Below, piece after piece: positions 1-64,000 of a stretch of 64,000 nt of DNA. The translations under genes were made by a program, and so were the position numbers. The notes beneath the pieces were generated by a model. It was not told the origin of the DNA. It did no database searches and worked only from the letters and a program-made list of their open reading frames with translations. This stretch comes from Chlorogloea purpurea SAG 13.99. Its GTDB lineage: Bacteria; Cyanobacteriota; Cyanobacteriia; Cyanobacteriales; Microcystaceae. Where the stretch lies: contig JADQBB010000010.1 in NCBI GenBank assembly GCA_016903695.1, positions 1 to 64,000 of the forward strand. The letters are read 5' to 3'. Within the stretch, counting starts at the first letter, position 1. Every line of letters begins with the position of its first letter.

Positions 1-118
1 GCAACGGCAATATTTTGATTACACTTTTCGGAAATATAGACGGCACATATGTCTAAAACGTAGCTAGGGGAACTTGCTTATAGTAAAGACATGGAAAAAA
101 ATTCAGGAGTTCAAACAA

Positions 119-226
119 ATGACTTACTACTATAACGGTACCAGCTGGGGCGATTACTTAAATTACAGGGAGCATCCCATTTTTGCAACGACCGGCGGGG
201 ACTCAATTCCCCGCCTCATAGTCTAA
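119..226 (+). CDS. possible 35-aa small protein
   Basis: A 35-codon reading frame begins MTYYYNGTSWGDYLNYREHP and has a good ribosome site (AGGAG, nine bases before the ATG) and a TATAGT box about 30 bases upstream. Its last 11 or so codons are written by the palindrome at 194-215, so the C-terminus may be the product of a repeat inserted into an older gene. I do not recognise the family. It could equally be a chance frame in a repeat-rich patch; only the Shine-Dalgarno sequence and the aromatic-rich, non-random N-terminus argue for a real gene. Confidence 0.25.
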   Translation: MTYYYNGTSWGDYLNYREHPIFATTGGDSIPRLIV

Positions 227-549
227 GTCCTCTTTAGCTGAGATCTTGCACCAATGTGAAAAATCTGATTTTTCTGTCTTGATGCCGCAAACCGGCAGAG
301 AATAAATTCTCAGCCTTATACGGACAGTCGGAAACACACCGACTAAAAATAAATTTACACTTGAAATATCGCATTTAATGCCCAAAGTCAATCGGTATTA
401 ACCGATTTTTCCTATGAGACCGGGCTTTGAATCCCGGTCGGGTCAGGGAGCTTACCAGCCAATTGACCACGATCGGATTTATTGACAATGGTGCAAGATC
501 TCAGTTTAAACCTACTCAAAGCTCTGAGGCAGAGAATAAATTCTCTGCC
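194..549. repeat. three related 22-bp palindromes
   Basis: Three hairpins of identical length and similar sequence occur at 194-215, 294-315 and 528-549. Each starts GGC and ends GCC around an AATTC core; the last is an almost perfect palindrome with 10-bp arms. Three more hairpins lie nearby: 326-344 (AGTCGG/CCGACT), 390-407 (AATCGGT/ACCGATT, followed by T) and 418-439 (GACCGGG/CCCGGTC). The copies suggest a dispersed REP-like or IS200/IS605-end-like repeat family, but no transposase frame is present here. Confidence 0.5.
238..504. mobile_element. candidate MITE, 267 bp, with 16-bp terminal inverted repeats
   Basis: The 16-mer CTGAGATCTTGCACCA at 238-253 returns as its exact reverse complement at 489-504. 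Beyond the perfect 16 bp the match continues imperfectly for several bases. The interior encodes no convincing protein and contains three hairpins. Flanks read ..TTTAG and TTTAA.., which is not a clean target duplication. The architecture fits a non-autonomous miniature element, but the donor IS family is unknown to me. Confidence 0.5.
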
Positions 550-634
550 GGGTCGGATAAGTAGCTTTTTATTTGCGGATTTAGTATTATTCCCTGCCGG
601 TTAAGGCACAAATGCGATGCTCCCGATGAGCTTT

Positions 635-652
635 ACTGAATCCGCCTTCAGT
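635..652. repeat. hairpin in the gene-free 5' patch
   Basis: ACTGAA (635-640) pairs with TTCAGT (647-652) across a 6-base loop. Slightly upstream, GATGCTCCC (616-624) is the reverse complement of GGGAGCATC (168-176), giving a second, longer-range inverted repeat around the candidate MITE. Apart from these repeats I see no gene between 227 and 768. Confidence 0.35.
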
Positions 653-768
653 CATTGAATCAGGTCTTACAGCAACCTGAAACTCTATCTGTTCTTTGTC
701 TCCTTGCGGTGGAAAAATTTTCAATTTTTTAAGCAACCCCAAAAACACAAAGAAAAATCGACAGTTAA

Positions 769-1524
769 TTATTTTGTTTTTTTGTACTTAGTAGCCGCGC
801 CGAGTAAAGCCAAAGAAGCTAAACCCAAGGTGGTAGCAGGTTCAGGAGTGCTGTCATTAGGAGGCTGTACTTGACCGAGATCACCGATAGTGAAGTCATC
901 GAAGCCGAATATATCGTTGTCCCCGCTGGTGCTAAGGAACTCAACGGAGCTAAAGGTTTCGGAAGCATTGTCGGCGATGATACCGTAGAATAGCACACTA
1001 CCTTCGTTCCCCGATTGATTGGAAGAAATAGGAACATTAACCGTAGTCGTCGTGCCGTCAACTAATTTCAGTGCCAACGTGCCTCCAAAATCACCTAAAT
1101 CAGTTCCGTAGAAACCAAATGCCGCTACTTCTTTATTAAAACTAACTTGGAAGTTGTTACCCGCGTCAACTTCTAAGAAATTGCTTCCAGACGTGGCGAA
1201 TCTACCGCCACCGGGTGAGTCATATATAATACCGTCTCCACCTGTTAGATTCGCCGTGATATTTCCCGTCGAGCCTGGGAAGGTTAAATTTAAGGGCACT
1301 TGGCTGAAATTGGCAAAACTCTCAAAACTTTCAGTACCTACCCCTTGGAGATTGCTTAAAAACGCGTTTCTCTGCGCTGAAGCTAGAGGAAAACTCGCTA
1401 GGGGAGTTTGAGAACCGTTAGGATCTTGCGCGGTAAAAATCTGATAAGCATCGGCTGGAGTAGCGCTCGCTAGAGCCATAGCGGGTATTAGTGAGAGACT
1501 GGCTTTAAAAAAATTTATTTTCAT
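769..1524 (-). CDS. PEP-CTERM sorting domain protein
   Basis: This 251-residue exported protein has an N-terminal signal peptide (about 1-26, ending ATPADA) and a C-terminal PEP-CTERM tail: TPEP near 227, a short hydrophobic helix, then basic residues KYKKTK. In the PEP-CTERM/exosortase system that tail is recognised and cut at the membrane, giving surface or exopolysaccharide-associated proteins. The body is Gly/Asn/Ser-rich and probably beta-sheet; no catalytic motif is visible. AGGAA lies 8 bases before the ATG. It is a single gene flanked by the repeat patch and cobW. The sorting signal is clear, the function unknown. Confidence 0.85.
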   Translation of the reverse strand: MKINFFKASLSLIPAMALASATPADAYQIFTAQDPNGSQTPLASFPLASAQRNAFLSNLQGVGTESFESFANFSQVPLNLTFPGSTGNITANLTGGDGIIYDSPGGGRFATSGSNFLEVDAGNNFQVSFNKEVAAFGFYGTDLGDFGGTLALKLVDGTTTTVNVPISSNQSGNEGSVLFYGIIADNASETFSSVEFLSTSGDNDIFGFDDFTIGDLGQVQPPNDSTPEPATTLGLASLALLGAATKYKKTK

Positions 1525-1671
1525 GCGGAATATTCCTAATGATTTCCTACAATATTAACCATTAGTTTTCTGAAAAGTCAACAAAGATAAAGTTTAAATT
1601 TATTTAAGAAACTACGCAAATAAATTTTAAGGTAATTTTTAAGTATTTTTACAGAGCAACTGGCTTGATCG

Positions 1672-1701
1672 ACCCGATCACAACTTTAATTACGATCGGG
1701 T
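1672..1701 (-). terminator. hairpin downstream of the CobW-type GTPase gene
   Basis: ACCCGATC and GATCGGGT form an 8-bp stem with a 14-base loop, 22 bases past the stop codon of the minus-strand GTPase gene. There is no strong T-run on the exit side, so it may be a weak or Rho-assisted terminator. Confidence 0.35.
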
Positions 1702-1722
1702 TTCGATACTACTGTTGACAGA

Positions 1723-2817
1723 TCATTTAGCGAAACCTTTCCCCCTGGTAGCAGAAGGTAAACAGATACAATTTTCGATCTGTTTTCTCAGGTTTTCCTG
1801 GTCTAAATTCTGACCGATTAAAACCAATTGATTCTTTTTCTCCCCTTTCCACTCATCATCTTCGAGGGTGAAACGCTTACCGCTGAGGTGAAAGATGTGA
1901 CGTTTCGGGCTTTCATCGAACCAGAGAATCCCCTTGGCGCGGAAGATATTCTCGCTCAGTTGATTATCGAGAAAATATTGGAACTTGCGGATATTGAAGG
2001 GTTTATCGCTGGCGAATGATAGGGAAGTAAATCCGTCTACTTCTAGATGATTGGAATGGTCGTGATGATCGTGATGGTCGTGATCGTGATCGTGTTCACA
2101 GTTATGATGGTCGTGCTCATGATGATCGTGATCGTGATCGTGATGTTCTTCCTCGCCGAAATATTTATCCGACTCGAATAAACCCACGCTCAAGATTAAA
2201 GGTAAAGGTACTTCTGATTTTTTAGTCCGCAGGATGCGCGCCGATTCTTTCATGTCGCGGATTCTTATTTCTAATCTATCCACATCCGCTTCATCGACTA
2301 AATCGGTTTTATTGAGAATGATAATATCGCCGTAGGTTATTTGACTCTGGGCGGCTTGGGAGTTGAAAAGATCGAGACTGAAGTTAGCACAATCTACCAG
2401 GGTAACGATCGAATCCAGACGCGTCATCTCCCGTAACTCCGTACCCAAAAACGTCAGCGCCACGGGTAAAGGGTCAGCTAAACCGGTAGTTTCCACTACC
2501 AGGTAATCTACTTTTTCCGGTCTTTCGAGAACTTTATACACCGCTTGCACTAAATCCTCATTGATAGTACAGCAGATACAACCGTTATTGAGTTCTACCA
2601 TAGTCTCGTCGGTGGAGATGATCAATTCGTTATCAATCCCGATTTCACCGAATTCGTTGACCAATACCGCCGTTTTTATGCCCTGCTGATTGGTAAGAAT
2701 ATGATTGAGTAGGGTAGTCTTACCGCTGCCTAAAAAACCCGTGATGATAGTAACTGGTATGCCTTTTTTCGGGGCTGCCATGAGGCTTGAGGTCGGTTGG
2801 GGTTCTACTGTCTGCAT
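1723..2817 (-). CDS. CobW/ZNG1-type G3E GTPase, probable metal chaperone
   Basis: A 364-residue G3E-family P-loop GTPase. Using the ATG at 2817, Walker A (GFLGSGKT) is near residues 27-34, the metal-binding CICC motif at about 80-83, and a remarkable His/Asp-rich linker of about 35 residues near 228-266. The C-terminal CobW_C domain follows. Family members bind zinc or cobalt and hand it to client enzymes using GTP; the His-rich loop is a metal store or sensor typical of zinc-linked members. A TTG start 42 bases upstream is possible, but the ATG form begins just before the conserved beta-strand. I see no clear Zur box upstream. The client metal is inferred. Confidence 0.88.
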   Translation of the reverse strand: MQTVEPQPTSSLMAAPKKGIPVTIITGFLGSGKTTLLNHILTNQQGIKTAVLVNEFGEIGIDNELIISTDETMVELNNGCICCTINEDLVQAVYKVLERPEKVDYLVVETTGLADPLPVALTFLGTELREMTRLDSIVTLVDCANFSLDLFNSQAAQSQITYGDIIILNKTDLVDEADVDRLEIRIRDMKESARILRTKKSEVPLPLILSVGLFESDKYFGEEEHHDHDHDHHEHDHHNCEHDHDHDHHDHHDHSNHLEVDGFTSLSFASDKPFNIRKFQYFLDNQLSENIFRAKGILWFDESPKRHIFHLSGKRFTLEDDEWKGEKKNQLVLIGQNLDQENLRKQIENCICLPSATRGKGFAK

Positions 2818-2971
2818 AATGAAGATCGTAAGTAAATATCTACGTGAGGACAAGCACAAAAATTTGTGCCATTATATTACATTCTAGTAATTTTCCGGGA
2901 AGTTAGGAACACAGATAGCCGGGGTGATCGACTTATAGATCAAGTACCCGTGATGCTTGGAACTAACGCTC

Positions 2972-3931
2972 ATGAAAATAACTCCTCAGAAAATCGGCAA
3001 ATTAATCTTAACCCTTGCTTTAATTTATACCGGAAACTCACCAATAGCGATCGCTGCTACCCCCACCCCCACCTTAGAAGGCACTATCTGGAAATTGATT
3101 TCTTGGACGGAAACCCTACCCCTAGGCGATACCGCCATCACCGCCACTTTTGCCAAAAATCGTCTCAGCGGATCATCGGGATGCAATCGCTTCATGGGAG
3201 GCTACCAAGAGAAAAATAACACCCTAACCATCGATAAGGATCTAGCGGGCACACGCAAAGCTTGCCCGGAAGAGCAAATGAAATTAGAAAGTAAATTTCT
3301 AACCCTCTTACCGGGGGCGAAACAATACATGATCAACCCTAAAGGTAACTTACAGATAGTATATAAAACTGCCCAGGGATTGGGATTGATGACCTTCGCC
3401 CCCCAGGCGAAAGCCGCAGCCGATAAAATTTGGCTGGATAAACCTTTAAGTAACTGGAACAAAGGCGACGGCATCATTCCCAAACCCGCTACTAAACCCA
3501 GTATTGATGACCGTTGCGTGACTCAAATCCGTCGAGCCACCACAGAAGAAGACAAAGCCGTCGCCAAAGCTGGCTGGAAACTTTTCAACGCCGTGCAAAC
3601 TTACGGCAAGACCGTTGTCGTGGCTGGGATGAGTGGAGTGGATGGGATGTGCAGGCCCAAAGGCTATATGGAATTCGTCTTCGTTAACGGTAAATTCGTC
3701 GGCACAGTTGCCCCCGTCCCGATGGATTCTCGCACCGATGGCGCGTCGCAAGAAGTTTTCCTCCAGAATGCTAACAGTCTCGTGGTAGCTTTCAATCGTT
3801 ACAGCCCCGGAGACCCTCTCTGTTGTCCTTCGAGAACGAGCCGGGTTAGTTATACAATAGACAAGAAAACTGGAAAACTCCTCCTCACTCCTACTGCCGT
3901 CTCCACGGTGGCCAATAAAGCTAAAACCTAG
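2972..3931 (+). CDS. secreted META-domain (HslJ-like) protein with LppP/LprE-like C-terminal domain
   Basis: The product is 319 residues from the ATG at 2972 and carries a signal peptide (about 1-27, ending IAIAA). Residues about 33-135 fit the META/DUF306 fold, with the conserved pattern LEGTIWKL and GSSGCNRFMGGY. Residues about 170-310 contain a second domain with Cys residues and a CCPS motif resembling the LppP/LprE family. It probably acts in the periplasm or cell envelope. An upstream TTG would only add five residues before the signal peptide. It stands alone, 66 bases ahead of hisS. No enzymatic activity can be inferred. Confidence 0.75.
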   Translation: MKITPQKIGKLILTLALIYTGNSPIAIAATPTPTLEGTIWKLISWTETLPLGDTAITATFAKNRLSGSSGCNRFMGGYQEKNNTLTIDKDLAGTRKACPEEQMKLESKFLTLLPGAKQYMINPKGNLQIVYKTAQGLGLMTFAPQAKAAADKIWLDKPLSNWNKGDGIIPKPATKPSIDDRCVTQIRRATTEEDKAVAKAGWKLFNAVQTYGKTVVVAGMSGVDGMCRPKGYMEFVFVNGKFVGTVAPVPMDSRTDGASQEVFLQNANSLVVAFNRYSPGDPLCCPSRTSRVSYTIDKKTGKLLLTPTAVSTVANKAKT

Positions 3932-3996
3932 TAGCGGATTTTGATATGATGGAGCAAGTCTAAGGACTTGCTATCACAGGGAATCACACGGATATA

Positions 3997-5271
3997 ATGG
4001 GCGCAATACAGGCGAGTAGAGGGACGAGGGACATACTACCTACAGAGGTGGGTTATTGGCAATACGTCGAGGATATAGCGCGAGATATATTACATAGATC
4101 GGTGTACCGGGAGATCCGTTCCCCTATTTTTGAAACCACTTCCCTGTTTGAAAGGGGTATCGGTGAGGCGACCGATGTGGTGGGCAAGGAAATGTATACT
4201 TTTGCAGATAGGGGAGATCGATCGCTCACTCTCCGCCCCGAAGGTACAGCGGGAGTAGTGCGCGCCTACATCGAACATAATCTCGCGTCCACGGGCGGCG
4301 TACAACGTCTCTGGTATACCGGCCCCATGTTCCGTTATGAAAGACCTCAGGCAGGCCGTCAGCGGCAATTTCATCAACTGGGGGTGGAATTAATCGGCAG
4401 CTATGACCCTAGGGGAGATGTGGAGGTTATCGCCCTCGCCCACGATATATTAAAAGCTTTAGGTTTGGAAAAACTGACTCTTTATCTCAACTCCGTGGGC
4501 AACACAGGAGATCGACAACGCTATCGAGAAGCTTTAATTCATTATCTCACCCCCTATAAAGAAGATTTAGACCCTGACTCTCAAGACAGATTAACGAGGA
4601 ATCCCCTACGTATTCTCGATAGTAAAGACCCGAAGACTCAGGAAATTTGTCAAAACGCCCCCAGTATTCTGAATCATCTCGGTGATGCTTCTCAAAAACA
4701 CTTTGACGGGGTGCAATCTCTATTAACGGGGTTAGGCATTTATTATCAACTTAATCCCTGTTTGGTGAGAGGTTTAGATTACTATACCCATACGGCTTTC
4801 GAGATTCAATCCGAGGACTTGGGCGCGCAGGCTACCGTGTGCGGCGGCGGCCGTTACGATGGCTTGGTGAAAGAGTTGGGCGGCCCCGAAACCGGCGCGG
4901 TGGGTTGGGCGATCGGTCTGGAAAGATTAATATTATTATTACAGCAGGGGCGAACTTCACCCTCTTTAGCTCCCGATATTTACATCGTCTCCAAGGGAGA
5001 TAAACCCGAATCGGAAGCTTTACTGTTAGCCCAGAAGCTACGTCATCACGGGTTGAAAGTGGAATTGGATCTCAGCGGTAGTGCTTTCGGCAAACAGTTT
5101 AAAAGGGCCGATCGTAGTGGGGCCAAAGCCTGTATTATTATCGGCGATAGCGAATCCCAAAATGGGACTCTTCAATGGAAATGGTTGGACACGGGAGAAC
5201 AAATCACCCTTTCCCGTGAAGAAGTATTAAGCGATCGGGAATTTATGCAGAGAGCGCGGCACAAAGTTTAA
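3997..5271 (+). CDS. hisS: histidine--tRNA ligase
   Basis: Class II aminoacyl-tRNA synthetase of 424 residues, the normal bacterial length, charging tRNA-His. Visible signatures are the N-terminal RGTRDILP, motif 2 with RPEGTAGVVRAYIEH and FRYERPQAGRQRQFHQ, the His-specific loop RGLDYYTHTAFEI, and motif 3 GGRYDGL...GWAIGLERL. The C-terminal anticodon-binding domain runs from about residue 325. It is an essential translation enzyme and stands as a single gene on the plus strand. Confidence 0.97.
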   Translation: MGAIQASRGTRDILPTEVGYWQYVEDIARDILHRSVYREIRSPIFETTSLFERGIGEATDVVGKEMYTFADRGDRSLTLRPEGTAGVVRAYIEHNLASTGGVQRLWYTGPMFRYERPQAGRQRQFHQLGVELIGSYDPRGDVEVIALAHDILKALGLEKLTLYLNSVGNTGDRQRYREALIHYLTPYKEDLDPDSQDRLTRNPLRILDSKDPKTQEICQNAPSILNHLGDASQKHFDGVQSLLTGLGIYYQLNPCLVRGLDYYTHTAFEIQSEDLGAQATVCGGGRYDGLVKELGGPETGAVGWAIGLERLILLLQQGRTSPSLAPDIYIVSKGDKPESEALLLAQKLRHHGLKVELDLSGSAFGKQFKRADRSGAKACIIIGDSESQNGTLQWKWLDTGEQITLSREEVLSDREFMQRARHKV

Positions 5272-5318
5272 CTTTACCAGTCTGTTTCTTGTTAAGAGAC
5301 TCTTTTACCCCTGGCAGT

Positions 5319-6020
5319 ATGAAATTTCTCATCCAGAAAGAAGGAGAGCGAAACTGGCTATCGCTCGATTCCTCCGGTACTTTACAAGAAGGGAAATACC
5401 GTATCGTCGCCGAGTCGGATTATCGTCAACAAGACGTGGAAATCTGCATCACCTACGAAGGTTATACAGAGCGATCTTATCAGAGCGATCGACAGATCTA
5501 TCATCGTCGCAGCAATGACCAAGGATTGATCATGGTGATTCCTTACACCTATCTCGGCCCCGGCAATTGGGAAATTCGTTGTCATAGCGATGTGATGTCA
5601 GATTTCTTGGGGGAAGGTTGGCAGGAAACTCAACAGTTAACCGTCATTCCCCTATCTTCCCAAACGCAACCATCAAACCCTCATTTAGAATCTTATAAAG
5701 CCCGATTGGCAGAATTGATCAAAACGGAAATAGAACCTTTCTTACTGGCGCAGGCGGAGAAAGGGGAAGAGGGGGAAAAAGGGGAAGCGGAAGTGATCAC
5801 GATCGAGTTAGCCGATACAGCCACTAATTCTTATAGGTGTTTCGATTTTGCCATACCTCACAACTCCAGTGCTATTTGCCTCGATTTACCCCAATTAGAG
5901 CCGGTAAGTAGCAATCTAGCTTTCACCCCCAGTTTACCTTCTCTCCCACCCAAATTAGCCGGTAAAACCGCTAACAGCCCGAAAAAATCGCCGCGATTGC
6001 CTTCTTTACCGGCTAGATAA
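5319..6020 (+). CDS. cyanobacterial protein of unknown function
   Basis: A 233-residue protein if the ATG at 5319 is used; a TTG at 5289 would add ten residues. The first 115 residues are probably beta-rich (MKFLIQKEGERNWLSLD...). A linker with a Glu/Gly/Lys-rich low-complexity stretch (around 145-160) follows, and the tail is rich in Pro/Leu/Ser with repeats of the LPSLP type. It has no signal peptide, membrane helix or known catalytic motif. It may be a shortened member of a longer modular cyanobacterial family, but I do not recognise the function. It begins 47 bases after hisS and converges with the peroxiredoxin gene. Confidence 0.6.
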   Translation: MKFLIQKEGERNWLSLDSSGTLQEGKYRIVAESDYRQQDVEICITYEGYTERSYQSDRQIYHRRSNDQGLIMVIPYTYLGPGNWEIRCHSDVMSDFLGEGWQETQQLTVIPLSSQTQPSNPHLESYKARLAELIKTEIEPFLLAQAEKGEEGEKGEAEVITIELADTATNSYRCFDFAIPHNSSAICLDLPQLEPVSSNLAFTPSLPSLPPKLAGKTANSPKKSPRLPSLPAR

Positions 6021-6022
6021 TT

Positions 6023-6574
6023 TTAGGAATGGGCTTGTAATTGGTTCAAGCGCACCAGAACTTCGGCGCTATGAATAGCCGGTTGAACACCTAAAAATCT
6101 CTCCCGTAAGATACCCTCTGGATCGATGATATAAGTGTGACGTGAAGACGCGACCCCCAGCCATGACCCGTATGCTTTACTTACCTCTCCTTTCGTATCC
6201 GCTAAGAGGGGATATTTTAATCCCTCCGAGTCGCAGAATTCGGTGTGAGAATTTACATCATCGGCGCTAACACCTAATATTTGGGCATTTTTAGCGATGT
6301 ATTTGGGTAAGTCTTTCTGAAAACGTTGTGCTTCCAAGGTACAGCCGGGGGTGAAGTCTTTGGGATAAAAATATAAAACCACCCATTTGCCCCGGTAATC
6401 CGCGAGGGAAACGTCGCCATCTCCCGTATTACTGGGTAGGGTGAAATCCGGCGCTGGTTGATTTAATAGGGGTTGTTTACCTCCCATGGCGTAGGCTTCT
6501 GACAGGGGAGTGAAACCGAGGATCAAGCCCAAGAAAAGGGCGGCGCATAAACTGAAAAATTGACGACGGGACAT
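6023..6574 (-). CDS. PrxQ/BCP-type thiol peroxidase, exported
   Basis: A 183-residue AhpC/TSA-fold peroxiredoxin with an N-terminal signal sequence (about 1-29, basic MSRRQ then hydrophobic), so it probably works in the thylakoid lumen or periplasm. The peroxidatic Cys is Cys78 in DFTPGCT. The usual PrxQ resolving Cys five residues later is Gln here; the only other candidate is Cys114, in EFCDSEG. It would reduce H2O2 or lipid peroxides using a thiol donor. It lies 22 bases downstream of the sensor-kinase-like gene, probably as one transcript. Confidence 0.88.
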   Translation of the reverse strand: MSRRQFFSLCAALFLGLILGFTPLSEAYAMGGKQPLLNQPAPDFTLPSNTGDGDVSLADYRGKWVVLYFYPKDFTPGCTLEAQRFQKDLPKYIAKNAQILGVSADDVNSHTEFCDSEGLKYPLLADTKGEVSKAYGSWLGVASSRHTYIIDPEGILRERFLGVQPAIHSAEVLVRLNQLQAHS

Positions 6575-6596
6575 AGGCTAATTATAATAACTGCTT

Positions 6597-7910
6597 TTAT
6601 AAGTTACTATTTATCCGGGGTAAAATTACGGTGAATGTGTTGACGTAATAGGTGCTGTTCTCGATCGGTTCGCTGTCTACTTTCACCTTGCCATCGATTA
6701 ATTCCACCAAACCTTTGACTAGGGCTAATCCTATTCCCGTTCCTGCGATCGCTTGTTCTGTAATCCCCGTACCTCGCCGGAATGGTTCAAAAATTTGAGT
6801 TTTCTCCTCTTTACTAATACCCAAACCCGTACTCATCACTTTAATTTCTAGAAACTTTTTCGCTTCTGGCGGGTGATCTGATATTATCAAGTGAACTTTA
6901 CTTTGTTTAGAAGAAAATTTCCCAGCATTACTCAATAATTCATGTAATATTTTACTCAAATGCTGGGGATCAGTTTTGATTTCTCTATCAGGGCACGAGC
7001 GATTATCTTCGATCACGAACTCCAATCCTTTACGGGAATCTTCTCGCCACTGTTGAGCGAAACTTTCTGTATTTTTATAAAGCAATTCTAAAATATTTAC
7101 TGTTTGTAAGTTAACCGTTAATTCTTGTGATTTCAATTGTTTTAAAGCGATGATATTATTAATTAAATCGTTGAGCGTATTCCACTCGTGCTTGATAATT
7201 TTCCAGTAATTTTCTTGGGATTTAGCGGGTAACTTTCTTTTATTATCGCTGAGAGCATCGATCGCCATTTTCAAAGTTGCCAAGGGATTTCTCGCTCGAT
7301 CGCTCACCGCGGCTATAATATCATCCTTGATTTCGTTTAGTTGGCGTTGTTGCTCGAACTGTCTTCGCATTAACTGCCGCAGACGATTAACGAGAGGGCT
7401 ATTCTGTCCGGTATTATTCCTACTGCCTTGGTTAAACCCGATACTAGGTGACATTTCCGCTTGCGGCCCGACGACCAGGGCAATGGCCGCTAAATAACCG
7501 GCCGAACGAAAAATTAGTTGTTTATCTTCCGTCCAGAAATTCTTCAGGCTACTGCTAACTAATAAAATCCCCGTGGGTTTGCCCCTCGTATCTAATCTCA
7601 TGGCTAAACATTGACCTAATTGAGGCGCATCGGGAATAAGGCACGGTTCATTACTCAGCACGATGGATTCGATTAAATCCAAAGACAAAATCTTCTCCGG
7701 GGTAATAGATGAATTATCTTCATTACTCCAAAAACCCTCACAGCATAAAAAATCATTGTGTAACCCGGTGAGGATGACGCTAAGGTGGGCGTTTAAATAT
7801 CTACCTATAGTCTCAGCAATTACCGACAGCAAATTAGAGTTATCTTCACCATGATAAATTAAATCGATCAAGGAAGTTTCTAAATGGGAATATTTCGGAG
7901 CGTTTTCCAT
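6597..7910 (-). CDS. GAF/HATPase sensor kinase-like protein, probably a pseudokinase
   Basis: A cytosolic 437-residue protein from the ATG at 7910. Residues about 20-150 look like a GAF-type sensor region, a coiled segment follows, then a HisKA-like helix pair and an HATPase domain (about 310-430). The phosphorylation helix reads AAVSDRARNPLATLK where active homologues have S-H-E-L-R-T-P-L: the phospho-accepting His is Asp. In the HATPase domain the N-box Asn survives (HELLSNAGKFS) and the G2 region is intact (GTGIGLALVKGL), but the G1 box reads STGLG, with Ser instead of Asp. It probably binds partners or ligands rather than phosphorylating a regulator. It is co-directional with the peroxiredoxin. 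Confidence 0.8.
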   Translation of the reverse strand: MENAPKYSHLETSLIDLIYHGEDNSNLLSVIAETIGRYLNAHLSVILTGLHNDFLCCEGFWSNEDNSSITPEKILSLDLIESIVLSNEPCLIPDAPQLGQCLAMRLDTRGKPTGILLVSSSLKNFWTEDKQLIFRSAGYLAAIALVVGPQAEMSPSIGFNQGSRNNTGQNSPLVNRLRQLMRRQFEQQRQLNEIKDDIIAAVSDRARNPLATLKMAIDALSDNKRKLPAKSQENYWKIIKHEWNTLNDLINNIIALKQLKSQELTVNLQTVNILELLYKNTESFAQQWREDSRKGLEFVIEDNRSCPDREIKTDPQHLSKILHELLSNAGKFSSKQSKVHLIISDHPPEAKKFLEIKVMSTGLGISKEEKTQIFEPFRRGTGITEQAIAGTGIGLALVKGLVELIDGKVKVDSEPIENSTYYVNTFTVILPRINSNL

Positions 7911-7995
7911 ATCTTTACAGGTTATTAATACCAAAGGTTAATAATCCCCCACATATTTATTATGATAGATTTTTTAATTATCCATGAGAGAGAAT

Positions 7996-9504
7996 TCACG
8001 CAGATGGTAAACCTAAATCCACGGCTATTCTGTGACCGCAAGCGAACCCAGAAAAAGCCACCGCGTTCAAACCCTGTCCTGGAAAAGTGCTATCGCCGAC
8101 ACAGTATAGATTTGGTACTACGGTACGATTGAAGGGCATTCCCAATAAACCCAATAATTTATGACGGGGAATCGGCCCGTATGTCCCATCTTCACGACCT
8201 AAAAAGCGTCTATGGGTTCTGGCCGTGCCTACTTCCATGTAATCCAGGGAACTCGATAAACCTGGGAAAATATGTTCTAACCTTTTAATCAGTAATTGTG
8301 CCGATTCTTCTTTTCTTTCCCCGTACTCTTTACTATCTAGATTCTGCCAGCGCTCGATCGAACTGGGTGTGAAAGCGTGGATGATATGATAACCCTCCGG
8401 CGCCAGACCGGGATCGAGTAGAGTCGGTATAGATACGAAAATCGTTCCTTGTTCCCCTTCCATATTACCCCAATCTTCCAAAAGGATGTGATGGCACTCT
8501 GTACCCGGAGGTAGTAAATCGGCTTTAACCCCCAGATGTAGACTCAAGAAACTGGGAGATTTCTGATAGCGCTTTTGCCAACGTTGTTCGCGGCGCGGCA
8601 ATTCCGACTCCGGTAGTAATTTTTCAAAAGTATCCCAACGGGTGGCATTAGAAACGACGCGTTTGGCATAATACTTTTCTCCGGTGGCTAACTGCACGCC
8701 CACGGCTTTTCCCTTATCTAGCAGGATTTCTTTGACCCTAGCTTTATATTTAATCTCGCCCCCGGCTTTCTCCAAACCGTGAGTTAATGTTTCCGCTATT
8801 TTTCCCACTCCACCTTTAGGGTAATTGATGCCGCCGTAATGACGATCGCTGAATACCATCCCGGCGTTAATCATCGGCGTTTTATCTGCTGGGACTACCG
8901 ACCAACAATAACACTCCATATCGATAAACTTTAGTAGGCCTGGGTCTTTTATGTATCTTCTCGCCACATCCCCGGCGTTTTGTGGTAAATACTTCACCAA
9001 ACCCAGGCAAGCCCTTGGATGGGCGAAAAATACCCGCATTAAATAGCCGATCTCTTCCAAGGAAAGTAATTCCATCGCGTTGAGACAATTAAACACCCGC
9101 CAGCACTCATCGTAAAATTGTCTGATACCTTTGGCTTCATGGGGAAAATAAGCGATCAGTTCTTGCAAGAATTTCTCATAATCTCGATGCACTTTCAAAT
9201 CTAATCCGCCTGGTAGATGATAATGGATCTGTACAGGGTCGGCAATAGTTTCTATACTGGTATTAACAGCAGACAGAGCACGGGTTAGTAGATTAGTAGT
9301 GCCTTTTTTGCCGAAACCGAAGATCATGGAAGCACCCACGTCAAAGCGATAACCCTTCCTCTCGAAATATCCTGCGCTACCACCGGGGATGATATATCTT
9401 TCTAAAACTAATACCTTAGCTCCTTTAGCCGCCAGTTGCGTCGCCGTTACTAACCCGCCGATTCCCGAACCGATGACTATCACATCGTAATGATTAGTCT
9501 GCAT
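7996..9504 (-). CDS. crtH: carotenoid (prolycopene) isomerase CrtISO
   Basis: A 502-residue FAD-dependent oxidoreductase of the phytoene-desaturase superfamily. It has the dinucleotide-binding motif GSGIGG at 12-17 followed by [20 protein letters not shown], and the C-terminal FAD motif [18 protein letters not shown]. Length and sequence match cyanobacterial and plant CrtISO rather than CrtP, CrtQ or CrtI. It converts tetra-cis-lycopene from the CrtP/CrtQ pathway to all-trans-lycopene for carotene and xanthophyll synthesis at the membrane. Two Fur-like palindromes lie about 150 bases upstream. Confidence 0.93.
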
Positions 9505-9652
9505 ATTTTATATTGTTTTGTTATTTCAATCTTCTAGTTTATCCTGATCGGGAAGACAAAAAAAATGGATACCGTTTTTAGAGACTGCCAGCCGGTTCCA
9601 TCTTCAATCCTTCCTGTATAGAGGAGAACACTATAGATAAATATAAACTTAT

Positions 9653-9689
9653 TGAAAATAATTGTCAATACTCTTGAGAATAATTAGCA
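9653..9689. promoter_or_regulatory. two tandem Fur-like boxes upstream of crtH
   Basis: TGAAAATAATTGTCA (9653-9667) and TGAGAATAATTAGCA (9675-9689) both resemble the 7-1-7 Fur palindrome TGATAATNATTATCA; the first matches 13 of 15 positions with symmetric mismatches. The centres are 22 bp apart, about two helical turns, as expected for cooperative dimers. They lie just past the 3' end of the rhomboid gene and upstream of crtH. Confidence 0.45.
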
Positions 9690-9697
9690 ATAAATTC

Positions 9698-10396
9698 TTA
9701 ATCTTGATCGGATAATAATCCCAGGAGGGGGCCGAGAATAGCGCCGAACACGAAGCCGCCTGCGTGGGCCCAGTAAGCGATACCACCGCTTTCCATGCCG
9801 ACATTAACGGCTACGCCCAGATTGGCGAAACCGTAGAAAGCCTGTTGGAGAAACCAGAAACCAAGGAAGAAGAAGGCGGGGACGCGGAAAGTCCAGAAGA
9901 AGAAACCGAGGGGAATCAGGGTGAGGACTTCGGCATTGGGAAAGCGGAGGATATAGGCCCCCATGACACCGGCGATCGCTCCACTGGCACCGAGGGAGGG
10001 TATATTAGAACCGGGGGAAAAATACCATTGAGTGAGGGCGGCAAGGGCCCCGCAGGCGAGATAAAAAATCAAAAATTTCACATGACCTAGTTTATCCTCG
10101 ACGTTATTGCCGAAAATCCACAGGAATAACATATTACCCCCCACGTGCAGAAAACCGGCGTGAAGGAATTGGGAAGTAAATAAAGTCCAGAATTCGGGAA
10201 CCGGTTGGGCTAGGGGGTATCCAGAGAAAGAAAGGCTTAATTGCTTTGGCACGACGGCGAAGAGTTGAAAAAATCCCTCTAGTTGGGGCCCGGAGAGAGT
10301 CAATTCGTAGATAAAGACAGCGATATTGGCAACGATCAGCGTATAGGTGACGTAGGGAGTAATCGCGGTGGGGTTATTATCGCGTAAAGGAACCAC
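9698..10396 (-). CDS. rhomboid family intramembrane serine protease
   Basis: A polytopic 232-residue inner-membrane protein, GTG start. The rhomboid catalytic elements are visible: Asn88 in HVGGNML, the Ser138 nucleophile in GASGAIAG, and His211 in YWAHAGGFVFG, all within predicted helices. About six transmembrane segments are expected. Rhomboids cut substrates inside the membrane; the substrate here is unknown. It is divergent from psbQ, with about 100 bases between them. Confidence 0.9.
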   Translation of the reverse strand: MVPLRDNNPTAITPYVTYTLIVANIAVFIYELTLSGPQLEGFFQLFAVVPKQLSLSFSGYPLAQPVPEFWTLFTSQFLHAGFLHVGGNMLFLWIFGNNVEDKLGHVKFLIFYLACGALAALTQWYFSPGSNIPSLGASGAIAGVMGAYILRFPNAEVLTLIPLGFFFWTFRVPAFFFLGFWFLQQAFYGFANLGVAVNVGMESGGIAYWAHAGGFVFGAILGPLLGLLSDQD

Positions 10397-10500
10397 TTAA
10401 AAAAACCTCTCTTTCATTTGCTTTATATTTTACAAAAAGTCTTCAATACTGAGACAATCAGTAGTAATCTATGAGTGCATTCAATCGTTAACATAAACCA

Positions 10501-10941
10501 ATGCCACGTATTCGATCGATACTATCTCTCATTTTGGTACTAGTGACGGGCTTCCTCGTCAGTTGCGGCGGGCCCGAAGTTGCCATCCCTACTACTTACA
10601 GCCCTCAGAAAATTGAGCAATTACAAGTGTATGTAGCGCCTATTTCAGCCGCTAGAGAACAAATGGAAGAGTTGGCCAGTTTGATCAGTTCCAAAAACTG
10701 GGTAGATACCCGCACCTTCATCCACGGGCCTTTAGGTGGATTACGTCAGAGTATGACGGGGCTTTCCCGCAGTCTCCTACCCAAAGACCAAGACCAAGCC
10801 CGTCAATTAGCGAAGAATCTTTTCGTTCACTTTGAACGTATTGACGCAGCGGCTAAAGAAAAAGATTTTAGCGCCGCGGTCAATCAATATCAAGAGGCGT
10901 TAAAGGACTTTGATGCTTTCTTGAAGATCGTACCTAGTTAA
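10501..10941 (+). CDS. psbQ: photosystem II lipoprotein PsbQ (CyanoQ)
   Basis: A 146-residue lumenal lipoprotein. Signal peptide 1-21 ends in the lipobox LVSC, so Cys22 is lipidated. The mature part is a helical bundle with the conserved W and HGPLGGLRQSM region and the C-terminal AVNQYQEALKDFDAFLK helix. CyanoQ binds the lumenal face of PSII and helps stabilise the oxygen-evolving complex. It is monocistronic, with a good terminator right after the stop codon. Confidence 0.93.
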   Translation: MPRIRSILSLILVLVTGFLVSCGGPEVAIPTTYSPQKIEQLQVYVAPISAAREQMEELASLISSKNWVDTRTFIHGPLGGLRQSMTGLSRSLLPKDQDQARQLAKNLFVHFERIDAAAKEKDFSAAVNQYQEALKDFDAFLKIVPS

Positions 10942-10948
10942 GTCCCCG

Positions 10949-10976
10949 AAACCCTCGGATGTTCCCGGGGGTTTTT
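10949..10976 (+). terminator. Rho-independent terminator of psbQ
   Basis: Stem AACCCTCGG / CCGGGGGTT around a short loop, followed by TTTTT. It covers an in-frame ATG at 10959, which argues that the next gene starts later, at 10983. Confidence 0.65.
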
Positions 10977-10982
10977 AAATTT

Positions 10983-12059
10983 ATGATGAGGATATTAATT
11001 ATCGGTGCGGGGGTTATCGGCGCAAGTATCGCCTACGAACTAAGTAGGGTGAAAAATCTGCAAGTTACCCTGATTGATTCCCACGGGGCCACCGAGGGAG
11101 CAACTTGCGCCGCCCTGGGGGTACTGATGGGGGTTATCAGTCATAAGACGAAGGGGCGGGCTTGGAAATTAAGACAGAGTAGTTTAGAACGTTATCGGAC
11201 TTTAATTCCCGAATTGCGATCGCTCACCAATCTTCCTATCGCCCACAATCAGCAGGGTATACTCATGTTGAGAACCGACACGGAAGACCGATGGGAAAAG
11301 TTAGTGACGATACGTCAATCCCAGGGTTTTTCATTGGAATTATGGGATAGGGAAAAGCTTTATCGTTTCTGTCCTGAAGTGGATAACCCCAGACTCACGG
11401 GGGCTGTATATTCCCCCCAAGATACACAGATACATCCAGGTCAACTGACTGCCGCTCTCGTCGCCGGCGCGGTGAAAAACGGCATTGATTGCCGATTCGG
11501 GGTTACGGTCGAGAACATAATCGCCTCCGGGGATAATCGCCGGGCCGAAGCAATACTTACTAGCGATGGAATTTATCAATTCGATCGACTCGTGATTTCC
11601 GCCGGCTTGGGGTCTACAGCTTTGAGCGATAATAGTATTGAATTGCGTCCCGTCTTGGGGCAAGCCTTAGAGATGAAATTACCTTCCCCTTTAGAAACCG
11701 GATCTTTCGCCCCGGTAATCACGGGAGAAGATGTGCATATAGTACCTCTGGGCGATTGTCGCTACTGGGTGGGGGCCACCGTGGAATTCCCCGACTTTGA
11801 CGCGGGAGAAGTGCATCCCGAAACGGGATTGTTAGAAGGAGTGCGACAGAAAGCGATCGATTGGTGTCCTGGATTAGCTCTTGGTACTATAGAGCGTACA
11901 TGGTGGGGAAAAAGACCCAGACCGCACGATCGACCCGCCCCGGTAATCGAAACCCATCCCGACTACGATAATATCTTATTCGCTACCGGTCACTATCGTA
12001 ATGGGGTTTTACTAGCGCCCGCCACGGCTTCGATTATTAAAGACATGATAATCTGTTAA
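10983..12059 (+). CDS. FAD-dependent amine/amino-acid oxidase (DadA/ThiO-like)
   Basis: A DAO-fold flavoprotein of 358 residues (ATG at 10983; a second ATG follows directly). N-terminal Rossmann motif GAGVIGASIAYELS, then EGATCAALGVL. The C-terminal segment ends WWGKRPRPHDRPAPVI and ATGHYRNGVLLAPATA, the pattern of glycine oxidase/ThiO and related D-amino-acid dehydrogenases. ThiO makes the glycine imine for the thiazole half of thiamine in many cyanobacteria, where it can be fused to ThiG; here it stands alone. The exact substrate is not resolved. Confidence 0.8.
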   Translation: MMRILIIGAGVIGASIAYELSRVKNLQVTLIDSHGATEGATCAALGVLMGVISHKTKGRAWKLRQSSLERYRTLIPELRSLTNLPIAHNQQGILMLRTDTEDRWEKLVTIRQSQGFSLELWDREKLYRFCPEVDNPRLTGAVYSPQDTQIHPGQLTAALVAGAVKNGIDCRFGVTVENIIASGDNRRAEAILTSDGIYQFDRLVISAGLGSTALSDNSIELRPVLGQALEMKLPSPLETGSFAPVITGEDVHIVPLGDCRYWVGATVEFPDFDAGEVHPETGLLEGVRQKAIDWCPGLALGTIERTWWGKRPRPHDRPAPVIETHPDYDNILFATGHYRNGVLLAPATASIIKDMIIC

Positions 12060-12091
12060 TCTAAGGGGAAAAGTTGCCATAAATCTTACTC

Positions 12092-12637
12092 ATGTTGCGT
12101 CGATTAACCGCCATAACTTTCGCCCTTTTGAGCATTAATTATATTTCCGCCGTAAGTGCCAATAACGCCGCCGACAAGCTTTCGGAAACCTCGAAAGTGT
12201 CTCTCAATACCGTCGGCCCGATACGGGTGGGCATGACTGTCAAACAAGCTAGTGAAGCGGCCGGGGTTAAATTAACCCGCGAGAATAGTCGTCTCGATGA
12301 TAGTTGTACCTTTTATTATCCGCCTGCTAACTTGAAGGGGCTGGCTTTTATGGTCAATAATGGACGCATCAATCGGATTGAAGTCACCAGCCCCAAATTT
12401 ACCACCGTTAGCGGCGCGAAAGTGGGCGATAGTGAGACCAAGATTAAATCTCTCTACGGCGATCGAATTCAAGTAATCCCTCATAAGTATATTGGGGGTG
12501 GACATTATCTAATTTTCGTTCCTAAAGACTTTGTAGATAAAAACTATCGCCTCATTTTTGAAACCGATGGCAAAAAAGTCACCCGTTGGCGCACCGGTCA
12601 ACTTCCTCAAGTGGAATTCGTAGAGGGTTGTGCTTGA
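12092..12637 (+). CDS. secreted protein of unknown function
   Basis: A 181-residue protein with a signal peptide (about 1-23, SAVSA). The mature part contains VGPIRVGMTVKQASEAAG and VGDSETKIKSLYG, a repeated alpha/beta pattern seen in periplasmic BamE/SmpA-like and inhibitor-like folds where short VGMT..Q.A motifs recur. Two Cys (in DDSCTFYY and the terminal EGCA) may form a disulfide. It converges with hsp20, with a shared terminator between them. The function is unknown. Confidence 0.7.
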   Translation: MLRRLTAITFALLSINYISAVSANNAADKLSETSKVSLNTVGPIRVGMTVKQASEAAGVKLTRENSRLDDSCTFYYPPANLKGLAFMVNNGRINRIEVTSPKFTTVSGAKVGDSETKIKSLYGDRIQVIPHKYIGGGHYLIFVPKDFVDKNYRLIFETDGKKVTRWRTGQLPQVEFVEGCA

Positions 12638-12678
12638 TCGGCTTCTCTAACTATTAGTAGCGACTCATTAATATTAAA

Positions 12679-12703
12679 AAATCTCGCCATTAAGACGAGA
12701 TTT
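12679..12703. terminator. bidirectional terminator between convergent genes
   Basis: AAATCTCG (12679-12686) pairs with CGAGATTT (12696-12703) across a 9-base loop. A/T-runs on both sides allow termination in either direction. Confidence 0.6.
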
Positions 12704-12726
12704 ATTACTATACTTCAAGTAATCGA

Positions 12727-13167
12727 TTAGCCAGCGACTTGCACTTTAACCACTTTGTCTTTGTCCGCCTCTGCTTTCGGTAAATTGAGAACGAGAATAC
12801 CGTCTTTATAAGTAGCAGAGGTTTGGGTATTTTGCACTTCTGCGGGAAGGGGAACTACACGGCGGAACTTCCCATAACGGAACTCGGTGCGATGGATGCC
12901 GTTAGTTTCGGTTCTGGTTTCTTCTTTACGTTCTCCGCTTACGGATACTTCTTTTTTAGTAACTTGAATATCGAGATCCTCTACTTGCATACCGGGGATT
13001 TCTAGTTTCAAGTTATAAGAGTCTGGTGTTTCAGTAAGCTCTGCAGAAGGAACATAACTCATGATTTCGCCACCGTTGGGCGAAATTTCATCTAAAAGGT
13101 GATTGAGGCTACGTTGAATAGTGTAAAACTCACGAAAAGGATTAGAACGAATTAAGCTGCTAGTCAT
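12727..13167 (-). CDS. hspA: small heat-shock protein Hsp20/HspA
   Basis: A 146-residue alpha-crystallin-type chaperone. The N-terminal arm is MTSSLIRSNPFREF...; the alpha-crystallin domain runs about 40-135 with YNLKLEIPGMQVEDLDIQV and the C-terminal GILVLNLPKAE. It binds unfolding proteins during heat and light stress and associates with thylakoid membranes in cyanobacteria. The Shine-Dalgarno AAGGA sits inside AGTTAAGGAACT, a tiny self-complementary hairpin that could contribute heat-dependent translation; I saw no CIRCE operator. Confidence 0.92.
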   Translation of the reverse strand: MTSSLIRSNPFREFYTIQRSLNHLLDEISPNGGEIMSYVPSAELTETPDSYNLKLEIPGMQVEDLDIQVTKKEVSVSGERKEETRTETNGIHRTEFRYGKFRRVVPLPAEVQNTQTSATYKDGILVLNLPKAEADKDKVVKVQVAG

Positions 13168-13332
13168 AGTTTCATTTAGTTCCTTAACTTAATAGATAAC
13201 TGAATCATCTTTATGAATTAATAATAGCTAACTGCCCGATCTCTTCAGGTTCGGTTTTGTGTACCTAGGGGTTAGTAGTTACCGTATATAGTAGTGAGAA
13301 AAGAGGAGCCGTAAGACCCTTTTGCAGAATAG

Positions 13333-13374
13333 CCACTAGCCACTAGTCACTAACCACTGGCCACTAGCCACTAT
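13333..13374. repeat. short tandem heptamer repeat, CCACTAG x6
   Basis: Six 7-bp units run head to tail: CCACTAG, CCACTAG, TCACTAA, CCACTGG, CCACTAG, CCACTAT. This is an STRR-type heptanucleotide array, common in cyanobacterial intergenic DNA. It lies 41 bases before the GTG of the Ycf55-like regulator, in the hsp20 divergent region. Confidence 0.8.
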
Positions 13375-13415
13375 GTTAGATACTATAATGAGCGAAAACT
13401 CCATTTAACTTCATC

Positions 13416-15065
13416 GTGCCTGTTAATTTACTAGTTGTAGATGATGATCCTATTTTTCGTCTCGGTCTTGCTGAGGCCTTGAATAGACGCGAGAATTTTA
13501 CCGTGATCGGACAGGAGAGTTTAGGAACTATTCTGTCACGATCGATCGCACCCGTACCGGATATACTTCTGATCGATCCGATTCCTCATCTGAGTATGCT
13601 TCCCGATTGGCCTCTACTCGCCGAAATACAACGAGTTTACCCTCTGGCTAAGATTCTTCTTATCACCCTACCTCTCGATGCTAATACGGAATTGTTCGGT
13701 CAGAGAATGGGATTGAGTGGCTATATCCCGAAAGGTACTTCTCTAGAAGAAATACTCCGTATACTAACGTCTATAGGACGGGGTGAATCCCATTGGCTCA
13801 GTTTGTCCGTTTTAGCGCCCCTCGTCCCCACCCAGAAATCTCACTGGTTGATCGAAACCGCTCGATCGGGCTTGGCGCAGATCGATGATAATATCGAGGA
13901 TGTATTGGATAAATTAAGTCAATCTCGCCTCAGTGGATTCGATCGCTTTTACTGGCGCGGCAGGAAAAGAGAATTATCGGCGGCGGCCTGGTTAATCAAG
14001 AAACTATTGCCGGTGCCGGTGATGGAAGCCCAGATTATCGGTAAAACCAATCTCGCCCTGCCGGAAAATTTACCGATGATTAAAGATTTACCTATTTATA
14101 CTCGTTCGCGTCCTCTCACTAGTTCCGTGGTTTTCGAGGATACTCTCGCTCAAATTCAATCGGGCTTAACTAACGTCACCGATGTTCCCTTAGAGATCGA
14201 TATTTTACAAACTAGCGCTCAAAGGGAGTTATTGTATATAACTTTCAATGGGATCAAACAAGCGATCGATGATTTAAGATTCTTGGAATTATCCAAACAA
14301 GAAATCAGCATCAGGGAGAATCTTATAGTCGGAGATATTTGGGAAAAAGTTACTCGCAGTTTTTTGGAAAATTATTTCATCAGTAATTTCGAGGCAATTT
14401 TTTATGAAAAGCAAGTTATTCAAGAACAACTTTTAACTAAAATCCCATTTATTACCGATTTATTAAACTATTTAATACTAGGTGATAATTTAACAATCGA
14501 CGGAGTAGATTATGTATATAATGCCCCAGAAACTATCGAAAGAGCTAAAATTTTATTACAGAATTTACTGAATACTATAGCTAATGGGGTTATGGTAGCG
14601 GTGCTAAATAACTTTTCTAACGTGGAATCTCTCAAGGTCAAATTATTTAAACCCGAATTTGTTTTCACAAGAAAACTAACGGAATTTCGCAATATTTTGT
14701 CTTGGAAATATACCCAAGAAAAATATATTTTAGAACCTAAATTAATTTTTGAAAGCCAAGAAAGATTGTTTTATTATGAAAATTATCAAATTAAAAATCT
14801 GTTGCTATATACTTCCAGAGAGCAAGAATTGAAACAATTGTCGGGGCTGAGATGGTTAGTGACGATCGCTCTAGAGTTAAGAGATGCCCTATCCCCCCGA
14901 TTCCGCGCCATCTTCTCGGTAGTAGGTAACGGGTTAGTGTATTTTCTCATTCAAGTCATCGGCAGGGGAATAGGCTTAATAGGAAGGGGAATATTACAGG
15001 GAGTCGGCAACGGATTGGGTAAGACCACGATGGATAATCGTTCTTCCTCTGATAAGATGCCTTAG
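13416..15065 (+). CDS. response regulator with DUF3685 (Ycf55-like) output domain
   Basis: A 549-residue protein with GTG start. Residues 1-125 form a receiver domain with all key residues: acidic pair Asp9/Asp10, phospho-acceptor Asp54 (LLIDP), the Thr in LLIT, and Lys106 (YIPKG). The rest matches the DUF3685 family, related to plastid Ycf55, found in cyanobacteria and red-lineage plastids; its role is not known. The C-terminus has a hydrophobic Gly/Ile-rich segment (about 500-540) that may touch a membrane. No kinase partner is adjacent. The receiver call is firm; the output function is open. Confidence 0.85.
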   Translation: MPVNLLVVDDDPIFRLGLAEALNRRENFTVIGQESLGTILSRSIAPVPDILLIDPIPHLSMLPDWPLLAEIQRVYPLAKILLITLPLDANTELFGQRMGLSGYIPKGTSLEEILRILTSIGRGESHWLSLSVLAPLVPTQKSHWLIETARSGLAQIDDNIEDVLDKLSQSRLSGFDRFYWRGRKRELSAAAWLIKKLLPVPVMEAQIIGKTNLALPENLPMIKDLPIYTRSRPLTSSVVFEDTLAQIQSGLTNVTDVPLEIDILQTSAQRELLYITFNGIKQAIDDLRFLELSKQEISIRENLIVGDIWEKVTRSFLENYFISNFEAIFYEKQVIQEQLLTKIPFITDLLNYLILGDNLTIDGVDYVYNAPETIERAKILLQNLLNTIANGVMVAVLNNFSNVESLKVKLFKPEFVFTRKLTEFRNILSWKYTQEKYILEPKLIFESQERLFYYENYQIKNLLLYTSREQELKQLSGLRWLVTIALELRDALSPRFRAIFSVVGNGLVYFLIQVIGRGIGLIGRGILQGVGNGLGKTTMDNRSSSDKMP

Positions 15066-15133
15066 AGAAGAATGTCGTTATTTCGTTAATCTGTCAGAAT
15101 AGAGATGTTAGATGAATAACATTATCGCCAATT

Positions 15134-17026
15134 ATGCCCAAATCGTCTCAACAAGAAGCAGAGCGTCATCATAAAGCCATGAAAAAGAAACAGAAAGGGT
15201 TGAGAAAAGTCCTTACCAGCCTAATTATCTTACAAACAGTTTTCACAGTTACGCCTGCTTGGAGTAAAGGAGATAGCAACACATTAACCTACGGCGAATT
15301 TTTACAGAAAATCGACCTGGGACAGGTGAAAAAGGTAGACATAGACCCAACACAGCAAGTAGCCACAGTTACCCTAAAAGATCAGGGCGATCAAAGTCCG
15401 GCAAAACAAGTACGTTTACTGGAACAAAATCCAGAATTGATCGACAGACTCCGCACCAAAAACGTCGATTTTCAAATCAAACAAACGGCCGATAACACGA
15501 CATTGATCAACGTCCTGACCAATCTCTTCGTGGTGATTTTACTACTGGGCTTAGTAGTGATGATACTCAAAAGGTCAGCGAATGCGTCCGGTCAAGCGAT
15601 GAGTTTCGGTAAATCCCGCGCCCGCTTTCAGATGGAAGCGAAAACCGGGGTGAAATTCGATGATGTAGCCGGGATCGATGAAGCCAAAGAAGAATTACAA
15701 GAGGTGGTGACTTTCCTCAAACAGCCGGAGAAATTCACCGCCATCGGGGCCAAGATACCGAAAGGTGTATTGTTAATCGGGCCTCCAGGTACGGGAAAAA
15801 CTCTCTTGGCTAAAGCGATCGCCGGTGAAGCCGCAGTGCCTTTCTTCAGTATCTCCGGTTCAGAATTCGTGGAGATGTTCGTCGGTGTGGGTGCTTCAAG
15901 AGTCAGGGATTTATTCAAGAAAGCCAAAGAAAACGCACCCTGCCTGATCTTTATCGATGAAATAGACGCGGTGGGACGACAAAGGGGAGTTGGCTACGGC
16001 GGCGGTAATGACGAACGGGAACAAACTTTAAACCAGCTACTGACGGAAATGGACGGCTTTGAAGGCAATACGGGAATCATCGTCATCGCCGCCACTAACC
16101 GCCCCGATGTGTTGGATACGGCCCTGTTACGTCCGGGAAGATTCGATCGACAAGTAACGGTAGATTATCCCGATTTTAAAGGGCGACTAGGGATTTTAGA
16201 AGTCCATTCCCGCGAGAAGAAAGTATCCCCGGAAGTATCCCTAGAAGCGGTAGCGAGAAGGACACCTGGTTTCACGGGGGCTGATTTAGCCAATCTTCTC
16301 AACGAGGCAGCGATTTTTACCGCCAGAAGAAGGAAAGAAGCCATCACCATGACGGAAATTAACGATGCGGTCGATCGGATTGTAGCGGGGATGGAAGGTA
16401 AAACCTTGGTGGATAGTAAAGCTAAACGCTTGATCGCCTATCATGAAATTGGTCACGCCATCGTGGGTACTTTATGCAAGGGTCATGACCCGGTAGAGAA
16501 AGTAACCCTGATTCCCAGGGGGCAAGCCCAAGGCTTGACTTGGTTTACTCCCAACGAGGAAAGAGGTTTATTAACCCGCAGCCAACTTAAAGCCATGATT
16601 ACCGGTTTATTAGGGGGCAGAGTAGCGGAAGAATGTATCTTCGGGGATGGGGAAGTAACCACCGGCGCGGGTAATGACATCGAAAAAATCACCGATTTAG
16701 CCCGACAGATGGTGACTCGCTTCGGGATGTCTTCTATCGGTGCTTTCGCCCTAGAGGAAGAGCAAAATTCCTATTTAGGCAACGACTGGTCTAACCGCAG
16801 AAGCGATCACTCGGAAGTAATTTCCGCCAAGATAGATTCGGAGATTCGCTCGATAGTGGATGAGTGCCATCAACTGGCGACGAAAATTATCAGCGAGAAT
16901 CGGGCGGTGGTCGATCGATTAGTGGATATTCTCATCGACGAAGAATCGATCGACGGCGACACTTTCCGCACCTTGATCCAAGAATTGGGAACTAAATTCC
17001 CTTTACCTGTAAGTGCGCTCATCTAA
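15134..17026 (+). CDS. ftsH: ATP-dependent zinc metalloprotease FtsH
   Basis: A membrane-anchored AAA+ protease of 630 residues. After a basic N-terminus come a transmembrane segment (about 27-43), a lumenal/periplasmic region, a second helix (about 130-146), Walker A GPPGTGKT (about 216-223), Walker [10 protein letters not shown], the second region of homology ATNRPDVL...RPGRFD, and the zinc site HEIGH (437-441; homologues often have HEAGH or HEVGH). Cyanobacterial FtsH complexes remove damaged D1 and other membrane proteins. I cannot assign it to FtsH1-4 with confidence. It is convergent with the peptidase gene. Confidence 0.95.
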
Positions 17027-17030
17027 AGGC

Positions 17031-17058
17031 TCGTAGTTGCGCTAAAGCGCAACTACGA
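17031..17058. terminator. perfect 12-bp palindromic hairpin between convergent genes
   Basis: TCGTAGTTGCGC, loop TAAA, then GCGCAACTACGA: a 12-bp perfect stem starting 4 bases after ftsH and ending 5 bases before the stop of the peptidase gene. It lacks a T-run. This sequence type recurs between genes in cyanobacteria, so it may be a repetitive palindrome acting as a bidirectional terminator. Confidence 0.6.
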
Positions 17059-17063
17059 ACGAA

Positions 17064-18395
17064 TCATCCTTGGGGTTGAGTGTTATTCTCGCTGGCGGTT
17101 CGCATCCTTTGGACGAGATTTTCAAGGGCGTATTCTAAATGTACTCCCGCGTCTACCGCTACCCAACCTTGAGCGGTGTTATGTCTCCACTCGAAGTGTA
17201 AGTGAGGGCCCGTAGAAATACCGGTACTCCCCACCTTACCGATAACCGTACCTTGTTCCACCCATTGACCAGGTTTAACGGTGATTTCCGATAAATGACC
17301 GTAACGGGACTCTTGAGTGCCGTCCAAGTGACGCAGGATCACGGTTAAACCGTAACCACCCACCCAATCGGCCACCGCTACTTCCCCTTTATAAGCGGCT
17401 AATACGGGAGTGCCGATGGGCGCTCCCAAATCCGTACCCTCGTGGGTTGATTGTACCCCCGTCACCGGGTTAGTACGCCAGCCGAAAACCGAGGTGACGG
17501 CAGCGGGTAAGGCGAGGGGGAAAAGTAAATCGGTGCTATGGGGTTGGTTTGGATTGGATGCGCTGAGATTGGCGGTGCGATCGTAGGTAGCCGGTTCATT
17601 ACTATTACTAGTGGTAGGGCCTACCGGTTCTAAAGCTAATCTCGCTCCATTCCAATTTTGAGGATTTAAAGCCACGACGCTACCTGGGGCCACGCTCGGA
17701 GGTGCTAGTCGTACCACGCTATTAACGACATTACTGGCTACCGCGCCGACTACATTGGTAACAGCGGGGCGAGGTTGCACGGCCACGGGGGTAACAGCAC
17801 GAATAACAAGTTGTGGTTTTTGGCCCACGACGAGATTAACTGGCGGGCGCGGGGGTTGTTGGGCCGTTTGTTGACCCGTGGGGGCGGGATTGATATTGCA
17901 GTTACCGCTGATCAATTGCCCGGATGTGGCGATGGTTTGACAACCTCTCGCCCTTTCGGTAACGACTACGGCACTGGGCGGGTTATAAACTTTGTTATCG
18001 ATAAAGTTGTTTTTGCCACTGGCGGACTCTTGTGCCGGGATAGTGGGTAAAGTGGTCTTATGATTTTTGGGTATTTCTAAAACTGGATTGACTATGGGCG
18101 GTTTAACCTGTGTACTGAGATTGACCGTGGGCCTTTCTAAGGGTACACCGGGAGCGACGGGATTCGGTTCTATCGGTACGGGTTTTAGGGGTTCTGGAAC
18201 TACCGGGGTCGGATTGGCGACTGTATTGACATTAGGCGCGGCATCCGGGTTATCCAAGTTATCGCTGTTGGCTATGGCTGATGTTTGTTGCCCCACTAGG
18301 GCACTCAAAATTAGTGCTAAACCGCTAATGGCACTAATTTTGAGTTTTGAACGGTCGGGGAAGGAGGGGTGATCCATCGATTTCTCGCTACTCAC
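17064..18395 (-). CDS. M23 (LytM) family cell-wall peptidase
   Basis: A 443-residue secreted protein. The GTG at 18395 or ATG at 18377 may start it. A hydrophobic signal or anchor lies at about 18-42. A long Pro/Val/Asn-rich spacer (about 45-290) leads to the catalytic domain, with HEGTDLGAPIGTPV (His and Asp ligands), YGHLSEI and GPHLHFEWR. M23 enzymes cut peptide cross-links in peptidoglycan, or act as degenerate amidase activators; the HxxxD and HxH ligands are present here, so activity is likely. Confidence 0.88.
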   Translation of the reverse strand: MSSEKSMDHPSFPDRSKLKISAISGLALILSALVGQQTSAIANSDNLDNPDAAPNVNTVANPTPVVPEPLKPVPIEPNPVAPGVPLERPTVNLSTQVKPPIVNPVLEIPKNHKTTLPTIPAQESASGKNNFIDNKVYNPPSAVVVTERARGCQTIATSGQLISGNCNINPAPTGQQTAQQPPRPPVNLVVGQKPQLVIRAVTPVAVQPRPAVTNVVGAVASNVVNSVVRLAPPSVAPGSVVALNPQNWNGARLALEPVGPTTSNSNEPATYDRTANLSASNPNQPHSTDLLFPLALPAAVTSVFGWRTNPVTGVQSTHEGTDLGAPIGTPVLAAYKGEVAVADWVGGYGLTVILRHLDGTQESRYGHLSEITVKPGQWVEQGTVIGKVGSTGISTGPHLHFEWRHNTAQGWVAVDAGVHLEYALENLVQRMRTASENNTQPQG

Positions 18396-18507
18396 ACGTT
18401 ATCTACAGTTATTCATATTAACCTCTAAGTCGAGATCTATCCATCGCGATCGTTGATCTTTAATTCCGATGGTAGTGGTCACACGGGTAGCGATCGTCTA
18501 AGCTAAT

Positions 18508-19443
18508 ATGAAACTCTATAAACGGGAAATCATGGGGACTCATTTAGGTTTGATCTGTATCACTGCTTCTGACGCGGTGCGTTATCGTACTGTCACGCGC
18601 AAAAGGTTATTACAGTTTTCACCTGCTCAACAGGCGGCAATGTTACGCGAACTCTACGGGGATAATCTCCGCCGTCTCGATAAGGCCCTCGATTTTTGTG
18701 CCGCCGAAGGTATCCGTCTTTATAGAATGTCCGCTAATTTATTTCCCTTCGCTGATGATGTCATCGGCGAGAGTATCTTAACAGAGTTGAGTTCCGAGTT
18801 AGCGGCGGCGGGGGAGAAGTCCCAAGATCTAGGTATCCGTCTAACTCTCCATCCCGAACAGTTCGTGGTGTTGAGTTCTGATCGTCCCGAAGTGATCGAA
18901 AATAGTATTAAGATTCTGGCGACTCACGCCCGTATGTTGGATATGATGGGCCTACCCCGGTCTACATACGCGCTGATGAATATTCACGGTGGCAAGGGCG
19001 ATCGCTCGTGGCGTTTGATCGAGACGATCAACTCATTACCCGATGAAATACGTCTACGTCTCACTTTAGAAAACGATGAGTACGCTTACGGGGCGGAGGA
19101 TATTCTCCACGTATGCCGCGAGACCGGGGTAGCGATGGTATTCGATGCCCATCATCACGTCATCCACGATAAGTTAGATTCCTACGATGACCCCAGTGTA
19201 GAGAAAATGGTGATCGAAGCCCGTTCCACTTGGACTGACCCGGATTTACAACTCGTACATATTTCCAACGGTAAATCGGGGTTTCTCGATCCCCAGCATA
19301 GCGATTATATAACCCGGATGCCCAAGGCTTTCTGGCAGGTTCCCTGGGTTGATATTGAGGCGAAACACAAGGAAAAAGCGATCGCAAAAATTTATTCTGA
19401 ACTTCAAAATACAGCTAACTCAATAGTAAATTCTCAGAAATAA
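18508..19443 (+). CDS. uvsE: UV damage endonuclease UvsE/UvdE
   Basis: A TIM-barrel endonuclease of 311 residues that nicks DNA 5' of UV photoproducts. Recognisable are LGLICITASDAVRYRT near the N-terminus, LYRMSANLFPF, the metal ligands in LHPEQFVVLSS, MNIHGGKGDR and LENDEYAYG, and the cluster VFDAHHHVIHD. Translation may begin at this ATG or eight codons later, which would give MGTHLGLICIT. It is a single gene, 32 bases ahead of a broken Uma2 gene. Confidence 0.9.
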   Translation: MKLYKREIMGTHLGLICITASDAVRYRTVTRKRLLQFSPAQQAAMLRELYGDNLRRLDKALDFCAAEGIRLYRMSANLFPFADDVIGESILTELSSELAAAGEKSQDLGIRLTLHPEQFVVLSSDRPEVIENSIKILATHARMLDMMGLPRSTYALMNIHGGKGDRSWRLIETINSLPDEIRLRLTLENDEYAYGAEDILHVCRETGVAMVFDAHHHVIHDKLDSYDDPSVEKMVIEARSTWTDPDLQLVHISNGKSGFLDPQHSDYITRMPKAFWQVPWVDIEAKHKEKAIAKIYSELQNTANSIVNSQK

Positions 19444-19475
19444 AATAAATTTAACTCTCTCTACAACTATTAACG

Positions 19476-19776
19476 ATGGCTATTTCTCCTACGGATACTG
19501 AATCCCTGCTATTAGACGTTAGCGGTGTAACTCTTCATGTTAACCCGGAAGAATTCCCACATCTGTGTCAAAGCAATCCTGATTTGAGATTAGAACTAAC
19601 AAAAGATGGAGAGTTAATCGTTATCCTGCTAATAATCCCAAGAACTACAGGCCGAGGTTTATCGAGGAAGTGGGAAAGTAGAAATATTAGAATCGCCTCA
19701 GGTTATCGATTGTGCTGAGGTGATGCCGGATTTCTTTTTAAGTATGTCCGGGATATGGAACGATCAATCGTCGTGA
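19476..19776 (+). pseudogene. Uma2-family nuclease remnant (deleted and frameshifted)
   Basis: The first 50 or so codons match the Uma2/DUF820 start (EEFPHLCQSNPDLRLELTKD, then GELIVI), closely parallel to the intact copy at 31816. After GELIVI the frame breaks. A second frame from 19636 then gives a typical Uma2 C-terminus, SGKVEILESPQVIDCAEVMP, stopping at 19776. The central catalytic part is missing, so one deletion with a frame change explains the locus. The tail overlaps the 3' end of psbN on the other strand by 13 bases. Confidence 0.75.
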
Positions 19777-19895
19777 TCATCGAAAGGGTCATTCAGTTCG
19801 GCGGCCGGCGGCCCGAAAGCCGTGTAAATGGCCCATCCCGTGATCGCGGCGAGGATGACACCGATACTGATGCTAAGAACTGTTGCAGATTCCAT
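19764..19895 (-). CDS. psbN: PsbN, photosystem II assembly protein
   Basis: A 43-residue single-span protein beginning MESATVLSISIGVILAAITG, then WAIYTAFGPPAAELNDPF and an acidic tail. This is the expected length and sequence of PsbN, an N-terminally anchored thylakoid protein needed for early PSII reaction-centre assembly rather than a PSII subunit. It is divergent from psbH, the arrangement conserved in cyanobacteria and plastids. Confidence 0.93.
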   Translation of the reverse strand: MESATVLSISIGVILAAITGWAIYTAFGPPAAELNDPFDDHDD

Positions 19896-19931
19896 ATTGT
19901 AAAATAATTATGTATACTCTTCTTCTATAAT

Positions 19932-19949
19932 ATTACAGAACATTACAAA
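19932..19949. promoter_or_regulatory. HLR1-like repeat between psbN and psbH
   Basis: ATTACAGAACATTACAAA holds two TTACA cores with the 10-bp period of the RpaB-binding HLR1 motif, but both leading bases are A instead of G/T and one A/T position is G. A third TTACA lies 14 bp further on. It sits in the shared psbN/psbH promoter gap, where RpaB control would make sense. Confidence 0.35.
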
Positions 19950-19978
19950 ATATCATTTACAGACTTCGTTGGTAACTT

Positions 19979-20173
19979 ATGGCACAACGTACTCGTTTAG
20001 GTGACATACTCAGACCCCTTAATTCTGAGTATGGGAAAGTAGCACCAGGATGGGGAACAACAGCCCTGATGGGTGTATTCATGGGACTCTTTTTAGTCTT
20101 TCTGTTAATCATCCTCCAGATTTATAACTCATCTTTATTAATCGACGGTGTTACTGTTGATTGGAGAAGCTAA
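19979..20173 (+). CDS. psbH: photosystem II subunit PsbH
   Basis: A 64-residue PSII core protein, [20 protein letters not shown] then [12 protein letters not shown] and one membrane helix (about 27-47). PsbH binds near CP47 and the QB site and is needed for PSII stability and repair. It is followed by a terminator hairpin and then tatA. Confidence 0.97.
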
Positions 20174-20207
20174 ATCCTGAGAATATCCTGAAAGTTATAC
20201 CCGAATT

Positions 20208-20230
20208 GGTGGGCTCGGGCCCACCTTATT
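20208..20230 (+). terminator. terminator between psbH and tatA
   Basis: GGTGGGC (20208-20214), loop TCGG, GCCCACC (20219-20225), followed by TTATTTT. Confidence 0.6.
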
Positions 20231-20252
20231 TTGCTTACTATAGAGGTTATCT

Positions 20253-20498
20253 ATGAATATTTTCGGTATTGGTCTCCCAGAGATGGCTGTAATTTTCGTG
20301 ATCGCTCTACTGGTGTTCGGCCCGAAAAAACTGCCCGAGATCGGGCGTAGTCTAGGCAAAACCATTAGAGGATTCCAAGAAGCCTCGAAAGATTTTGAAA
20401 CTGAATTTAAGCGAGAGGCCCAACAAATAGAAGAATCGGTACAAATGAACGCACGATTAGAAGAAGGGAAAAAAGAAGAATCAATCAACAATAGCTAA
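20253..20498 (+). CDS. tatA: Sec-independent protein translocase TatA
   Basis: An 81-residue TatA/E-type pore subunit: MNIFGIGLPEMAVIFVIALL gives the short membrane helix, then the hinge FGPKKLPEIGRSLGK, an amphipathic helix, and a charged tail. It forms oligomers with TatC to export folded twin-arginine proteins across thylakoid and plasma membranes; UrtA in this window carries a possible twin-arginine signal. Confidence 0.93.
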   Translation: MNIFGIGLPEMAVIFVIALLVFGPKKLPEIGRSLGKTIRGFQEASKDFETEFKREAQQIEESVQMNARLEEGKKEESINNS

Positions 20499-20726
20499 TC
20501 CTTCTATCTCTTCTCCATAACCTATTGTCCTTACGGTGTGAACGATCGAACCCTTCAGACCGTAGATTCTGTTTTTTTTGCGGACTTGTCCGGTGGCTGA
20601 AGTTACAATCATGGTAATGTCTTTTTGATTATCATCATTTATATTGCCTAAAATCTAAATCGAATACCTAATACTAACGAGAGGCTTGTGTGAAAATAGG
20701 GAGTAGAAGACAAGGAGGTAGATTTC

Positions 20727-21353
20727 ATGAGTGAACAGAGTCCCTATGAACAACTAGGGGTGACGGAAGAATCATCCTTTGAAGAAATTCAAGAAGCAAA
20801 GCAAAGACTGCTTCAACAGTATGAAAATGACGTTAAAATAACGGAAGCCATCGAAGCTGCCTACGATGCGGTGATAATGGATCGTCTGCGACTGCGACAG
20901 GAAGGTAAAATTAAAGTGCCCGATCGGATTCGCTTTCCCGAACGCAGTCCCGCGCCCAAACCAGAAAGTAAGCCGCTTATTTCCAATCAATCTCCGGGTT
21001 GGTTGCGCGGCTTGATCGATACCCCCAGCGCTAGAGACATCGGTATACCAGCAGCCGTGTTCGGCTCTCTCGGTGCGGCGAGTTTAGTGATACCCGATCG
21101 TGCTGGGTCTCTCTCGCCTTTACTCCTGTCCTTGGGAGTATTCGCCGCCATTTATTTCCTCAACCGCAAAGAAAAACGCTTCGGGCGATCGGTATTGTTG
21201 ACTTTTTTATCTCTAGTGTTGGGAGTGGCGTTAGGGGCCGGTGTCGGCAGCGTGGTTAAATCGGCCGGGGTCGCTATCCCGGTTTCCGGTCAGCAACTCT
21301 ACGCTTTGATAACTTTTCTTTTATTCTGGGTGAGTAGTAGCTTTCTCCGTTAG
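20727..21353 (+). CDS. CPP1-like (DUF3353) chaperone-like membrane protein
   Basis: A 208-residue protein. The first 70 residues form a J-like domain without the HPD motif (SPYEQLGVTEESSFEEIQEA), and three to four membrane helices fill about 105-207. The family includes plant CPP1/CDF1, which stabilises protochlorophyllide oxidoreductase; that role is a family-level hint, not shown here. An optimal AAGGAGGT precedes the ATG by 7 bases. It is convergent with, and slightly overlaps, the HAD gene. Confidence 0.85.
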   Translation: MSEQSPYEQLGVTEESSFEEIQEAKQRLLQQYENDVKITEAIEAAYDAVIMDRLRLRQEGKIKVPDRIRFPERSPAPKPESKPLISNQSPGWLRGLIDTPSARDIGIPAAVFGSLGAASLVIPDRAGSLSPLLLSLGVFAAIYFLNRKEKRFGRSVLLTFLSLVLGVALGAGVGSVVKSAGVAIPVSGQQLYALITFLLFWVSSSFLR

Positions 21354-22066
21354 CCAATGGTAGGTGCAACGCTCACACCCGTCAAGGTCTCGCTCGTGAT
21401 TAAATCTACCGCTTCCGCCAAGTTGTTAACGATAAAATCCGGTTCGTATCGCTCTAATTGGGAACGATTACGAATCCCGGATAATACGGCGATTATTTTC
21501 AGACCCCCGGTTTTTGCGGCTATAATATCGGCTTCCGTATCTCCCACCATCCAAGTCTCTCCTACTTCTGGTAATTCTTGTAACGCTCTTGCCATCAATA
21601 AAGGCTTATCTTCGATGTCTTTGGTTTTGATGTAATCGTCGCTCAGGCAGTAGCGATGATCCGGGGCGAAGAAATGCCCTAGCTCATACTGTTGCAGGGC
21701 TAAATCCAGTTCAGAAACCCGCCGCATGGTCATCACCACTAGATCCCACCCCAGGGCCTGAATATTTTCTAGCACTTCGATCGCTCCTGGGAGCGGACGA
21801 TCGTAGACTAGATAAGGTAAAGTGTGAACCGTTTGACGGCGTAAACTCGAAAAAACTTGAGCCTGTTCCTCGTCCAATCCAGATAACTGCCCGATACGAC
21901 GTTCGGGAACACAATCCCGCTTCAATTGCCAAAACTCTTCCTTGGATAACCCGGTGAGGTTTTTCCCCGCTTGTTGGGCTTGTTCTAGACAATATTGATA
22001 CACACGATAATAGCGTTCTGATACGTCCATGATCGGTCCATCAAAATCAGTGATCAGTCTCAGCAT
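21350..22066 (-). CDS. HAD-superfamily hydrolase
   Basis: A 238-residue HAD-fold enzyme. Motif I is DFDGPIMD near the N-terminus (nucleophile Asp), motif II the Thr in VVMTMRRVS, and motifs III/IV are K...GETWMVGDTEADI. A four-helix cap (about 15-85) suggests a phosphoglycolate-phosphatase-like small-molecule phosphatase. Motif I has Pro-Ile where many members have Thr-Leu. The substrate is unknown. Its stop overlaps the end of the CPP1-like gene by 4 bases. Confidence 0.82.
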   Translation of the reverse strand: MLRLITDFDGPIMDVSERYYRVYQYCLEQAQQAGKNLTGLSKEEFWQLKRDCVPERRIGQLSGLDEEQAQVFSSLRRQTVHTLPYLVYDRPLPGAIEVLENIQALGWDLVVMTMRRVSELDLALQQYELGHFFAPDHRYCLSDDYIKTKDIEDKPLLMARALQELPEVGETWMVGDTEADIIAAKTGGLKIIAVLSGIRNRSQLERYEPDFIVNNLAEAVDLITSETLTGVSVAPTIG

Positions 22067-22115
22067 TTTGGTGTAAATAATAATTTTTATTACAACTTAC
22101 CCCAAGATGGAAAAA

Positions 22116-23081
22116 TTAGCCAGCGGTAATGGACTCCGATCGCTCTGCGCTTTCTGAAAGAGGTGATTTGACCTGGCTCACCTTGGCACGATACAAAAGC
22201 TTTTCACTCTGACGGTAGCCCACGTAGCGAACCACCACTGTAGATATATTATCGGCATCTCCCTCCATCAGTTGATGAATTTGCGGATCGTAGACTACTT
22301 CTTCCCCCACTTGATGAATTTGTTCTATTCCCCATCGCTCGAGCAGATCGATAACGGGTTTAACGAGGGCTAACAATTTTACGGCTGACAGTTGCGGATT
22401 CTTGCGCGCCACGGCGACCGCGGTGGGCCATTGTAAAAGCCACGATTCCAAAGTTTCTATACTAGCCGATTGAAATTCCCGGGTTAATTCTTCTCTTTGT
22501 CGAGCGTACGCCTCTTGTAAATTGTGATATGCAGATTGTCGTTCTCTTAAAAGCGAATTGGCTAAATCTAATCTGGTATTTAACTGGTTTAGTTGGTACT
22601 CGAGGTTTTTTATCGCCTCATTTTCGTGGGACTCGATAGACTGTAATTTATTCTCCTGCTCCTGTTTAATTCGTCGCAGCTCATCAATTACTGCTTGTGA
22701 TTCTTGTATTTTCTGCTCTAAACTATTTTTTTCCTGTTGATATTGCCAACTCAGGTTAGTGACATTTTCTTGAGCTGTTCGTAATTCTGCCCGTAAATTT
22801 TCCGCTGCTTCTAAACTGAGGAATTCTTCCTGAAAATTACCGATATTACCAGTATAGTCACTGAACTTAGTCAGAAAGTCTTGAAAGGGTATTTCTAGAG
22901 TTGCCGCTAATCGGGCGAGAGTCTCCAAGGGTAAACGGGGTATCAAACCCGATTGTAAACGATATAGCTGCCACTGGGAAACTCCCGAAAGCTCGCTTAA
23001 ATGTTTAATATCAACACAATTAATCTTATCCATTAATTGGCGTAATTCTTGGCGATTATTCTGGTAGATGGATTGATTCAT
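22116..23081 (-). CDS. HTH - coiled coil - GrpE-like protein
   Basis: A 321-residue protein with three parts. Residues about 20-72 form an XRE/Cro-type helix-turn-helix (IKHLSELSGVSQWQLYRLQS). About 90-205 is a long coiled coil rich in Glu/Gln/Leu. About 205-305 resembles the GrpE head, with IDLLERWGIEQIHQVGE, YDPQIHQLM and a final VVVRYVGYR..KLLYRAKV beta segment. GrpE releases nucleotide from DnaK; an HTH on such a protein could couple chaperone state to transcription, but that is inference. It is 4 bases downstream of the sulfiredoxin gene. Confidence 0.7.
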   Translation of the reverse strand: MNQSIYQNNRQELRQLMDKINCVDIKHLSELSGVSQWQLYRLQSGLIPRLPLETLARLAATLEIPFQDFLTKFSDYTGNIGNFQEEFLSLEAAENLRAELRTAQENVTNLSWQYQQEKNSLEQKIQESQAVIDELRRIKQEQENKLQSIESHENEAIKNLEYQLNQLNTRLDLANSLLRERQSAYHNLQEAYARQREELTREFQSASIETLESWLLQWPTAVAVARKNPQLSAVKLLALVKPVIDLLERWGIEQIHQVGEEVVYDPQIHQLMEGDADNISTVVVRYVGYRQSEKLLYRAKVSQVKSPLSESAERSESITAG

Positions 23082-23085
23082 AAGG

Positions 23086-23349
23086 CTATGCTAGATGTTT
23101 TTGGAGAACCGAACGAGGGGCATGGCGGACACGGCAAACGATGGTTTCTTTACCGAGACGTTGATGGGCTTCGTAGCGATGACAGCCGGAGAACCCATAG
23201 TATTCTCCTTCTACGAACAAAACATCGATCGGCTCTCTCAATCCTTCCCAGGCTATGGATTGCATCAAAGACTGAACTTTTTCCGGATCGGTTTGTCGAG
23301 GTAGGGGGCGATGAATACTAACAAGAGGAATTTCTCTGATCTCTACCAT
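23086..23349 (-). CDS. srx: sulfiredoxin
   Basis: An 87-residue ParB/Srx-fold protein with the catalytic motif FSGCHRYEAHQRLG, in which the Cys in GCHR reduces overoxidised (sulfinic) 2-Cys peroxiredoxins using ATP. The length fits cyanobacterial Srx. It starts the pair srx - HTH/GrpE-like. The link with oxidative stress agrees with the peroxiredoxin elsewhere in the window, although PrxQ types are not the usual Srx substrates. Confidence 0.88.
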   Translation of the reverse strand: MVEIREIPLVSIHRPLPRQTDPEKVQSLMQSIAWEGLREPIDVLFVEGEYYGFSGCHRYEAHQRLGKETIVCRVRHAPRSVLQKHLA

Positions 23350-23502
23350 ATTAGTTGACTATTTATCTATCCATCTCAATCATAATCGGTCTTGGATGAC
23401 GGAGATCACACGCCCAGTAGATTGGAGTCACCTCCTTTTTAGGGAAAATATGAGTAAATATTAAGTATGAACGTCCCTCACTATCCAATATTAGTATGAC
23501 AG

Positions 23503-24732
23503 ATGGTAGATGTAGTCTTGAATCCTAATCAAAAAATATCAACTATTTTGACAGACCCATTCAATCGGAGTGAAGTTTCGGAACTGTCTTCGCAAGTAAT
23601 TGACTTCAACGCCTCAAAACAAGCGAGTCTGTTCCAGAAAATCAAACAGCGGGAGTATAGCGGTAAGCTCATACTTACGGATAAAAAAGGCATTCAGTCG
23701 ATACTATATTTTTATGTGGGACGTATCGTGTATGGTAACGGTGGCACTCATCCTTTAAAACGTTGGCAGAGACATTTAGCGCAACACTGTCCTTATTTAG
23801 TGGGTGAGTCGGATAATTTTCGCAATAGTAGTTTTGTAACTAACACACCTTTCCCCATTAACTGGGAATACTTTCTATTAACCGAATGGACGAAGCAGCA
23901 AGTCCTGAGTTTAGAACAAGCGGTAGCTATAATTCGTTCCGTTACAACAGAAATACTGTTTGATCTAACCCAAGCGGGGCAAGTCAGCTTTTACCGGCAA
24001 CCGGAAAGACTCGACGGTTTTACTCCCTTGACCCTGGTTAATAACGAACAATTAATAGCGGAAGTATGGAAACAGTGGCAAGATTGGCAAAACGCTAAAT
24101 TAGCGGATAGATCCCCTAATAGTTCACCGATCGTGAAAAACCTTGAAGAATTGACTAATAGAACTTCGCCCCTCACAGGTCAGTTACTAACTCAACGTCT
24201 TAACGGGGAAAGTACCCTGAGAGATTTAGCCGTTTCCCTCAAGCAAGATGTGACAGTTCTAACCCGTTCATTAATGCTTTACGTTCAACTGGGATTGATC
24301 GATTTAATCTCGGTTCCCGATTTAGAATCTGCCCAACCAAAACCTCTACCTGCCAAATCTTCTAAGTCTCCCTCTTTAACGATCGCCTATTGTGACGAAC
24401 AAGAACAGATGTGCCGGAAGATGGCCGGCATTATCGAACAAACAGGTCATAACTGTGTCGTAGTTCAAGACGGCTTACAAGCTATTTCTATGTTCGTCGA
24501 ACAAAGACCCCATATAATCTTTTTGAACACCCAACTGCAACACACCGACGGTTACACGATCTGTCGCGCTCTACGTCAATTAGCGATTTTCCAGAATACG
24601 CCTATATTAATGTTCGCTGAAAACGTGGGACTCACCGATCGTATTCGCGCCAAGATGTCCGGGGCGTGGGAAATAATCGACAAATCGGCCTCGAAAGAAA
24701 TTATCCATCAAATTATCGCTAAATACTCATAA
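23503..24732 (+). CDS. PatA/PixG-family response regulator (DUF4388 + receiver)
   Basis: A 409-residue protein. The N-terminal 230 residues match the PatA-type N-terminal/DUF4388 region (SLFQKIKQREYSGKLIL...LYFYVGRIVYGN), a helical linker follows, and a receiver domain occupies about 290-409. The receiver keeps an acidic patch (YCDEQEQM) and Lys (IDKSA), but the phospho-acceptor position is Asn342 (IIFLNTQ) instead of Asp. Relatives control phototaxis, pilus motility and heterocyst patterning. It is a single gene with no adjacent CheW, MCP or kinase. Confidence 0.82.
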   Translation: MVDVVLNPNQKISTILTDPFNRSEVSELSSQVIDFNASKQASLFQKIKQREYSGKLILTDKKGIQSILYFYVGRIVYGNGGTHPLKRWQRHLAQHCPYLVGESDNFRNSSFVTNTPFPINWEYFLLTEWTKQQVLSLEQAVAIIRSVTTEILFDLTQAGQVSFYRQPERLDGFTPLTLVNNEQLIAEVWKQWQDWQNAKLADRSPNSSPIVKNLEELTNRTSPLTGQLLTQRLNGESTLRDLAVSLKQDVTVLTRSLMLYVQLGLIDLISVPDLESAQPKPLPAKSSKSPSLTIAYCDEQEQMCRKMAGIIEQTGHNCVVVQDGLQAISMFVEQRPHIIFLNTQLQHTDGYTICRALRQLAIFQNTPILMFAENVGLTDRIRAKMSGAWEIIDKSASKEIIHQIIAKYS

Positions 24733-24817
24733 TAGATAAATAAACTATCCTGGGATATGTTTTCCCCCTGAAAGATAAAGCTAGGATTGATTCAATCAAT
24801 TTTACTTTTTCTGGGCC

Positions 24818-25099
24818 ATGACCGATATAACTTTCGACTCCCTCGGACAGCAATTAGCCATTTCTGCTATTTCTACCTACCAACAGCATATTTCGCCACG
24901 GAAAGGATATAGCTGCGCCCATCGGCTGATGCACGACGATTTATCTTGTTCCGAATACGTCAAACAACAATTGCTACACCAAGATTTAGCCACTGCCCTC
25001 AGTTTCACCCTCCAGAGATTCCGCGATTGTAGGGCGGCGAGTCAACAGTTAAGCGCCAGTAGCGGTTGCCTGATCTTGCCCTGTTGTATTCCCATCTAA
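24818..25099 (+). CDS. yidD: YidD family membrane-protein insertion factor
   Basis: A 93-residue protein with the YidD pattern ISTYQQHISPRKGYSCAHRL followed by CSEYVKQQLL and RFRDCRAA. The conserved Cys and HISP..Y..C signature places it in the family; the segment between the first Cys and CSEY is altered from the usual FYPTCSEY. YidD helps YidC insert membrane proteins. Its last four bases overlap the convergent helicase gene. Confidence 0.8.
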   Translation: MTDITFDSLGQQLAISAISTYQQHISPRKGYSCAHRLMHDDLSCSEYVKQQLLHQDLATALSFTLQRFRDCRAASQQLSASSGCLILPCCIPI

Positions 25100-26565
25100 T
25101 CTTCCACGCCGAAACAATTCTCGATCGTCTTCAACTGTTCGATCGCTTCGTCGGCATTTCTGGCTAAACGTGCGAACTCGACAAATCTTTTTAACTCTTT
25201 CCTCAAGAGATTTTTTTCCACCTGCCAAGTTTCCCTGTCTAACTCTGGGGGCATGACGATCATATCGAATAGGGTAGCCGAATTTTTACCCCCATAAGGT
25301 CTTAAAATTCGCCCCCGTCTCTGGATAAATTGACGGGGGTTACTACTACTTGCGAGAATCACCGCCGTTTGAATCGAGGGTATATCGATCCCTTCATCGA
25401 GACAGCGGATAGCTACCAATCCTTGTAATTCCCCCCTATCAAATTGCTGTCTGATTTTTTCTCTCTCGTTCAAGGGAGTTTCTGCACTATAGGTACTGAC
25501 GCGATAACCCAACTCTACCCCCAAAAGATGACTGACCGTTTCTAACTGTCTGCGGGTTTTATTATCTTTATCTTCCGTCTGTCCGTCACCGCAATAAAAT
25601 AAGGTATGGGTTGTGTGCAGGCGATCGAGCATCAACCTTCTCAAAGCCGGTATTTTATTCTGTGCCGCCCCCACCAATCTAGCCCTCTGCATCAACAGGG
25701 AAGTTAAATTATCATCTTGGATTAACCGATCGTATTTAGCCATTGCCCAGCCGATTTTCTGCGTGATTTTCGCGTACTCTAAAGACTCAGCCCCGGTTAA
25801 TTCTACAAAGATGGGATAGTAGTGATAATTCACTAACGCCCCTTTCTCTATAGCATCAGCCAGGGTGAATTCTGGCTGTAATATCTCACCGAAATAACCA
25901 ATTACCGCCTCGGTTCCTTCATCATCGAAGTATCTTTCTGGCGTAGCGGATAATCCCAACCGTAAGCCGATATGACGGGGTAATAATTCTTCTAATTTCG
26001 ATGAACCTAAGTTATGGGCTTCGTCGCCGATTATTAAAGTTTTGTGGGTGAAAAATTTTAATTGGGATTGAAATCCCTCACCAATAAAACTGGAATTAGT
26101 AGTAATTATGGTGACAAATTTTTGTTGTTGGGAACGTAAATTATATAAAGCGTTAGATAGTAAACTTTGCCAGTTATAAACACTCTCAAAAGCTAATATA
26201 GGTAGCAAGTTAAAATTACTACATTCTTTCGCCCACTGACTTACTAGATGACGGTATGGGCAAATAATCACGAGAATTTCTAACCCGATTTTTTCGTATA
26301 ATTCAGTGGCTAAAGCTAGGGCAGTAATAGTTTTACCGGAACCTGTAGCCATCTTTAAAGTGCCGCGCCCTCGATTATGAAACCAACCTAGGATGGCGGT
26401 TTTTTGATAATCCCGTAGTTTCAGGGAATGGGGTAGTTTGGGAGTACCGTCCGGGGATGACCCATAATATGCCCCCGCTTCTCTTACTTTTTTAACTTGC
26501 CATGAAGCTTGATAATCTTTCGCTAATTGTTGCCAATCAATTAACAGATAATCTTCATCAATCAT
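25096..26565 (-). CDS. DEAD/DEAH-box SF2 helicase
   Basis: A 489-residue superfamily 2 helicase without extra domains. Visible motifs: Q-motif region RDYQKTAILGWF, motif I ATGSGKT, motif II DEAH (in GDEAHNLG), motif III GLSATPER, motif IV/V in VAIRCLDEGIDIPS, and motif VI QFIQRRGRILRPYG. The layout resembles XPB/RecG-like or restriction-enzyme-type DNA translocases (DUF3427-like helicases). It stands between yidD and proA with no restriction or methylase partner, so I favour a repair or housekeeping role over defence. Confidence 0.87.
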   Translation of the reverse strand: MIDEDYLLIDWQQLAKDYQASWQVKKVREAGAYYGSSPDGTPKLPHSLKLRDYQKTAILGWFHNRGRGTLKMATGSGKTITALALATELYEKIGLEILVIICPYRHLVSQWAKECSNFNLLPILAFESVYNWQSLLSNALYNLRSQQQKFVTIITTNSSFIGEGFQSQLKFFTHKTLIIGDEAHNLGSSKLEELLPRHIGLRLGLSATPERYFDDEGTEAVIGYFGEILQPEFTLADAIEKGALVNYHYYPIFVELTGAESLEYAKITQKIGWAMAKYDRLIQDDNLTSLLMQRARLVGAAQNKIPALRRLMLDRLHTTHTLFYCGDGQTEDKDNKTRRQLETVSHLLGVELGYRVSTYSAETPLNEREKIRQQFDRGELQGLVAIRCLDEGIDIPSIQTAVILASSSNPRQFIQRRGRILRPYGGKNSATLFDMIVMPPELDRETWQVEKNLLRKELKRFVEFARLARNADEAIEQLKTIENCFGVED

Positions 26566-26582
26566 CTTGGGTTAAAAGGTAA

Positions 26583-27884
26583 CTAAATATTGGTATGGGT
26601 GAAAGGCCGGGCGTTTTCTCCGGTATAAGTGGCCACTACGTGACCATCGCCGATCAATCGATATTTATAGGTGACTAAGCCCTCTAAACCCACAGGGCCC
26701 CTAGGGGGGAGTTTTTGGGTGCTGATGCCTACTTCCGCACCGAAGCCGTAACGGAAACCATCGGCGAAGCGAGTCGAGCAATTATGAAAGACTCCCGCCG
26801 CGTCCACCCTATGAAGGAAAGTTTCGGCAGTGGGATGGTTTTCCGTGATGATAGCTTCCGTATGTTTAGACCCGTAACTCTGGATATGATCGATCGCACT
26901 CTCTAGACTATCGACAATTTTAATCGCCAGAATCAGATCGCTGTATTCGGTGCGCCAGTCTTCTTCTGTAGCGGCAGTAACGGAGATATACTGACGAGTT
27001 GTTTCATCACCACGCAATTCCACCCCTTTTTTCTCTAGAGCAGAAGCTAGGGGGGGCAGGAACGCGGGGGCTATATTTTGATGTACTAAAAGAGTTTCTA
27101 CCGTGTTACAGGCTGCGGGATATTGAGTTTTCGCGTCTACCGTCACCGCCACGGCTTTATTTATATCCGCTTCCCCGTCTACATAAATATGACAGATACC
27201 ATCGGCGTGACCGAGGACGGGGATGTTAGTATTATTTTGAATGTAGCGAACGAACTCGTTCGAGCCTCTGGGGATGATCAGATTCACGTATTGATCGAGA
27301 CTTAGCAAAGATTGGATTTCTTCTCTAGTAGTCAATAATTGGACTACATCTGGATTGACGGCCGTTTTACCCAAGGCGTATTTAATTATTTCTACAAGGG
27401 TCTGACAGGTTTTAATCGCTTCTTTTCCTCCCTTAAGGATGACCCCGTTACCGGATTTAATCGCTAGAGAAGTGATTTGAATAAGTGCGTCGGGGCGGGC
27501 TTCAAAGATAACACCTAGGACACCCACGGGGCAGGTGATGCGTTTGAGAATCAACCCTTCGTCTAATTGGCGGTGGATTTCAACCGCGCCTAAAGGGTCG
27601 GGTAATTTGGCCACATCGAGAATCCCGGCTATGGCTGATTTTAGTTTCGATGGGGTTAATTGTAATCGCTCGCAGAGGGCACCCGGCAGTAACATCGCCT
27701 TAGCGGTTTGATAGTCAGCGATATTCGCTTCGAGAATTTTCGGGCTGGCCTCTTGGAGAGCAGAAGCGATCGTTTCTAAGGCATAATTACGATCGGTCTC
27801 TGATAGGGTAGCCAATAGGAGCGCGTTGTCGCGAACTTTTTTGGCTATTGCGGGCAGAGATTGACTAGAGGTATCGATAACCAT
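26583..27884 (-). CDS. proA: gamma-glutamyl phosphate reductase
   Basis: An aldehyde-dehydrogenase-fold enzyme of 433 residues that reduces gamma-glutamyl phosphate to glutamate semialdehyde with NADPH, the second step of proline synthesis. The catalytic Cys lies in [15 protein letters not shown]. The N-terminal half has [20 protein letters not shown] and the C-terminus [20 protein letters not shown], both typical of ProA. proB is not in the window. The upstream helicase lies 17 bases beyond its stop and could be co-transcribed. Confidence 0.96.
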
Positions 27885-28010
27885 AGACTGGGAGCTTTTT
27901 TAAGCTAATTTTTGCCGTATAGGGATAAATTCCGTGTCTCTAAATCTTGGGTGATAATTACTGAATTAGCCGAGATGGAGGATGATAGAAAGGACTAGAG
28001 ACCAATAATA

Positions 28011-28241
28011 TCAATCATTCCATTCACCTTTAGGGGGTACGGGGGGATTGCGTCTGAGGGTGCGAGTTAAATCATCATCCGGCTCCCTTTCGCCGCGTAA
28101 CCACTGTTTGATGGCGGTTTCGATGATGCGACTGGGGTCGTTGGTTAGATGCCTAATTTGCTCTAACAATTCCGAATCGATGTGAATGGAGATTTCTTCT
28201 TTATCAGCGATGCGCTGAGTCGAAGCCGCATTTTCGTTCAT
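28011..28241 (-). CDS. ribbon-helix-helix (CopG-like) protein
   Basis: A 76-residue protein with the pattern ISIHIDSELLEQIRHLTN then IIETAIKQWLRG, a strand followed by two helices as in CopG/Arc-type DNA-binding antitoxins. The C-terminus is Pro-rich (RRNPPVPPKGEW). No toxin frame is adjacent, so it is an orphan; it may regulate itself or have lost its partner. Confidence 0.65.
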   Translation of the reverse strand: MNENAASTQRIADKEEISIHIDSELLEQIRHLTNDPSRIIETAIKQWLRGEREPDDDLTRTLRRNPPVPPKGEWND

Positions 28242-28434
28242 AAGTTATCCTAATAGGTTACTATATTAATTCTACCCGTCTTTTTAATTATTCTTGCCGA
28301 TCGGTTACAGTGTGATATGTTTTCTTTCAGACATAATCATAGTCGATGTACTTTAGCCGTGGGAATATGTCACAATAAATTAAGGAATCTTGATTTTTGC
28401 AAAGTTCACCCTATCTGGCAAGCCCCATAAGATT

Positions 28435-30243
28435 ATGACTGATGTTCCAGTCTCTCGAATTCGTAATTTCTCGATCATTGCCCACATCGATCACGGCAAA
28501 TCCACCTTAGCTGATAGAATGCTACAGCTAACAGGGACGGTGGCCCAACGGGAAATGAAAGAGCAGTTTCTCGATAATATGGATCTCGAAAGAGAAAGGG
28601 GAATCACGATCAAACTACAGGCGGCGAGGATGAATTACACCGCCAAAGACGGGCAACAGTATGTCTTGAATCTGATCGACACTCCAGGTCACGTAGATTT
28701 CTCCTATGAAGTATCCCGCTCTTTAGCCGCGTGTGAGGGGGCCCTATTAGTGGTGGACGCGTCTCAAGGTGTAGAAGCGCAAACCCTGGCTAACGTTTAT
28801 CTCGCGCTCGATAATAATTTAGAAATTATCCCCGTATTAAATAAAATCGATCTCCCCAGCGCAGAACCGGAAAGAATCGCCGCGGAAATAGAAGAAGTGG
28901 TGGGATTAGATTGTAGTAATGTGATCAAAGCTTCAGCGAAAGCCGGGTTAGGAATCGATGAAATATTAGAATCGATCGTGCAATTAGTGCCCCCGCCTCA
29001 AGACACGGTGGATCAGCCTTTTAGAGCCTTAATTTTTGATAGTTATTACGATGCTTACCGGGGAGTAATCGTTTATTTCCGAGTCATGGACGGACGGGTT
29101 AAAAAAGGCGATAAAGTTCGCCTCATGGCTTCAGAAAAAGAATACGACATCGATGAGTTAGGCGTACTCTCACCCCAACAAATTCAAGTGAAGGAACTGC
29201 ACGCCGGGGAAGTAGGTTACTTCGCCGCCGCTATTAAAGCGGTAGCCGATGCTAGGGTAGGAGACACCATTACTCTCGCCAATGCGCCCGCCAAGGAGCC
29301 ATTACCCGGTTATACAGAAGCGAAACCGATGGTATTCTGCGGCTTATTCCCGATCGATGCCGACCAATACGCCGACCTCAAAGATGCCCTCGAAAAGCTA
29401 AAACTCAACGATGCCGCCTTATCCTACGAACCAGAAACCTCTAGCGCGATGGGTTTCGGTTTCCGATGCGGTTTCTTGGGCTTACTGCACATGGAAATCG
29501 TCCAAGAAAGGTTGGAGAGGGAATATAACCTGGATTTGATCACCACCGCCCCCTCGGTAGTATATCGAGTCACGACCATAGACGAGCAAGTAGTGGAGAT
29601 AGATAACCCCAGTCAATTGCCACCGGTTCAAAAACGGGTGAAGATCGAAGAACCTTATATCAAGGTAGAGATGATCACGCCCGAAACCTACGTGGGGGCA
29701 TTGATGGAATTATGCCAGGGCAGAAGGGGCGTGTTTAAAGACATGAAATACTTCACCAAAACCCGCACCTCTTTAATTTACGAATTGCCCCTCGCGGAAG
29801 TAGTGACGGACTTTTTCGATCAATTGAAATCTCGCTCGCGCGGTTATGCCAGTATGGAGTACCAGATTATCGGCTACCAAGAGAACGAATTAGTTAAACT
29901 GGATATTATGGTCAACGGTGATCCGGTAGACGCTCTAGCGATGATCGTTCACCGGGATAAAGCTTATAACGTGGGACGCGCCCTGACCGAGAAGCTAAAA
30001 GAGTTAATACCGAGACATCAGTTTAAAGTACCAATTCAAGCCGCTATCGGTGCGAAAATAATCGCCAGCGAACATATACCAGCCCTGCGTAAAGACGTGT
30101 TAGCCAAGTGTTACGGCGGCGACATCAGCCGGAAACGCAAACTATTGGATAAGCAGGCTAAAGGTAAAAAACGGATGAAAGCGATCGGCACCGTGGACGT
30201 ACCCCAAGAAGCTTTCATGGCGGTTTTACGCCTGCAACAGTAG
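28435..30243 (+). CDS. lepA: elongation factor 4 (LepA)
   Basis: A 602-residue translational GTPase that back-translocates stalled ribosomes. From the ATG at 28435 it begins [20 protein letters not shown]; an upstream start would add 15 residues not found in LepA. G1 [10 protein letters not shown]2 RERGITIK, G3 DTPGHVDF and G4 NKID are all present. The LepA-specific C-terminal domain ends with [20 protein letters not shown], a highly conserved signature. The length is normal. Confidence 0.97.
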
Positions 30244-30292
30244 GGGAAAATGGGCGACAATAGTAAATAGAATCGAAACCATTAAATCAATT

Positions 30293-30940
30293 ATGACAGT
30301 AGCAACTAACAACGCTCGCGACCTGTTCCGTTCCGCTTACGAACACCGTTACACTTGGGATGAGAACTTTCCGGGCTACACCGCCGATTTAATCCTCACC
30401 CAAGGGGAAGAAGTGTATTCGGGGAAAATCAAAGTTAACGCCGATTACAGCGTGGAAGTAACCGGCTTCAATGATGAGAAAGTAACGGAAAGTATCTATA
30501 ACCAACTTAGAGACATCGTTACCCATCGCAAACGGGGCAATTTTGAAGCCAGTCACGGTAAAAACGAGTTCAGCTTAGGTGAATCTGACCCCACAGGGGC
30601 GGTGGAAATACTCGTCAAAGGCGATGCTATGGGTTCTAATTATAAAATTCGCGGTCAAGAAATCTGCCAGGTTAGCCGCGTCATGGGGCCGATGGGGTTT
30701 ACTATCAATACTGAAGAAAGCTTGGATACTGGCGAGGGTTATATCTCGATCAAGTATAATGCTATTTTCCGTAATCCCAAAACGGGCGAGTTGAAAGGAA
30801 AGCGCGATTTCAAAGAGAATTACGAGAAGGTGGGGGATTATTACTTACCTAGCTGCCAAGTAATTAACGCTCTCGATGCTGGTGGTGAGAAATACACCAC
30901 GGAATTTAATTTCATCAATCTAGAATTATTACCCCTTTAA
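30293..30940 (+). CDS. DUF3386 family protein
   Basis: A 215-residue cyanobacterial/plastid-lineage protein. It begins with [22 protein letters not shown] and continues through [14 protein letters not shown] and [20 protein letters not shown], typical of DUF3386. No catalytic motif or membrane segment is visible; a beta-barrel-like fold is likely. It follows lepA by 49 bases and precedes nfu by 14, so the three could be one transcript. The function is unknown. Confidence 0.8.
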
Positions 30941-30954
30941 AGGAGGTTCATCCT

Positions 30955-31191
30955 ATGTCTTTAGCTCTAACACCCGTTAACGTCGAACAAGTCCTCGATG
31001 AAATGCGCCCCTATTTAATGGCTGATGGGGGTAACGTGGAATTAGTGGAAATCGACGGCCCGATCGTGAAATTGCGTTTACAAGGAGCCTGCGGTTCCTG
31101 CCCCAGCTCGACCATGACCTTGAAAATGGGTATCGAGCGCCGTTTGCGAGAAGTTATCCCGGAAATTGCCGAAGTAGAACAAGCTTTTTAA
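30955..31191 (+). CDS. nfu: NifU-like Fe-S scaffold protein Nfu
   Basis: A 78-residue protein that is a stand-alone NifU C-terminal domain. The CxxC cluster-binding motif is in [18 protein letters not shown]. In cyanobacteria and plastids Nfu assembles and delivers [4Fe-4S] clusters, notably to photosystem I. A perfect AAAGGAGGT Shine-Dalgarno precedes the ATG, suggesting high expression. A strong terminator follows. Confidence 0.95.
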
Positions 31192-31199
31192 GTTTCCCG

Positions 31200-31230
31200 A
31201 CCCACCTTTCGAGGTGGGTTTAAATTTTTT
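31200..31230 (+). terminator. Rho-independent terminator of nfu
   Basis: ACCCACCT, loop TTCG, AGGTGGGT, then TTAAATTTTTT: an 8-bp GC-rich stem with a UUCG-type tetraloop and T-run. Confidence 0.85.
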
Positions 31231-31298
31231 GATCACCGCAACTTAGGAGGAGATCGTTTCGTCTCTAGTAAAAATAGTATAAGCGGATACATAAACCC

Positions 31299-31658
31299 AT
31301 GCGATACCAGTCCCTAGTAAAATCAGCAGTTTTAGGTTTAGCACTGACGATACCCCTATCCCTCGGTATGAACGATCGAGCCTCTGCCTTCAGCGTTTGT
31401 GGACTCAGACGGGAGGAAGCTACTTTTAGAACTAAAAGCTATCTCGTTACCATCTGCCGGGGTGAAGCCAGTTTTCAGCTAATTTCCACCTTCCACGACG
31501 GTACGGGATACAGAAGGGTTCCGGTACAGCAAGAGGGCAGAAAATTTAGAGGTAGTGAAGGGGGAAATAATTTCATCATCGATCGAAACACTTTCGTTAT
31601 CGGCACTGACGGGAAAGAACCGATTCGAGAAGCGGTAATTCAATCGAAATTTAATTGA
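31299..31658 (+). CDS. small secreted protein of unknown function
   Basis: A 119-residue protein with a signal peptide (about 1-30, ending NDRASA). The mature part is about 89 residues with two Cys (FSVCGLRREE and VTICRGEASF) spaced for a disulfide, and it is mostly beta-strand. I do not recognise the family. Single gene. Confidence 0.6.
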   Translation: MRYQSLVKSAVLGLALTIPLSLGMNDRASAFSVCGLRREEATFRTKSYLVTICRGEASFQLISTFHDGTGYRRVPVQQEGRKFRGSEGGNNFIIDRNTFVIGTDGKEPIREAVIQSKFN

Positions 31659-31815
31659 AGTTCTGTTTTTGAAGCTCGGGGAAAAGATAACTTTCGCTTC
31701 TGGGGTGTTGACAATTTCCCCGTCGGTTTGCCGATAGAGTTAAACGAGCAGAGCCTTGTCCTAAAGATGCTAATATAATTGAGTTGATGGTCTTTTTAGA
31801 AAAACCAATACAGAG

Positions 31816-32388
31816 ATGGTAGCAGTAACTCTAAACTTAGATACCGTCAACCTCAGCGACGAACAGTTTTATCGGCTTTGCCAAGTTAACCCGGATTGGC
31901 AACTAGAAAGAAGCGCGCAAGGAGAATTAATAGTTATGCCACCTGTCGGGGGAGTCAGCGGCAACCGGGAAGCCGATTTCATCATTGACCTGGGGATTTG
32001 GAATCGTCAAACCGGACTTGGTAAAGTGTTTAGTTCATCAACTATTTTTCGTTTGCCCAATGGGGGCGCTCGCTCTCCCGATGCCGCGTGGGTGAGTTTG
32101 GCCCGATGGTCAGCACTCGATCGAGAACAACAAGAGAAATTCCCGCCGATTTGCCCTGATTTTGCGATCGAACTGCGCTCTCGCACCGATTCCCTCGCAG
32201 AAATTCAAAACAAAATGCTCGAATATCTCAACGGTGGCTTACGATTAGGTTGGTTGATCAATCCTCAAGAACAACAAATCCAAATTTATCGACCTGATCA
32301 ACCCGTGGAAATTATTCAACTGCCCGCTAATTTAAGTGGGGAAGATGTCTTACCCGGATTCAGTCTATTTTTAGATTGTTTTGATTGA
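31816..32388 (+). CDS. Uma2 (DUF820) family putative endonuclease
   Basis: A 190-residue PD-(D/E)XK-like protein of the Uma2 family, very numerous in cyanobacteria. It begins LSDEQFYRLCQVNPDWQLER, and the catalytic region is SPDAAWVSL (Asp) ... PDFAIELRSRTDSLAEIQNK (Glu and downstream Lys); the C-terminus is SGEDVLPGFSLFL. The biological role of the family is not settled. The pseudogene at 19476 is a relative. Confidence 0.85.
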   Translation: MVAVTLNLDTVNLSDEQFYRLCQVNPDWQLERSAQGELIVMPPVGGVSGNREADFIIDLGIWNRQTGLGKVFSSSTIFRLPNGGARSPDAAWVSLARWSALDREQQEKFPPICPDFAIELRSRTDSLAEIQNKMLEYLNGGLRLGWLINPQEQQIQIYRPDQPVEIIQLPANLSGEDVLPGFSLFLDCFD

Positions 32389-32456
32389 CAGAAGATAACA
32401 GAACTACCGAGAACTAGTACATCGATCAATTTTAACCTATGATTGAAAAACTGCAA

Positions 32457-33245
32457 CTATAAGGATTTGTTTGCCAGTAGCTTCGTCCCGCAAACTTTAC
32501 AGAAACTGGCATCTAAATCGTGATTGGGTAATCCACAACCGTCACATTTGATCTGAACTTGGTTAGTGGTTTTGAGCAGTTGTCTGGTCAGATCTCCGAT
32601 TTGCCAGGGTATCAATAATACTCCCGTTAAAATCATCAGGACGGTGATGATTTTTCCCCCTTCCGATAAGGGTGTCACATCCCCGAAACCCACCGTGGTC
32701 ATAGTAACCACCGCAAAGTAAAAAGCATCTAAAAACGTCCTGAAATGGGTATCTTTAACGGGATGTTCTACTTGATAGATCAAGCCAGAGTAAACGAAGA
32801 TGATGGAAAATAAAGTGAGGAGGATGCGGGCGAACACGATCTGATCCGATTCCCTGACCTTGAAAATTGAAATTCCCGATCCGAAAAAGCGGATGATTCT
32901 CAGAATTCTGAACCAGCGAAAAATTCGGAAGTAACGTATATCAAAAAGACCGAGAAATAAGGGTAACAGGGAGATAACATCGATTAGGGAAAAAATATCG
33001 ATGATGAATTTCAGCCGGTTCTCTGCACACCAAAGCCTTACTAAATATTCACAGGTGAATAGGGTTAATATGGCAAGATCGATACTATGTAAAAGTATTT
33101 GAACTTGGGGCGGTAAAGGATAGGTTTGAGCTACATATATACCTAGAGAAAGAAAAATTAAAGCCAGTATTAACAGATTAACTGTTAAACCTATAGCCGT
33201 ACTTATATCATCTAAGTAAAAAGCTATTTTATTCCTTAAAGACAT
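32457..33245 (-). CDS. voltage-gated-type potassium channel with C-terminal zinc ribbon
   Basis: A 262-residue six-helix channel subunit. S1-S3 span about 15-100; S4 is a clear voltage sensor with arginines every third residue (RYFRIFRWFRILRIIRF, about 104-120). The pore loop has the selectivity filter TTVGFGD at 183-189 (TVGYG in many K+ channels). After S6 a cytosolic tail carries four Cys (234, 237, 249, 252) as CDGC and CKVC, a zinc ribbon. The gene starts 2 bases after tyrA and ends the cupin-tyrA-channel run. Confidence 0.88.
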   Translation of the reverse strand: MSLRNKIAFYLDDISTAIGLTVNLLILALIFLSLGIYVAQTYPLPPQVQILLHSIDLAILTLFTCEYLVRLWCAENRLKFIIDIFSLIDVISLLPLFLGLFDIRYFRIFRWFRILRIIRFFGSGISIFKVRESDQIVFARILLTLFSIIFVYSGLIYQVEHPVKDTHFRTFLDAFYFAVVTMTTVGFGDVTPLSEGGKIITVLMILTGVLLIPWQIGDLTRQLLKTTNQVQIKCDGCGLPNHDLDASFCKVCGTKLLANKSL

Positions 33246-33247
33246 AA

Positions 33248-34084
33248 TTACGGCTTAATAAATAAAGCTCTAGATTTTTGGGTGTATTGTAAAATCGCTT
33301 CTAATCCTTCCCAATTTTCCGACTCGATATAACCCATCAGTCGGGTTAAATTATCCTGATAATCTCTGAGAGATTGCAGTAAAGCTGACCGATTATATCG
33401 GGCCATCATGGTTCCTAATTCGGGATTACCACCGCCGACACGGCTGGTATCTCTAAAACCTGAACTGGCTAGATTCTGGGCTAACTCGCTTTCCTGGGCA
33501 GCCATACAAACGTCGATGAGATTCGCACCCAGCACCACCGGCAAATGAGAAATTAAAGCCACAGCTCGATCGTGCGCTTCGGGACTACATTGATACAGTC
33601 TACACCCCAATTGTTCCACTATTTTACTAAGTTTTTCTACCCCGGTCATAGAAGTATGCGGCAGGGGAGTGATAACGTAGGGCGCATTTTTAAATAAATC
33701 CCTTTGCGCCGCGTTGATACCCTGTTCGCTCGTGCCCGCCATCGGATGACCGCCGACGAAATGAGGCCATAATTCCGTGGCTTGGGAGACTATCGCACCT
33801 TTAACCGAACCCACATCGGTTATGATAGTGCCAGGCTCGATATGGGGTATTAAATCGCCGATAGTGGGCAAAATCAAACTCATGGGAGTGCAGATAAAAA
33901 TTATCTCCGCCCCGCTCAATAAGTCTAGACTAACACCGGAGCGATCGACCATACCTTTCTCTAAAGCTATCTCACAGGTTCGGGGTTTACGAGACACGCC
34001 CGTTACATGATAGCCTAAAGCTTTTAAATCCAGTGCCAATGAGCCGCCGATCAAACCTAATCCCACGATACCGATTTCACTCAT
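33248..34084 (-). CDS. tyrA: prephenate/arogenate dehydrogenase TyrA
   Basis: A 278-residue NAD(P)-dependent dehydrogenase in tyrosine synthesis; in cyanobacteria the substrate is usually arogenate. N-terminal Rossmann motif GIVGLGLIGGS, catalytic His in SHLPVVLGANL, and VGGHPMAGTSEQG. The ATG at 34084 shares ATGAGTGA with the stop of the cupin gene (8-base overlap), implying translational coupling. Longer starts up to 34120 would run further into that gene and are less likely. Confidence 0.93.
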   Translation of the reverse strand: MSEIGIVGLGLIGGSLALDLKALGYHVTGVSRKPRTCEIALEKGMVDRSGVSLDLLSGAEIIFICTPMSLILPTIGDLIPHIEPGTIITDVGSVKGAIVSQATELWPHFVGGHPMAGTSEQGINAAQRDLFKNAPYVITPLPHTSMTGVEKLSKIVEQLGCRLYQCSPEAHDRAVALISHLPVVLGANLIDVCMAAQESELAQNLASSGFRDTSRVGGGNPELGTMMARYNRSALLQSLRDYQDNLTRLMGYIESENWEGLEAILQYTQKSRALFIKP

Positions 34085-34439
34085 AGACGATTTCATCCTC
34101 AACCCGCCAAGCCGGGTCAACTATGCAGATAAATACTAAAGGCTCATCGCCGCAGTTGTGGATATATTGTTTAGCTTCAGGGGGAATATACACTGCGTCG
34201 CCCGCTTCTACTTTTTCCACTTCCTCATCGATGTGCATTTCCCCTTTACCACCCAGAATATAATAAACTTCCGAGGTTTTCAGGGCGTGAGGCGTGGAAG
34301 TTTGTCCAATATCGACGATAGCGTGAGCCAAACTGTAACCCAGAGAGAGGGGCTGTTTATCCGGGTGTAATAATTCTCGCAGACGAGTCCGATCGCCCGC
34401 TATAAATTCGGGGCAATTTTCCAGTTTTCTCACCAGCAT
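34077..34439 (-). CDS. small cupin-fold protein
   Basis: A 120-residue single-domain cupin. Motif 1 is TPHALKTSEVYYILGGKGEM and motif 2 AGDAVYIPPEAKQYIHNCGD, with one His and two Glu/His-type metal ligands in the usual places. Such small cupins can be isomerases, dioxygenases or sugar-binding modules; nothing here decides which. It is first in an operon with tyrA and the channel gene. Confidence 0.82.
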   Translation of the reverse strand: MLVRKLENCPEFIAGDRTRLRELLHPDKQPLSLGYSLAHAIVDIGQTSTPHALKTSEVYYILGGKGEMHIDEEVEKVEAGDAVYIPPEAKQYIHNCGDEPLVFICIVDPAWRVEDEIVYE

Positions 34440-34581
34440 GAGTTTTGACCTTTAACCTCTTTAATTGTCAAGTTTAGCAACAGTTACGAGCAAAAATTCA
34501 CCTCACCCCCGGGCCCCGATTTAGCGGTAGACCTCTATTTCCATTTAAGATAGAAAAATATAAGAATTGTGACATACCTCG

Positions 34582-35775
34582 ATGGTTGAAGCTAGTATAC
34601 AAAATCCGAAACACAATTGGATTCAGACCTGGTGGCAATCCTTAAACGGCTTGTCTCGTGTCCTGCTTATCGGATTGGCCGCCCCCTTGGCAGTTCTCAA
34701 CGCTTGGGCTTTATCGGCTATATTCGGGTATTTTGAATCTTTATTCGTCATTATACTCGTATCGGCGGTTCTCTCTTTCCTACTGACTTATCCCGTCACC
34801 TGGCTGGAAAAACAACGTTTGAAGAGAGGCTGGGCGGCGATCGTGGTCTCTCTCGCCACCATACTAATCTTCGTCGCTCTAGGTATCACCCTTGTTCCTT
34901 TGGTTTTTATCCAAGCTCAACAGTTAGTGGCGAGATTACCGGAGTGGCTAGATTCGGGGCAGAGACAATTAATGTTATTGGACGAGAGGGTAGACACCCT
35001 GAATTTACCCATACCCATCAGTTTTGACGGGCTAATCGCTCAGATCAATACTCGCCTGGGCATAGAATTACAAAACCTTGCGGGTAAAACCGTCAATCTC
35101 GCCCTGAACTTGACCGTCTTCACAGTGGTGAGGGTATTGGATATATTACTGACTATCATCCTCACCTTTTACCTGCTACTACACGGCCCCGATATTTGGG
35201 AGAGTCTTATTGCCTGGCTACCCAAACCGGTGCAACAACCTTTCTCGCAAACGCTACGGTCTAGTTTCCAAAATTACTTTCTCGGACAGGTAATCTGCGC
35301 TACTCTAATGGCTTCGGGTTTGATCACCGGTTTCGTTCTCCTGAAAGTACCCTTCGGGTTACTTTTCGGTTTAATGATCGGTGTGATGACTCTAATTCCC
35401 TTCGGTGGCACAGTGGGCATCGTTACCGTCACATCCCTGCTGGCTTTACGAGATATAGGCTTGGCCCTACAAGTGTTAGCCGTGGCTCTAGTGGTGCAAC
35501 AAATCGTCGAAAATGGCGTGGCCCCCCGTATTCTCGGTAGCGTCACCGGCTTAAATCCTTTTTGGGTTTTAGTGTCCATACTTAGCGGCGCGCGCATCGG
35601 CGGTTTATTGGGGGTGATAGTGGCAGTCCCCACGGCGGTTATGGTTAAAGAAGCCTTGGAAGTGATCCGCACCGTCACCCCCGAAGATTGGCAGAGGGGA
35701 GATATTAAACCCGATAACCTGGAGAAGAAATATCTCGTTCAGGGAGGTGAAGATCTGGAATCATTACAACATTAA
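34582..35775 (+). CDS. AI-2E family (UPF0118) transporter
   Basis: A 397-residue polytopic membrane protein with about eight helices and a soluble loop between the third and fourth (about 110-180). The C-terminal conserved stretch VENGVAPRILGSVTGLNPFW and ARIGGLLGVIVAVPTA is the family signature. Members export diverse solutes, including Na+/H+-linked antiport; the AI-2 role of the founding member should not be assumed. Single gene. Confidence 0.88.
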   Translation: MVEASIQNPKHNWIQTWWQSLNGLSRVLLIGLAAPLAVLNAWALSAIFGYFESLFVIILVSAVLSFLLTYPVTWLEKQRLKRGWAAIVVSLATILIFVALGITLVPLVFIQAQQLVARLPEWLDSGQRQLMLLDERVDTLNLPIPISFDGLIAQINTRLGIELQNLAGKTVNLALNLTVFTVVRVLDILLTIILTFYLLLHGPDIWESLIAWLPKPVQQPFSQTLRSSFQNYFLGQVICATLMASGLITGFVLLKVPFGLLFGLMIGVMTLIPFGGTVGIVTVTSLLALRDIGLALQVLAVALVVQQIVENGVAPRILGSVTGLNPFWVLVSILSGARIGGLLGVIVAVPTAVMVKEALEVIRTVTPEDWQRGDIKPDNLEKKYLVQGGEDLESLQH

Positions 35776-35976
35776 AAGATTTTCAGGGGAGTTTTAGAGA
35801 CGCAAAAAAGAGTGTCAATATCGATTTGGTCAAAATCTGAAACAGTCATGTATGATGGTCAAGTATGGAACTTGTCAGGGTTGATCGTCCTGAAAGAAAT
35901 TATCCGTGAAAGTCTCGATGTGCGGTTAAAAATTAGCAAAAATTGGTGGTTATTAATAATTTTGAGGTATAGTTTT

Positions 35977-36759
35977 ATGAAATCTCTTATCCGTTGGACG
36001 GCTACTTTGAGTCTGGTGGGCAGCACTCTTTTCACTTCTCTGGTGGGCCATCCTCAACTAGCCTACGCGTTGCCGGAAGAACAAGTCGTGAAAACTTTAC
36101 AGACTATACCTGTATTTGCGATCGCTGACGATAACGGCACTCCCTTGATTGCCACGATGGAAAAAAATCAAAAGGTGACGGGTGTATTCATCTCTCTCAA
36201 GGATGCTCAATTATTCTTCGATCAATTAAAAAAACAAAATCCCGATGTAGCCAGTAAAGTTAAAGTGCAAACCGTCTCTCTCGCTCAAGTGTACAAGTTA
36301 CAAGCGAGTCAACCCCAAACAGACGGGTTAACCATTTCCTACATCCCCAAAGAATCAGAAGTGGAATCGGCCAAAACGCTTCTCACCGCTCAAGGACAAC
36401 AGTATTCCGGTGGTGTACCTTTATTCGTGGCTAGAGCCGGTAAAGAAGGCGGTTATTTAACCATTAAACAGGATAATCAAGACCGTATCCCCTTCTTCTT
36501 TGAAAAATCGGTGGTCATGAAAATGGTAGACCAATTCAAAAAGGAAAAACCAGACCAAGCCTCGACGGTGAAAATTGAAGTTATTCCCCTGGAAAGCGTT
36601 ATTTCCACCCTCCAAACCAGCAAAGACGAGAACCTCACGAGAATAATGTTCGTGCCCACTCAAGAGACGATCGATTATATTCGTGCCAACGCAGCCCGTC
36701 AAGGCGGTAACGCAGCTCAATCCCCCGCCCCCAACCCCCAAACTCAACCCAAGAAATAA
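35977..36759 (+). CDS. Tic22-like periplasmic/lumenal protein
   Basis: Translation from the ATG at 35977 (GAGGT upstream) gives a 260-residue protein with a signal peptide (about 1-31, PQLAYA). Two similar halves, each with a pattern like VPVFAIADDNGTPLI / GVPLFVARAGKEGGYL, form the Tic22 fold. Cyanobacterial Tic22 acts in the periplasm and lumen and is linked to outer-membrane biogenesis with Omp85; plastid Tic22 is an import factor. The tail is Pro/Gln/Asn-rich. Earlier starts would put 55 unrelated residues before the signal peptide. Confidence 0.87.
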   Translation: MKSLIRWTATLSLVGSTLFTSLVGHPQLAYALPEEQVVKTLQTIPVFAIADDNGTPLIATMEKNQKVTGVFISLKDAQLFFDQLKKQNPDVASKVKVQTVSLAQVYKLQASQPQTDGLTISYIPKESEVESAKTLLTAQGQQYSGGVPLFVARAGKEGGYLTIKQDNQDRIPFFFEKSVVMKMVDQFKKEKPDQASTVKIEVIPLESVISTLQTSKDENLTRIMFVPTQETIDYIRANAARQGGNAAQSPAPNPQTQPKK

Positions 36760-36764
36760 TCGCC

Positions 36765-37661
36765 GTGTCCTGGCAAATATCAGGGGATGAGTTAGCACGA
36801 TGGCGAGATAATGCTCTTTCTGCCGCAAAAGCCAGTGGCATCGATCCCCAGGAGGTGGATTGGTTTTTACGAGAGGTGACGGGCTTAGATAAGCTGTCCC
36901 TTCGTCTGCGCACCTTTCCCCCCTCGCTCGAGTCTTCCTATTCCCTCGCCCATCTCTCCCGTTTGTGGGCAGAGAGACTGCACTCTCGCTCCCCCGTTCA
37001 ATATCTGGCTGGCTCTACTACTTGGCGTAATTTTCATTTGAAAGTTACTCACGGTGTATTGATTCCCCGCCCGGAAACGGAATATTTAATCGATATAGTT
37101 TCTGCCGCGGTGAAAACTTCCCCCGATTTAGATTCGGGCCATTGGGCTGATCTCGGTACGGGAAGCGGTGCGATCGCTATTGGTTTAAGTTCGATATTGA
37201 CAAATGCTCAGATTCATGCTGTAGATGTGAGTAGGGTCGCTTTAGCCATAGCCGCCGAGAATATCAAAAGTCTGAATTATACTGATCGTATCCATCTTTA
37301 TCAAGGTTCTTGGTGGACTCCCCTCCAATCTCTTAGAGGTAAAATCACGGGTATGATCTCCAATCCCCCTTATATTCCTTCCCCGACCTTGGAGGATTTA
37401 CAACCGGAAGTCATCAACCACGAACCGACTTTAGCTTTAGACGGCGGCGAAGATGGTTTAACCTCCATCCGTCATCTGGTATCTACATCCGGGGACTATC
37501 TCCGCCCTGATGGTGTGTGGTTGATAGAAATCATGGCGGGTCAAGGAGCTAGGGTCGCCTCATTACTGGAACAAGATGGAAATTACGAAAGTGTTACCGT
37601 TATAGATGACTTTGCTGGATTCGATCGCTATGTTCTCGCCCGTAGAAAATCATGCCCCTAG
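36765..37661 (+). CDS. prmC: peptide chain release factor N5-glutamine methyltransferase
   Basis: A 298-residue SAM-dependent methyltransferase with GTG start. The substrate motif NPPY is in MISNPPYIPS, the SAM motif I is ADLGTGSGAIAIGL, and the N-terminal helical domain contains SPVQYLAGSTTWR and LIPRPETEYLID. It methylates the Gln of the GGQ motif in RF1/RF2; RF1 (prfA) is encoded at 58368. Its end overlaps the next gene by 10 bases, so the two are coupled. Confidence 0.95.
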   Translation: MSWQISGDELARWRDNALSAAKASGIDPQEVDWFLREVTGLDKLSLRLRTFPPSLESSYSLAHLSRLWAERLHSRSPVQYLAGSTTWRNFHLKVTHGVLIPRPETEYLIDIVSAAVKTSPDLDSGHWADLGTGSGAIAIGLSSILTNAQIHAVDVSRVALAIAAENIKSLNYTDRIHLYQGSWWTPLQSLRGKITGMISNPPYIPSPTLEDLQPEVINHEPTLALDGGEDGLTSIRHLVSTSGDYLRPDGVWLIEIMAGQGARVASLLEQDGNYESVTVIDDFAGFDRYVLARRKSCP

Positions 37662-38227
37662 TATCTATTTCCCAACTCATCGATGCGGCTAAATCGGGTC
37701 AACTGGTAAGTTTCCCCACCGATACCGTACCCGCTTTAGCCACCTTACCGAGCTGCAGCGAGTTAATTTTCTCTGCCAAACAACGACAGCAAGATAAACC
37801 TTTAATCCTGATGGGTGCGGGCCCTCAAGATTTATGGCCCTACGTGGTGGGTACTACCGCAGAATTTACCATATGGAAGGATATAATAGCCCAACACTGG
37901 CCAGGACAATTAACCCTCGTTCTGCCCGCTTCCGAATTAGTGCCCAGGGCCATGAATCCTCTAGACCCCCATACGATTGGTATTCGCGTGCCCGCCGCCT
38001 CTATAGCTAGAGAAATATTAGCTCATACCGGGCCCCTCGCTACCACCAGCGCCAATCTATCGGGTCAGCCCCCGTTAGTATCGCCTCAGGAGATCGATCG
38101 TACTTTTGCCAATACACAGGTTTTAAATTGGTGCGACTCTTTTACTGCCAGTGGTCAACCTTCCACCGTCGCTAAATGGATGGGTGACAATTGGCAAATT
38201 ATACGTCAAGGTGGAATTACTATCTAA
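37652..38227 (+). CDS. Sua5/YciO/YrdC family threonylcarbamoyl-AMP synthase
   Basis: A 191-residue YrdC-fold protein. Conserved parts are LVSFPTDTVPALA, KQRQQDKPLILM, GPLATTSANLSGQPP, and an RNA/nucleotide-binding basic surface. The family makes L-threonylcarbamoyl-AMP for the t6A37 modification of ANN-decoding tRNAs. It may be TsaC-like or a YciO-like paralogue. prmC next to a Sua5-like gene is a common bacterial arrangement. Confidence 0.88.
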   Translation: MPLVSISQLIDAAKSGQLVSFPTDTVPALATLPSCSELIFSAKQRQQDKPLILMGAGPQDLWPYVVGTTAEFTIWKDIIAQHWPGQLTLVLPASELVPRAMNPLDPHTIGIRVPAASIAREILAHTGPLATTSANLSGQPPLVSPQEIDRTFANTQVLNWCDSFTASGQPSTVAKWMGDNWQIIRQGGITI

Positions 38228-38236
38228 ATTGATTTG

Positions 38237-39016
38237 ATGGATAAAATAGAGATTCTCCAAAAAGATTTAAAACTAACGCAAGAAGCTTTACTTTTGGCGA
38301 CCCAAGTTAACGCTTACAAAACGAGCTTCCTAGGTCGTATCTCCCACGAACTACGCTGCCATCTCAGTAGTCTTTTAAGTTTGCATCAATTAATCATCGC
38401 TGACCTTTGCGAAGATCCCGCAGAAGAAAGAGAATTTATAAATCAAGCTTATAAGGCTGGTTGTAAGTTAATGAAGATAATCGAAGATATATCGACGGTT
38501 TCTAAACTTGAATATGGCTCGATCGCTTTAAATATTCAACCTCTACCGGCTAGAGATTTCTTTCACGATCTGTACAATTTAATTTATTTACCGATACATA
38601 ATAAACATATTAAGCTTAACCTAATTTTTCCTAGCAACGAGCTAGTTTTATATACAGATAGTAAAAGGTTATTAACAGCTTTAGTAATTCTCGTGGAAAC
38701 AGCAATTAATCATATCTCGACTGGCGTTATTGATATATGGGTTCAGGAAAAGACAAACCAAATAGTTGTTAATTTGAGCTTGCCTCTAGTTTCTGAATAC
38801 TGGTTGAAGCAAGATTCTTTCCCTTATTTAAAGTCCAATTTCACGAAGGAAGAATTAAGGGAATTTACCGACAAAATCAGTTTATCACCGAGTTTAAAGA
38901 TAGAATTAGTGAAAAATATCCTCGGTAGTATGGGGGGCAGTTTGGATATAAATCAGGCGGGTACTAAGACAGAGATAAAATTTCTTCTTCCTCTTGAGAC
39001 GATAAGTTATCTCTAG
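38237..39016 (+). CDS. small sensor histidine kinase with degenerate ATPase domain
   Basis: A 259-residue protein with no sensor domain: a short coil, then a HisKA domain whose H-box reads RISHELRCHLSSLLS (phospho-His kept, the usual Pro replaced), then a weak HATPase-like region. The N-box Asn is absent at the expected position (LVETAINHIST) and I cannot find a DxGxG motif. The C-terminus keeps IELVKNILGSMGG...LPL. It could be a phosphotransfer/dimerisation protein. An ATG start at 38237 is preferred over an adjacent TTG. Its last 53 bases overlap the GNAT gene on the other strand. Confidence 0.75.
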   Translation: MDKIEILQKDLKLTQEALLLATQVNAYKTSFLGRISHELRCHLSSLLSLHQLIIADLCEDPAEEREFINQAYKAGCKLMKIIEDISTVSKLEYGSIALNIQPLPARDFFHDLYNLIYLPIHNKHIKLNLIFPSNELVLYTDSKRLLTALVILVETAINHISTGVIDIWVQEKTNQIVVNLSLPLVSEYWLKQDSFPYLKSNFTKEELREFTDKISLSPSLKIELVKNILGSMGGSLDINQAGTKTEIKFLLPLETISYL

Positions 39017-39425
39017 AATTGATGAGAACCATGACTGTACTTTGATTTTCCTCAAAACCGAGACATTGATAAAATTTTTGTTGATAAGTGGTCATTAGAT
39101 AGATTTTTTCTACCTTTTGCAGACGGGGATGAGCTAAAAGCGTTTCTATTAACTTTCTACCGAGGCCCTGACCGCGATAGTCCGGGTGTATGACCACATC
39201 CCAGACCGTAGCCCGATAAATTCCATCAGAAGTAGCGCGGGCGAAACCGATGAGGAACGATCGATCCCAAACGCTGATCACCGGCTCGCTAAATTGAACT
39301 GCTGTGGCTAAATCGGTTAAATGGCGGTCTCTGGCCCAGAATGTGGCTAGATTAAATAAATTTTGGAGCTTGTGCAGATCGATGATCTCTTTATCGGCAG
39401 AAAAATTTATCTGGGGCTGAATCAT
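38964..39425 (-). CDS. GNAT family N-acetyltransferase (Ycf52-like)
   Basis: A 153-residue acetyltransferase. Motif A, the acetyl-CoA pyrophosphate loop, is VIHPDYRGQGLGRKLIETLL; motif B includes KFYQCLGFEEN. It resembles the cyanobacterial/plastid Ycf52-like group. The substrate (protein, amine or antibiotic-like) is not predictable. It is convergent with the kinase gene, with a 53-base antisense overlap. Confidence 0.85.
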   Translation of the reverse strand: MIQPQINFSADKEIIDLHKLQNLFNLATFWARDRHLTDLATAVQFSEPVISVWDRSFLIGFARATSDGIYRATVWDVVIHPDYRGQGLGRKLIETLLAHPRLQKVEKIYLMTTYQQKFYQCLGFEENQSTVMVLINSRDNLSSQEEEEILSLS

Positions 39426-39506
39426 TCTTGAGATTTCCGTATGGACTGAATTTATATTTTATCCAAAACACATTAATCATCACTCGGACAAGGTTCATGT
39501 CTTGTG

Positions 39507-39527
39507 AAAACAGAGGGTAGCTGTTTT
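39507..39527. terminator. hairpin between GNAT and urtE genes
   Basis: AAAACAG (39507-39513), 7-base loop, CTGTTTT (39521-39527). A/T arms give a run of T on either strand, and it lies 61 bases past the urtE stop codon, so it is a plausible terminator for the urt operon. Confidence 0.4.
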
Positions 39528-39587
39528 ACCGTCATTCTTCCCACCATCGATCGGTGAATCCTTCCGTAGAAACCATGTTAAGCGAAC

Positions 39588-40289
39588 TTACACGGCCAAA
39601 AATTGCTGGATAACGTCCTGACTTAGCTCTTTCGTAGAACCAGAAGCCACGATACCGCCTTTTTGCATGGCGTAATATTTATCCGCCTGTCGCACAAAAT
39701 GAAGGTGTTGTTCCACCAATAGAACGGCGATACCCGTCGTTTCCACGATACGCCGCACTGCGGCTTCTATCTCTAAGATGATCGAAGGTTGAATTCCTTC
39801 CGTGGGTTCATCCAATAACAATAACTTGGGACGACCGATCAAGGCCCGAGCGATCGATAACTGTTGCTGTTGTCCACCGCTCAAATCGCCCCCCATGCGC
39901 CCCAACATGGTTTTCAGTACGGGGAATAACTCGAATATCTCTTCGGGGATTTCCTTTTTCTTACTCTTGACGGGTAAAGCTTCCAAGCCGAGGATTAAAT
40001 TTTCTTTCACCGTGAGACGGGGTATTATATCCCTACCTTGGGGTACATAACCGATACCCATTCTCGCGCGCCGATCGGTGGTAACTCCCTTGAGACTACC
40101 GCCCTGATACACCACATCGCCGGTGCGGGGCTTGAGAAGCCCGATGATACTTTTTAATAAAGTTGTTTTCCCCACGCCGTTGCGCCCGATCAAACACACC
40201 ATCTGCCCTTCGGCTATGCTCATATCCACGCTACGCAGAATGTGACTTTCCCCGTAATAAACATTGAGATCGCTGATATTTAACATCAT
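39588..40289 (-). CDS. urtE: urea ABC transporter ATP-binding protein UrtE
   Basis: A 233-residue LivF-type ABC ATPase. Walker A GRNGVGKTTLL, signature DLSGGQQQQLSIARALIG, Walker B LLLLDEPTEGIQP, H-loop EQHLHF. It is the second nucleotide-binding subunit of the high-affinity urea importer UrtABCDE. Its ATG overlaps the urtD stop (ATGA), or it starts at the next ATG, 40286. Last gene of the operon. Confidence 0.95.
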   Translation of the reverse strand: MMLNISDLNVYYGESHILRSVDMSIAEGQMVCLIGRNGVGKTTLLKSIIGLLKPRTGDVVYQGGSLKGVTTDRRARMGIGYVPQGRDIIPRLTVKENLILGLEALPVKSKKKEIPEEIFELFPVLKTMLGRMGGDLSGGQQQQLSIARALIGRPKLLLLDEPTEGIQPSIILEIEAAVRRIVETTGIAVLLVEQHLHFVRQADKYYAMQKGGIVASGSTKELSQDVIQQFLAV

Positions 40290-41425
40290 AAACTTTGTCT
40301 CACTCCCGCTTCTATTTCTCTCACTCTTTCCATCGGTAATCCTAACCGTTCGATCAAGCTTTGATAATTCTCTGATTCTTCGAGATTAACTTTAGTTTCT
40401 CCCTTATTGAAAGCGCTAACGCTAATGATTTCATAGCTTAACTTGACAATCATTTCCCTATCTTCTGGCTCGGTTAATTGAGCTAGTAAAGGTTCCGGGT
40501 CAACTTCTGTATAAAGATAGTTTCTTAATTCGTCTTGTAATTCTAATTGTTCTGCGGTGTCATTTGTAAACTCTTCGCTCAAACGCTTGAGAATCACGGA
40601 TTGTTCTGCATCGGACAAAGTTCCATCTGACCAAGCGATCGAAGCGGCTACACGGAGAATTTTCACTTGATGAGAAGACAGGGAAGACTGATGGCCTAGA
40701 TATACTTCGATCACTTTCGGATCGTTTTGAATCTGATCCATAGACCCTTCACACAATACCGAACCTTGATGGAGTACCGTCACCTTTTTAGCTATCTGAC
40801 GCACGAATTCCATATCGTGTTCGATGACGATGATCGAGTGACTTTCCGCTAGGGCTAATAATAAAGCGCCCACGTTTTCCGTTTCCTCATCGGTCAATCC
40901 CGCCACGGGTTCATCTACTAATAAGAGGTCGGGCGATTGAGCCACCAGCATTCCTATTTCTAGCCTTTGTTTCTCCCCGTGGGATAATAGAGCGGCGGGT
41001 AAATCGGCTTTGGTGGTTAAGCCCACCGTTTCCAGTAAACCTCCCACGTTGCGGGATTCCGCCGACTCTGGACGTTTGAAAAGGGTGGATAGAACGTTTT
41101 TATTTTTATTACAGGTCAGATCTAAGTTTTCTCTAACGCTCAAGTTGAGATAAACTCTAGGCGTTTGAAACTTTCTGCCGATACCCATACGGGCGATGCG
41201 AAATTCGGGAATACTGCGTAGATCTTTGCCCTTGAATAGTACCCGGCCGATCGTGGGTTGCACTTTCCCCGTAATCACGTCTAAAAAAGTGGTTTTTCCA
41301 GCACCGTTGGGGCCGATGATCACTCGTAACTCGCCGTAATCCATATGGAAATTGAGATTATTAAGAGCTTTAAAGCCGTCGAAATTGACCGTTAAATCCT
41401 CTATCTGTAAGATTTTTGCCGCCAT
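40286..41425 (-). CDS. urtD: urea ABC transporter ATP-binding protein UrtD with TerB-like C-terminal domain
   Basis: A 379-residue protein whose first 250 residues are a complete LivG-type ABC ATPase: Walker A GPNGAGKTTFL, signature LSHGEKQRLEIG, Walker B LLLVDEPVAGL, H-loop IEHDMEFV. About 129 residues follow VYLGHQ, starting HQVKILRVAASIAWSDGTLS, with the acidic helical pattern of TerB/DUF533-like domains (DG.LS..E...L, then LYTEVDPEPLLAQL). LivG/UrtD proteins usually stop near 250-270. The extension may bind a metal or regulate transport. Confidence 0.93.
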   Translation of the reverse strand: MAAKILQIEDLTVNFDGFKALNNLNFHMDYGELRVIIGPNGAGKTTFLDVITGKVQPTIGRVLFKGKDLRSIPEFRIARMGIGRKFQTPRVYLNLSVRENLDLTCNKNKNVLSTLFKRPESAESRNVGGLLETVGLTTKADLPAALLSHGEKQRLEIGMLVAQSPDLLLVDEPVAGLTDEETENVGALLLALAESHSIIVIEHDMEFVRQIAKKVTVLHQGSVLCEGSMDQIQNDPKVIEVYLGHQSSLSSHQVKILRVAASIAWSDGTLSDAEQSVILKRLSEEFTNDTAEQLELQDELRNYLYTEVDPEPLLAQLTEPEDREMIVKLSYEIISVSAFNKGETKVNLEESENYQSLIERLGLPMERVREIEAGVRQSL

Positions 41426-41426
41426 T

Positions 41427-42581
41427 TTATTTATTTCCTAATTCTTCTTTTTCCTGTTGGATTTCCGGGTCTGTTTCTAAACTGGGATAGGTAGCCACAG
41501 TACCTTTATTGCCGAAAATATTACCCAATTGTTTGACTAATCCTAAAATGCCGTCGGGTAATACCGTCACCACGATCAAAAACAGCGCACCCTGGAAAAA
41601 TAGCCAGAATTCGGGAAATTGTTCGCTCAAACCCGTACGGGCGATACTCACTAGTAAGGTTCCTAAAATCGCCCCGACTAAAGTGGCGCGCCCGCCCACG
41701 GCTACCCAGATGACCATTTCGATCGAGAAGGCTACATCCATTGCGTTAGGGGTGATAATCCCCGTTTGTACGGTGTATAGTGCCCCCGCTAACCCGGCGA
41801 TCGCTCCTGAGATAGAGAAAACCAATACCTTGAACCAAGTGGGGTCATAACCGGAAAATCTCACCCGATTTTCATCGTCCCGGATAGCCACCAGAAGCCG
41901 TCCGAATCTACCGGTGGTTAACCAACGGCAGAGGATATAAACCAGGAGTAAACAGGCGATCGTTATTAGATAAAACCACACTTGTACCGACTTTTCGCTC
42001 ACCACCGCGCCGAAAATAGTTTGGGTATCGGTTTTTAATCCGTTAGTGCCGTTGATCAGCTTTTGTTGACCGTTGAAAAAGTTAAAAAATACCAGTAAGG
42101 CGGCTTGGGTGAGTATGGAAAAATATACCCCTTTAATCCGATTGCGAAAGATCAAATATCCTAAAACAGCGGCGATGATCGCCGGTACGACCATGATCAA
42201 GACGATCGTCAGGGGCAGGGAATAAAACGGCTGCCAGATCCACGGTAGAGAATTCACGCCATAAAGGGTGAAGAACTCCGGTAATTGACCCGCGGGTAAC
42301 TGGAGATTGAGATACATCGCCAGGGCATAACCACCGACGGCGAAGAATATACCGTGACCTAAACTTAATAATCCCGTGTAGCCCCAGATCAAATCGATAC
42401 CTAAAGCGACGATCGATAATGATAGGAACCGCCCTAATAATCGTAGACGGAAATCGGGTAAAATCAGCGGCAGGATCACCCCGAAAATTAACAGACAACC
42501 GAGGATGATCGCTCCTTCGGTGATCAATTTGCGCCCGGCGAGGCGATTAACTTTATTTCTTGCCACAACTTCAGTAGTCAT
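41427..42581 (-). CDS. urtC: urea ABC transporter permease UrtC
   Basis: A 384-residue LivM-type permease with about ten membrane helices. Typical segments are LLSLGHGIFFAVGGYA, FRNRIKGVYFSILTQA and AVGGRATLVGAILGTLLV. It pairs with UrtB to form the urea channel. It ends one base before the urtD start, and 18 bases separate it from urtB, so all are co-transcribed. Confidence 0.95.
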   Translation of the reverse strand: MTTEVVARNKVNRLAGRKLITEGAIILGCLLIFGVILPLILPDFRLRLLGRFLSLSIVALGIDLIWGYTGLLSLGHGIFFAVGGYALAMYLNLQLPAGQLPEFFTLYGVNSLPWIWQPFYSLPLTIVLIMVVPAIIAAVLGYLIFRNRIKGVYFSILTQAALLVFFNFFNGQQKLINGTNGLKTDTQTIFGAVVSEKSVQVWFYLITIACLLLVYILCRWLTTGRFGRLLVAIRDDENRVRFSGYDPTWFKVLVFSISGAIAGLAGALYTVQTGIITPNAMDVAFSIEMVIWVAVGGRATLVGAILGTLLVSIARTGLSEQFPEFWLFFQGALFLIVVTVLPDGILGLVKQLGNIFGNKGTVATYPSLETDPEIQQEKEELGNK

Positions 42582-42599
42582 TATCTTTTCAACCCCTAT

Positions 42600-43760
42600 T
42601 TATAGTTCAGCGGTGCGACCTTTCGGTGCGAAAATCCCCGCCGGTTTCACCTGTAAGAACGCGATGATCAAAGCGAAAACCATCACCTTCGCCATACTGG
42701 TAGTGGCGAAAAAATTGAAGAAATCCGTTACACCACTCAAGGAAGGAATAGAGGAAGATAGAAGGGCGAAAGTCCCGGAACCGATGAGATAGTTGATCGT
42801 CCCGATCGCCATCGCTGCGATGATCGTGCCGAGAAAATTACCCACGCCCCCCACGACTACCACCATGAAGGTATCGACGATGTAATTCTGTCCCGTGTTC
42901 GGCCCTACCGAACCGAGTAAACTGATGGCACAACCGGCTATGCCCGCCAATCCCGAACCGAGGGCGAATGTTAACGCGTCTACCTGATTGGTGGGAATAC
43001 CTAAACAAGCGCTCATGGTGCGGTTCTGCGTTACCGACCTGATCCTCAAACCCCAAGAGGATTTATTTAAAAACCAGTAAGTAGCCGCTAGACTGGCGAT
43101 CGTTAAAATAATAATGAAAATCCGCGCGTAGGGCAATTGAAAACCCAACAGGGGTAAACCACCCCGTAGCCAGGCGGGTGCGGTAACATCCACGTTTCTC
43201 GCGCTGAACCAAGGTCTACTGAAAGTCGAATTCTTATTGAGTAATAAACCGAAACCCGTGGCGATGGCTAAAGATAGGGGGATTAGAACCCCTAGAGCTT
43301 TGAGGCGTAACCGGGACCAATCGGGGCGACGATTCAGTATCGACAGGGGAAGGAAAAACAGTAAACAGAATAGCAAAATAGATAATGCCATCGAGGTGCT
43401 GATGCTTCTGACCAACTGTTGTAAGATCAAACTCACGCCCCAGGTGGCTAACAGCGTTTCTAATGGTCGCCCGTAGAGGAACCGGATCACACCCCTCTCT
43501 AATAATAATCCCGTCAATCCAGCCACTAGAAAGGCTACGGGCAGGGCGAAGAAAATATACAGATCGAATAAAGGACTACCGAACCCCTTGAAAATATTCT
43601 GCACCACATAGGTACTGTAAGCGCCTAACATGATCAATTCCCCGTGGGCTAGATTGATCACGCCCATGAGACCGAAAACGATCGCTAATCCCAATGCGGC
43701 CAGTAGCAAGACCGAACCGATACTAATACCGTTGAATATACCTTCCAGTAAAGGAGACAC
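42600..43760 (-). CDS. urtB: urea ABC transporter permease UrtB
   Basis: A 386-residue LivH-type permease, GTG start, with about nine membrane helices. LGLAIVFGLMGVINLAHGEL is the conserved N-terminal permease motif, and VVVVGGVGNFLGTIIAAMAIG the C-terminal one. A weak GC hairpin (43785-43808) lies between urtA and urtB and could dampen downstream expression, as is usual after a binding-protein gene. Confidence 0.95.
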   Translation of the reverse strand: MSPLLEGIFNGISIGSVLLLAALGLAIVFGLMGVINLAHGELIMLGAYSTYVVQNIFKGFGSPLFDLYIFFALPVAFLVAGLTGLLLERGVIRFLYGRPLETLLATWGVSLILQQLVRSISTSMALSILLFCLLFFLPLSILNRRPDWSRLRLKALGVLIPLSLAIATGFGLLLNKNSTFSRPWFSARNVDVTAPAWLRGGLPLLGFQLPYARIFIIILTIASLAATYWFLNKSSWGLRIRSVTQNRTMSACLGIPTNQVDALTFALGSGLAGIAGCAISLLGSVGPNTGQNYIVDTFMVVVVGGVGNFLGTIIAAMAIGTINYLIGSGTFALLSSSIPSLSGVTDFFNFFATTSMAKVMVFALIIAFLQVKPAGIFAPKGRTAEL

Positions 43761-43831
43761 CTTGAAAACTCCCTAATCTCAATAGGGGCATTGATTCACC
43801 AACGCCCCCGAATATTTTTTGTCAACTCGAA

Positions 43832-45169
43832 CTATGATTTAGTGACTTTGAACTTGCCGCCTTTAGCCGGGTCAGTCCAGTCGCAGGCGAAACCTTTGGT
43901 TTCGGGTACGAACTGATTCCAAGGAATCGGCGCTACAGGCCCCTCGGTGGCCCAAACCACGTCAAATTGTCCATCATCCCTGACTTGACCGATTCTCACG
44001 GTTTTAGAGATGTGATGGTTGGGGAATACCTTGACTTTACCGTTGGGCGCGTCGAGTTCTTGACCCACCGCTGCCGCTCTCACTTTATCGAGATCATCGG
44101 CTGTACCGGCTTTCTCTACCGCCTGTTTCCAGAGATAAACCATGATGTAAGCCGCTTCCATTGGGTCATTAGTAACTCGGTCAGCGCCATATTTAGCTTT
44201 GAAAGCTTCGACGAATTTTTTATTAGGGGCGCTATCCACGGTCATGAAATAATTCCAAGAAGCTAAATGCCCTTTGAGATATTCAACACCGATCTGTTTT
44301 ACTTCTTCTTCCGCGATACTCACCGAGAGTACAGGATATTTCTCTGGAGTGAAACCGGCGGCCTGAATTTGTTTGAAGAAAGCCACGTTACTATCACCGT
44401 TGAGAGTATTGAAGATAACTCCACCGTTGGGTAAAGCTTGCTTGATCTTGGTGATGATGGGGGTTACTTCGGTATTACCCAGGGGTAAATAATCTTCACC
44501 TACGGTTTTACCGCCTTTGGCTTTTAATTGCTCTTTGATGATCGTGTTAGCGGTACGGGGGAATACGTAATCAGAGCCTACAAGGAAGAAATCTTTGCCT
44601 TTATTTTTCAGCAACCAATCCACGGCGGGTTCGATCTGTTGGTTGGGGGCCGCACCAGTATAGAAGATATTTTTAGAACACTCTTGACCTTCGTACTGTA
44701 CGGGATACCATAACATATGATTTTTCGACTCGAACACGGGTAATACCGCTTTCCGACTCGCGGAAGTCCAGCAACCGAAGACCACCGCCACTTTATCCTG
44801 ATCGATCAGTTTAGTGGCTTTTTCAGCGAAAGTCGGCCAATCGGACGCGCCATCTTCTTTGATGGGTTCTATTTGCTTGCCTAAAACACCGCCAGCTTTA
44901 TTGATCTCCTCGATCGCCAAGAGTTCCGCATCTACCACCGAGGTTTCACTAATCGCCATCGTGCCGCTGAGAGAATGTAAAATTCCCACCTTGATCGTGC
45001 CGCCCCCACCCGCCGCCGCCGGGGAAGCCTCGGGGGAAGCCGCCGGGGAAGCTTCGGGGGAAGCTGTCGTGGTGGGGGTGTTACTGCCACCACAAGCTTT
45101 TAACAGTAAGCTCGTACCTAAAGTTGCAGACCCATAAATGATAAATTTACGTCGTCCTAAATTGCCCAT
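43832..45169 (-). CDS. urtA: urea ABC transporter substrate-binding lipoprotein UrtA
   Basis: A 445-residue periplasmic binding protein. The N-terminus has consecutive arginines (GRRKFIIYG) and a lipobox ending at Cys26 (LLLKAC), so it is a lipoprotein possibly exported by the Tat route. A low-complexity spacer of repeated ASPE/ASPA units (about 36-53) precedes the LivJ/AmiC-like fold, with [16 protein letters not shown]. NtcA-regulated urtA promoters are established in cyanobacteria, and a matching site lies upstream. Confidence 0.96.
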
Positions 45170-45251
45170 TATTTAATTAACCTCACTAACAACTCACTAA
45201 TTCAATCAACGTGAAGGGAGATGTATTTATTTCTCTAGAAAGCACTGTGTG

Positions 45252-45293
45252 ATATTAATCCTAGAATCAGCGATCGGTTGTGTTGGTTGATAC
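45252..45293 (-). promoter_or_regulatory. NtcA-type (class II) promoter of urtA
   Basis: On the urtA strand, GTATCAACCAACAC (45293-45280) fits GTN10AC, and GTA-N8-TAC with one mismatch. Exactly 22 bases later TAATAT (45257-45252) fits the -10 box TAN3T. This spacing is that of nitrogen-regulated NtcA class II promoters and predicts a start near 45245, about 75 bases ahead of urtA. Confidence 0.7.
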
Positions 45294-45343
45294 AGAATTA
45301 CGTGAATTTAATTATTTTATAACTTTTGAGGGATGCTATTTAT

Positions 45344-45949
45344 CTAAAAATAAGTAACTATACGGTTGACAATGAACTGTTTCACCTCTTGTAATCCCTG
45401 TCTCGTTTTCAGGTTACTGAATATAAACGGTTTTTCCCCCCTCATTTTTTTTGCATCCCTCTCCATCACGCCCAAATCTGCACCCACGTAAGGCGCTAGA
45501 TCGATCTTATTGATCACCAGTAAGTCAGATTTGGTGATACCAGGGCCGCCTTTCCTGGGAATTTTATCCCCGGCGGCTACATCGATGACGTAGAGGGTTA
45601 AATCTACTAATTCCGGGCTGAAGGTGGCGGCGAGATTATCACCGCCGCTCTCTAGGAATACTATGTCTAAATTTTGAAACTCATTCTCTAATTCTTCTAT
45701 AGCCACAATGTTGATCGACGCGTCCTCTCTAATGGCTGTATGGGGACACCCGCCCGTTTCTACTCCCTTGATTCTCTCCGGGGGTAGGGCCTGCGATCGA
45801 ACTAAAAATTGTGCATCTTCTTGGGTATATATGTCGTTAGTCACCACCGCTATTTGATACTCATCCCGCAGGCTTTTACAGAGCGCGTCTAATAAAGCGG
45901 TTTTCCCCGAACCCACAGGGCCGGCAATTCCTACCCGGAAAGGCAACAT
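45344..45949 (-). CDS. ureG: urease accessory GTPase UreG
   Basis: A 201-residue SIMIBI-class GTPase delivering nickel to urease. From ATG 45949: Walker [15 protein letters not shown], the metal-binding motif [11 protein letters not shown], and FLESGGDN and [14 protein letters not shown] start six codons earlier would overlap maf by 13 bases; the AGAAG-type site before 45949 favours the shorter form. It ends the ctaA-ctaB-maf-ureG run and lies next to urtA, so urea uptake and urease maturation genes are neighbours, though other ure genes are absent here. Confidence 0.94.
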
Positions 45950-45954
45950 ATTTC

Positions 45955-46545
45955 TCACTTCTCCCAAAAATCGGTGATCTCGTAATTTAACTGTTTTAAC
46001 ATCTGTCTCAGCAGGGGTAGGCTAAGACCGATGACGTTACTGTGACAGCCTTCTAATTTCTCCACGAATACGCCCCCTTTGCCTTCTAGGGCGAAACACC
46101 CGGCACACTTTAAAGGCTCCTCTGTATCGACGTAAGCTTTGATTTCCGCGTCGCTAGGATTGGCGAAATATACTTTCGTCACGCCGCAGTACACCAATAA
46201 TTTATCTCGGGTTTGGTCGATGAGAGCGTGACCCGTATATAGAGTTCCATAGTGACCGCGCATGATCTGCCAACGCTCGATCGCTTCTTCCTTCGAGGCA
46301 GGTTTACCGTAGATTTCCCCGTCCACGTCCAAAACCGAATCACAACCGAGGATTAAACTGCCTTTCATTTCTTGGGCGACGGTTTCCGCCTTGCACTGGG
46401 CGAGAATCTTCACCAGCGCGTCGGAACTTTCGGCGTTAACGAGGGATTCGTCAAAATGACTGGGTTGCACGATCGGTTCGATCCCTACCGTTTGCAGTAA
46501 TCTCCGGCGCGCGGGTGAGACAGAAGCGAGGACGAACGGGGGCAT
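45955..46545 (-). CDS. maf: Maf-like nucleotide pyrophosphatase
   Basis: A 196-residue Maf/HAM1-like protein that hydrolyses non-canonical or modified nucleoside triphosphates (dTTP/UTP or m7GTP groups). N-terminal signature [16 protein letters not shown], then [22 protein letters not shown], and [11 protein letters not shown] at the C-terminus. It starts 3 bases after ctaB and almost touches ureG, so the four genes look like one transcription unit. Confidence 0.9.
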
Positions 46546-46548
46546 AAG

Positions 46549-47523
46549 CTAGTTAGAAATGCTGGTACAACTGAAGAGGGTACTTAGATTATCGCCCATC
46601 GTGGCTGTTAATTGGTGGGCGATCGGTAAACTATCGATCACCATTCCCGTACAGAGTAGCATCATGTAGAGGATCGAATATTTAAATAGACCCTTGGCTA
46701 GATCCTTATCGAAAGGATTATTTTTCACCAGCCACGCTTTCTGTAAGAAAACCGCACCTAAGATTATCGCCATCGTCCCGTATATCACCCCACAACCACC
46801 CAGGGGATAAACGAGGAGTAAGCTAAAGGGAATTACTAGTAAAGTGTAGAGCCAAATTTGTTGGGCGGTTGCTTTCTCGCCTTTAACCACCGGCATCATG
46901 GGAATGTCCACTTCTGCGTAATCATCTTTGATCATCAAAGCTAAAGCCCAAAAATGAGGGGGTGTCCAGAGGAAAATAATGGCGAATAAAACCAGGGGTA
47001 TCAAGCTTAAATCTCCTGTTACCGCCGACCAACCTACCAGGGGGGGTACAGAACCGGCAGCGCCGCCGATAACTATGTTCCAGATAGTGTGACGTTTTAA
47101 CCAGTGGGTGTAGATCAGCATATAAAAAACGATGCCGGACATGGCTAAAGCGCCGCTCAAAGGATTAACGAAGATGAGGAAAAGTGATAGGGAGAGGGAC
47201 GCAAGGACGAAGGCGAAGATGGTGGCGTGAAGCGGTTGCACCCTACCGGCCGGGATGGGACGCGCTCTCGTGCGGAGCATGGTGTAATCGATGTCTCGAT
47301 CGTACACGCAGTTAAGAGTTTGGGCCGCCGCCGCCGCCAGTGTACCGCCCAAGAGAGTGACGCACAGGAGGAAGGGGTAGATATGTCCGCCGGACGCGAT
47401 CCACATGGAAGCCGCGGTGGTGATCAGGAGGAGGGGGATAATCCTCGGCTTGGTTAATTGGTAATAGCTTTTGATAACTTGTAAAAAGTTGTCGTGTTGA
47501 CGGATTGTATTAGTTCCTATCAT
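46549..47523 (-). CDS. ctaB: protoheme IX farnesyltransferase (heme O synthase)
   Basis: A UbiA-family membrane prenyltransferase of 324 residues, nine helices. Both Asp-rich sites are present: NCVYDRDID followed by RTRARPIPAGRV, and KDDYAEVDIPM. It adds a farnesyl group to heme B to make heme O, which CtaA converts to heme A for cytochrome oxidase. It is 20 bases downstream of ctaA. Confidence 0.96.
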   Translation of the reverse strand: MIGTNTIRQHDNFLQVIKSYYQLTKPRIIPLLLITTAASMWIASGGHIYPFLLCVTLLGGTLAAAAAQTLNCVYDRDIDYTMLRTRARPIPAGRVQPLHATIFAFVLASLSLSLFLIFVNPLSGALAMSGIVFYMLIYTHWLKRHTIWNIVIGGAAGSVPPLVGWSAVTGDLSLIPLVLFAIIFLWTPPHFWALALMIKDDYAEVDIPMMPVVKGEKATAQQIWLYTLLVIPFSLLLVYPLGGCGVIYGTMAIILGAVFLQKAWLVKNNPFDKDLAKGLFKYSILYMMLLCTGMVIDSLPIAHQLTATMGDNLSTLFSCTSISN

Positions 47524-47543
47524 TATGAAGTCATCCTAAAAGG

Positions 47544-48458
47544 TCACAGAGAATAATTGAGTGAGCGATCCCTGAAAGCTATGCTAGTAAAGGCCACTAG
47601 AGTTCCCAGTAGTAGAGCGGCTACCGTGTGGTGAGTTATGGTCAGAGGTTCCACCTGTAAATGCAGTCGTAAAGTGGCTACCCCCAGTAAGATTTGCCCC
47701 AGCACCAAGCCCCCGGCAGTGAGGCTCAATTTCTTCAGCAGGGGAGATAAAGCAGGTGTGCGGAGGGAGAGGAATACTAAGACAAAGACGGTGAAAGTCG
47801 TGGGAAAAACGCCGATGATGTGGCTATGAAGTACCTGACACAGTTGGGAACCGCCGAGGCATTGATGGGCGGCCCAACGGGAGCCGACTAAACCACCCAA
47901 TAAGCTTTGTACATAGACGAATAATGCACCCGAAGCACTTACCCAAACTAAAGACCCGGCGACGGCTGTGCCTTGATAGGGGGTCAGATTGATCGCCATG
48001 ACGATCAGAGTACAGAAGAAGAACATAGCGGTTCCTAAATGGGCGGTAACGATGTCGAATCTCAGTAATTGGGTCACGGTGAGGCCGCCGAGTAGGCCCT
48101 GCAAGAGAATTAAACCGAGGGCGAAAATAGAGGCGGGAACCATCCAACCCGGTAGATCCTTGCGGAACCAAACCGACAAGCCTGCTAGTAAAAGCGTACT
48201 TAAGCCGATCAGGGAAGCATCGAGGCGGTGAAACCACTCCAGAAATACCTGTAGATTCATCTGCTGACTCGGTATCCACTGCCCGTAACAGAGAGGCCAA
48301 TCGGGACAGGCTAAACCCGCGTTCATCACCCGGGTCGCACTGCCCACCATCATTAACGCCAGGGTAGCTACGGCGATTTTCCAGATGAAACGGCGCATCA
48401 ACACCACTATATTCGGGGAAATGCTGGGCTTTTGTGGTTGATAAACGGATTCTGTCAT
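47544..48458 (-). CDS. ctaA: heme A synthase
   Basis: A 304-residue eight-helix membrane protein (COX15/CtaA family) that oxidises heme O to heme A. Key residues: LACPDWPLCYG with its Cys pair, EWFHRLDAS with the heme-ligand His, HLGTAMFF and the later HSHIIGVFP and THHTVAA histidines. ATG 48458 is chosen over a TTG 15 bases earlier. It is divergent from coxB, the oxidase that uses its product. Confidence 0.94.
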   Translation of the reverse strand: MTESVYQPQKPSISPNIVVLMRRFIWKIAVATLALMMVGSATRVMNAGLACPDWPLCYGQWIPSQQMNLQVFLEWFHRLDASLIGLSTLLLAGLSVWFRKDLPGWMVPASIFALGLILLQGLLGGLTVTQLLRFDIVTAHLGTAMFFFCTLIVMAINLTPYQGTAVAGSLVWVSASGALFVYVQSLLGGLVGSRWAAHQCLGGSQLCQVLHSHIIGVFPTTFTVFVLVFLSLRTPALSPLLKKLSLTAGGLVLGQILLGVATLRLHLQVEPLTITHHTVAALLLGTLVAFTSIAFRDRSLNYSL

Positions 48459-48558
48459 CGGTCTCTTCAACAATTGGGTTGCTACTTACCATAATGAAAT
48501 CTGCTTCCTAGGTATTCCTACAACCCTTTATAGATTCTTCAGATTTTACCCCATTTAG

Positions 48559-48576
48559 TTTACATATCTTTACAAA
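48559..48576. promoter_or_regulatory. HLR1 (RpaB-binding) motif between ctaA and coxB
   Basis: TTTACATATCTTTACAAA matches the HLR1 consensus (G/T)TTACA-WW-NN-(G/T)TTACA-WW at every position. It lies 100 bases from the ctaA start and 163 from coxB, in the 281-base divergent gap. RpaB binds HLR1 in light-responsive promoters; control of the respiratory module is inferred. Confidence 0.6.
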
Positions 48577-48739
48577 AAGTAAAATAAATTAGAAAATTGG
48601 TGGGCTAAATTACAATTCGTTTCAGCGATCCCGAAGAAAATATAAAAATCTTTCTGTAATAAAAAGAAAACCTCGGTCGATCTGGCTAAGTTGTCTTAGC
48701 CTTGAAGTAAGTAGGCTAAATTAGCAACCAAAAAAGACC

Positions 48740-49693
48740 GTGAAAATCCCCAGTAATATTCTTACACTCGTTCTTGGCATCCTCATCACTCTGATCAGTC
48801 TCTGGTACGGTCAAAATCACGGCTTATTACCAGTAGCGGCTTCGGAAGATGCCAAAGAGATTGACGATATTTTTAATATCATGATGACGATCGCCACAGG
48901 ATTATTCTTGATCGTTGAAGGCGTACTCGTCTATTCTATTATCAAATTTCGTAGGCGCAAAGGCGATCAGACCGATGGTCCTGCGGTAGAAGGCAACGTT
49001 CCCTTAGAGATATTCTGGACGGCTATTCCCACGATCATCGTGTTTTTCCTCGCCATCTATAGTTTTGAGATATACAACAACATCGGGGGGTTAGATCCTG
49101 ATGTGTCCGCTAACAGCAAAGGAAGCTCAACGACTCAAGTAGCTCAGATGGCCATGGCGCCAGGACACCAACATATTTCCCTCGGCATCGGCCCCGACTA
49201 CGCAAAAGAGGGATTAAATCCCTTAATAGTAAAAGTTAAAGCTATTCAATACGCGTGGATCTTCACTTATCCCGAAACCGGTATTGTTTCCGGTGAATTA
49301 CACGTACCCTCAGGGCGACCCGTATCCTTGGAAATGGAAGCGGGGGACGTATTACACGCCTTCTGGGTACCACAGTTACGCCTGAAACAGGATGTTATCC
49401 CCGGTAGGAATACCACCCTGGCTTTCACTGCTAATAGAGAGGGACAGTATCCCGTTATCTGCGCCGAATTATGCGGAGCGTATCACGGGGGCATGAAGTC
49501 TTCCTTCATAGTCCACTCTCAAAACGATTATGATAAATGGGTACAGGATAATACGATCGCTTCGACCCCGCAAACGGAACCTGTAGCCTTAAGCACTCAA
49601 GGCATGACCGATACTCAATATCTAGCTCCCTACATGGAAGAAATGGGTATCACCACATCAGCGATCGATCACCTCCATCATAATCATCTATAA
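48740..49693 (+). CDS. coxB: cytochrome c oxidase subunit II
   Basis: A 317-residue protein, GTG start. Three hydrophobic N-terminal segments (signal/anchor 8-28, then about 45-65 and 90-110) hold it in the membrane. The soluble cupredoxin domain carries the CuA site: VLHAFWVPQL and CAELCGAYHGGM (two Cys, His, Met). It accepts electrons from cytochrome c6 or plastocyanin. First gene of coxBAC, 6 bases before coxA. Confidence 0.96.
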   Translation: MKIPSNILTLVLGILITLISLWYGQNHGLLPVAASEDAKEIDDIFNIMMTIATGLFLIVEGVLVYSIIKFRRRKGDQTDGPAVEGNVPLEIFWTAIPTIIVFFLAIYSFEIYNNIGGLDPDVSANSKGSSTTQVAQMAMAPGHQHISLGIGPDYAKEGLNPLIVKVKAIQYAWIFTYPETGIVSGELHVPSGRPVSLEMEAGDVLHAFWVPQLRLKQDVIPGRNTTLAFTANREGQYPVICAELCGAYHGGMKSSFIVHSQNDYDKWVQDNTIASTPQTEPVALSTQGMTDTQYLAPYMEEMGITTSAIDHLHHNHL

Positions 49694-49699
49694 ATACTC

Positions 49700-51370
49700 A
49701 TGAGTACAAGCACGGAAATTATCAGTCAGCCCGCTGCTGTGCAGCACAAACAGAGAAAATGGACTGACTACTTCACTTTCTGCACCGACCACAAAGTGAT
49801 CGGTATTCAGTATTTAGTCACCGCCTTCGTCTTTTTCTACATCGGCGGGGCTTTTGCGGAAGTTCTCCGTACCGAATTAGCCACTCCCGACCCGGATTTC
49901 GTCAGCCCGGAATTATATAACCAGTTTATGACCATGCACGGGACGATCATGATCTTCCTGTGGATAATACCCGCGGGGGCGGGCTTCGCCAATTACCTCA
50001 TCCCCCTGATGATCGGTGCCGAGGATATGGCTTTCCCCCGCCTCAACGCGGTGGCCTTCTGGATCACCCCACCCGGGGGGATTCTCCTCCTCTCCAGCTT
50101 CTTCGTCGGCGCACCTCAAGCCGGTTGGACATCTTACCCGCCCCTGAGTTTAGTGAGCGGTAAATGGGGCGAGGAAATATGGATTCTCAGCGTTTTACTG
50201 GTGGGAACGTCGTCTATTCTAGGGGCGATCAACTTCATCACCACGATCTTAAAAATGCGGATTCCCGATATGGACATTCACAGTATGCCCCTATTCTGCT
50301 GGGCGATGCTGGCTACCTCCACCTTAGCTTTACTGTCTACTCCGGTTTTAGCTGCGGCTATGATCTTACTATCCTTCGATCTCATCGCCGGTACGAGTTT
50401 CTTCAACCCCACGGGGGGCGGTGATCCGATCGTTTATCAGCACTTGTTCTGGTTTTACTCCCATCCCGCCGTATACATCATGATCCTGCCGTTTTTCGGC
50501 ATTGTATCGGAGATACTGCCCACCCACTCCCGTAAGCCTATTTTCGGCTATCGGGCGATCGCTTATTCCAGTTTAGCGATTTGCTTCCTCGGCTTGATCG
50601 TCTGGGCGCACCATATGTTCACCTCGGGCACACCGGGCTGGTTACGGATGTTCTTCATGGCCGCCACCATGCTCATCGCCGTGCCCACGGGTATTAAGAT
50701 CTTCAGTTGGTGCGCCACCATCTGGGGCGGCAAGATCGAACTCAATACGCCGATGTTATTCGGTATCGGGTTCATCTCCTCCTTCCTCATCGGCGGCTTG
50801 ACCGGCGTGATGCTGGCTTCCGTACCCTTCGACATACACGTTCACGACACCTATTTCGTCGTCGGCCACTTCCACTATGTATTATTCGGTGGTACGGCGT
50901 TAGCCTTATTCGGGGGCGTGTACCACTGGTATCCGAAGATGACCGGACGGATGTACAACGAAACCCTGGGCAAAATTCACTTCTACACTACCTTCGTCGG
51001 GCTGAATCTCACCTTCCTGCCCATGCACGAACTGGGATTGATGGGGATGAATCGCCGTATCGCTCTTTACGCTCCCGAATTTCAGGATCTCAACATCTTG
51101 TGTACCGCCGGGGCTTACTTACTGGGTCTCTCCAGTATTCCCTTCGCCATAAATATGATCTGGAGTCTTTACAAAGGTAAACAAGCCGGTCGTAATCCCT
51201 GGCGCGCCCTCACTCTCGAATGGCAAACTTCTTCACCGCCGATCATCGAAAACTTTGAAGAAATGCCCGTGCTGTGGTCTGGCCCCTACGATTACGGGAT
51301 TGATACCGAGGAATTAGAGCGGGATTCGGTACAGGAGTTATTAGCCGAAGTCGGCGCAGAGTCTAAATAG
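49700..51370 (+). CDS. coxA: cytochrome c oxidase subunit I
   Basis: A 556-residue heme-copper oxidase core with 12 helices. Heme and CuB ligands: MHGTIMIFLW (low-spin heme His), SHPAVYIMIL (CuB His and cross-linked Tyr; HPEVY in many others), WAHHMFTSG (two CuB His) and HVHDTYFVVGHFHYVLFG (both axial His). It reduces O2 to water and pumps protons; in cyanobacteria it works in thylakoid and plasma membrane. It needs heme A from the divergent ctaAB genes. Confidence 0.97.
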   Translation: MSTSTEIISQPAAVQHKQRKWTDYFTFCTDHKVIGIQYLVTAFVFFYIGGAFAEVLRTELATPDPDFVSPELYNQFMTMHGTIMIFLWIIPAGAGFANYLIPLMIGAEDMAFPRLNAVAFWITPPGGILLLSSFFVGAPQAGWTSYPPLSLVSGKWGEEIWILSVLLVGTSSILGAINFITTILKMRIPDMDIHSMPLFCWAMLATSTLALLSTPVLAAAMILLSFDLIAGTSFFNPTGGGDPIVYQHLFWFYSHPAVYIMILPFFGIVSEILPTHSRKPIFGYRAIAYSSLAICFLGLIVWAHHMFTSGTPGWLRMFFMAATMLIAVPTGIKIFSWCATIWGGKIELNTPMLFGIGFISSFLIGGLTGVMLASVPFDIHVHDTYFVVGHFHYVLFGGTALALFGGVYHWYPKMTGRMYNETLGKIHFYTTFVGLNLTFLPMHELGLMGMNRRIALYAPEFQDLNILCTAGAYLLGLSSIPFAINMIWSLYKGKQAGRNPWRALTLEWQTSSPPIIENFEEMPVLWSGPYDYGIDTEELERDSVQELLAEVGAESK

Positions 51371-51382
51371 AGGAGAAGTTTC

Positions 51383-52009
51383 ATGCAAGGTTCAGCACTT
51401 AATAACGCCAAGTTAACGGGCGAATATCAGCCGGTAGAAGCGGTCAACGACCATCATCACGGTCATCCTGACCATCGGATGTTCGGGATGGTTTTATTTT
51501 TGGTGGCGGAGAGTTCCATCTTTTTAGGTTTATTCTCTGCTTTTCTCTATTACCGTACCCTTCTGCCCGTATGGCCCCCCGCGGGTTCCCCGGAATTGGA
51601 ATTAACTTTGCCGACGATTAATACCATCATCCTCGTAGCCAGTAGCTTCGTGATGCACATGGGACAAAAAGCCATCAAGAATAATAATAACTCCGGTCTA
51701 CAGTTCTGGTTCGGAATCACCGCTCTCATGGGTATCGCCTTCTTGGCCGGTCAGGGATACGAGTATTATCACGCCGAATTCGGATTGAAAACGAATCTGT
51801 TCACCAGTGCTTTTTATGCTTTGACCGGTTTCCACGGTTTACACGTTACTTTCGGTTTACTGTTAATACTGGGTGTGCTGTGGCGCTCTCGTCAATCGGG
51901 ACATTATTCTAGTAGTTCTCACTTCGGCGTTGAAGCCGCCGAGTTATATTGGCACTTCGTCGATGTGGTTTGGATCATCCTGTTTTTACTGGTTTATATC
52001 CTCAGTTGA
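51383..52009 (+). CDS. coxC: cytochrome c oxidase subunit III
   Basis: A 208-residue five-helix subunit. Recognisable are MFGMVLFLVAESSIFLGLFS, SAFYALTGFHGLHVTFG and ELYWHFVDVVWIILF, all typical of CoxC/CtaE. The N-terminus is His-rich (NDHHHGHPDHR). An AGGAG site precedes the ATG. It closes the coxBAC operon before a strong terminator. Confidence 0.96.
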   Translation: MQGSALNNAKLTGEYQPVEAVNDHHHGHPDHRMFGMVLFLVAESSIFLGLFSAFLYYRTLLPVWPPAGSPELELTLPTINTIILVASSFVMHMGQKAIKNNNNSGLQFWFGITALMGIAFLAGQGYEYYHAEFGLKTNLFTSAFYALTGFHGLHVTFGLLLILGVLWRSRQSGHYSSSSHFGVEAAELYWHFVDVVWIILFLLVYILS

Positions 52010-52023
52010 GCTTTTTCATAGTT

Positions 52024-52054
52024 AAAAAAAGTGGGTGTGTAACCCACTTTTTTT
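52024..52054 (+). terminator. Rho-independent terminator of coxBAC
   Basis: A7-GTGGGT, short loop GTGTA, ACCCAC-T7. The A-run and T-run extend the stem; it starts 15 bases after the coxC stop. It could also work for the opposite strand. Confidence 0.9.
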
Positions 52055-52088
52055 CGCTTTTTAATCGCTTAGTCATGGGGTTTACTCC

Positions 52089-52316
52089 TTAAATCACTCG
52101 TTCGAGAAAGTCGTAAATTTGATTTAGTTCTTCTAAAGTTACTAAACCGTATTTCCATAAGACCATCGGTAAATAACTTTTATCTGCTTCTCCAGAACGT
52201 TCGGCCATCGCGATAGATTCCCTCGATAGGGACAATTCATCTTGAAGAAAGCTCACAAATAGCGAGTAATTGGTACTAGACATGGTGTTGATAATATCCT
52301 CTGTGATAAATTTCAT
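52089..52316 (-). CDS. DUF2949 family protein
   Basis: A 75-residue protein of a cyanobacterial family: LFVSFLQDELSLSRESIAMA then YLPMVLWKYGLVTLEELNQI. It is all-helical, soluble, and of unknown role. A second ATG at 52283 (MSSTNYS) has a GAGG upstream and may be the true start, giving 64 residues. Confidence 0.75.
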   Translation of the reverse strand: MKFITEDIINTMSSTNYSLFVSFLQDELSLSRESIAMAERSGEADKSYLPMVLWKYGLVTLEELNQIYDFLERVI

Positions 52317-52627
52317 TTTTTATTTAACTATTTTGATACGTCGAGCCTTTATAGACACTTCCTAAGACTGTCTACTTCCCGCCTTTATCAATAATCTTAT
52401 CTATGGAAATAGATTGTAAAACCTGATTTTACCTTTTGACCTCACGCTAAGGTATGTAAAAGCCACAACTCTCAGGTAAGATAAAAGGTAATTTTCTGGC
52501 GACAAGTAAGCCATCTTAATTTTTCATATAATACAGAGTGATCTCATGAGTTTGCGTGCATACTACACAAAACTTCGTGATCTCTGCCTGTTTTTTGATG
52601 GCTTAGCCATGATAACTGACTTTGGCT
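52317..52627. other. 311-bp gap without a convincing gene
   Basis: Between DUF2949 and the DUF192 gene I find only a 31-codon plus-strand frame (52546-52641, MSLRAYYTKLRDLC...) with a poor ribosome site, running into the end of the DUF192 gene. No tRNA or known small photosynthesis gene matches. The gap is AT-rich and probably holds the DUF2949 promoter. Confidence 0.4.
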
Positions 52628-53128
52628 CTACTGGGAAATAATATTGATTCTATCTCCAGGTTTCAAGCCTAATTCACCCGCTCTACCTCCTGATAATTCG
52701 ATCACTGCATCCACTAATCCATCAGTGCCGTAAACAGGACAGGGGTCGGCTTTACAGGGGGGGACATTCGCGAGAATTTCCTTGATCTGTCCATCTTTTA
52801 AAAACACCATATCTAAAGGAATATAAACATTCTTCATCCAGAAACGGGTTATCCGCGGCGAGGGAAAAGGAAACAACATCCCTCTATTTCTGGGTAGGGA
52901 AGTACGATACATTAATCCGGTTTCCTGTTGTTCCGGTGTTCGCGCCACTTCTAATTCGATCACCTGATCTTTAACTTTAAAACTACTGGTTATCGGTAGA
53001 TTCTGCCCCCCTGTGGCCGCATCGGCTAGAGCGGGGCCCGATACCCCGGTCTTATCCCCAGACCAAGTATTACAGCCCCAGAGTAGTAAACTTAGCACGA
53101 TCGAAATATATACTTTTCTCTTTTTCAT
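52628..53128 (-). CDS. DUF192 family lipoprotein
   Basis: A 166-residue protein with a signal peptide and a lipobox-like LLWGC (Cys19). The DUF192 body contains ELEVARTPEQQETGLMYRTS, MLFPF, FWMKNVYIPLDMVFL and the C-terminal GLKPGDRI; a CKADPC pair may form a disulfide. The function of the family is not established. It starts 7 bases after the response regulator and is probably co-transcribed with it. Confidence 0.82.
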   Translation of the reverse strand: MKKRKVYISIVLSLLLWGCNTWSGDKTGVSGPALADAATGGQNLPITSSFKVKDQVIELEVARTPEQQETGLMYRTSLPRNRGMLFPFPSPRITRFWMKNVYIPLDMVFLKDGQIKEILANVPPCKADPCPVYGTDGLVDAVIELSGGRAGELGLKPGDRINIISQ

Positions 53129-53135
53129 GACCCTA

Positions 53136-53822
53136 TCAACCTTCTCTTAAAACGTAGCCTACCCCCCTGACCGTGTGAATTAAGCGTTTGTTGCCGCCCG
53201 CTTCCATTTTCAGTCGCAGATAACGAACGTATACTTCAATAACGTTGGATTCCCCTTGAAAATCATAACCCCAAACGTTCTCTAATATTTGTTCCCTGGT
53301 TAAGACTTCTTTGGGATGAACCATCATGTATCTCAATAGTTCAAATTCCTTCATCGTCAAATCGATGCCGGTATTTTTTAGGAACAAACGTCGGCACGAC
53401 AGGTCTAAAACCATATCTCCGAAGCGCAATTGCTCTTTCACCGTATCCGGTTGTTGTAGATAAAAACTGATTAACTTTAAAAACCCTTGAGTGTTATAGG
53501 GTTTGATAAAATAATCGTCCGCCCCGGCTTCTAGAGATAAAACTCTTTCTTCTAGAGTTTCTTCTGGTAAGAGCATGATAATAAAAACTTTCTCCCCCTG
53601 CAAACGCAGTTCCTGACAGAATTCAATACCTAGCTCGGCTGTAGCAACTCGATCGATAATTATCATGGCCGGTTTTAAAGTTCGGTACTCTTTGAGAGCA
53701 TTGTTCACATCATTTAGATTGACCGGTTGATAACCTGTTTCTCGTAAATCGGCGCTGCCCTGACGGGTGATGAACTCATCAGTACCGATCAGCATTATAC
53801 AGGGATTAAAGGAACTCACCAT
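53136..53822 (-). CDS. OmpR-family response regulator, NblR-like with atypical receiver
   Basis: A 228-residue regulator. The receiver (1-122) keeps Asp57 (IIIDRV) and Lys107 (FIKPY), but the acidic pocket is changed: LIGTDEF stands where VDDD is usual, and the conserved Thr is Leu. The winged-helix domain (about 130-226) is canonical, with TMKEFELLRYMM and TVRGVGYVLREG. This combination resembles NblR, the phosphorylation-independent regulator of phycobilisome degradation and stress survival. Naming it nblR needs a family tree. It is followed by the DUF192 gene. Confidence 0.82.
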   Translation of the reverse strand: MVSSFNPCIMLIGTDEFITRQGSADLRETGYQPVNLNDVNNALKEYRTLKPAMIIIDRVATAELGIEFCQELRLQGEKVFIIMLLPEETLEERVLSLEAGADDYFIKPYNTQGFLKLISFYLQQPDTVKEQLRFGDMVLDLSCRRLFLKNTGIDLTMKEFELLRYMMVHPKEVLTREQILENVWGYDFQGESNVIEVYVRYLRLKMEAGGNKRLIHTVRGVGYVLREG

Positions 53823-53861
53823 GTAGATAACCTTTATAAATCTCTAGTAAATTATACCTAG

Positions 53862-54389
53862 TTAAGTGGCGTGTAAAAGCTCGGACAAAAAAGCCGCAGC
53901 ATTAGTATAAGTTTTTTTCGCTCCCGCGATCTCCCAACCTCTAGATTCATGGGGAAACCGCCATAAATCCAGATGGGAGACGGCAGGCTGGGCGTAGAAA
54001 TCCCTCTCGCCGCCGCCCCCGATGACACTACTCCAATGGGTAAAATAATCGTGGCTGAGACGGTAGATAGGAAAATCACCCATCAAAGGCACACCCCAAC
54101 CATCGACGGCGATAAACTTGGCGATTTTACCTCCCCAAAACTGCCATAAATTGGCGGCGACGATCGCACCCACCACCCCGGCGCTAAAACTAATAATAGT
54201 GATAGCCCTATCATCATCGGCAAAATTAGTCTTTAGCCACAGCGCCAAAGCAAGGGGAAAGAGGGGCGGGTTATAATGGATAGGCACGATCGCATAATTG
54301 TCCGAACCTATGCCGCTCCTCTTGAGACCGTTAATAAAATCTATGGTTAAGTTGTGGCTGTGAATGCCGGAGCAAATAATAATACTCAT
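53862..54389 (-). CDS. alpha/beta-hydrolase-like cyanobacterial protein
   Basis: A 175-residue protein. After MSIIICSGIHSHNL comes ISFSAGVVGAIVAANLW, like the nucleophile elbow G/S-x-S-x-G of an alpha/beta hydrolase, then FIAVDGWGVPL and HSRGWEIAG-type residues near the end. The fold is small for the superfamily and the catalytic Asp/His cannot be assigned with certainty. I know no function. Divergent from the DICT protein. Confidence 0.6.
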   Translation of the reverse strand: MSIIICSGIHSHNLTIDFINGLKRSGIGSDNYAIVPIHYNPPLFPLALALWLKTNFADDDRAITIISFSAGVVGAIVAANLWQFWGGKIAKFIAVDGWGVPLMGDFPIYRLSHDYFTHWSSVIGGGGERDFYAQPAVSHLDLWRFPHESRGWEIAGAKKTYTNAAAFLSELLHAT

Positions 54390-54461
54390 TTTCTATTACT
54401 TCTAAGATATTTTATAGATAACGAATTCCTTTTGTATCCAGATTTATAACAGTCCCAACCC

Positions 54462-55838
54462 ATGCAACCCGAGTCTACTCTCAATCAACTGAAACTATCT
54501 TCCCCCGACGGACAACTACCCCCTAGCTATGGAGTTTACTTTAAAAATACTCTGGTGGCCCTATGTCACGCTTTAGAAGATCATATCCTACAGAATCCCC
54601 AGAGCGATCGATCTCACCAACCCTTGGTGATAGTCACCTTTCAACAGGGTAAATGGTATCTCCAGGAAGCGGATAGATATTTCAACATCGCCCGCATCTC
54701 CCGGAAAGTAGCCATAGCTGCCGTGGGTGATAGCGGCTTTGAAACCCATAAAACGGGTCAACTGGATAACGTTTCTCTCGTGAAGCTGAATTTAGAGGAT
54801 AGCTTGGTCGAAGAGTGGAATTTGATCATCCTCGCAGATAATTACGCGGCGATGGTGTTGTGTCACGAGTTATCCCCGGAAGAATATAAAGCCGATAGTC
54901 AGCCTCAAAGCGATACGGAAAGGAAGTTTTACGGACTGTGGACGTTTGATCGCTCGCTAGTACAACAAGCGGCTACAATCTTGATCGATCGCATGAAGCC
55001 CTATAACCCTCACTTGTGCGAGAATCTCCACTCTCTACAGTCGGAAATCACCGCCAATATCGTCAACACTCAACCCGTTGATTTAACGGGGGTGGTTTCC
55101 CGCGTCGTCACCTACTTGCAGATGAGTCAACAGCAATTAGTCACCGTGACGAGACAGAGTAGGGAATTGGTGGAATTGGAAGGGCAGGCCCTACGCTTGA
55201 ATAAAAATCTCGCGGCCAATAAATTACAGGCATTTCTGCGGATGGCCCAAAAAGTAGACGAGAGAGATAAAGATAATCCGGTGGCTTCTTTACAGGTGTC
55301 GGCATTAGCGGAGGTAATCGGGCAACTCTTGGATTTACCCATGTTGAAACTGCGACGTTTACGGTTAGCCGGTTTATTATACCGTTTGGGCTTAGCCGAG
55401 GCCCCCTCGGAAGTTTTCACCCAGCGAGCTAGTCAGTTAGACGAAGCCAGTTTGAAGTTTTGGAATTCTCGATCGCTCTTCGCCGCTCAATTACTTTCTA
55501 CCATGCCAGAATTAGAATCGGTGCGGGAGATCATTCTCCACGAATTGGAGTATTGGGATGGTAGCGGTATCCCTAACGGTTTGAAAGGGGATGAAATTCC
55601 CTTGGAGTCTCGCATTCTGGGGTTAGTGGCCTACTTCCAAGAACAAACTCAACCTAGGGGCGATAGACCTGCGCAATCACCTACAGCATCTTTGCAAAAA
55701 TGTCAAGATTATAGCGGTATTAGATTCGATCCGAGTTTAGTAGAGTCCTTGAATACAGTGATCAAACTGACGGAAATGGGATTGATGAAATTACCGGAGA
55801 AACCGAGTCAAATTCCTACAGTATGGTTAGAAGATTGA
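54462..55838 (+). CDS. DICT-domain protein with degenerate HD-GYP region
   Basis: A 458-residue protein. Residues about 20-200 fit the DICT sensory domain found in cyanobacterial signalling proteins. A helical linker (about 205-280) leads to an HD-GYP-like region that keeps HELEYWDGSGIPNGLKGDEI, but has GIP instead of GYP, and RLAGLLYRLGLA where the catalytic His-Asp should be. Metal-dependent c-di-GMP hydrolysis is therefore unlikely; it may bind c-di-GMP or partners. Single gene. Confidence 0.78.
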   Translation: MQPESTLNQLKLSSPDGQLPPSYGVYFKNTLVALCHALEDHILQNPQSDRSHQPLVIVTFQQGKWYLQEADRYFNIARISRKVAIAAVGDSGFETHKTGQLDNVSLVKLNLEDSLVEEWNLIILADNYAAMVLCHELSPEEYKADSQPQSDTERKFYGLWTFDRSLVQQAATILIDRMKPYNPHLCENLHSLQSEITANIVNTQPVDLTGVVSRVVTYLQMSQQQLVTVTRQSRELVELEGQALRLNKNLAANKLQAFLRMAQKVDERDKDNPVASLQVSALAEVIGQLLDLPMLKLRRLRLAGLLYRLGLAEAPSEVFTQRASQLDEASLKFWNSRSLFAAQLLSTMPELESVREIILHELEYWDGSGIPNGLKGDEIPLESRILGLVAYFQEQTQPRGDRPAQSPTASLQKCQDYSGIRFDPSLVESLNTVIKLTEMGLMKLPEKPSQIPTVWLED

Positions 55839-55947
55839 TATGGGAGTAGAGTAAGATCAACCCAAAGGATTTATATGGAGTAAACATCTGGCTTTAAACG
55901 CTATTAGTATCAAACCAAAGGAAGGACAAGCCCCCAGCTACTTAGTA

Positions 55948-56502
55948 GTGATGTTACACGGTTGGGGCGCTGACGCCGGCGATTTATCGCCCTTGGCTAC
56001 CCTTTTAGATTTACCCGGCTGTTGGTTCCTTTTGCCTAACGCGCCCTTCAATCACCCACAGGTAGCCAACGGGCGCGCTTGGTACGCTTTAGAAACCGAT
56101 GACTACGACGGTTTAGAAGAAAGTTGTCAGTTATTAGTGGATTGGTTATTGGGATTGGAAACAACCACGGGAATATCTCTGGCTAACACCTTCCTCTGCG
56201 GTTTCTCCCAGGGTGGTGCGATGACCCTCGACGTGGGTTTATCTTTCCCTCTAGCCGGTTTAGCCTGCTTGAGCGGCTATCTCCACGGTCAACCTCATCC
56301 CTGTGAAGAATCGATACCTCCCGTTTTGATCGTTCACGGTACTGGGGATATGGTAGTACCGGTGACGGCAGCCCAGAAAACCAGAGACCTGTTGACCATG
56401 CAGGGTGTGTCTGTAGAGTACCATGAGTTACCGATGGGGCACGAAATACCTCCACCGGCTTTAAAAACCTTGGAACAATTTATTAAAAGCAAAATTGGTT
56501 AA
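55948..56502 (+). CDS. phospholipase/carboxylesterase-type alpha/beta hydrolase (5' end damaged or unusual)
   Basis: At least 184 residues: VMLHGWGADAGDL (oxyanion region), the nucleophile Ser in CGFSQGGAMTLD, an Asp in VHGTGDMVVPV, and the final His in ELPMGHEIPP. The catalytic triad is complete. The conserved N-terminus clearly extends upstream (LNAISIKPKEGQAPSYLVV), but no ATG/GTG/TTG is in frame there: an ATG with a good AAGGA site at 55875 reads ATG-GAG-TAA and is one base out of frame. Either ATA/CTG is used or a one-base change broke the start. 3 bases before rsmB. Confidence 0.8.
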   Translation: MMLHGWGADAGDLSPLATLLDLPGCWFLLPNAPFNHPQVANGRAWYALETDDYDGLEESCQLLVDWLLGLETTTGISLANTFLCGFSQGGAMTLDVGLSFPLAGLACLSGYLHGQPHPCEESIPPVLIVHGTGDMVVPVTAAQKTRDLLTMQGVSVEYHELPMGHEIPPPALKTLEQFIKSKIG

Positions 56503-56505
56503 TTA

Positions 56506-57843
56506 ATGAGCGCCCGCCTTGTAGCTTTGAAGACTTTACTGGACATCGATCGCTCTTCCGCTTACACGGATAAAGCGATCGATCGTCATCTTTCCCCTTC
56601 CGTACTATCGGGCCTCGACAAATCCTTAGCCACCGAGTTAGTATATGGCATCATCCGCCGTCAGCGCACTCTAGACAACTTAATCGATAGTTTAGGAAAT
56701 AAGAAAGCGCAGCAACAACCCCCCGCTTTGAGGAGAATCCTCCATATCGGCTTATATCAATTACGCTATCTCCATCACATACCCGAATCCGCCGCCGTTA
56801 ATACCGCGGTGGAGTTAACTAAAGACCAGGGCTTCGGTAAGTTAGCAGGAGTAGTCAACGGTATTTTAAGGCAATATCTGCGGCAGGTAGAGGCGCAGGG
56901 AGACGCGTTAATCCTGCCCCCGGATACAGTGAGTAGATTGGGAATAATTCATAGCTTCCCCGACTGGTTAATCTCACTGTGGTTGGATCAATTCACGGAA
57001 GAAGAAACAGAAAAGTTATGCGCGTGGTTTAACCAGTCGCCTTCTATAGATATAAGAATCAATCCCCTGAAAACTAATAGGGACGAGGTGAAAAATCTTC
57101 TGGAAAACGCGGGGGTAGAAGTGATGACAGTAGGAGATTTACCCCAAACCCTACGCCTACTTCGCAACGTGGGCAACGTGAAACAGTTACCGGGATTTTC
57201 TGAAGGATTGTACACCATCCAGGATAGCAGCGCCCAATTAGTGGGTCATTTACTCGACCCACAACCTAGAGAAACGATTATCGATGCCTGCGCCGCCCCC
57301 GGTGGTAAAACCTGTCACATAGCGGAATTGATGGGAGATAGGGGGAAGGTGTGGGCTTGTGATCCGGTGGCTTCCAGGTTAAAACAGATAGAAGGGAATA
57401 TCAAACGCCTGAGTTTACATTCTGTAGAGATAAAACAGGGAGATAGTCGCCATCAGCCCGGGTTGATCGGTAAAGGCGATCGAGTGTTGTTAGATGCGCC
57501 TTGTTCGGGCCTGGGCACTCTCCATAAACGCCCCGATATTCGCTGGCGTGAGAGAGGGGATAATCTAGAGCAACTCAGTGGGTTACAATCGGAGTTATTG
57601 AGTCACACGGCGGATTGGGTGAAACCCGAAGGAATATTAGTTTATGCCACTTGTACCCTCAATAAGGGGGAAAATGAAGAGGTGATTATAGACTTTCTGG
57701 GCCGTCACCCTGGATGGCGGATTGAAAATAATTTGCCATCGATGTTCACTCCTTTCGTGACGGCGGAAGGTTGGCTTAAAGTCTTACCCCACGTACATCA
57801 GATGGATGGTTTTTTTATGGTTAAGTTGGTGAAAGATCGATGA
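56506..57843 (+). CDS. rsmB: 16S rRNA (cytosine-967-C5) methyltransferase
   Basis: A 445-residue enzyme. The N-terminal NusB-like domain (about 1-140) is followed by the SAM domain with CAAPGGKTCHIAEL, DAPCSGLGTLHKRPDIRW and YATCTLNKGENEEV; both Cys (PCSG and TCT) needed for m5C chemistry are present. Its stop overlaps the ATG of the next gene (ATGATG), so the two are translationally coupled. Confidence 0.95.
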   Translation: MSARLVALKTLLDIDRSSAYTDKAIDRHLSPSVLSGLDKSLATELVYGIIRRQRTLDNLIDSLGNKKAQQQPPALRRILHIGLYQLRYLHHIPESAAVNTAVELTKDQGFGKLAGVVNGILRQYLRQVEAQGDALILPPDTVSRLGIIHSFPDWLISLWLDQFTEEETEKLCAWFNQSPSIDIRINPLKTNRDEVKNLLENAGVEVMTVGDLPQTLRLLRNVGNVKQLPGFSEGLYTIQDSSAQLVGHLLDPQPRETIIDACAAPGGKTCHIAELMGDRGKVWACDPVASRLKQIEGNIKRLSLHSVEIKQGDSRHQPGLIGKGDRVLLDAPCSGLGTLHKRPDIRWRERGDNLEQLSGLQSELLSHTADWVKPEGILVYATCTLNKGENEEVIIDFLGRHPGWRIENNLPSMFTPFVTAEGWLKVLPHVHQMDGFFMVKLVKDR

Positions 57844-58262
57844 TGGAAACAAAAACAAAGTTATTACTCAAAATACTTATCGGCACAGCTTGGTTAGACG
57901 GTATCATCTACCCTCAAGAACGAATATACCTGCGGGAAACCGCGAGTAAATGGGGGTTAGGAGAAGACGCGGATTTGAAAAACCTGTTATCGGAACTCAA
58001 ACCTGTCTCACCCGACGAGTGTTATGGATGGTTGGAAGAGTATCTGGGGGATAATCCCACCCAAAATGATTACGATAATTTACTGGGGGCAATTAGCGCG
58101 CTGGTGTATAGCGATGGCGATGTACAGCTACAAGAGGCTAGACTATTAACTAAGTTGCAGGGTTTCGATCTGGTCGCGGAACCTCAGCGATCGATCTTCG
58201 ATAAAATATTAATGTCTATCCGTAATCTCTACCGTCAGACTCTCACTTCTAAGAGCGAGTAA
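57840..58262 (+). CDS. TerB-like tellurite-resistance domain protein
   Basis: A 140-residue, all-helical protein: LLKILIGTAWLDGIIYPQER and later ISALVYSDGDVQLQEARLL show the repeated D-G...E metal-binding-like pattern of TerB. It is co-translated with rsmB, but has no ter genes near it, so a tellurite role should not be assumed. A related domain is fused to UrtD at 40286. Confidence 0.78.
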   Translation: MMETKTKLLLKILIGTAWLDGIIYPQERIYLRETASKWGLGEDADLKNLLSELKPVSPDECYGWLEEYLGDNPTQNDYDNLLGAISALVYSDGDVQLQEARLLTKLQGFDLVAEPQRSIFDKILMSIRNLYRQTLTSKSE

Positions 58263-58367
58263 GCTAGATACAGTTGGCACTACAATTAGATAACCCGAAA
58301 AAGTCCTAAAAAATTATCCCGCCCCCGGTGTCCACCTTGGGGCTAGAAAAATCAGTTATAAATAATT

Positions 58368-59480
58368 ATGGCCCAAACATATCTTTTAGAAAAACTAAAA
58401 TCCGTAGAACAAACCTATAGAGAATTAACCCGTCGCTTAGCTGACCCCGATATTACCGGTAATCCCGACGAATTGCAAAAAGTGGCGATAGCGCGGGCCT
58501 CTTTAGAAGAAACCGTCGAGACTTACGAAATCTGGCAGAAAACCCAATTCGATTTAATCGGGGCTAGACAGATAGTAAAAGAGTCCGGCAGTGACCCCGA
58601 ATTGCGGGAAATGGCAGCTTTAGAAGTGGAAGAATTACAGCAGAAAGCTACCGAGTTAGAAAGTCGTCTGACGATTCTTTTATTACCCCGTGACCCTAAC
58701 GATGATAAGAATATCATGTTAGAAATCCGCGCCGGTACGGGAGGCGATGAAGCTAGTATCTGGGCGGGGGATTTACTGCGTTTATATTCTAAATACGCTG
58801 AAACCCAGAAGTGGAAAGTTAGCCTCGTGAGTGAGTCTCTCGCCGATATGGGAGGTTTTAAAGAGGCGATTCTCGAAATAAAAGGCGATAACGTCTACAG
58901 TAAATTAAAGTACGAAGCAGGAGTACATAGAGTACAGAGAGTACCTTTAACCGAAGCCAGCGGCCGGGTACATACTTCTACAGCCACGGTGGCGATTATG
59001 CCCGAAGTGGACGAGGTAGAGGTACAGATAGACCCGAAAGATATTGAATTGACTACAGCGCGGTCTGGTGGGGCCGGTGGGCAGAATGTTAACAAGGTAG
59101 AGACGGCGGTGGATTTGATCCACAAACCTACAGGGATACGGGTTTTCTGTACGGAAGAACGATCGCAGTTACAGAACCGGGAAAGGGCTATGCAGATTCT
59201 GCGGGCGAAGTTGTACGAGATCAAATTGCGCGAGCAACAGGAGGCTGTAACTTCGATGCGTCGCTCTCAAGTGGGTACGGGTTCGCGCTCTGAGAAAATT
59301 CGCACCTACAACTATAAAGATAACCGCGTCACCGATCATCGTCTCGGACAGAATTTTTCCCTCGCCCCCGTTTTAGAGGGCGATATTGACGAGATGATCC
59401 AATCCTGTATCGGCAGAGACCAACAGGAAAAATTAGCCGAGTTGGCCGCTTCTCCAGAAACTGCCTCCGTGCTGAATTAA
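58368..59480 (+). CDS. prfA: peptide chain release factor 1
   Basis: RF1 of 370 residues, which terminates translation at UAA and UAG. The GGQ catalytic loop is in [17 protein letters not shown], and the codon-recognition region reads [18 protein letters not shown], with PLT in the place of the usual P-A/V-T tripeptide. N-terminal helices (about 1-100) precede domain 2. The Gln is the target of PrmC (36765). It precedes yraN by one base. Confidence 0.96.
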
Positions 59481-59481
59481 G

Positions 59482-59901
59482 ATGACGACGGTGGGAGAAT
59501 TAGGGGAGATTCTCGTAATCGATTGGTTAGCTGAGGCGGGATGGAAAATCATATCCCGCCGGTGGCGCACTCGCTACGGCGAAATCGATATTATCGCCCT
59601 CGGTCAGTCGCCCCCGCTTCTCGCTTTTATCGAGGTCAAAAGTAGGAGTGAAAATAATTGGGATGAAGGGGGAAAGTTGGCGGTAGATTATCGCAAACAG
59701 GAAAAGTTATCGCGGACGGCGGCGATGTTTTTATCTCGTAATCCTCAATGGGCCGAGTATCCCTGTCGTTTCGATGTGGCTTTAGTAGCGGTGGAAACCT
59801 GTGATAGAAGTTCGGTTTCTGACTCTCCCGATTGTCTGATCCGTGATGGTTATCGTTTGCGATTGAGTCAGTATTTGGAGAACGCTTTCGATTATCGTTA
59901 A
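59482..59901 (+). CDS. yraN: YraN family (UPF0102) nuclease-like protein
   Basis: A 139-residue protein with the endonuclease-like core: GEIDIIAL (Asp) and LAFIEVKSRSENN (Glu and Lys, D-x(n)-E-x-K). It probably belongs to the Holliday-junction-resolvase-like fold. N-terminus VGELGEILVIDWLAEAGWKI. The stop of prfA is directly before its ATG. A terminator-like hairpin follows. Confidence 0.88.
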   Translation: MTTVGELGEILVIDWLAEAGWKIISRRWRTRYGEIDIIALGQSPPLLAFIEVKSRSENNWDEGGKLAVDYRKQEKLSRTAAMFLSRNPQWAEYPCRFDVALVAVETCDRSSVSDSPDCLIRDGYRLRLSQYLENAFDYR

Positions 59902-59913
59902 AAAAAATGATTT

Positions 59914-59933
59914 ACCCGCCTGAGGAGGCGGGT
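59914..59933 (+). terminator. terminator-like hairpin after yraN
   Basis: ACCCGCCT, loop GAGG, AGGCGGGT. The stem is strong, but only TCT follows, so release may be weak; an A-run lies on the other side and would act as a T-run for the minus strand. Confidence 0.5.
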
Positions 59934-60386
59934 TCTAAACTGTACAAACGATATGGACTCCTAAAAAATAATGAAAGTAACGAAGCTGAAATTCACGACT
60001 AAGGGTTTACTTTAGACCACGACACTCTACTATTATCGCTATTCTACTTCTTGACCGATTCGGTTATGATTATGGCTCTATCCCTATTCCGTAGCTAATA
60101 GTAATGTTGAAAGGGGGAAACCATCTCTATGTCTATAAAAAGTAAAATTGATTTATAGCTGTCGCGTTGGATTAGTAGCAGGAGGCACAAGCTCTAATCT
60201 TTTGCCTTTAGGAAGTTGTGTCGCTTCCTCTGTGCCTTATGTTTTTAATATAGCAACGTTTTTGGGGTTTGACTACAGTTTTGACCAATCTTTATGCTTA
60301 TTCATTTTTCGATACTTTCGGTTTACAAAAGTCCACGAATTACCCTCGCCAAAACAGTACAATAGAGCTAGTTAAAGAGAATTATT
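59934..60386. other. 453-bp gap with one nested stem-loop, no convincing protein gene
   Basis: Frames here are short and lack good ribosome sites. The outer pair AGGCACA (60183-60189) / TGTGCCT (60231-60237) encloses the hairpin AGGAAG (60210-60215) / CTTCCT (60224-60229). This could be a small RNA or a polA leader. The polA promoter must lie nearby. Confidence 0.4.
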
Positions 60387-63269
60387 ATGGCTCAAACCCC
60401 TGTAAAACCCCTACTAGTTCTGATTGATGGGCATTCCTTAGCATTTCGATCGTTCTACGCTTTTAAAAATACCTCGAAGGGTTTACTGCGTACTTCCGCA
60501 GGTATACCCACCAGCATCTGTTTCGGTTTCGTCAACTCACTGTTACAGCTATTACAGTTTCAAATGCCCCAGTACCTGGCGGTAGCCTTTGACCTTTCCA
60601 CACCTTCTTTCCGCCACGAAAACGATGCTAACTACAAAGCCAATCGTAAAGATACACCAGAAGATTTCATCCCCGATATAAAAAACCTGAAACTCTTATT
60701 ATCAGCTTTTAATATACCGGTAATTACAGCCGAAGGATACGAAGCGGATGACGTGTTAGGAACCTTGGCAATAAAAGCGAGTCAAGAAGGCTTTGAAGTG
60801 AAAATCCTGACGGGCGATCGAGATTTATTTCAATTAGTGGACGATGAGCAAAAAATTTCCATACTTTACCTGGACGCAAAAGCTTTTAAAACGGCTAACG
60901 TTAAAGGCTATATAGAATTTAACGAAGCCGCGGTGGAAGAAAAAATGGGGGTGAAAGCGACTCAAATCGTTGATTATAAAGCTCTCTGCGGTGATAAATC
61001 TGATAATATTAAAGGCGTTTCCGGTATCGGGGATAAAACGGCAATTTCCTTATTAAAACAATACGGCAGTTTAGATAATATTTATGAGAACATACCGGCA
61101 ATAGGTGGCGCGGTTAAAACTAAATTGATCAATGGTAAAGCTGATGCGATCGCTTCTAAATTCTTAGCACAAATTGCCTTAGACGTACCCATCGATAGAT
61201 CTTTAGATAGTTTCTGCCTGCGCGGTTTTGACCCCGATGAAGTCCAGAAAATCTTCCAAGAATTAGAATTAAAAAGTTTCTCCAAAAAATTAGATTACTT
61301 CCATCAACATCTAGGAGGAATCAAATATAATCCCGACTCCCCATTTCAATCCCAACAGTTATCCATCTTCCCGGCTGAGGTGGAAACCGTAATCCAAAAC
61401 GCGGGCGAAACCGGGATACAGCCTGCGATTATTCAATCCTTGAGTCAATTGCAGGATTTAATCGAGGTTTTGAAAAATTATACCGACAAGGATTACGCCC
61501 CGGCTTGGGATACGGAAACCACTTCCCTTAATCCTATGGAAGCCCATTTAGTGGGCATCGGCTGTTGTTGGGGCGAGGGCCGGAAAGATATGGCTTATAT
61601 CCCCCTCAATCACAAAGGGGGGGATAATCTACCCATCGAAGAAGCCCTATCCTTACTGAAACTCATTTTAGAAAGCGAGGATTATCCCAAGTGTTTGCAA
61701 AATGCTAAATTCGATCGACGGGTCTTAAAACATCAAGGTATACAGTTACGGGGCGTGGTGTTCGATACCATGCTGGCGGGTTACGTGTTGCATCCAGAAC
61801 TAACTCATAATTTACAGGATTTGTGCGATCGATATTTAACGGGTATCAAATCTCAAAGCTACCAGGAGTTAAAGCTGGGCAAGAGTCAAACAATAGCGGA
61901 TTTGGATATTAGTGCCGTGGCCCTGTATTGTGGCATGGATGTATACGCAACTTTTCATCTGGGGCGAATTTTGCGGCGGGAATTGAGCGAAATCGAAAAA
62001 TTACAGAAATTACTGGTAGAGGTAGAATTACCCCTGGAGATAGTTCTAGCTGGCATGGAAGATGATGGAGTATCGATCGATAAAGCTTATCTCAACGAAT
62101 TGTCAGAAAAACTCGCTGTAGACTTAAAGGTAATAGAAGAGAAAACCTATGAGTTAGCGGGTGAACAATTCAATTTAGGCTCCCCGAAGAAGTTAAGCGA
62201 GATATTATTCGATAAGTTAGGATTGAGCACCAAAAAGTCACGCAAGACGAAAACGGGGTACTCCACGGATCATACTATATTGGAGAAGTTACAGGGAGAC
62301 CATCCCATCATCGACTATATTTTAGAAAATCGTACCCTCTCGAAATTAAAGTCAACCTACGTGGATGCTTTACCGAGTTTGGTCTCGCCGAAAACGGGAA
62401 GGATTCACACCGAATATAATCAGGCTGTCACCGCTACCGGGCGATTATCTTCGTCTAATCCTAACTTACAAAATATCCCCATCCGCACGAAATTTTCTCG
62501 CAAGATACGACAAGCGTTCATCCCCGATGATGGATATATATTAGTGTCAGCCGATTACTCTCAAGTAGAGTTGAGAATTTTAGCCCATCTGAGTCAGGAA
62601 CCTGTATTGTTGAATGCCTATCAGAATAACGAGGATATTCATCGGGTGACGGCCCAGATTCTTTTCGATAAAACCGATATAACCTCTCAAGAGAGGAATA
62701 TGGGTAAAACCATTAACTTCGGGGTTATTTACGGCATGGGTTATCAAAAATTCGCCCGACAGGTGAAAGTTTCTAACGAAGAGGGCAGGAGATTTGTGGA
62801 GAAGTATCACCGCCAATACGCCCGTATTTTCGAGTATTTGGACGGGGTAAAGAAACAAGCCATAGCTAAGGGTTATGTGGAAACAATTTTAGGCAGACGG
62901 CGTTATTTCCAATTTAATAATCCGCGGTTACAGGAGTTAAAGGGGATGGCAGAGGAGGATATTGACCTCGATCAATTACATTTGAGTTTTGAAGACGCTC
63001 AATTTTTGCGGGCGGCGGCTAATGCGCCGATACAGGGTTCAAGTGCGGATATTATTAAGATAGCCATGATTAAAATCGATGAGATTCTCCGGGAGTACGA
63101 GGCGAAATTATTATTACAGGTACACGATGAGTTGGTTTTTGAAGTGCCTGTGGGAGAATGGGAGCGATTACAACCTCTGATCAAGTCTACTATGGAGGAG
63201 GCGGTGAGTCTCAGCGTGCCTCTGGTGGTAGATGTGACGGCCGGTAAAAACTGGATGGAGGCGAAATGA
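60387..63269 (+). CDS. polA: DNA polymerase I
   Basis: A 960-residue family A polymerase. N-terminal 5'-3' exonuclease (about 1-300; GYEADDVLGTLA, GDRDLFQLV, GDKSDNIKGVSGIGDKTA), a 3'-5' proofreading domain (about 340-530) with intact PAWDTETTSLNP, and a polymerase domain with DYSQVELRILAHLS (motif A), RNMGKTINFGVIYGMGYQ (motif B) and LQVHDELVFEVP (motif C). It serves replication primer removal and excision repair. Single gene; the ATG follows an AGAG-type site. The length is typical. Confidence 0.97.
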   Translation: MAQTPVKPLLVLIDGHSLAFRSFYAFKNTSKGLLRTSAGIPTSICFGFVNSLLQLLQFQMPQYLAVAFDLSTPSFRHENDANYKANRKDTPEDFIPDIKNLKLLLSAFNIPVITAEGYEADDVLGTLAIKASQEGFEVKILTGDRDLFQLVDDEQKISILYLDAKAFKTANVKGYIEFNEAAVEEKMGVKATQIVDYKALCGDKSDNIKGVSGIGDKTAISLLKQYGSLDNIYENIPAIGGAVKTKLINGKADAIASKFLAQIALDVPIDRSLDSFCLRGFDPDEVQKIFQELELKSFSKKLDYFHQHLGGIKYNPDSPFQSQQLSIFPAEVETVIQNAGETGIQPAIIQSLSQLQDLIEVLKNYTDKDYAPAWDTETTSLNPMEAHLVGIGCCWGEGRKDMAYIPLNHKGGDNLPIEEALSLLKLILESEDYPKCLQNAKFDRRVLKHQGIQLRGVVFDTMLAGYVLHPELTHNLQDLCDRYLTGIKSQSYQELKLGKSQTIADLDISAVALYCGMDVYATFHLGRILRRELSEIEKLQKLLVEVELPLEIVLAGMEDDGVSIDKAYLNELSEKLAVDLKVIEEKTYELAGEQFNLGSPKKLSEILFDKLGLSTKKSRKTKTGYSTDHTILEKLQGDHPIIDYILENRTLSKLKSTYVDALPSLVSPKTGRIHTEYNQAVTATGRLSSSNPNLQNIPIRTKFSRKIRQAFIPDDGYILVSADYSQVELRILAHLSQEPVLLNAYQNNEDIHRVTAQILFDKTDITSQERNMGKTINFGVIYGMGYQKFARQVKVSNEEGRRFVEKYHRQYARIFEYLDGVKKQAIAKGYVETILGRRRYFQFNNPRLQELKGMAEEDIDLDQLHLSFEDAQFLRAAANAPIQGSSADIIKIAMIKIDEILREYEAKLLLQVHDELVFEVPVGEWERLQPLIKSTMEEAVSLSVPLVVDVTAGKNWMEAK

Positions 63270-63325
63270 TTTTCTGGTTGCCCGATTTTCTTTCTATGTG
63301 TTATATTAACTAAGCACGAAAAAAA

Positions 63326-63406
63326 GCGGATGTGGCGGAATTGGTATACGCGCACGTTTGAGGGGCGTGTGGTTCGTCCTTGCGAGTTCGAGTCTCGCCA
63401 TCCGCA
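63326..63406 (+). tRNA. tRNA-Leu (anticodon GAG)
   Basis: An 81-base tRNA of class II shape. The acceptor stem pairs GCGGATG with CATCCGC; the discriminator is A and no CCA is encoded. The anticodon stem CACGT/GCGTG encloses TTGAGGG, giving GAG for CUC/CUU codons. The variable arm (TGGTTCGTCCTT) and T arm (GCGAGTTCGAGTCTCGC) fit tRNA-Leu. It lies 56 bases after polA. Confidence 0.95.
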
Positions 63407-63853
63407 TTTATGAGAAATACTTGTACAGTAAGTATTTCACCATTCTTTATCTATCCCATAATTGACGTTTCGCTCAAATTTCACTCATTGAGACAATCAT
63501 CCCATCAATCACTTCCTCAAACATCCACATTTTCGGGCAGTGTATTATAAGTAGTGAAAATCTTATATTTGTAAGTAAGCTAATAGAAATAGCTAATTCC
63601 TGTCAAATTGTCTTGTCAAAAACTACTGGATAAAATAGGTTTTGCTCCATTTTTCACTTATTGTAACATTTGTAACAAATTGTTAAGACTATTTTTGTAG
63701 TTATTAACCTCTTTCTCGAGGTAGATAATTCAAAAACTATTTCTTTGGGGCAAGATCAAATTTTTCGTTGATTACTTCTTAAGAAGGACGGTTAATTCAC
63801 GGTTTGTCTCTTAAACTTAAGAAAAGTTAACACAAAGAAAAGGAATTAAGAAA
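63407..63853. other. 447-bp gap upstream of the Hli gene, promoter region
   Basis: No coding frame of note. The direct repeat TTGTAACA-T-TTGTAACA (63661-63677) contains two GTTACA cores on the minus strand at 9-bp period, near but not equal to the 10-bp HLR1 arrangement. The last 180 bases are AT-rich leader ending in the AAAAGGAATTAAG ribosome site. Confidence 0.45.
63661..63677. promoter_or_regulatory. TTGTAACA direct repeat upstream of hli
   Basis: Two identical 8-mers separated by one base. Read on the minus strand each contains GTTACAA, as in HLR1/RpaB sites, but the spacing is 9 instead of 10. It lies about 180 bases before the Hli start. Confidence 0.3.
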
Positions 63854-64000
63854 ATGGAAGTTAAAACCCAAGAACCCAAAGATTATTATTCTCAACAGTT
63901 TGATCGTAAATACGGCGAATTCGCCACCAAATTCCAATTCGGTTCTAACCCCAGCGCCGAAATTTGGAATGGTCGCTTAGCGATGATCGGTTTCTTAGCA
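63854..64000 (+). CDS. high light-inducible (Hli/Scp) protein, cut at window end
   Basis: The first 49 codons of a one-helix chlorophyll-binding protein; the C-terminus lies beyond the edge. The start MEVKTQEPKDYYSQQFDRKY leads to the binding motif SAEIWNGRLAMIGFLA, with the Glu, Asn and Arg chlorophyll ligands of the LHC family. Such proteins bind chlorophyll and carotenoid during stress and PSII repair, and are usually light-induced. AAAAGGAA precedes the ATG. Confidence 0.93.
   Translation, partial: MEVKTQEPKDYYSQQFDRKYGEFATKFQFGSNPSAEIWNGRLAMIGFLA

Follow-up and report, generated by a model that had tools for sequence, protein, structure and literature searches.

Genes at the locus

We analysed a 64,000-nucleotide stretch of DNA from Chlorogloea purpurea SAG 13.99 (contig JADQBB010000010.1, positions 1 to 64,000; hereafter the window). 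On its minus strand, a sulfiredoxin gene (srx) is followed by a gene at 22116-23081 whose product combines a helix-turn-helix (HTH) domain, a coiled coil and a GrpE-like head, and which we call HG (Table 1). A sequence-only reading of this DNA had described a sulfiredoxin gene four bases upstream of an HTH/coiled-coil/GrpE-like protein, and phmmer and Pfam searches together with AlphaFold2 (AF2) modelling bore out this description. The two genes are probably cotranscribed in the window.

Table 1. Features of the srx-HG locus, with positions in the window
Feature	Position	Strand	Basis and remarks
srx, eukaryote-type sulfiredoxin, 87 aa	23086..23349	-	PDB sulfiredoxins matched by phmmer (E 1e-24 to 1e-12); HG neighbour in 50 genomes
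Srx active-site motif FSGCHR, residues 53-58	23176..23193	-	Translation and alignment to 6ky4
Spacer separating srx from the divergent response-regulator gene, likely promoter of srx-HG	23350..23502	.	No recognisable FurC/PerR box (best match, 5 mismatches)
HG, 321 aa	22116..23081	-	ATG 4 bases past the srx stop (spacer CCTT)
HG Cro/C1-type HTH, residues 13-71	22869..23045	-	Pfam HTH_26; Foldseek C.BclI, SinR, DdrO; conserved Q38, R41, G45
HG long unbroken helix, a coiled coil that continues as the first helix of the bundle, residues 83-227	22401..22835	-	AF2, alignment, periodicity
HG second short bundle helix, residues 234-249	22335..22382	-	AF2
HG GrpE-type beta-wing domain, residues 252-303	22173..22328	-	Pfam GrpE; AF2; Foldseek GrpE 1dkg/3a6m/8gb3/4ani
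HG motif YDPQIHQL, equivalent to (F)DPxxHEA in GrpE	22269..22292	-	P266 and H269 invariant (66/66)

The phmmer search matched the window Srx to Arabidopsis Srx (6ky4) over nearly the full length, with an E value of 1.4e-24 and 89 bits, and to human Srx with an E value of 4e-14. The product of srx also shows the features that define sulfiredoxins, a ParB/Srx fold sequence with an F(S/G)GCHR active site, and the gene at 23086-23349 on the minus strand thus appears to encode a genuine sulfiredoxin. In the window's assembly, which is 78.6% complete, the sole peroxiredoxin with a C-terminal Prx domain is a 1-Cys Prx, whereas the genomes of most family members carry two peroxiredoxin genes with this domain. 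Because of this difference, the assembly probably lacks the substrate of Srx, an over-oxidisable typical 2-Cys peroxiredoxin. Elsewhere in the window, we noted a gene for a peroxiredoxin of PrxQ/BCP-like type, probably exported by a signal peptide (6023-6574, minus strand), which adjoins a histidine-kinase-like gene (6597-7934).

Scanning HG with Pfam gave 29.8 bits for HTH_26 at residues 13-71 (cut-off 22) and 28.9 bits for GrpE (PF01025) at residues 148-302, a modest score against the curated cut-off of 25.8. HTH_26 was present in all 18 relatives scanned and GrpE, at E<=0.01, in 15 of the 18. The coil showed a heptad-type hydrophobic periodicity as high as in none of 2000 permutations, and residues 85-205 contained neither Gly nor Pro. 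In the family alignment, the coil of the window protein was about 75 residues longer than that of most relatives; long-coil members were also found in two genomes of another family (frames of 294 and 315 aa).

Divergently from srx runs a DUF4388/response-regulator gene (23503-24732). A HAD-type hydrolase gene (21350-22066, minus strand) lies 49 bases downstream of HG and possibly shares its transcript; it was not among the common neighbour families at the loci of the best 80 of 309 HG relatives. Further along, a CPP1-like, J-domain-like membrane protein (20727-21353, plus strand; Pfam 1.3e-67) is encoded near a tatA-like gene (20253-20498).

Predicted fold of HG

We modelled the window HG as a monomer with AF2, using an input alignment of 66 family members. 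The model had a mean pLDDT of 88.2 and placed the HTH helices at residues 3-73, two further helices at residues 83-227 and 234-249, and strands at residues 252-303; the linker at residues 76-84 was flexible, with pLDDT below 50. In this predicted structure, HG has the layout of GrpE, with the HTH replacing the disordered GrpE N-terminus. A Foldseek search of the PDB returned GrpE structures first (9a81, 3a6m, 8gb3, 1dkg and 4ani; probability 1.00, E about 1e-3) and HTH proteins of the XRE type second (C.BclI, SinR and DdrO). Structure prediction had been proposed as the check on the GrpE-like head, and the retrieval of GrpE crystal structures by a model of pLDDT 88 came out in its favour.

For a short-coil member from Nostoc (L088), the AF2 monomer reached a pLDDT of 93.7, and its top Foldseek match was the GrpE-DnaK structure 1dkg, with a TM-score of 0.52 by target length; XRE repressors again ranked after GrpE. 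Across HG models, TM-scores to GrpE ranged from 0.34 to 0.52 by target length, the low values perhaps reflecting a long helix that bends differently. Sequence similarity to canonical GrpE was weak (hhalign E 4e-5), and a PDB sequence search with the HG profile reached GrpE at an E value of 0.18 only. We rejected the idea that the GrpE match is a mere coiled-coil artefact, because the alignment continues through the beta-wing and GrpE was retrieved even with a short-coil member.

Conservation at both ends of the protein

Five residues (P266, H269, G288, Y289 and K300) were invariant in all 66 HG members. Position 265 was D or N in 65 of the 66 and is the counterpart of the D in the FDPxxH motif of GrpE, in which, according to the GrpEL1-mortalin structure, D and P touch Hsp70 (PMC11685456). 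Within the HTH, Q38 was conserved in 63/66 members, R41 in 55/66 (with K in five more) and G45 in 66/66. Since DNA-facing positions in the HTH and positions in the beta-wing are both conserved, selection has preserved both ends of HG.

No Cys column was common to more than 8 of the 66 members, and we therefore discarded a Cys-based redox sensor as a general mechanism. The sequence-only reading had also cast HG as a regulator that might read redox stress, a suggestion for which this lack of a conserved Cys left no support.

Spread of the family and linkage with srx and dps

Matches to the HG family were found in 117 of 292 genomes sampled from the phylum, a count that includes genomes matched through paralogs only. 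GTDB contigs yielded 309 relatives, and the best 80 of these 309 were all cyanobacterial. Both srx and HG occurred in 60 sampled genomes, and in 50 of them srx preceded HG in the same orientation at a distance of less than 2.6 kb; in four of the other ten, the two genes were on separate contigs. By our own arithmetic, random placement in a 5-Mb genome would give such proximity in about 0.03% of genomes. Conservation of the pair, which had been named as a point on which the idea of a chaperone-linked regulator could fail, thus held. Given the spread of the family across cyanobacteria and the conserved pairing with srx, both the HG architecture and the pairing are well beyond chance.

In the window and in Microcystis, srx and HG are 4-13 bases apart. 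Many filamentous forms have a gap of about 0.6-1 kb, which is occupied by a Dps/ferritin gene (PF00210). Such a Dps gene was present in 21 of the 37 named loci having srx, and absent from this position in the window.

Conversely, 45 genomes of the sample carried HG with no detected srx, and genomes of the Crocosphaera type retain HG without srx. These cases would fit an account in which the linkage is incidental synteny kept by descent and HG has a general role unrelated to stress. We consider this very improbable, because the order, strand and short distance are the same across many families, and the gene inserted between srx and HG, Dps, is a further oxidative-stress gene.

By inspection of domain names, we also noted a partner-switch module adjoining HG in filamentous forms. 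It consists of a gene for a STAS-type anti-sigma antagonist about 0.5 kb downstream of HG in the same direction (L016, L022, L084 and others) and, convergent to it, a receiver/PP2C-type (RsbU-like) gene; these occurred in 22 and 31, respectively, of the loci of the best 80 of 309 relatives.

Control of the locus

We compared 49 srx upstream regions, and most of those from outside Microcystis contained the element TCATAACGAGTATGAT with 0-3 mismatches (as a rule 0 or 1), in the majority of cases at about 40-60 bases ahead of the srx start; shuffled controls gave 4-7 mismatches. In L009, L020, L022, L054, L056, L088 and others, this very well conserved box overlaps the srx -10 region. The element agrees with the published FurC (PerR) box of Anabaena, for example CGAACTCATAACGACTACG before ntrC (PMC10406281), and binding of FurC to the srxA promoter has been reported. 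Upstream of srx in the window (5 mismatches) and in Microcystis (6-7 mismatches), a FurC/PerR box was not found above shuffle level, and because of this absence control of srx has probably been rewired there.

As the conserved element upstream of srx is a FurC/PerR-type box, peroxide control of srx would have no need for HG, and wherever the box exists this control seems better assigned to FurC/PerR. A search upstream of the HG genes for dyads and shared k-mers gave nothing clearly above shuffles, and no shared operator was found. We set aside, as a default, the model in which HG represses srx through a conserved palindrome in its promoter, since that palindrome is the FurC/PerR box and is absent from the window and Microcystis, which both carry HG. 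Control of srx by HG, raised earlier through the suggestion that the protein might bind the srx promoter, accordingly went unsupported: the element fits FurC/PerR, the window lacks it, and no operator for HG emerged.

Paralogs of HG adjoin Hsp70 genes

Many genomes encode a second HG-related protein (hhalign E 7e-42 to HG), the heads of the two being mostly 30-42% identical. In 13 of 20 loci inspected, the gene for this closest paralog of the HG head adjoins an HSP70-family gene (PF00012, E 5e-8 to 5e-36), an association that is new in this analysis. The two genes are usually directly adjacent; one small gene intervenes in L119, and the Hsp70 frame is broken in L114, one of the 13. Two further loci among the 13, L130 (2166-4450) and L131 (3978-6462), hold a pair of head and short Hsp70 in GC-rich genomes that belong to the phylum but not to the window's class. 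Because the pair also occurs there, its association appears to be old or transferred.

By inspection, several paralogs begin with a hydrophobic segment resembling a membrane anchor. The HTH is kept in L116, L121, L122 and L129 and lost in L117 and L118; with some paralogs having lost it, the HTH is dispensable in the Hsp70-linked branch. The units at L116 (3610-5960), L121 (1436-3837), L122 (3625-6059) and L129 (2325-4912) each consist of two genes: one encodes an HTH-coiled coil-GrpE-head protein that probably has a membrane anchor, the other a short HSP70-family protein of about 520-540 aa. We know of no function for such two-gene units.

In a tree of the heads, which rests on few columns and has long branches, HG formed one clade (97/97), with the paralogs closer to it than canonical GrpE. 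Gene order links the head family with Hsp70 and HG itself with srx; no Hsp70 gene adjoins HG. Because the closest paralogs adjoin HSP70-family genes, the head of HG probably still serves an Hsp70. The earlier description of the protein as chaperone-linked is strengthened by these 13 of 20 loci. Of the interpretation as a whole, the architecture and the srx pairing held, the chaperone link gained strength, and the redox reading and the control of srx went unsupported.

Another notion makes HG an XRE-type regulator of the ordinary kind, in which the head derived from GrpE is now off Hsp70 and serves as a dimerisation or ligand domain. Its HTH scores as well as its head, the head lies far from canonical GrpE in the tree, and HG has no Hsp70 neighbour, all as this notion would have it. 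We nevertheless judge it unlikely, since the beta-wing residues at the DP motif that contacts Hsp70 (contacts as in PMC11685456) are near-invariant and the sister paralogs still adjoin Hsp70 genes.

The window's genome also has a canonical GrpE (G000:C14, 138 bits), whose gene precedes a DnaK frame. HG is thus a GrpE-type protein additional to the main GrpE beside dnaK, and it belongs to a separate clade. The short Hsp70 of the paralogs was not found in this genome, where the best matches, DnaK proteins included, were just 25-33% identical. Partnering of HG with that short Hsp70 was rejected on this ground. Elsewhere in the genome, L150 (G000:C30:72000-84000) holds at 5380-11871 a block of three Hsp70-like genes, among which lies a gene for a GrpE-like protein of 421 aa; a protein-kinase-like gene adjoins the block, and one of the Hsp70-like proteins has, by inspection, a VWA-like tail. 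The block has the look of a chaperone-based system that is possibly related to conflict (compare PMC7159879).

Proposed role of HG

Sequence and model together indicate that HG is a GrpE-family protein with its own putative DNA-binding domain, encoded in a candidate peroxide-repair operon. Our best reading is that it acts as a peroxide-stress-linked, DNA-binding GrpE homolog that would couple the state of Hsp70 to a DNA target or would serve as a DNA-tethered exchange factor; binding of both Hsp70 and DNA is inferred. As a component of the peroxide response, HG would be produced alongside sulfiredoxin and, in many relatives, Dps. Its long helices would form a parallel dimer, with the two HTH domains seated on a palindromic DNA site and the GrpE-type bundle and beta-wing available to an Hsp70 (DnaK). 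An Hsp70 on the head would then change DNA occupancy or transcription, a direction of control that we infer, and specific genes might thereby respond to the load of damaged, Hsp70-bound protein; the head may in addition free clients from Hsp70 locally. For the central proposal, that engagement of the head by Hsp70 alters DNA occupancy or transcription and so couples the load of damaged protein to genes in the peroxide response, we estimate a probability of roughly 45%. In its favour are the conserved residues at both ends, the predicted GrpE fold, the Hsp70 neighbours of the sister paralogs, the linkage with srx and dps, and the induction of srxA and all4145 by H2O2 in Anabaena. Against it are the missing shared operator, the FurC/PerR-type box before srx, the weak similarity to canonical GrpE, the lack of an Hsp70 gene adjoining HG, the genomes that carry HG without srx, and the loss of the HTH in some paralogs.

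Next in likelihood comes a possibility that we hold with some doubt, namely that HG is a dedicated nucleotide-exchange factor working with DnaK in recovery from peroxide stress, its HTH being merely a tether or dimerisation module with no part in gene control. Srx would reduce over-oxidised 2-Cys peroxiredoxin, and HG would drive the release of Hsp70 from the peroxiredoxin or from damaged clients. In yeast, Hsp70 is drawn to over-oxidised peroxiredoxin, and the over-oxidation is undone by sulfiredoxin (PMC8004198); such an exchange factor would fit this finding, which also counts in favour of the central proposal. The GrpE fold with its conserved DP..H beta-wing motif, the Hsp70 neighbours of the paralogs, the retention of the head by paralogs that have lost the HTH (L117 versus L116), the conserved operon with srx and dps, and the absence of a shared operator in the search upstream of the HG genes also speak for it. 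However, HTH_26 occurs in 18/18 relatives with recognition-helix positions conserved, which a mere tether would not need, and the same genome already has a canonical GrpE with dnaK.

Returning to the preferred reading, in which Hsp70 acts on HG at its DNA target, we tentatively extend it to a cyanobacterial class of DNA-bound GrpE homologs that would report Hsp70 occupancy to promoters, with one branch tied to srx and dps, and hence to peroxiredoxin repair, and another membrane-anchored with its own short Hsp70. This generalisation is doubtful in our estimation; if it is true, a single protein would connect protein damage with transcription. If the head does bind Hsp70, HG would combine a GrpE-type factor and a DNA-binding domain in one molecule, and a search of the open-access literature returned no functional description of an HTH-GrpE protein of this kind.

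Comparison with known systems

Like GrpE (PF01025), the nucleotide-exchange factor of DnaK, HG is predicted to have a long helix, two short bundle helices and a beta-wing, and it carries the DPxxH and GY motifs. It differs in having an HTH at its N-terminus in place of a disordered tail, in being encoded with srx instead of dnaK, and in forming its own clade. With the Cro/C1 (XRE) regulators SinR, DdrO and C.BclI, HG shares the HTH fold and the pattern of the recognition helix. Among the structures and families searched, no regulator of this type had a GrpE head, whereas HG has one.

The resemblance to the HspR/DnaK system of Streptomyces is one of logic only, in that Hsp70 would set the output of HG, a putative DNA-binding protein. 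HspR has another type of HTH and no GrpE fold. The HTH of HG is of the Cro/C1 type and its gene stands beside srx, unlike HspR, which is encoded in the dnaK operon and for which DnaK is cited as corepressor (PMC2687793).

A locus in the model strain Anabaena PCC 7120 is probably the same one. There, H2O2 treatment raised srxA (asl4146) by log2 8.2 and the adjacent dps gene all4145 (Dps2) by log2 6.5 (PMC4518582), and one proteomics paper calls all4144 'probably a chaperon' (PMC8147232). Judging by gene order, all4144, the next tag after all4145, is probably the HG ortholog. The consecutive tags srxA-all4145-all4144 would match the srx-dps-HG order of other cyanobacteria; the window differs in lacking Dps at this position. 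The conserved operon for a sulfiredoxin and a predicted GrpE-fold DNA-binding protein makes it possible to ask, in Anabaena PCC 7120 and other tractable strains, whether peroxide repair is directly linked with the Hsp70 cycle and with transcription.
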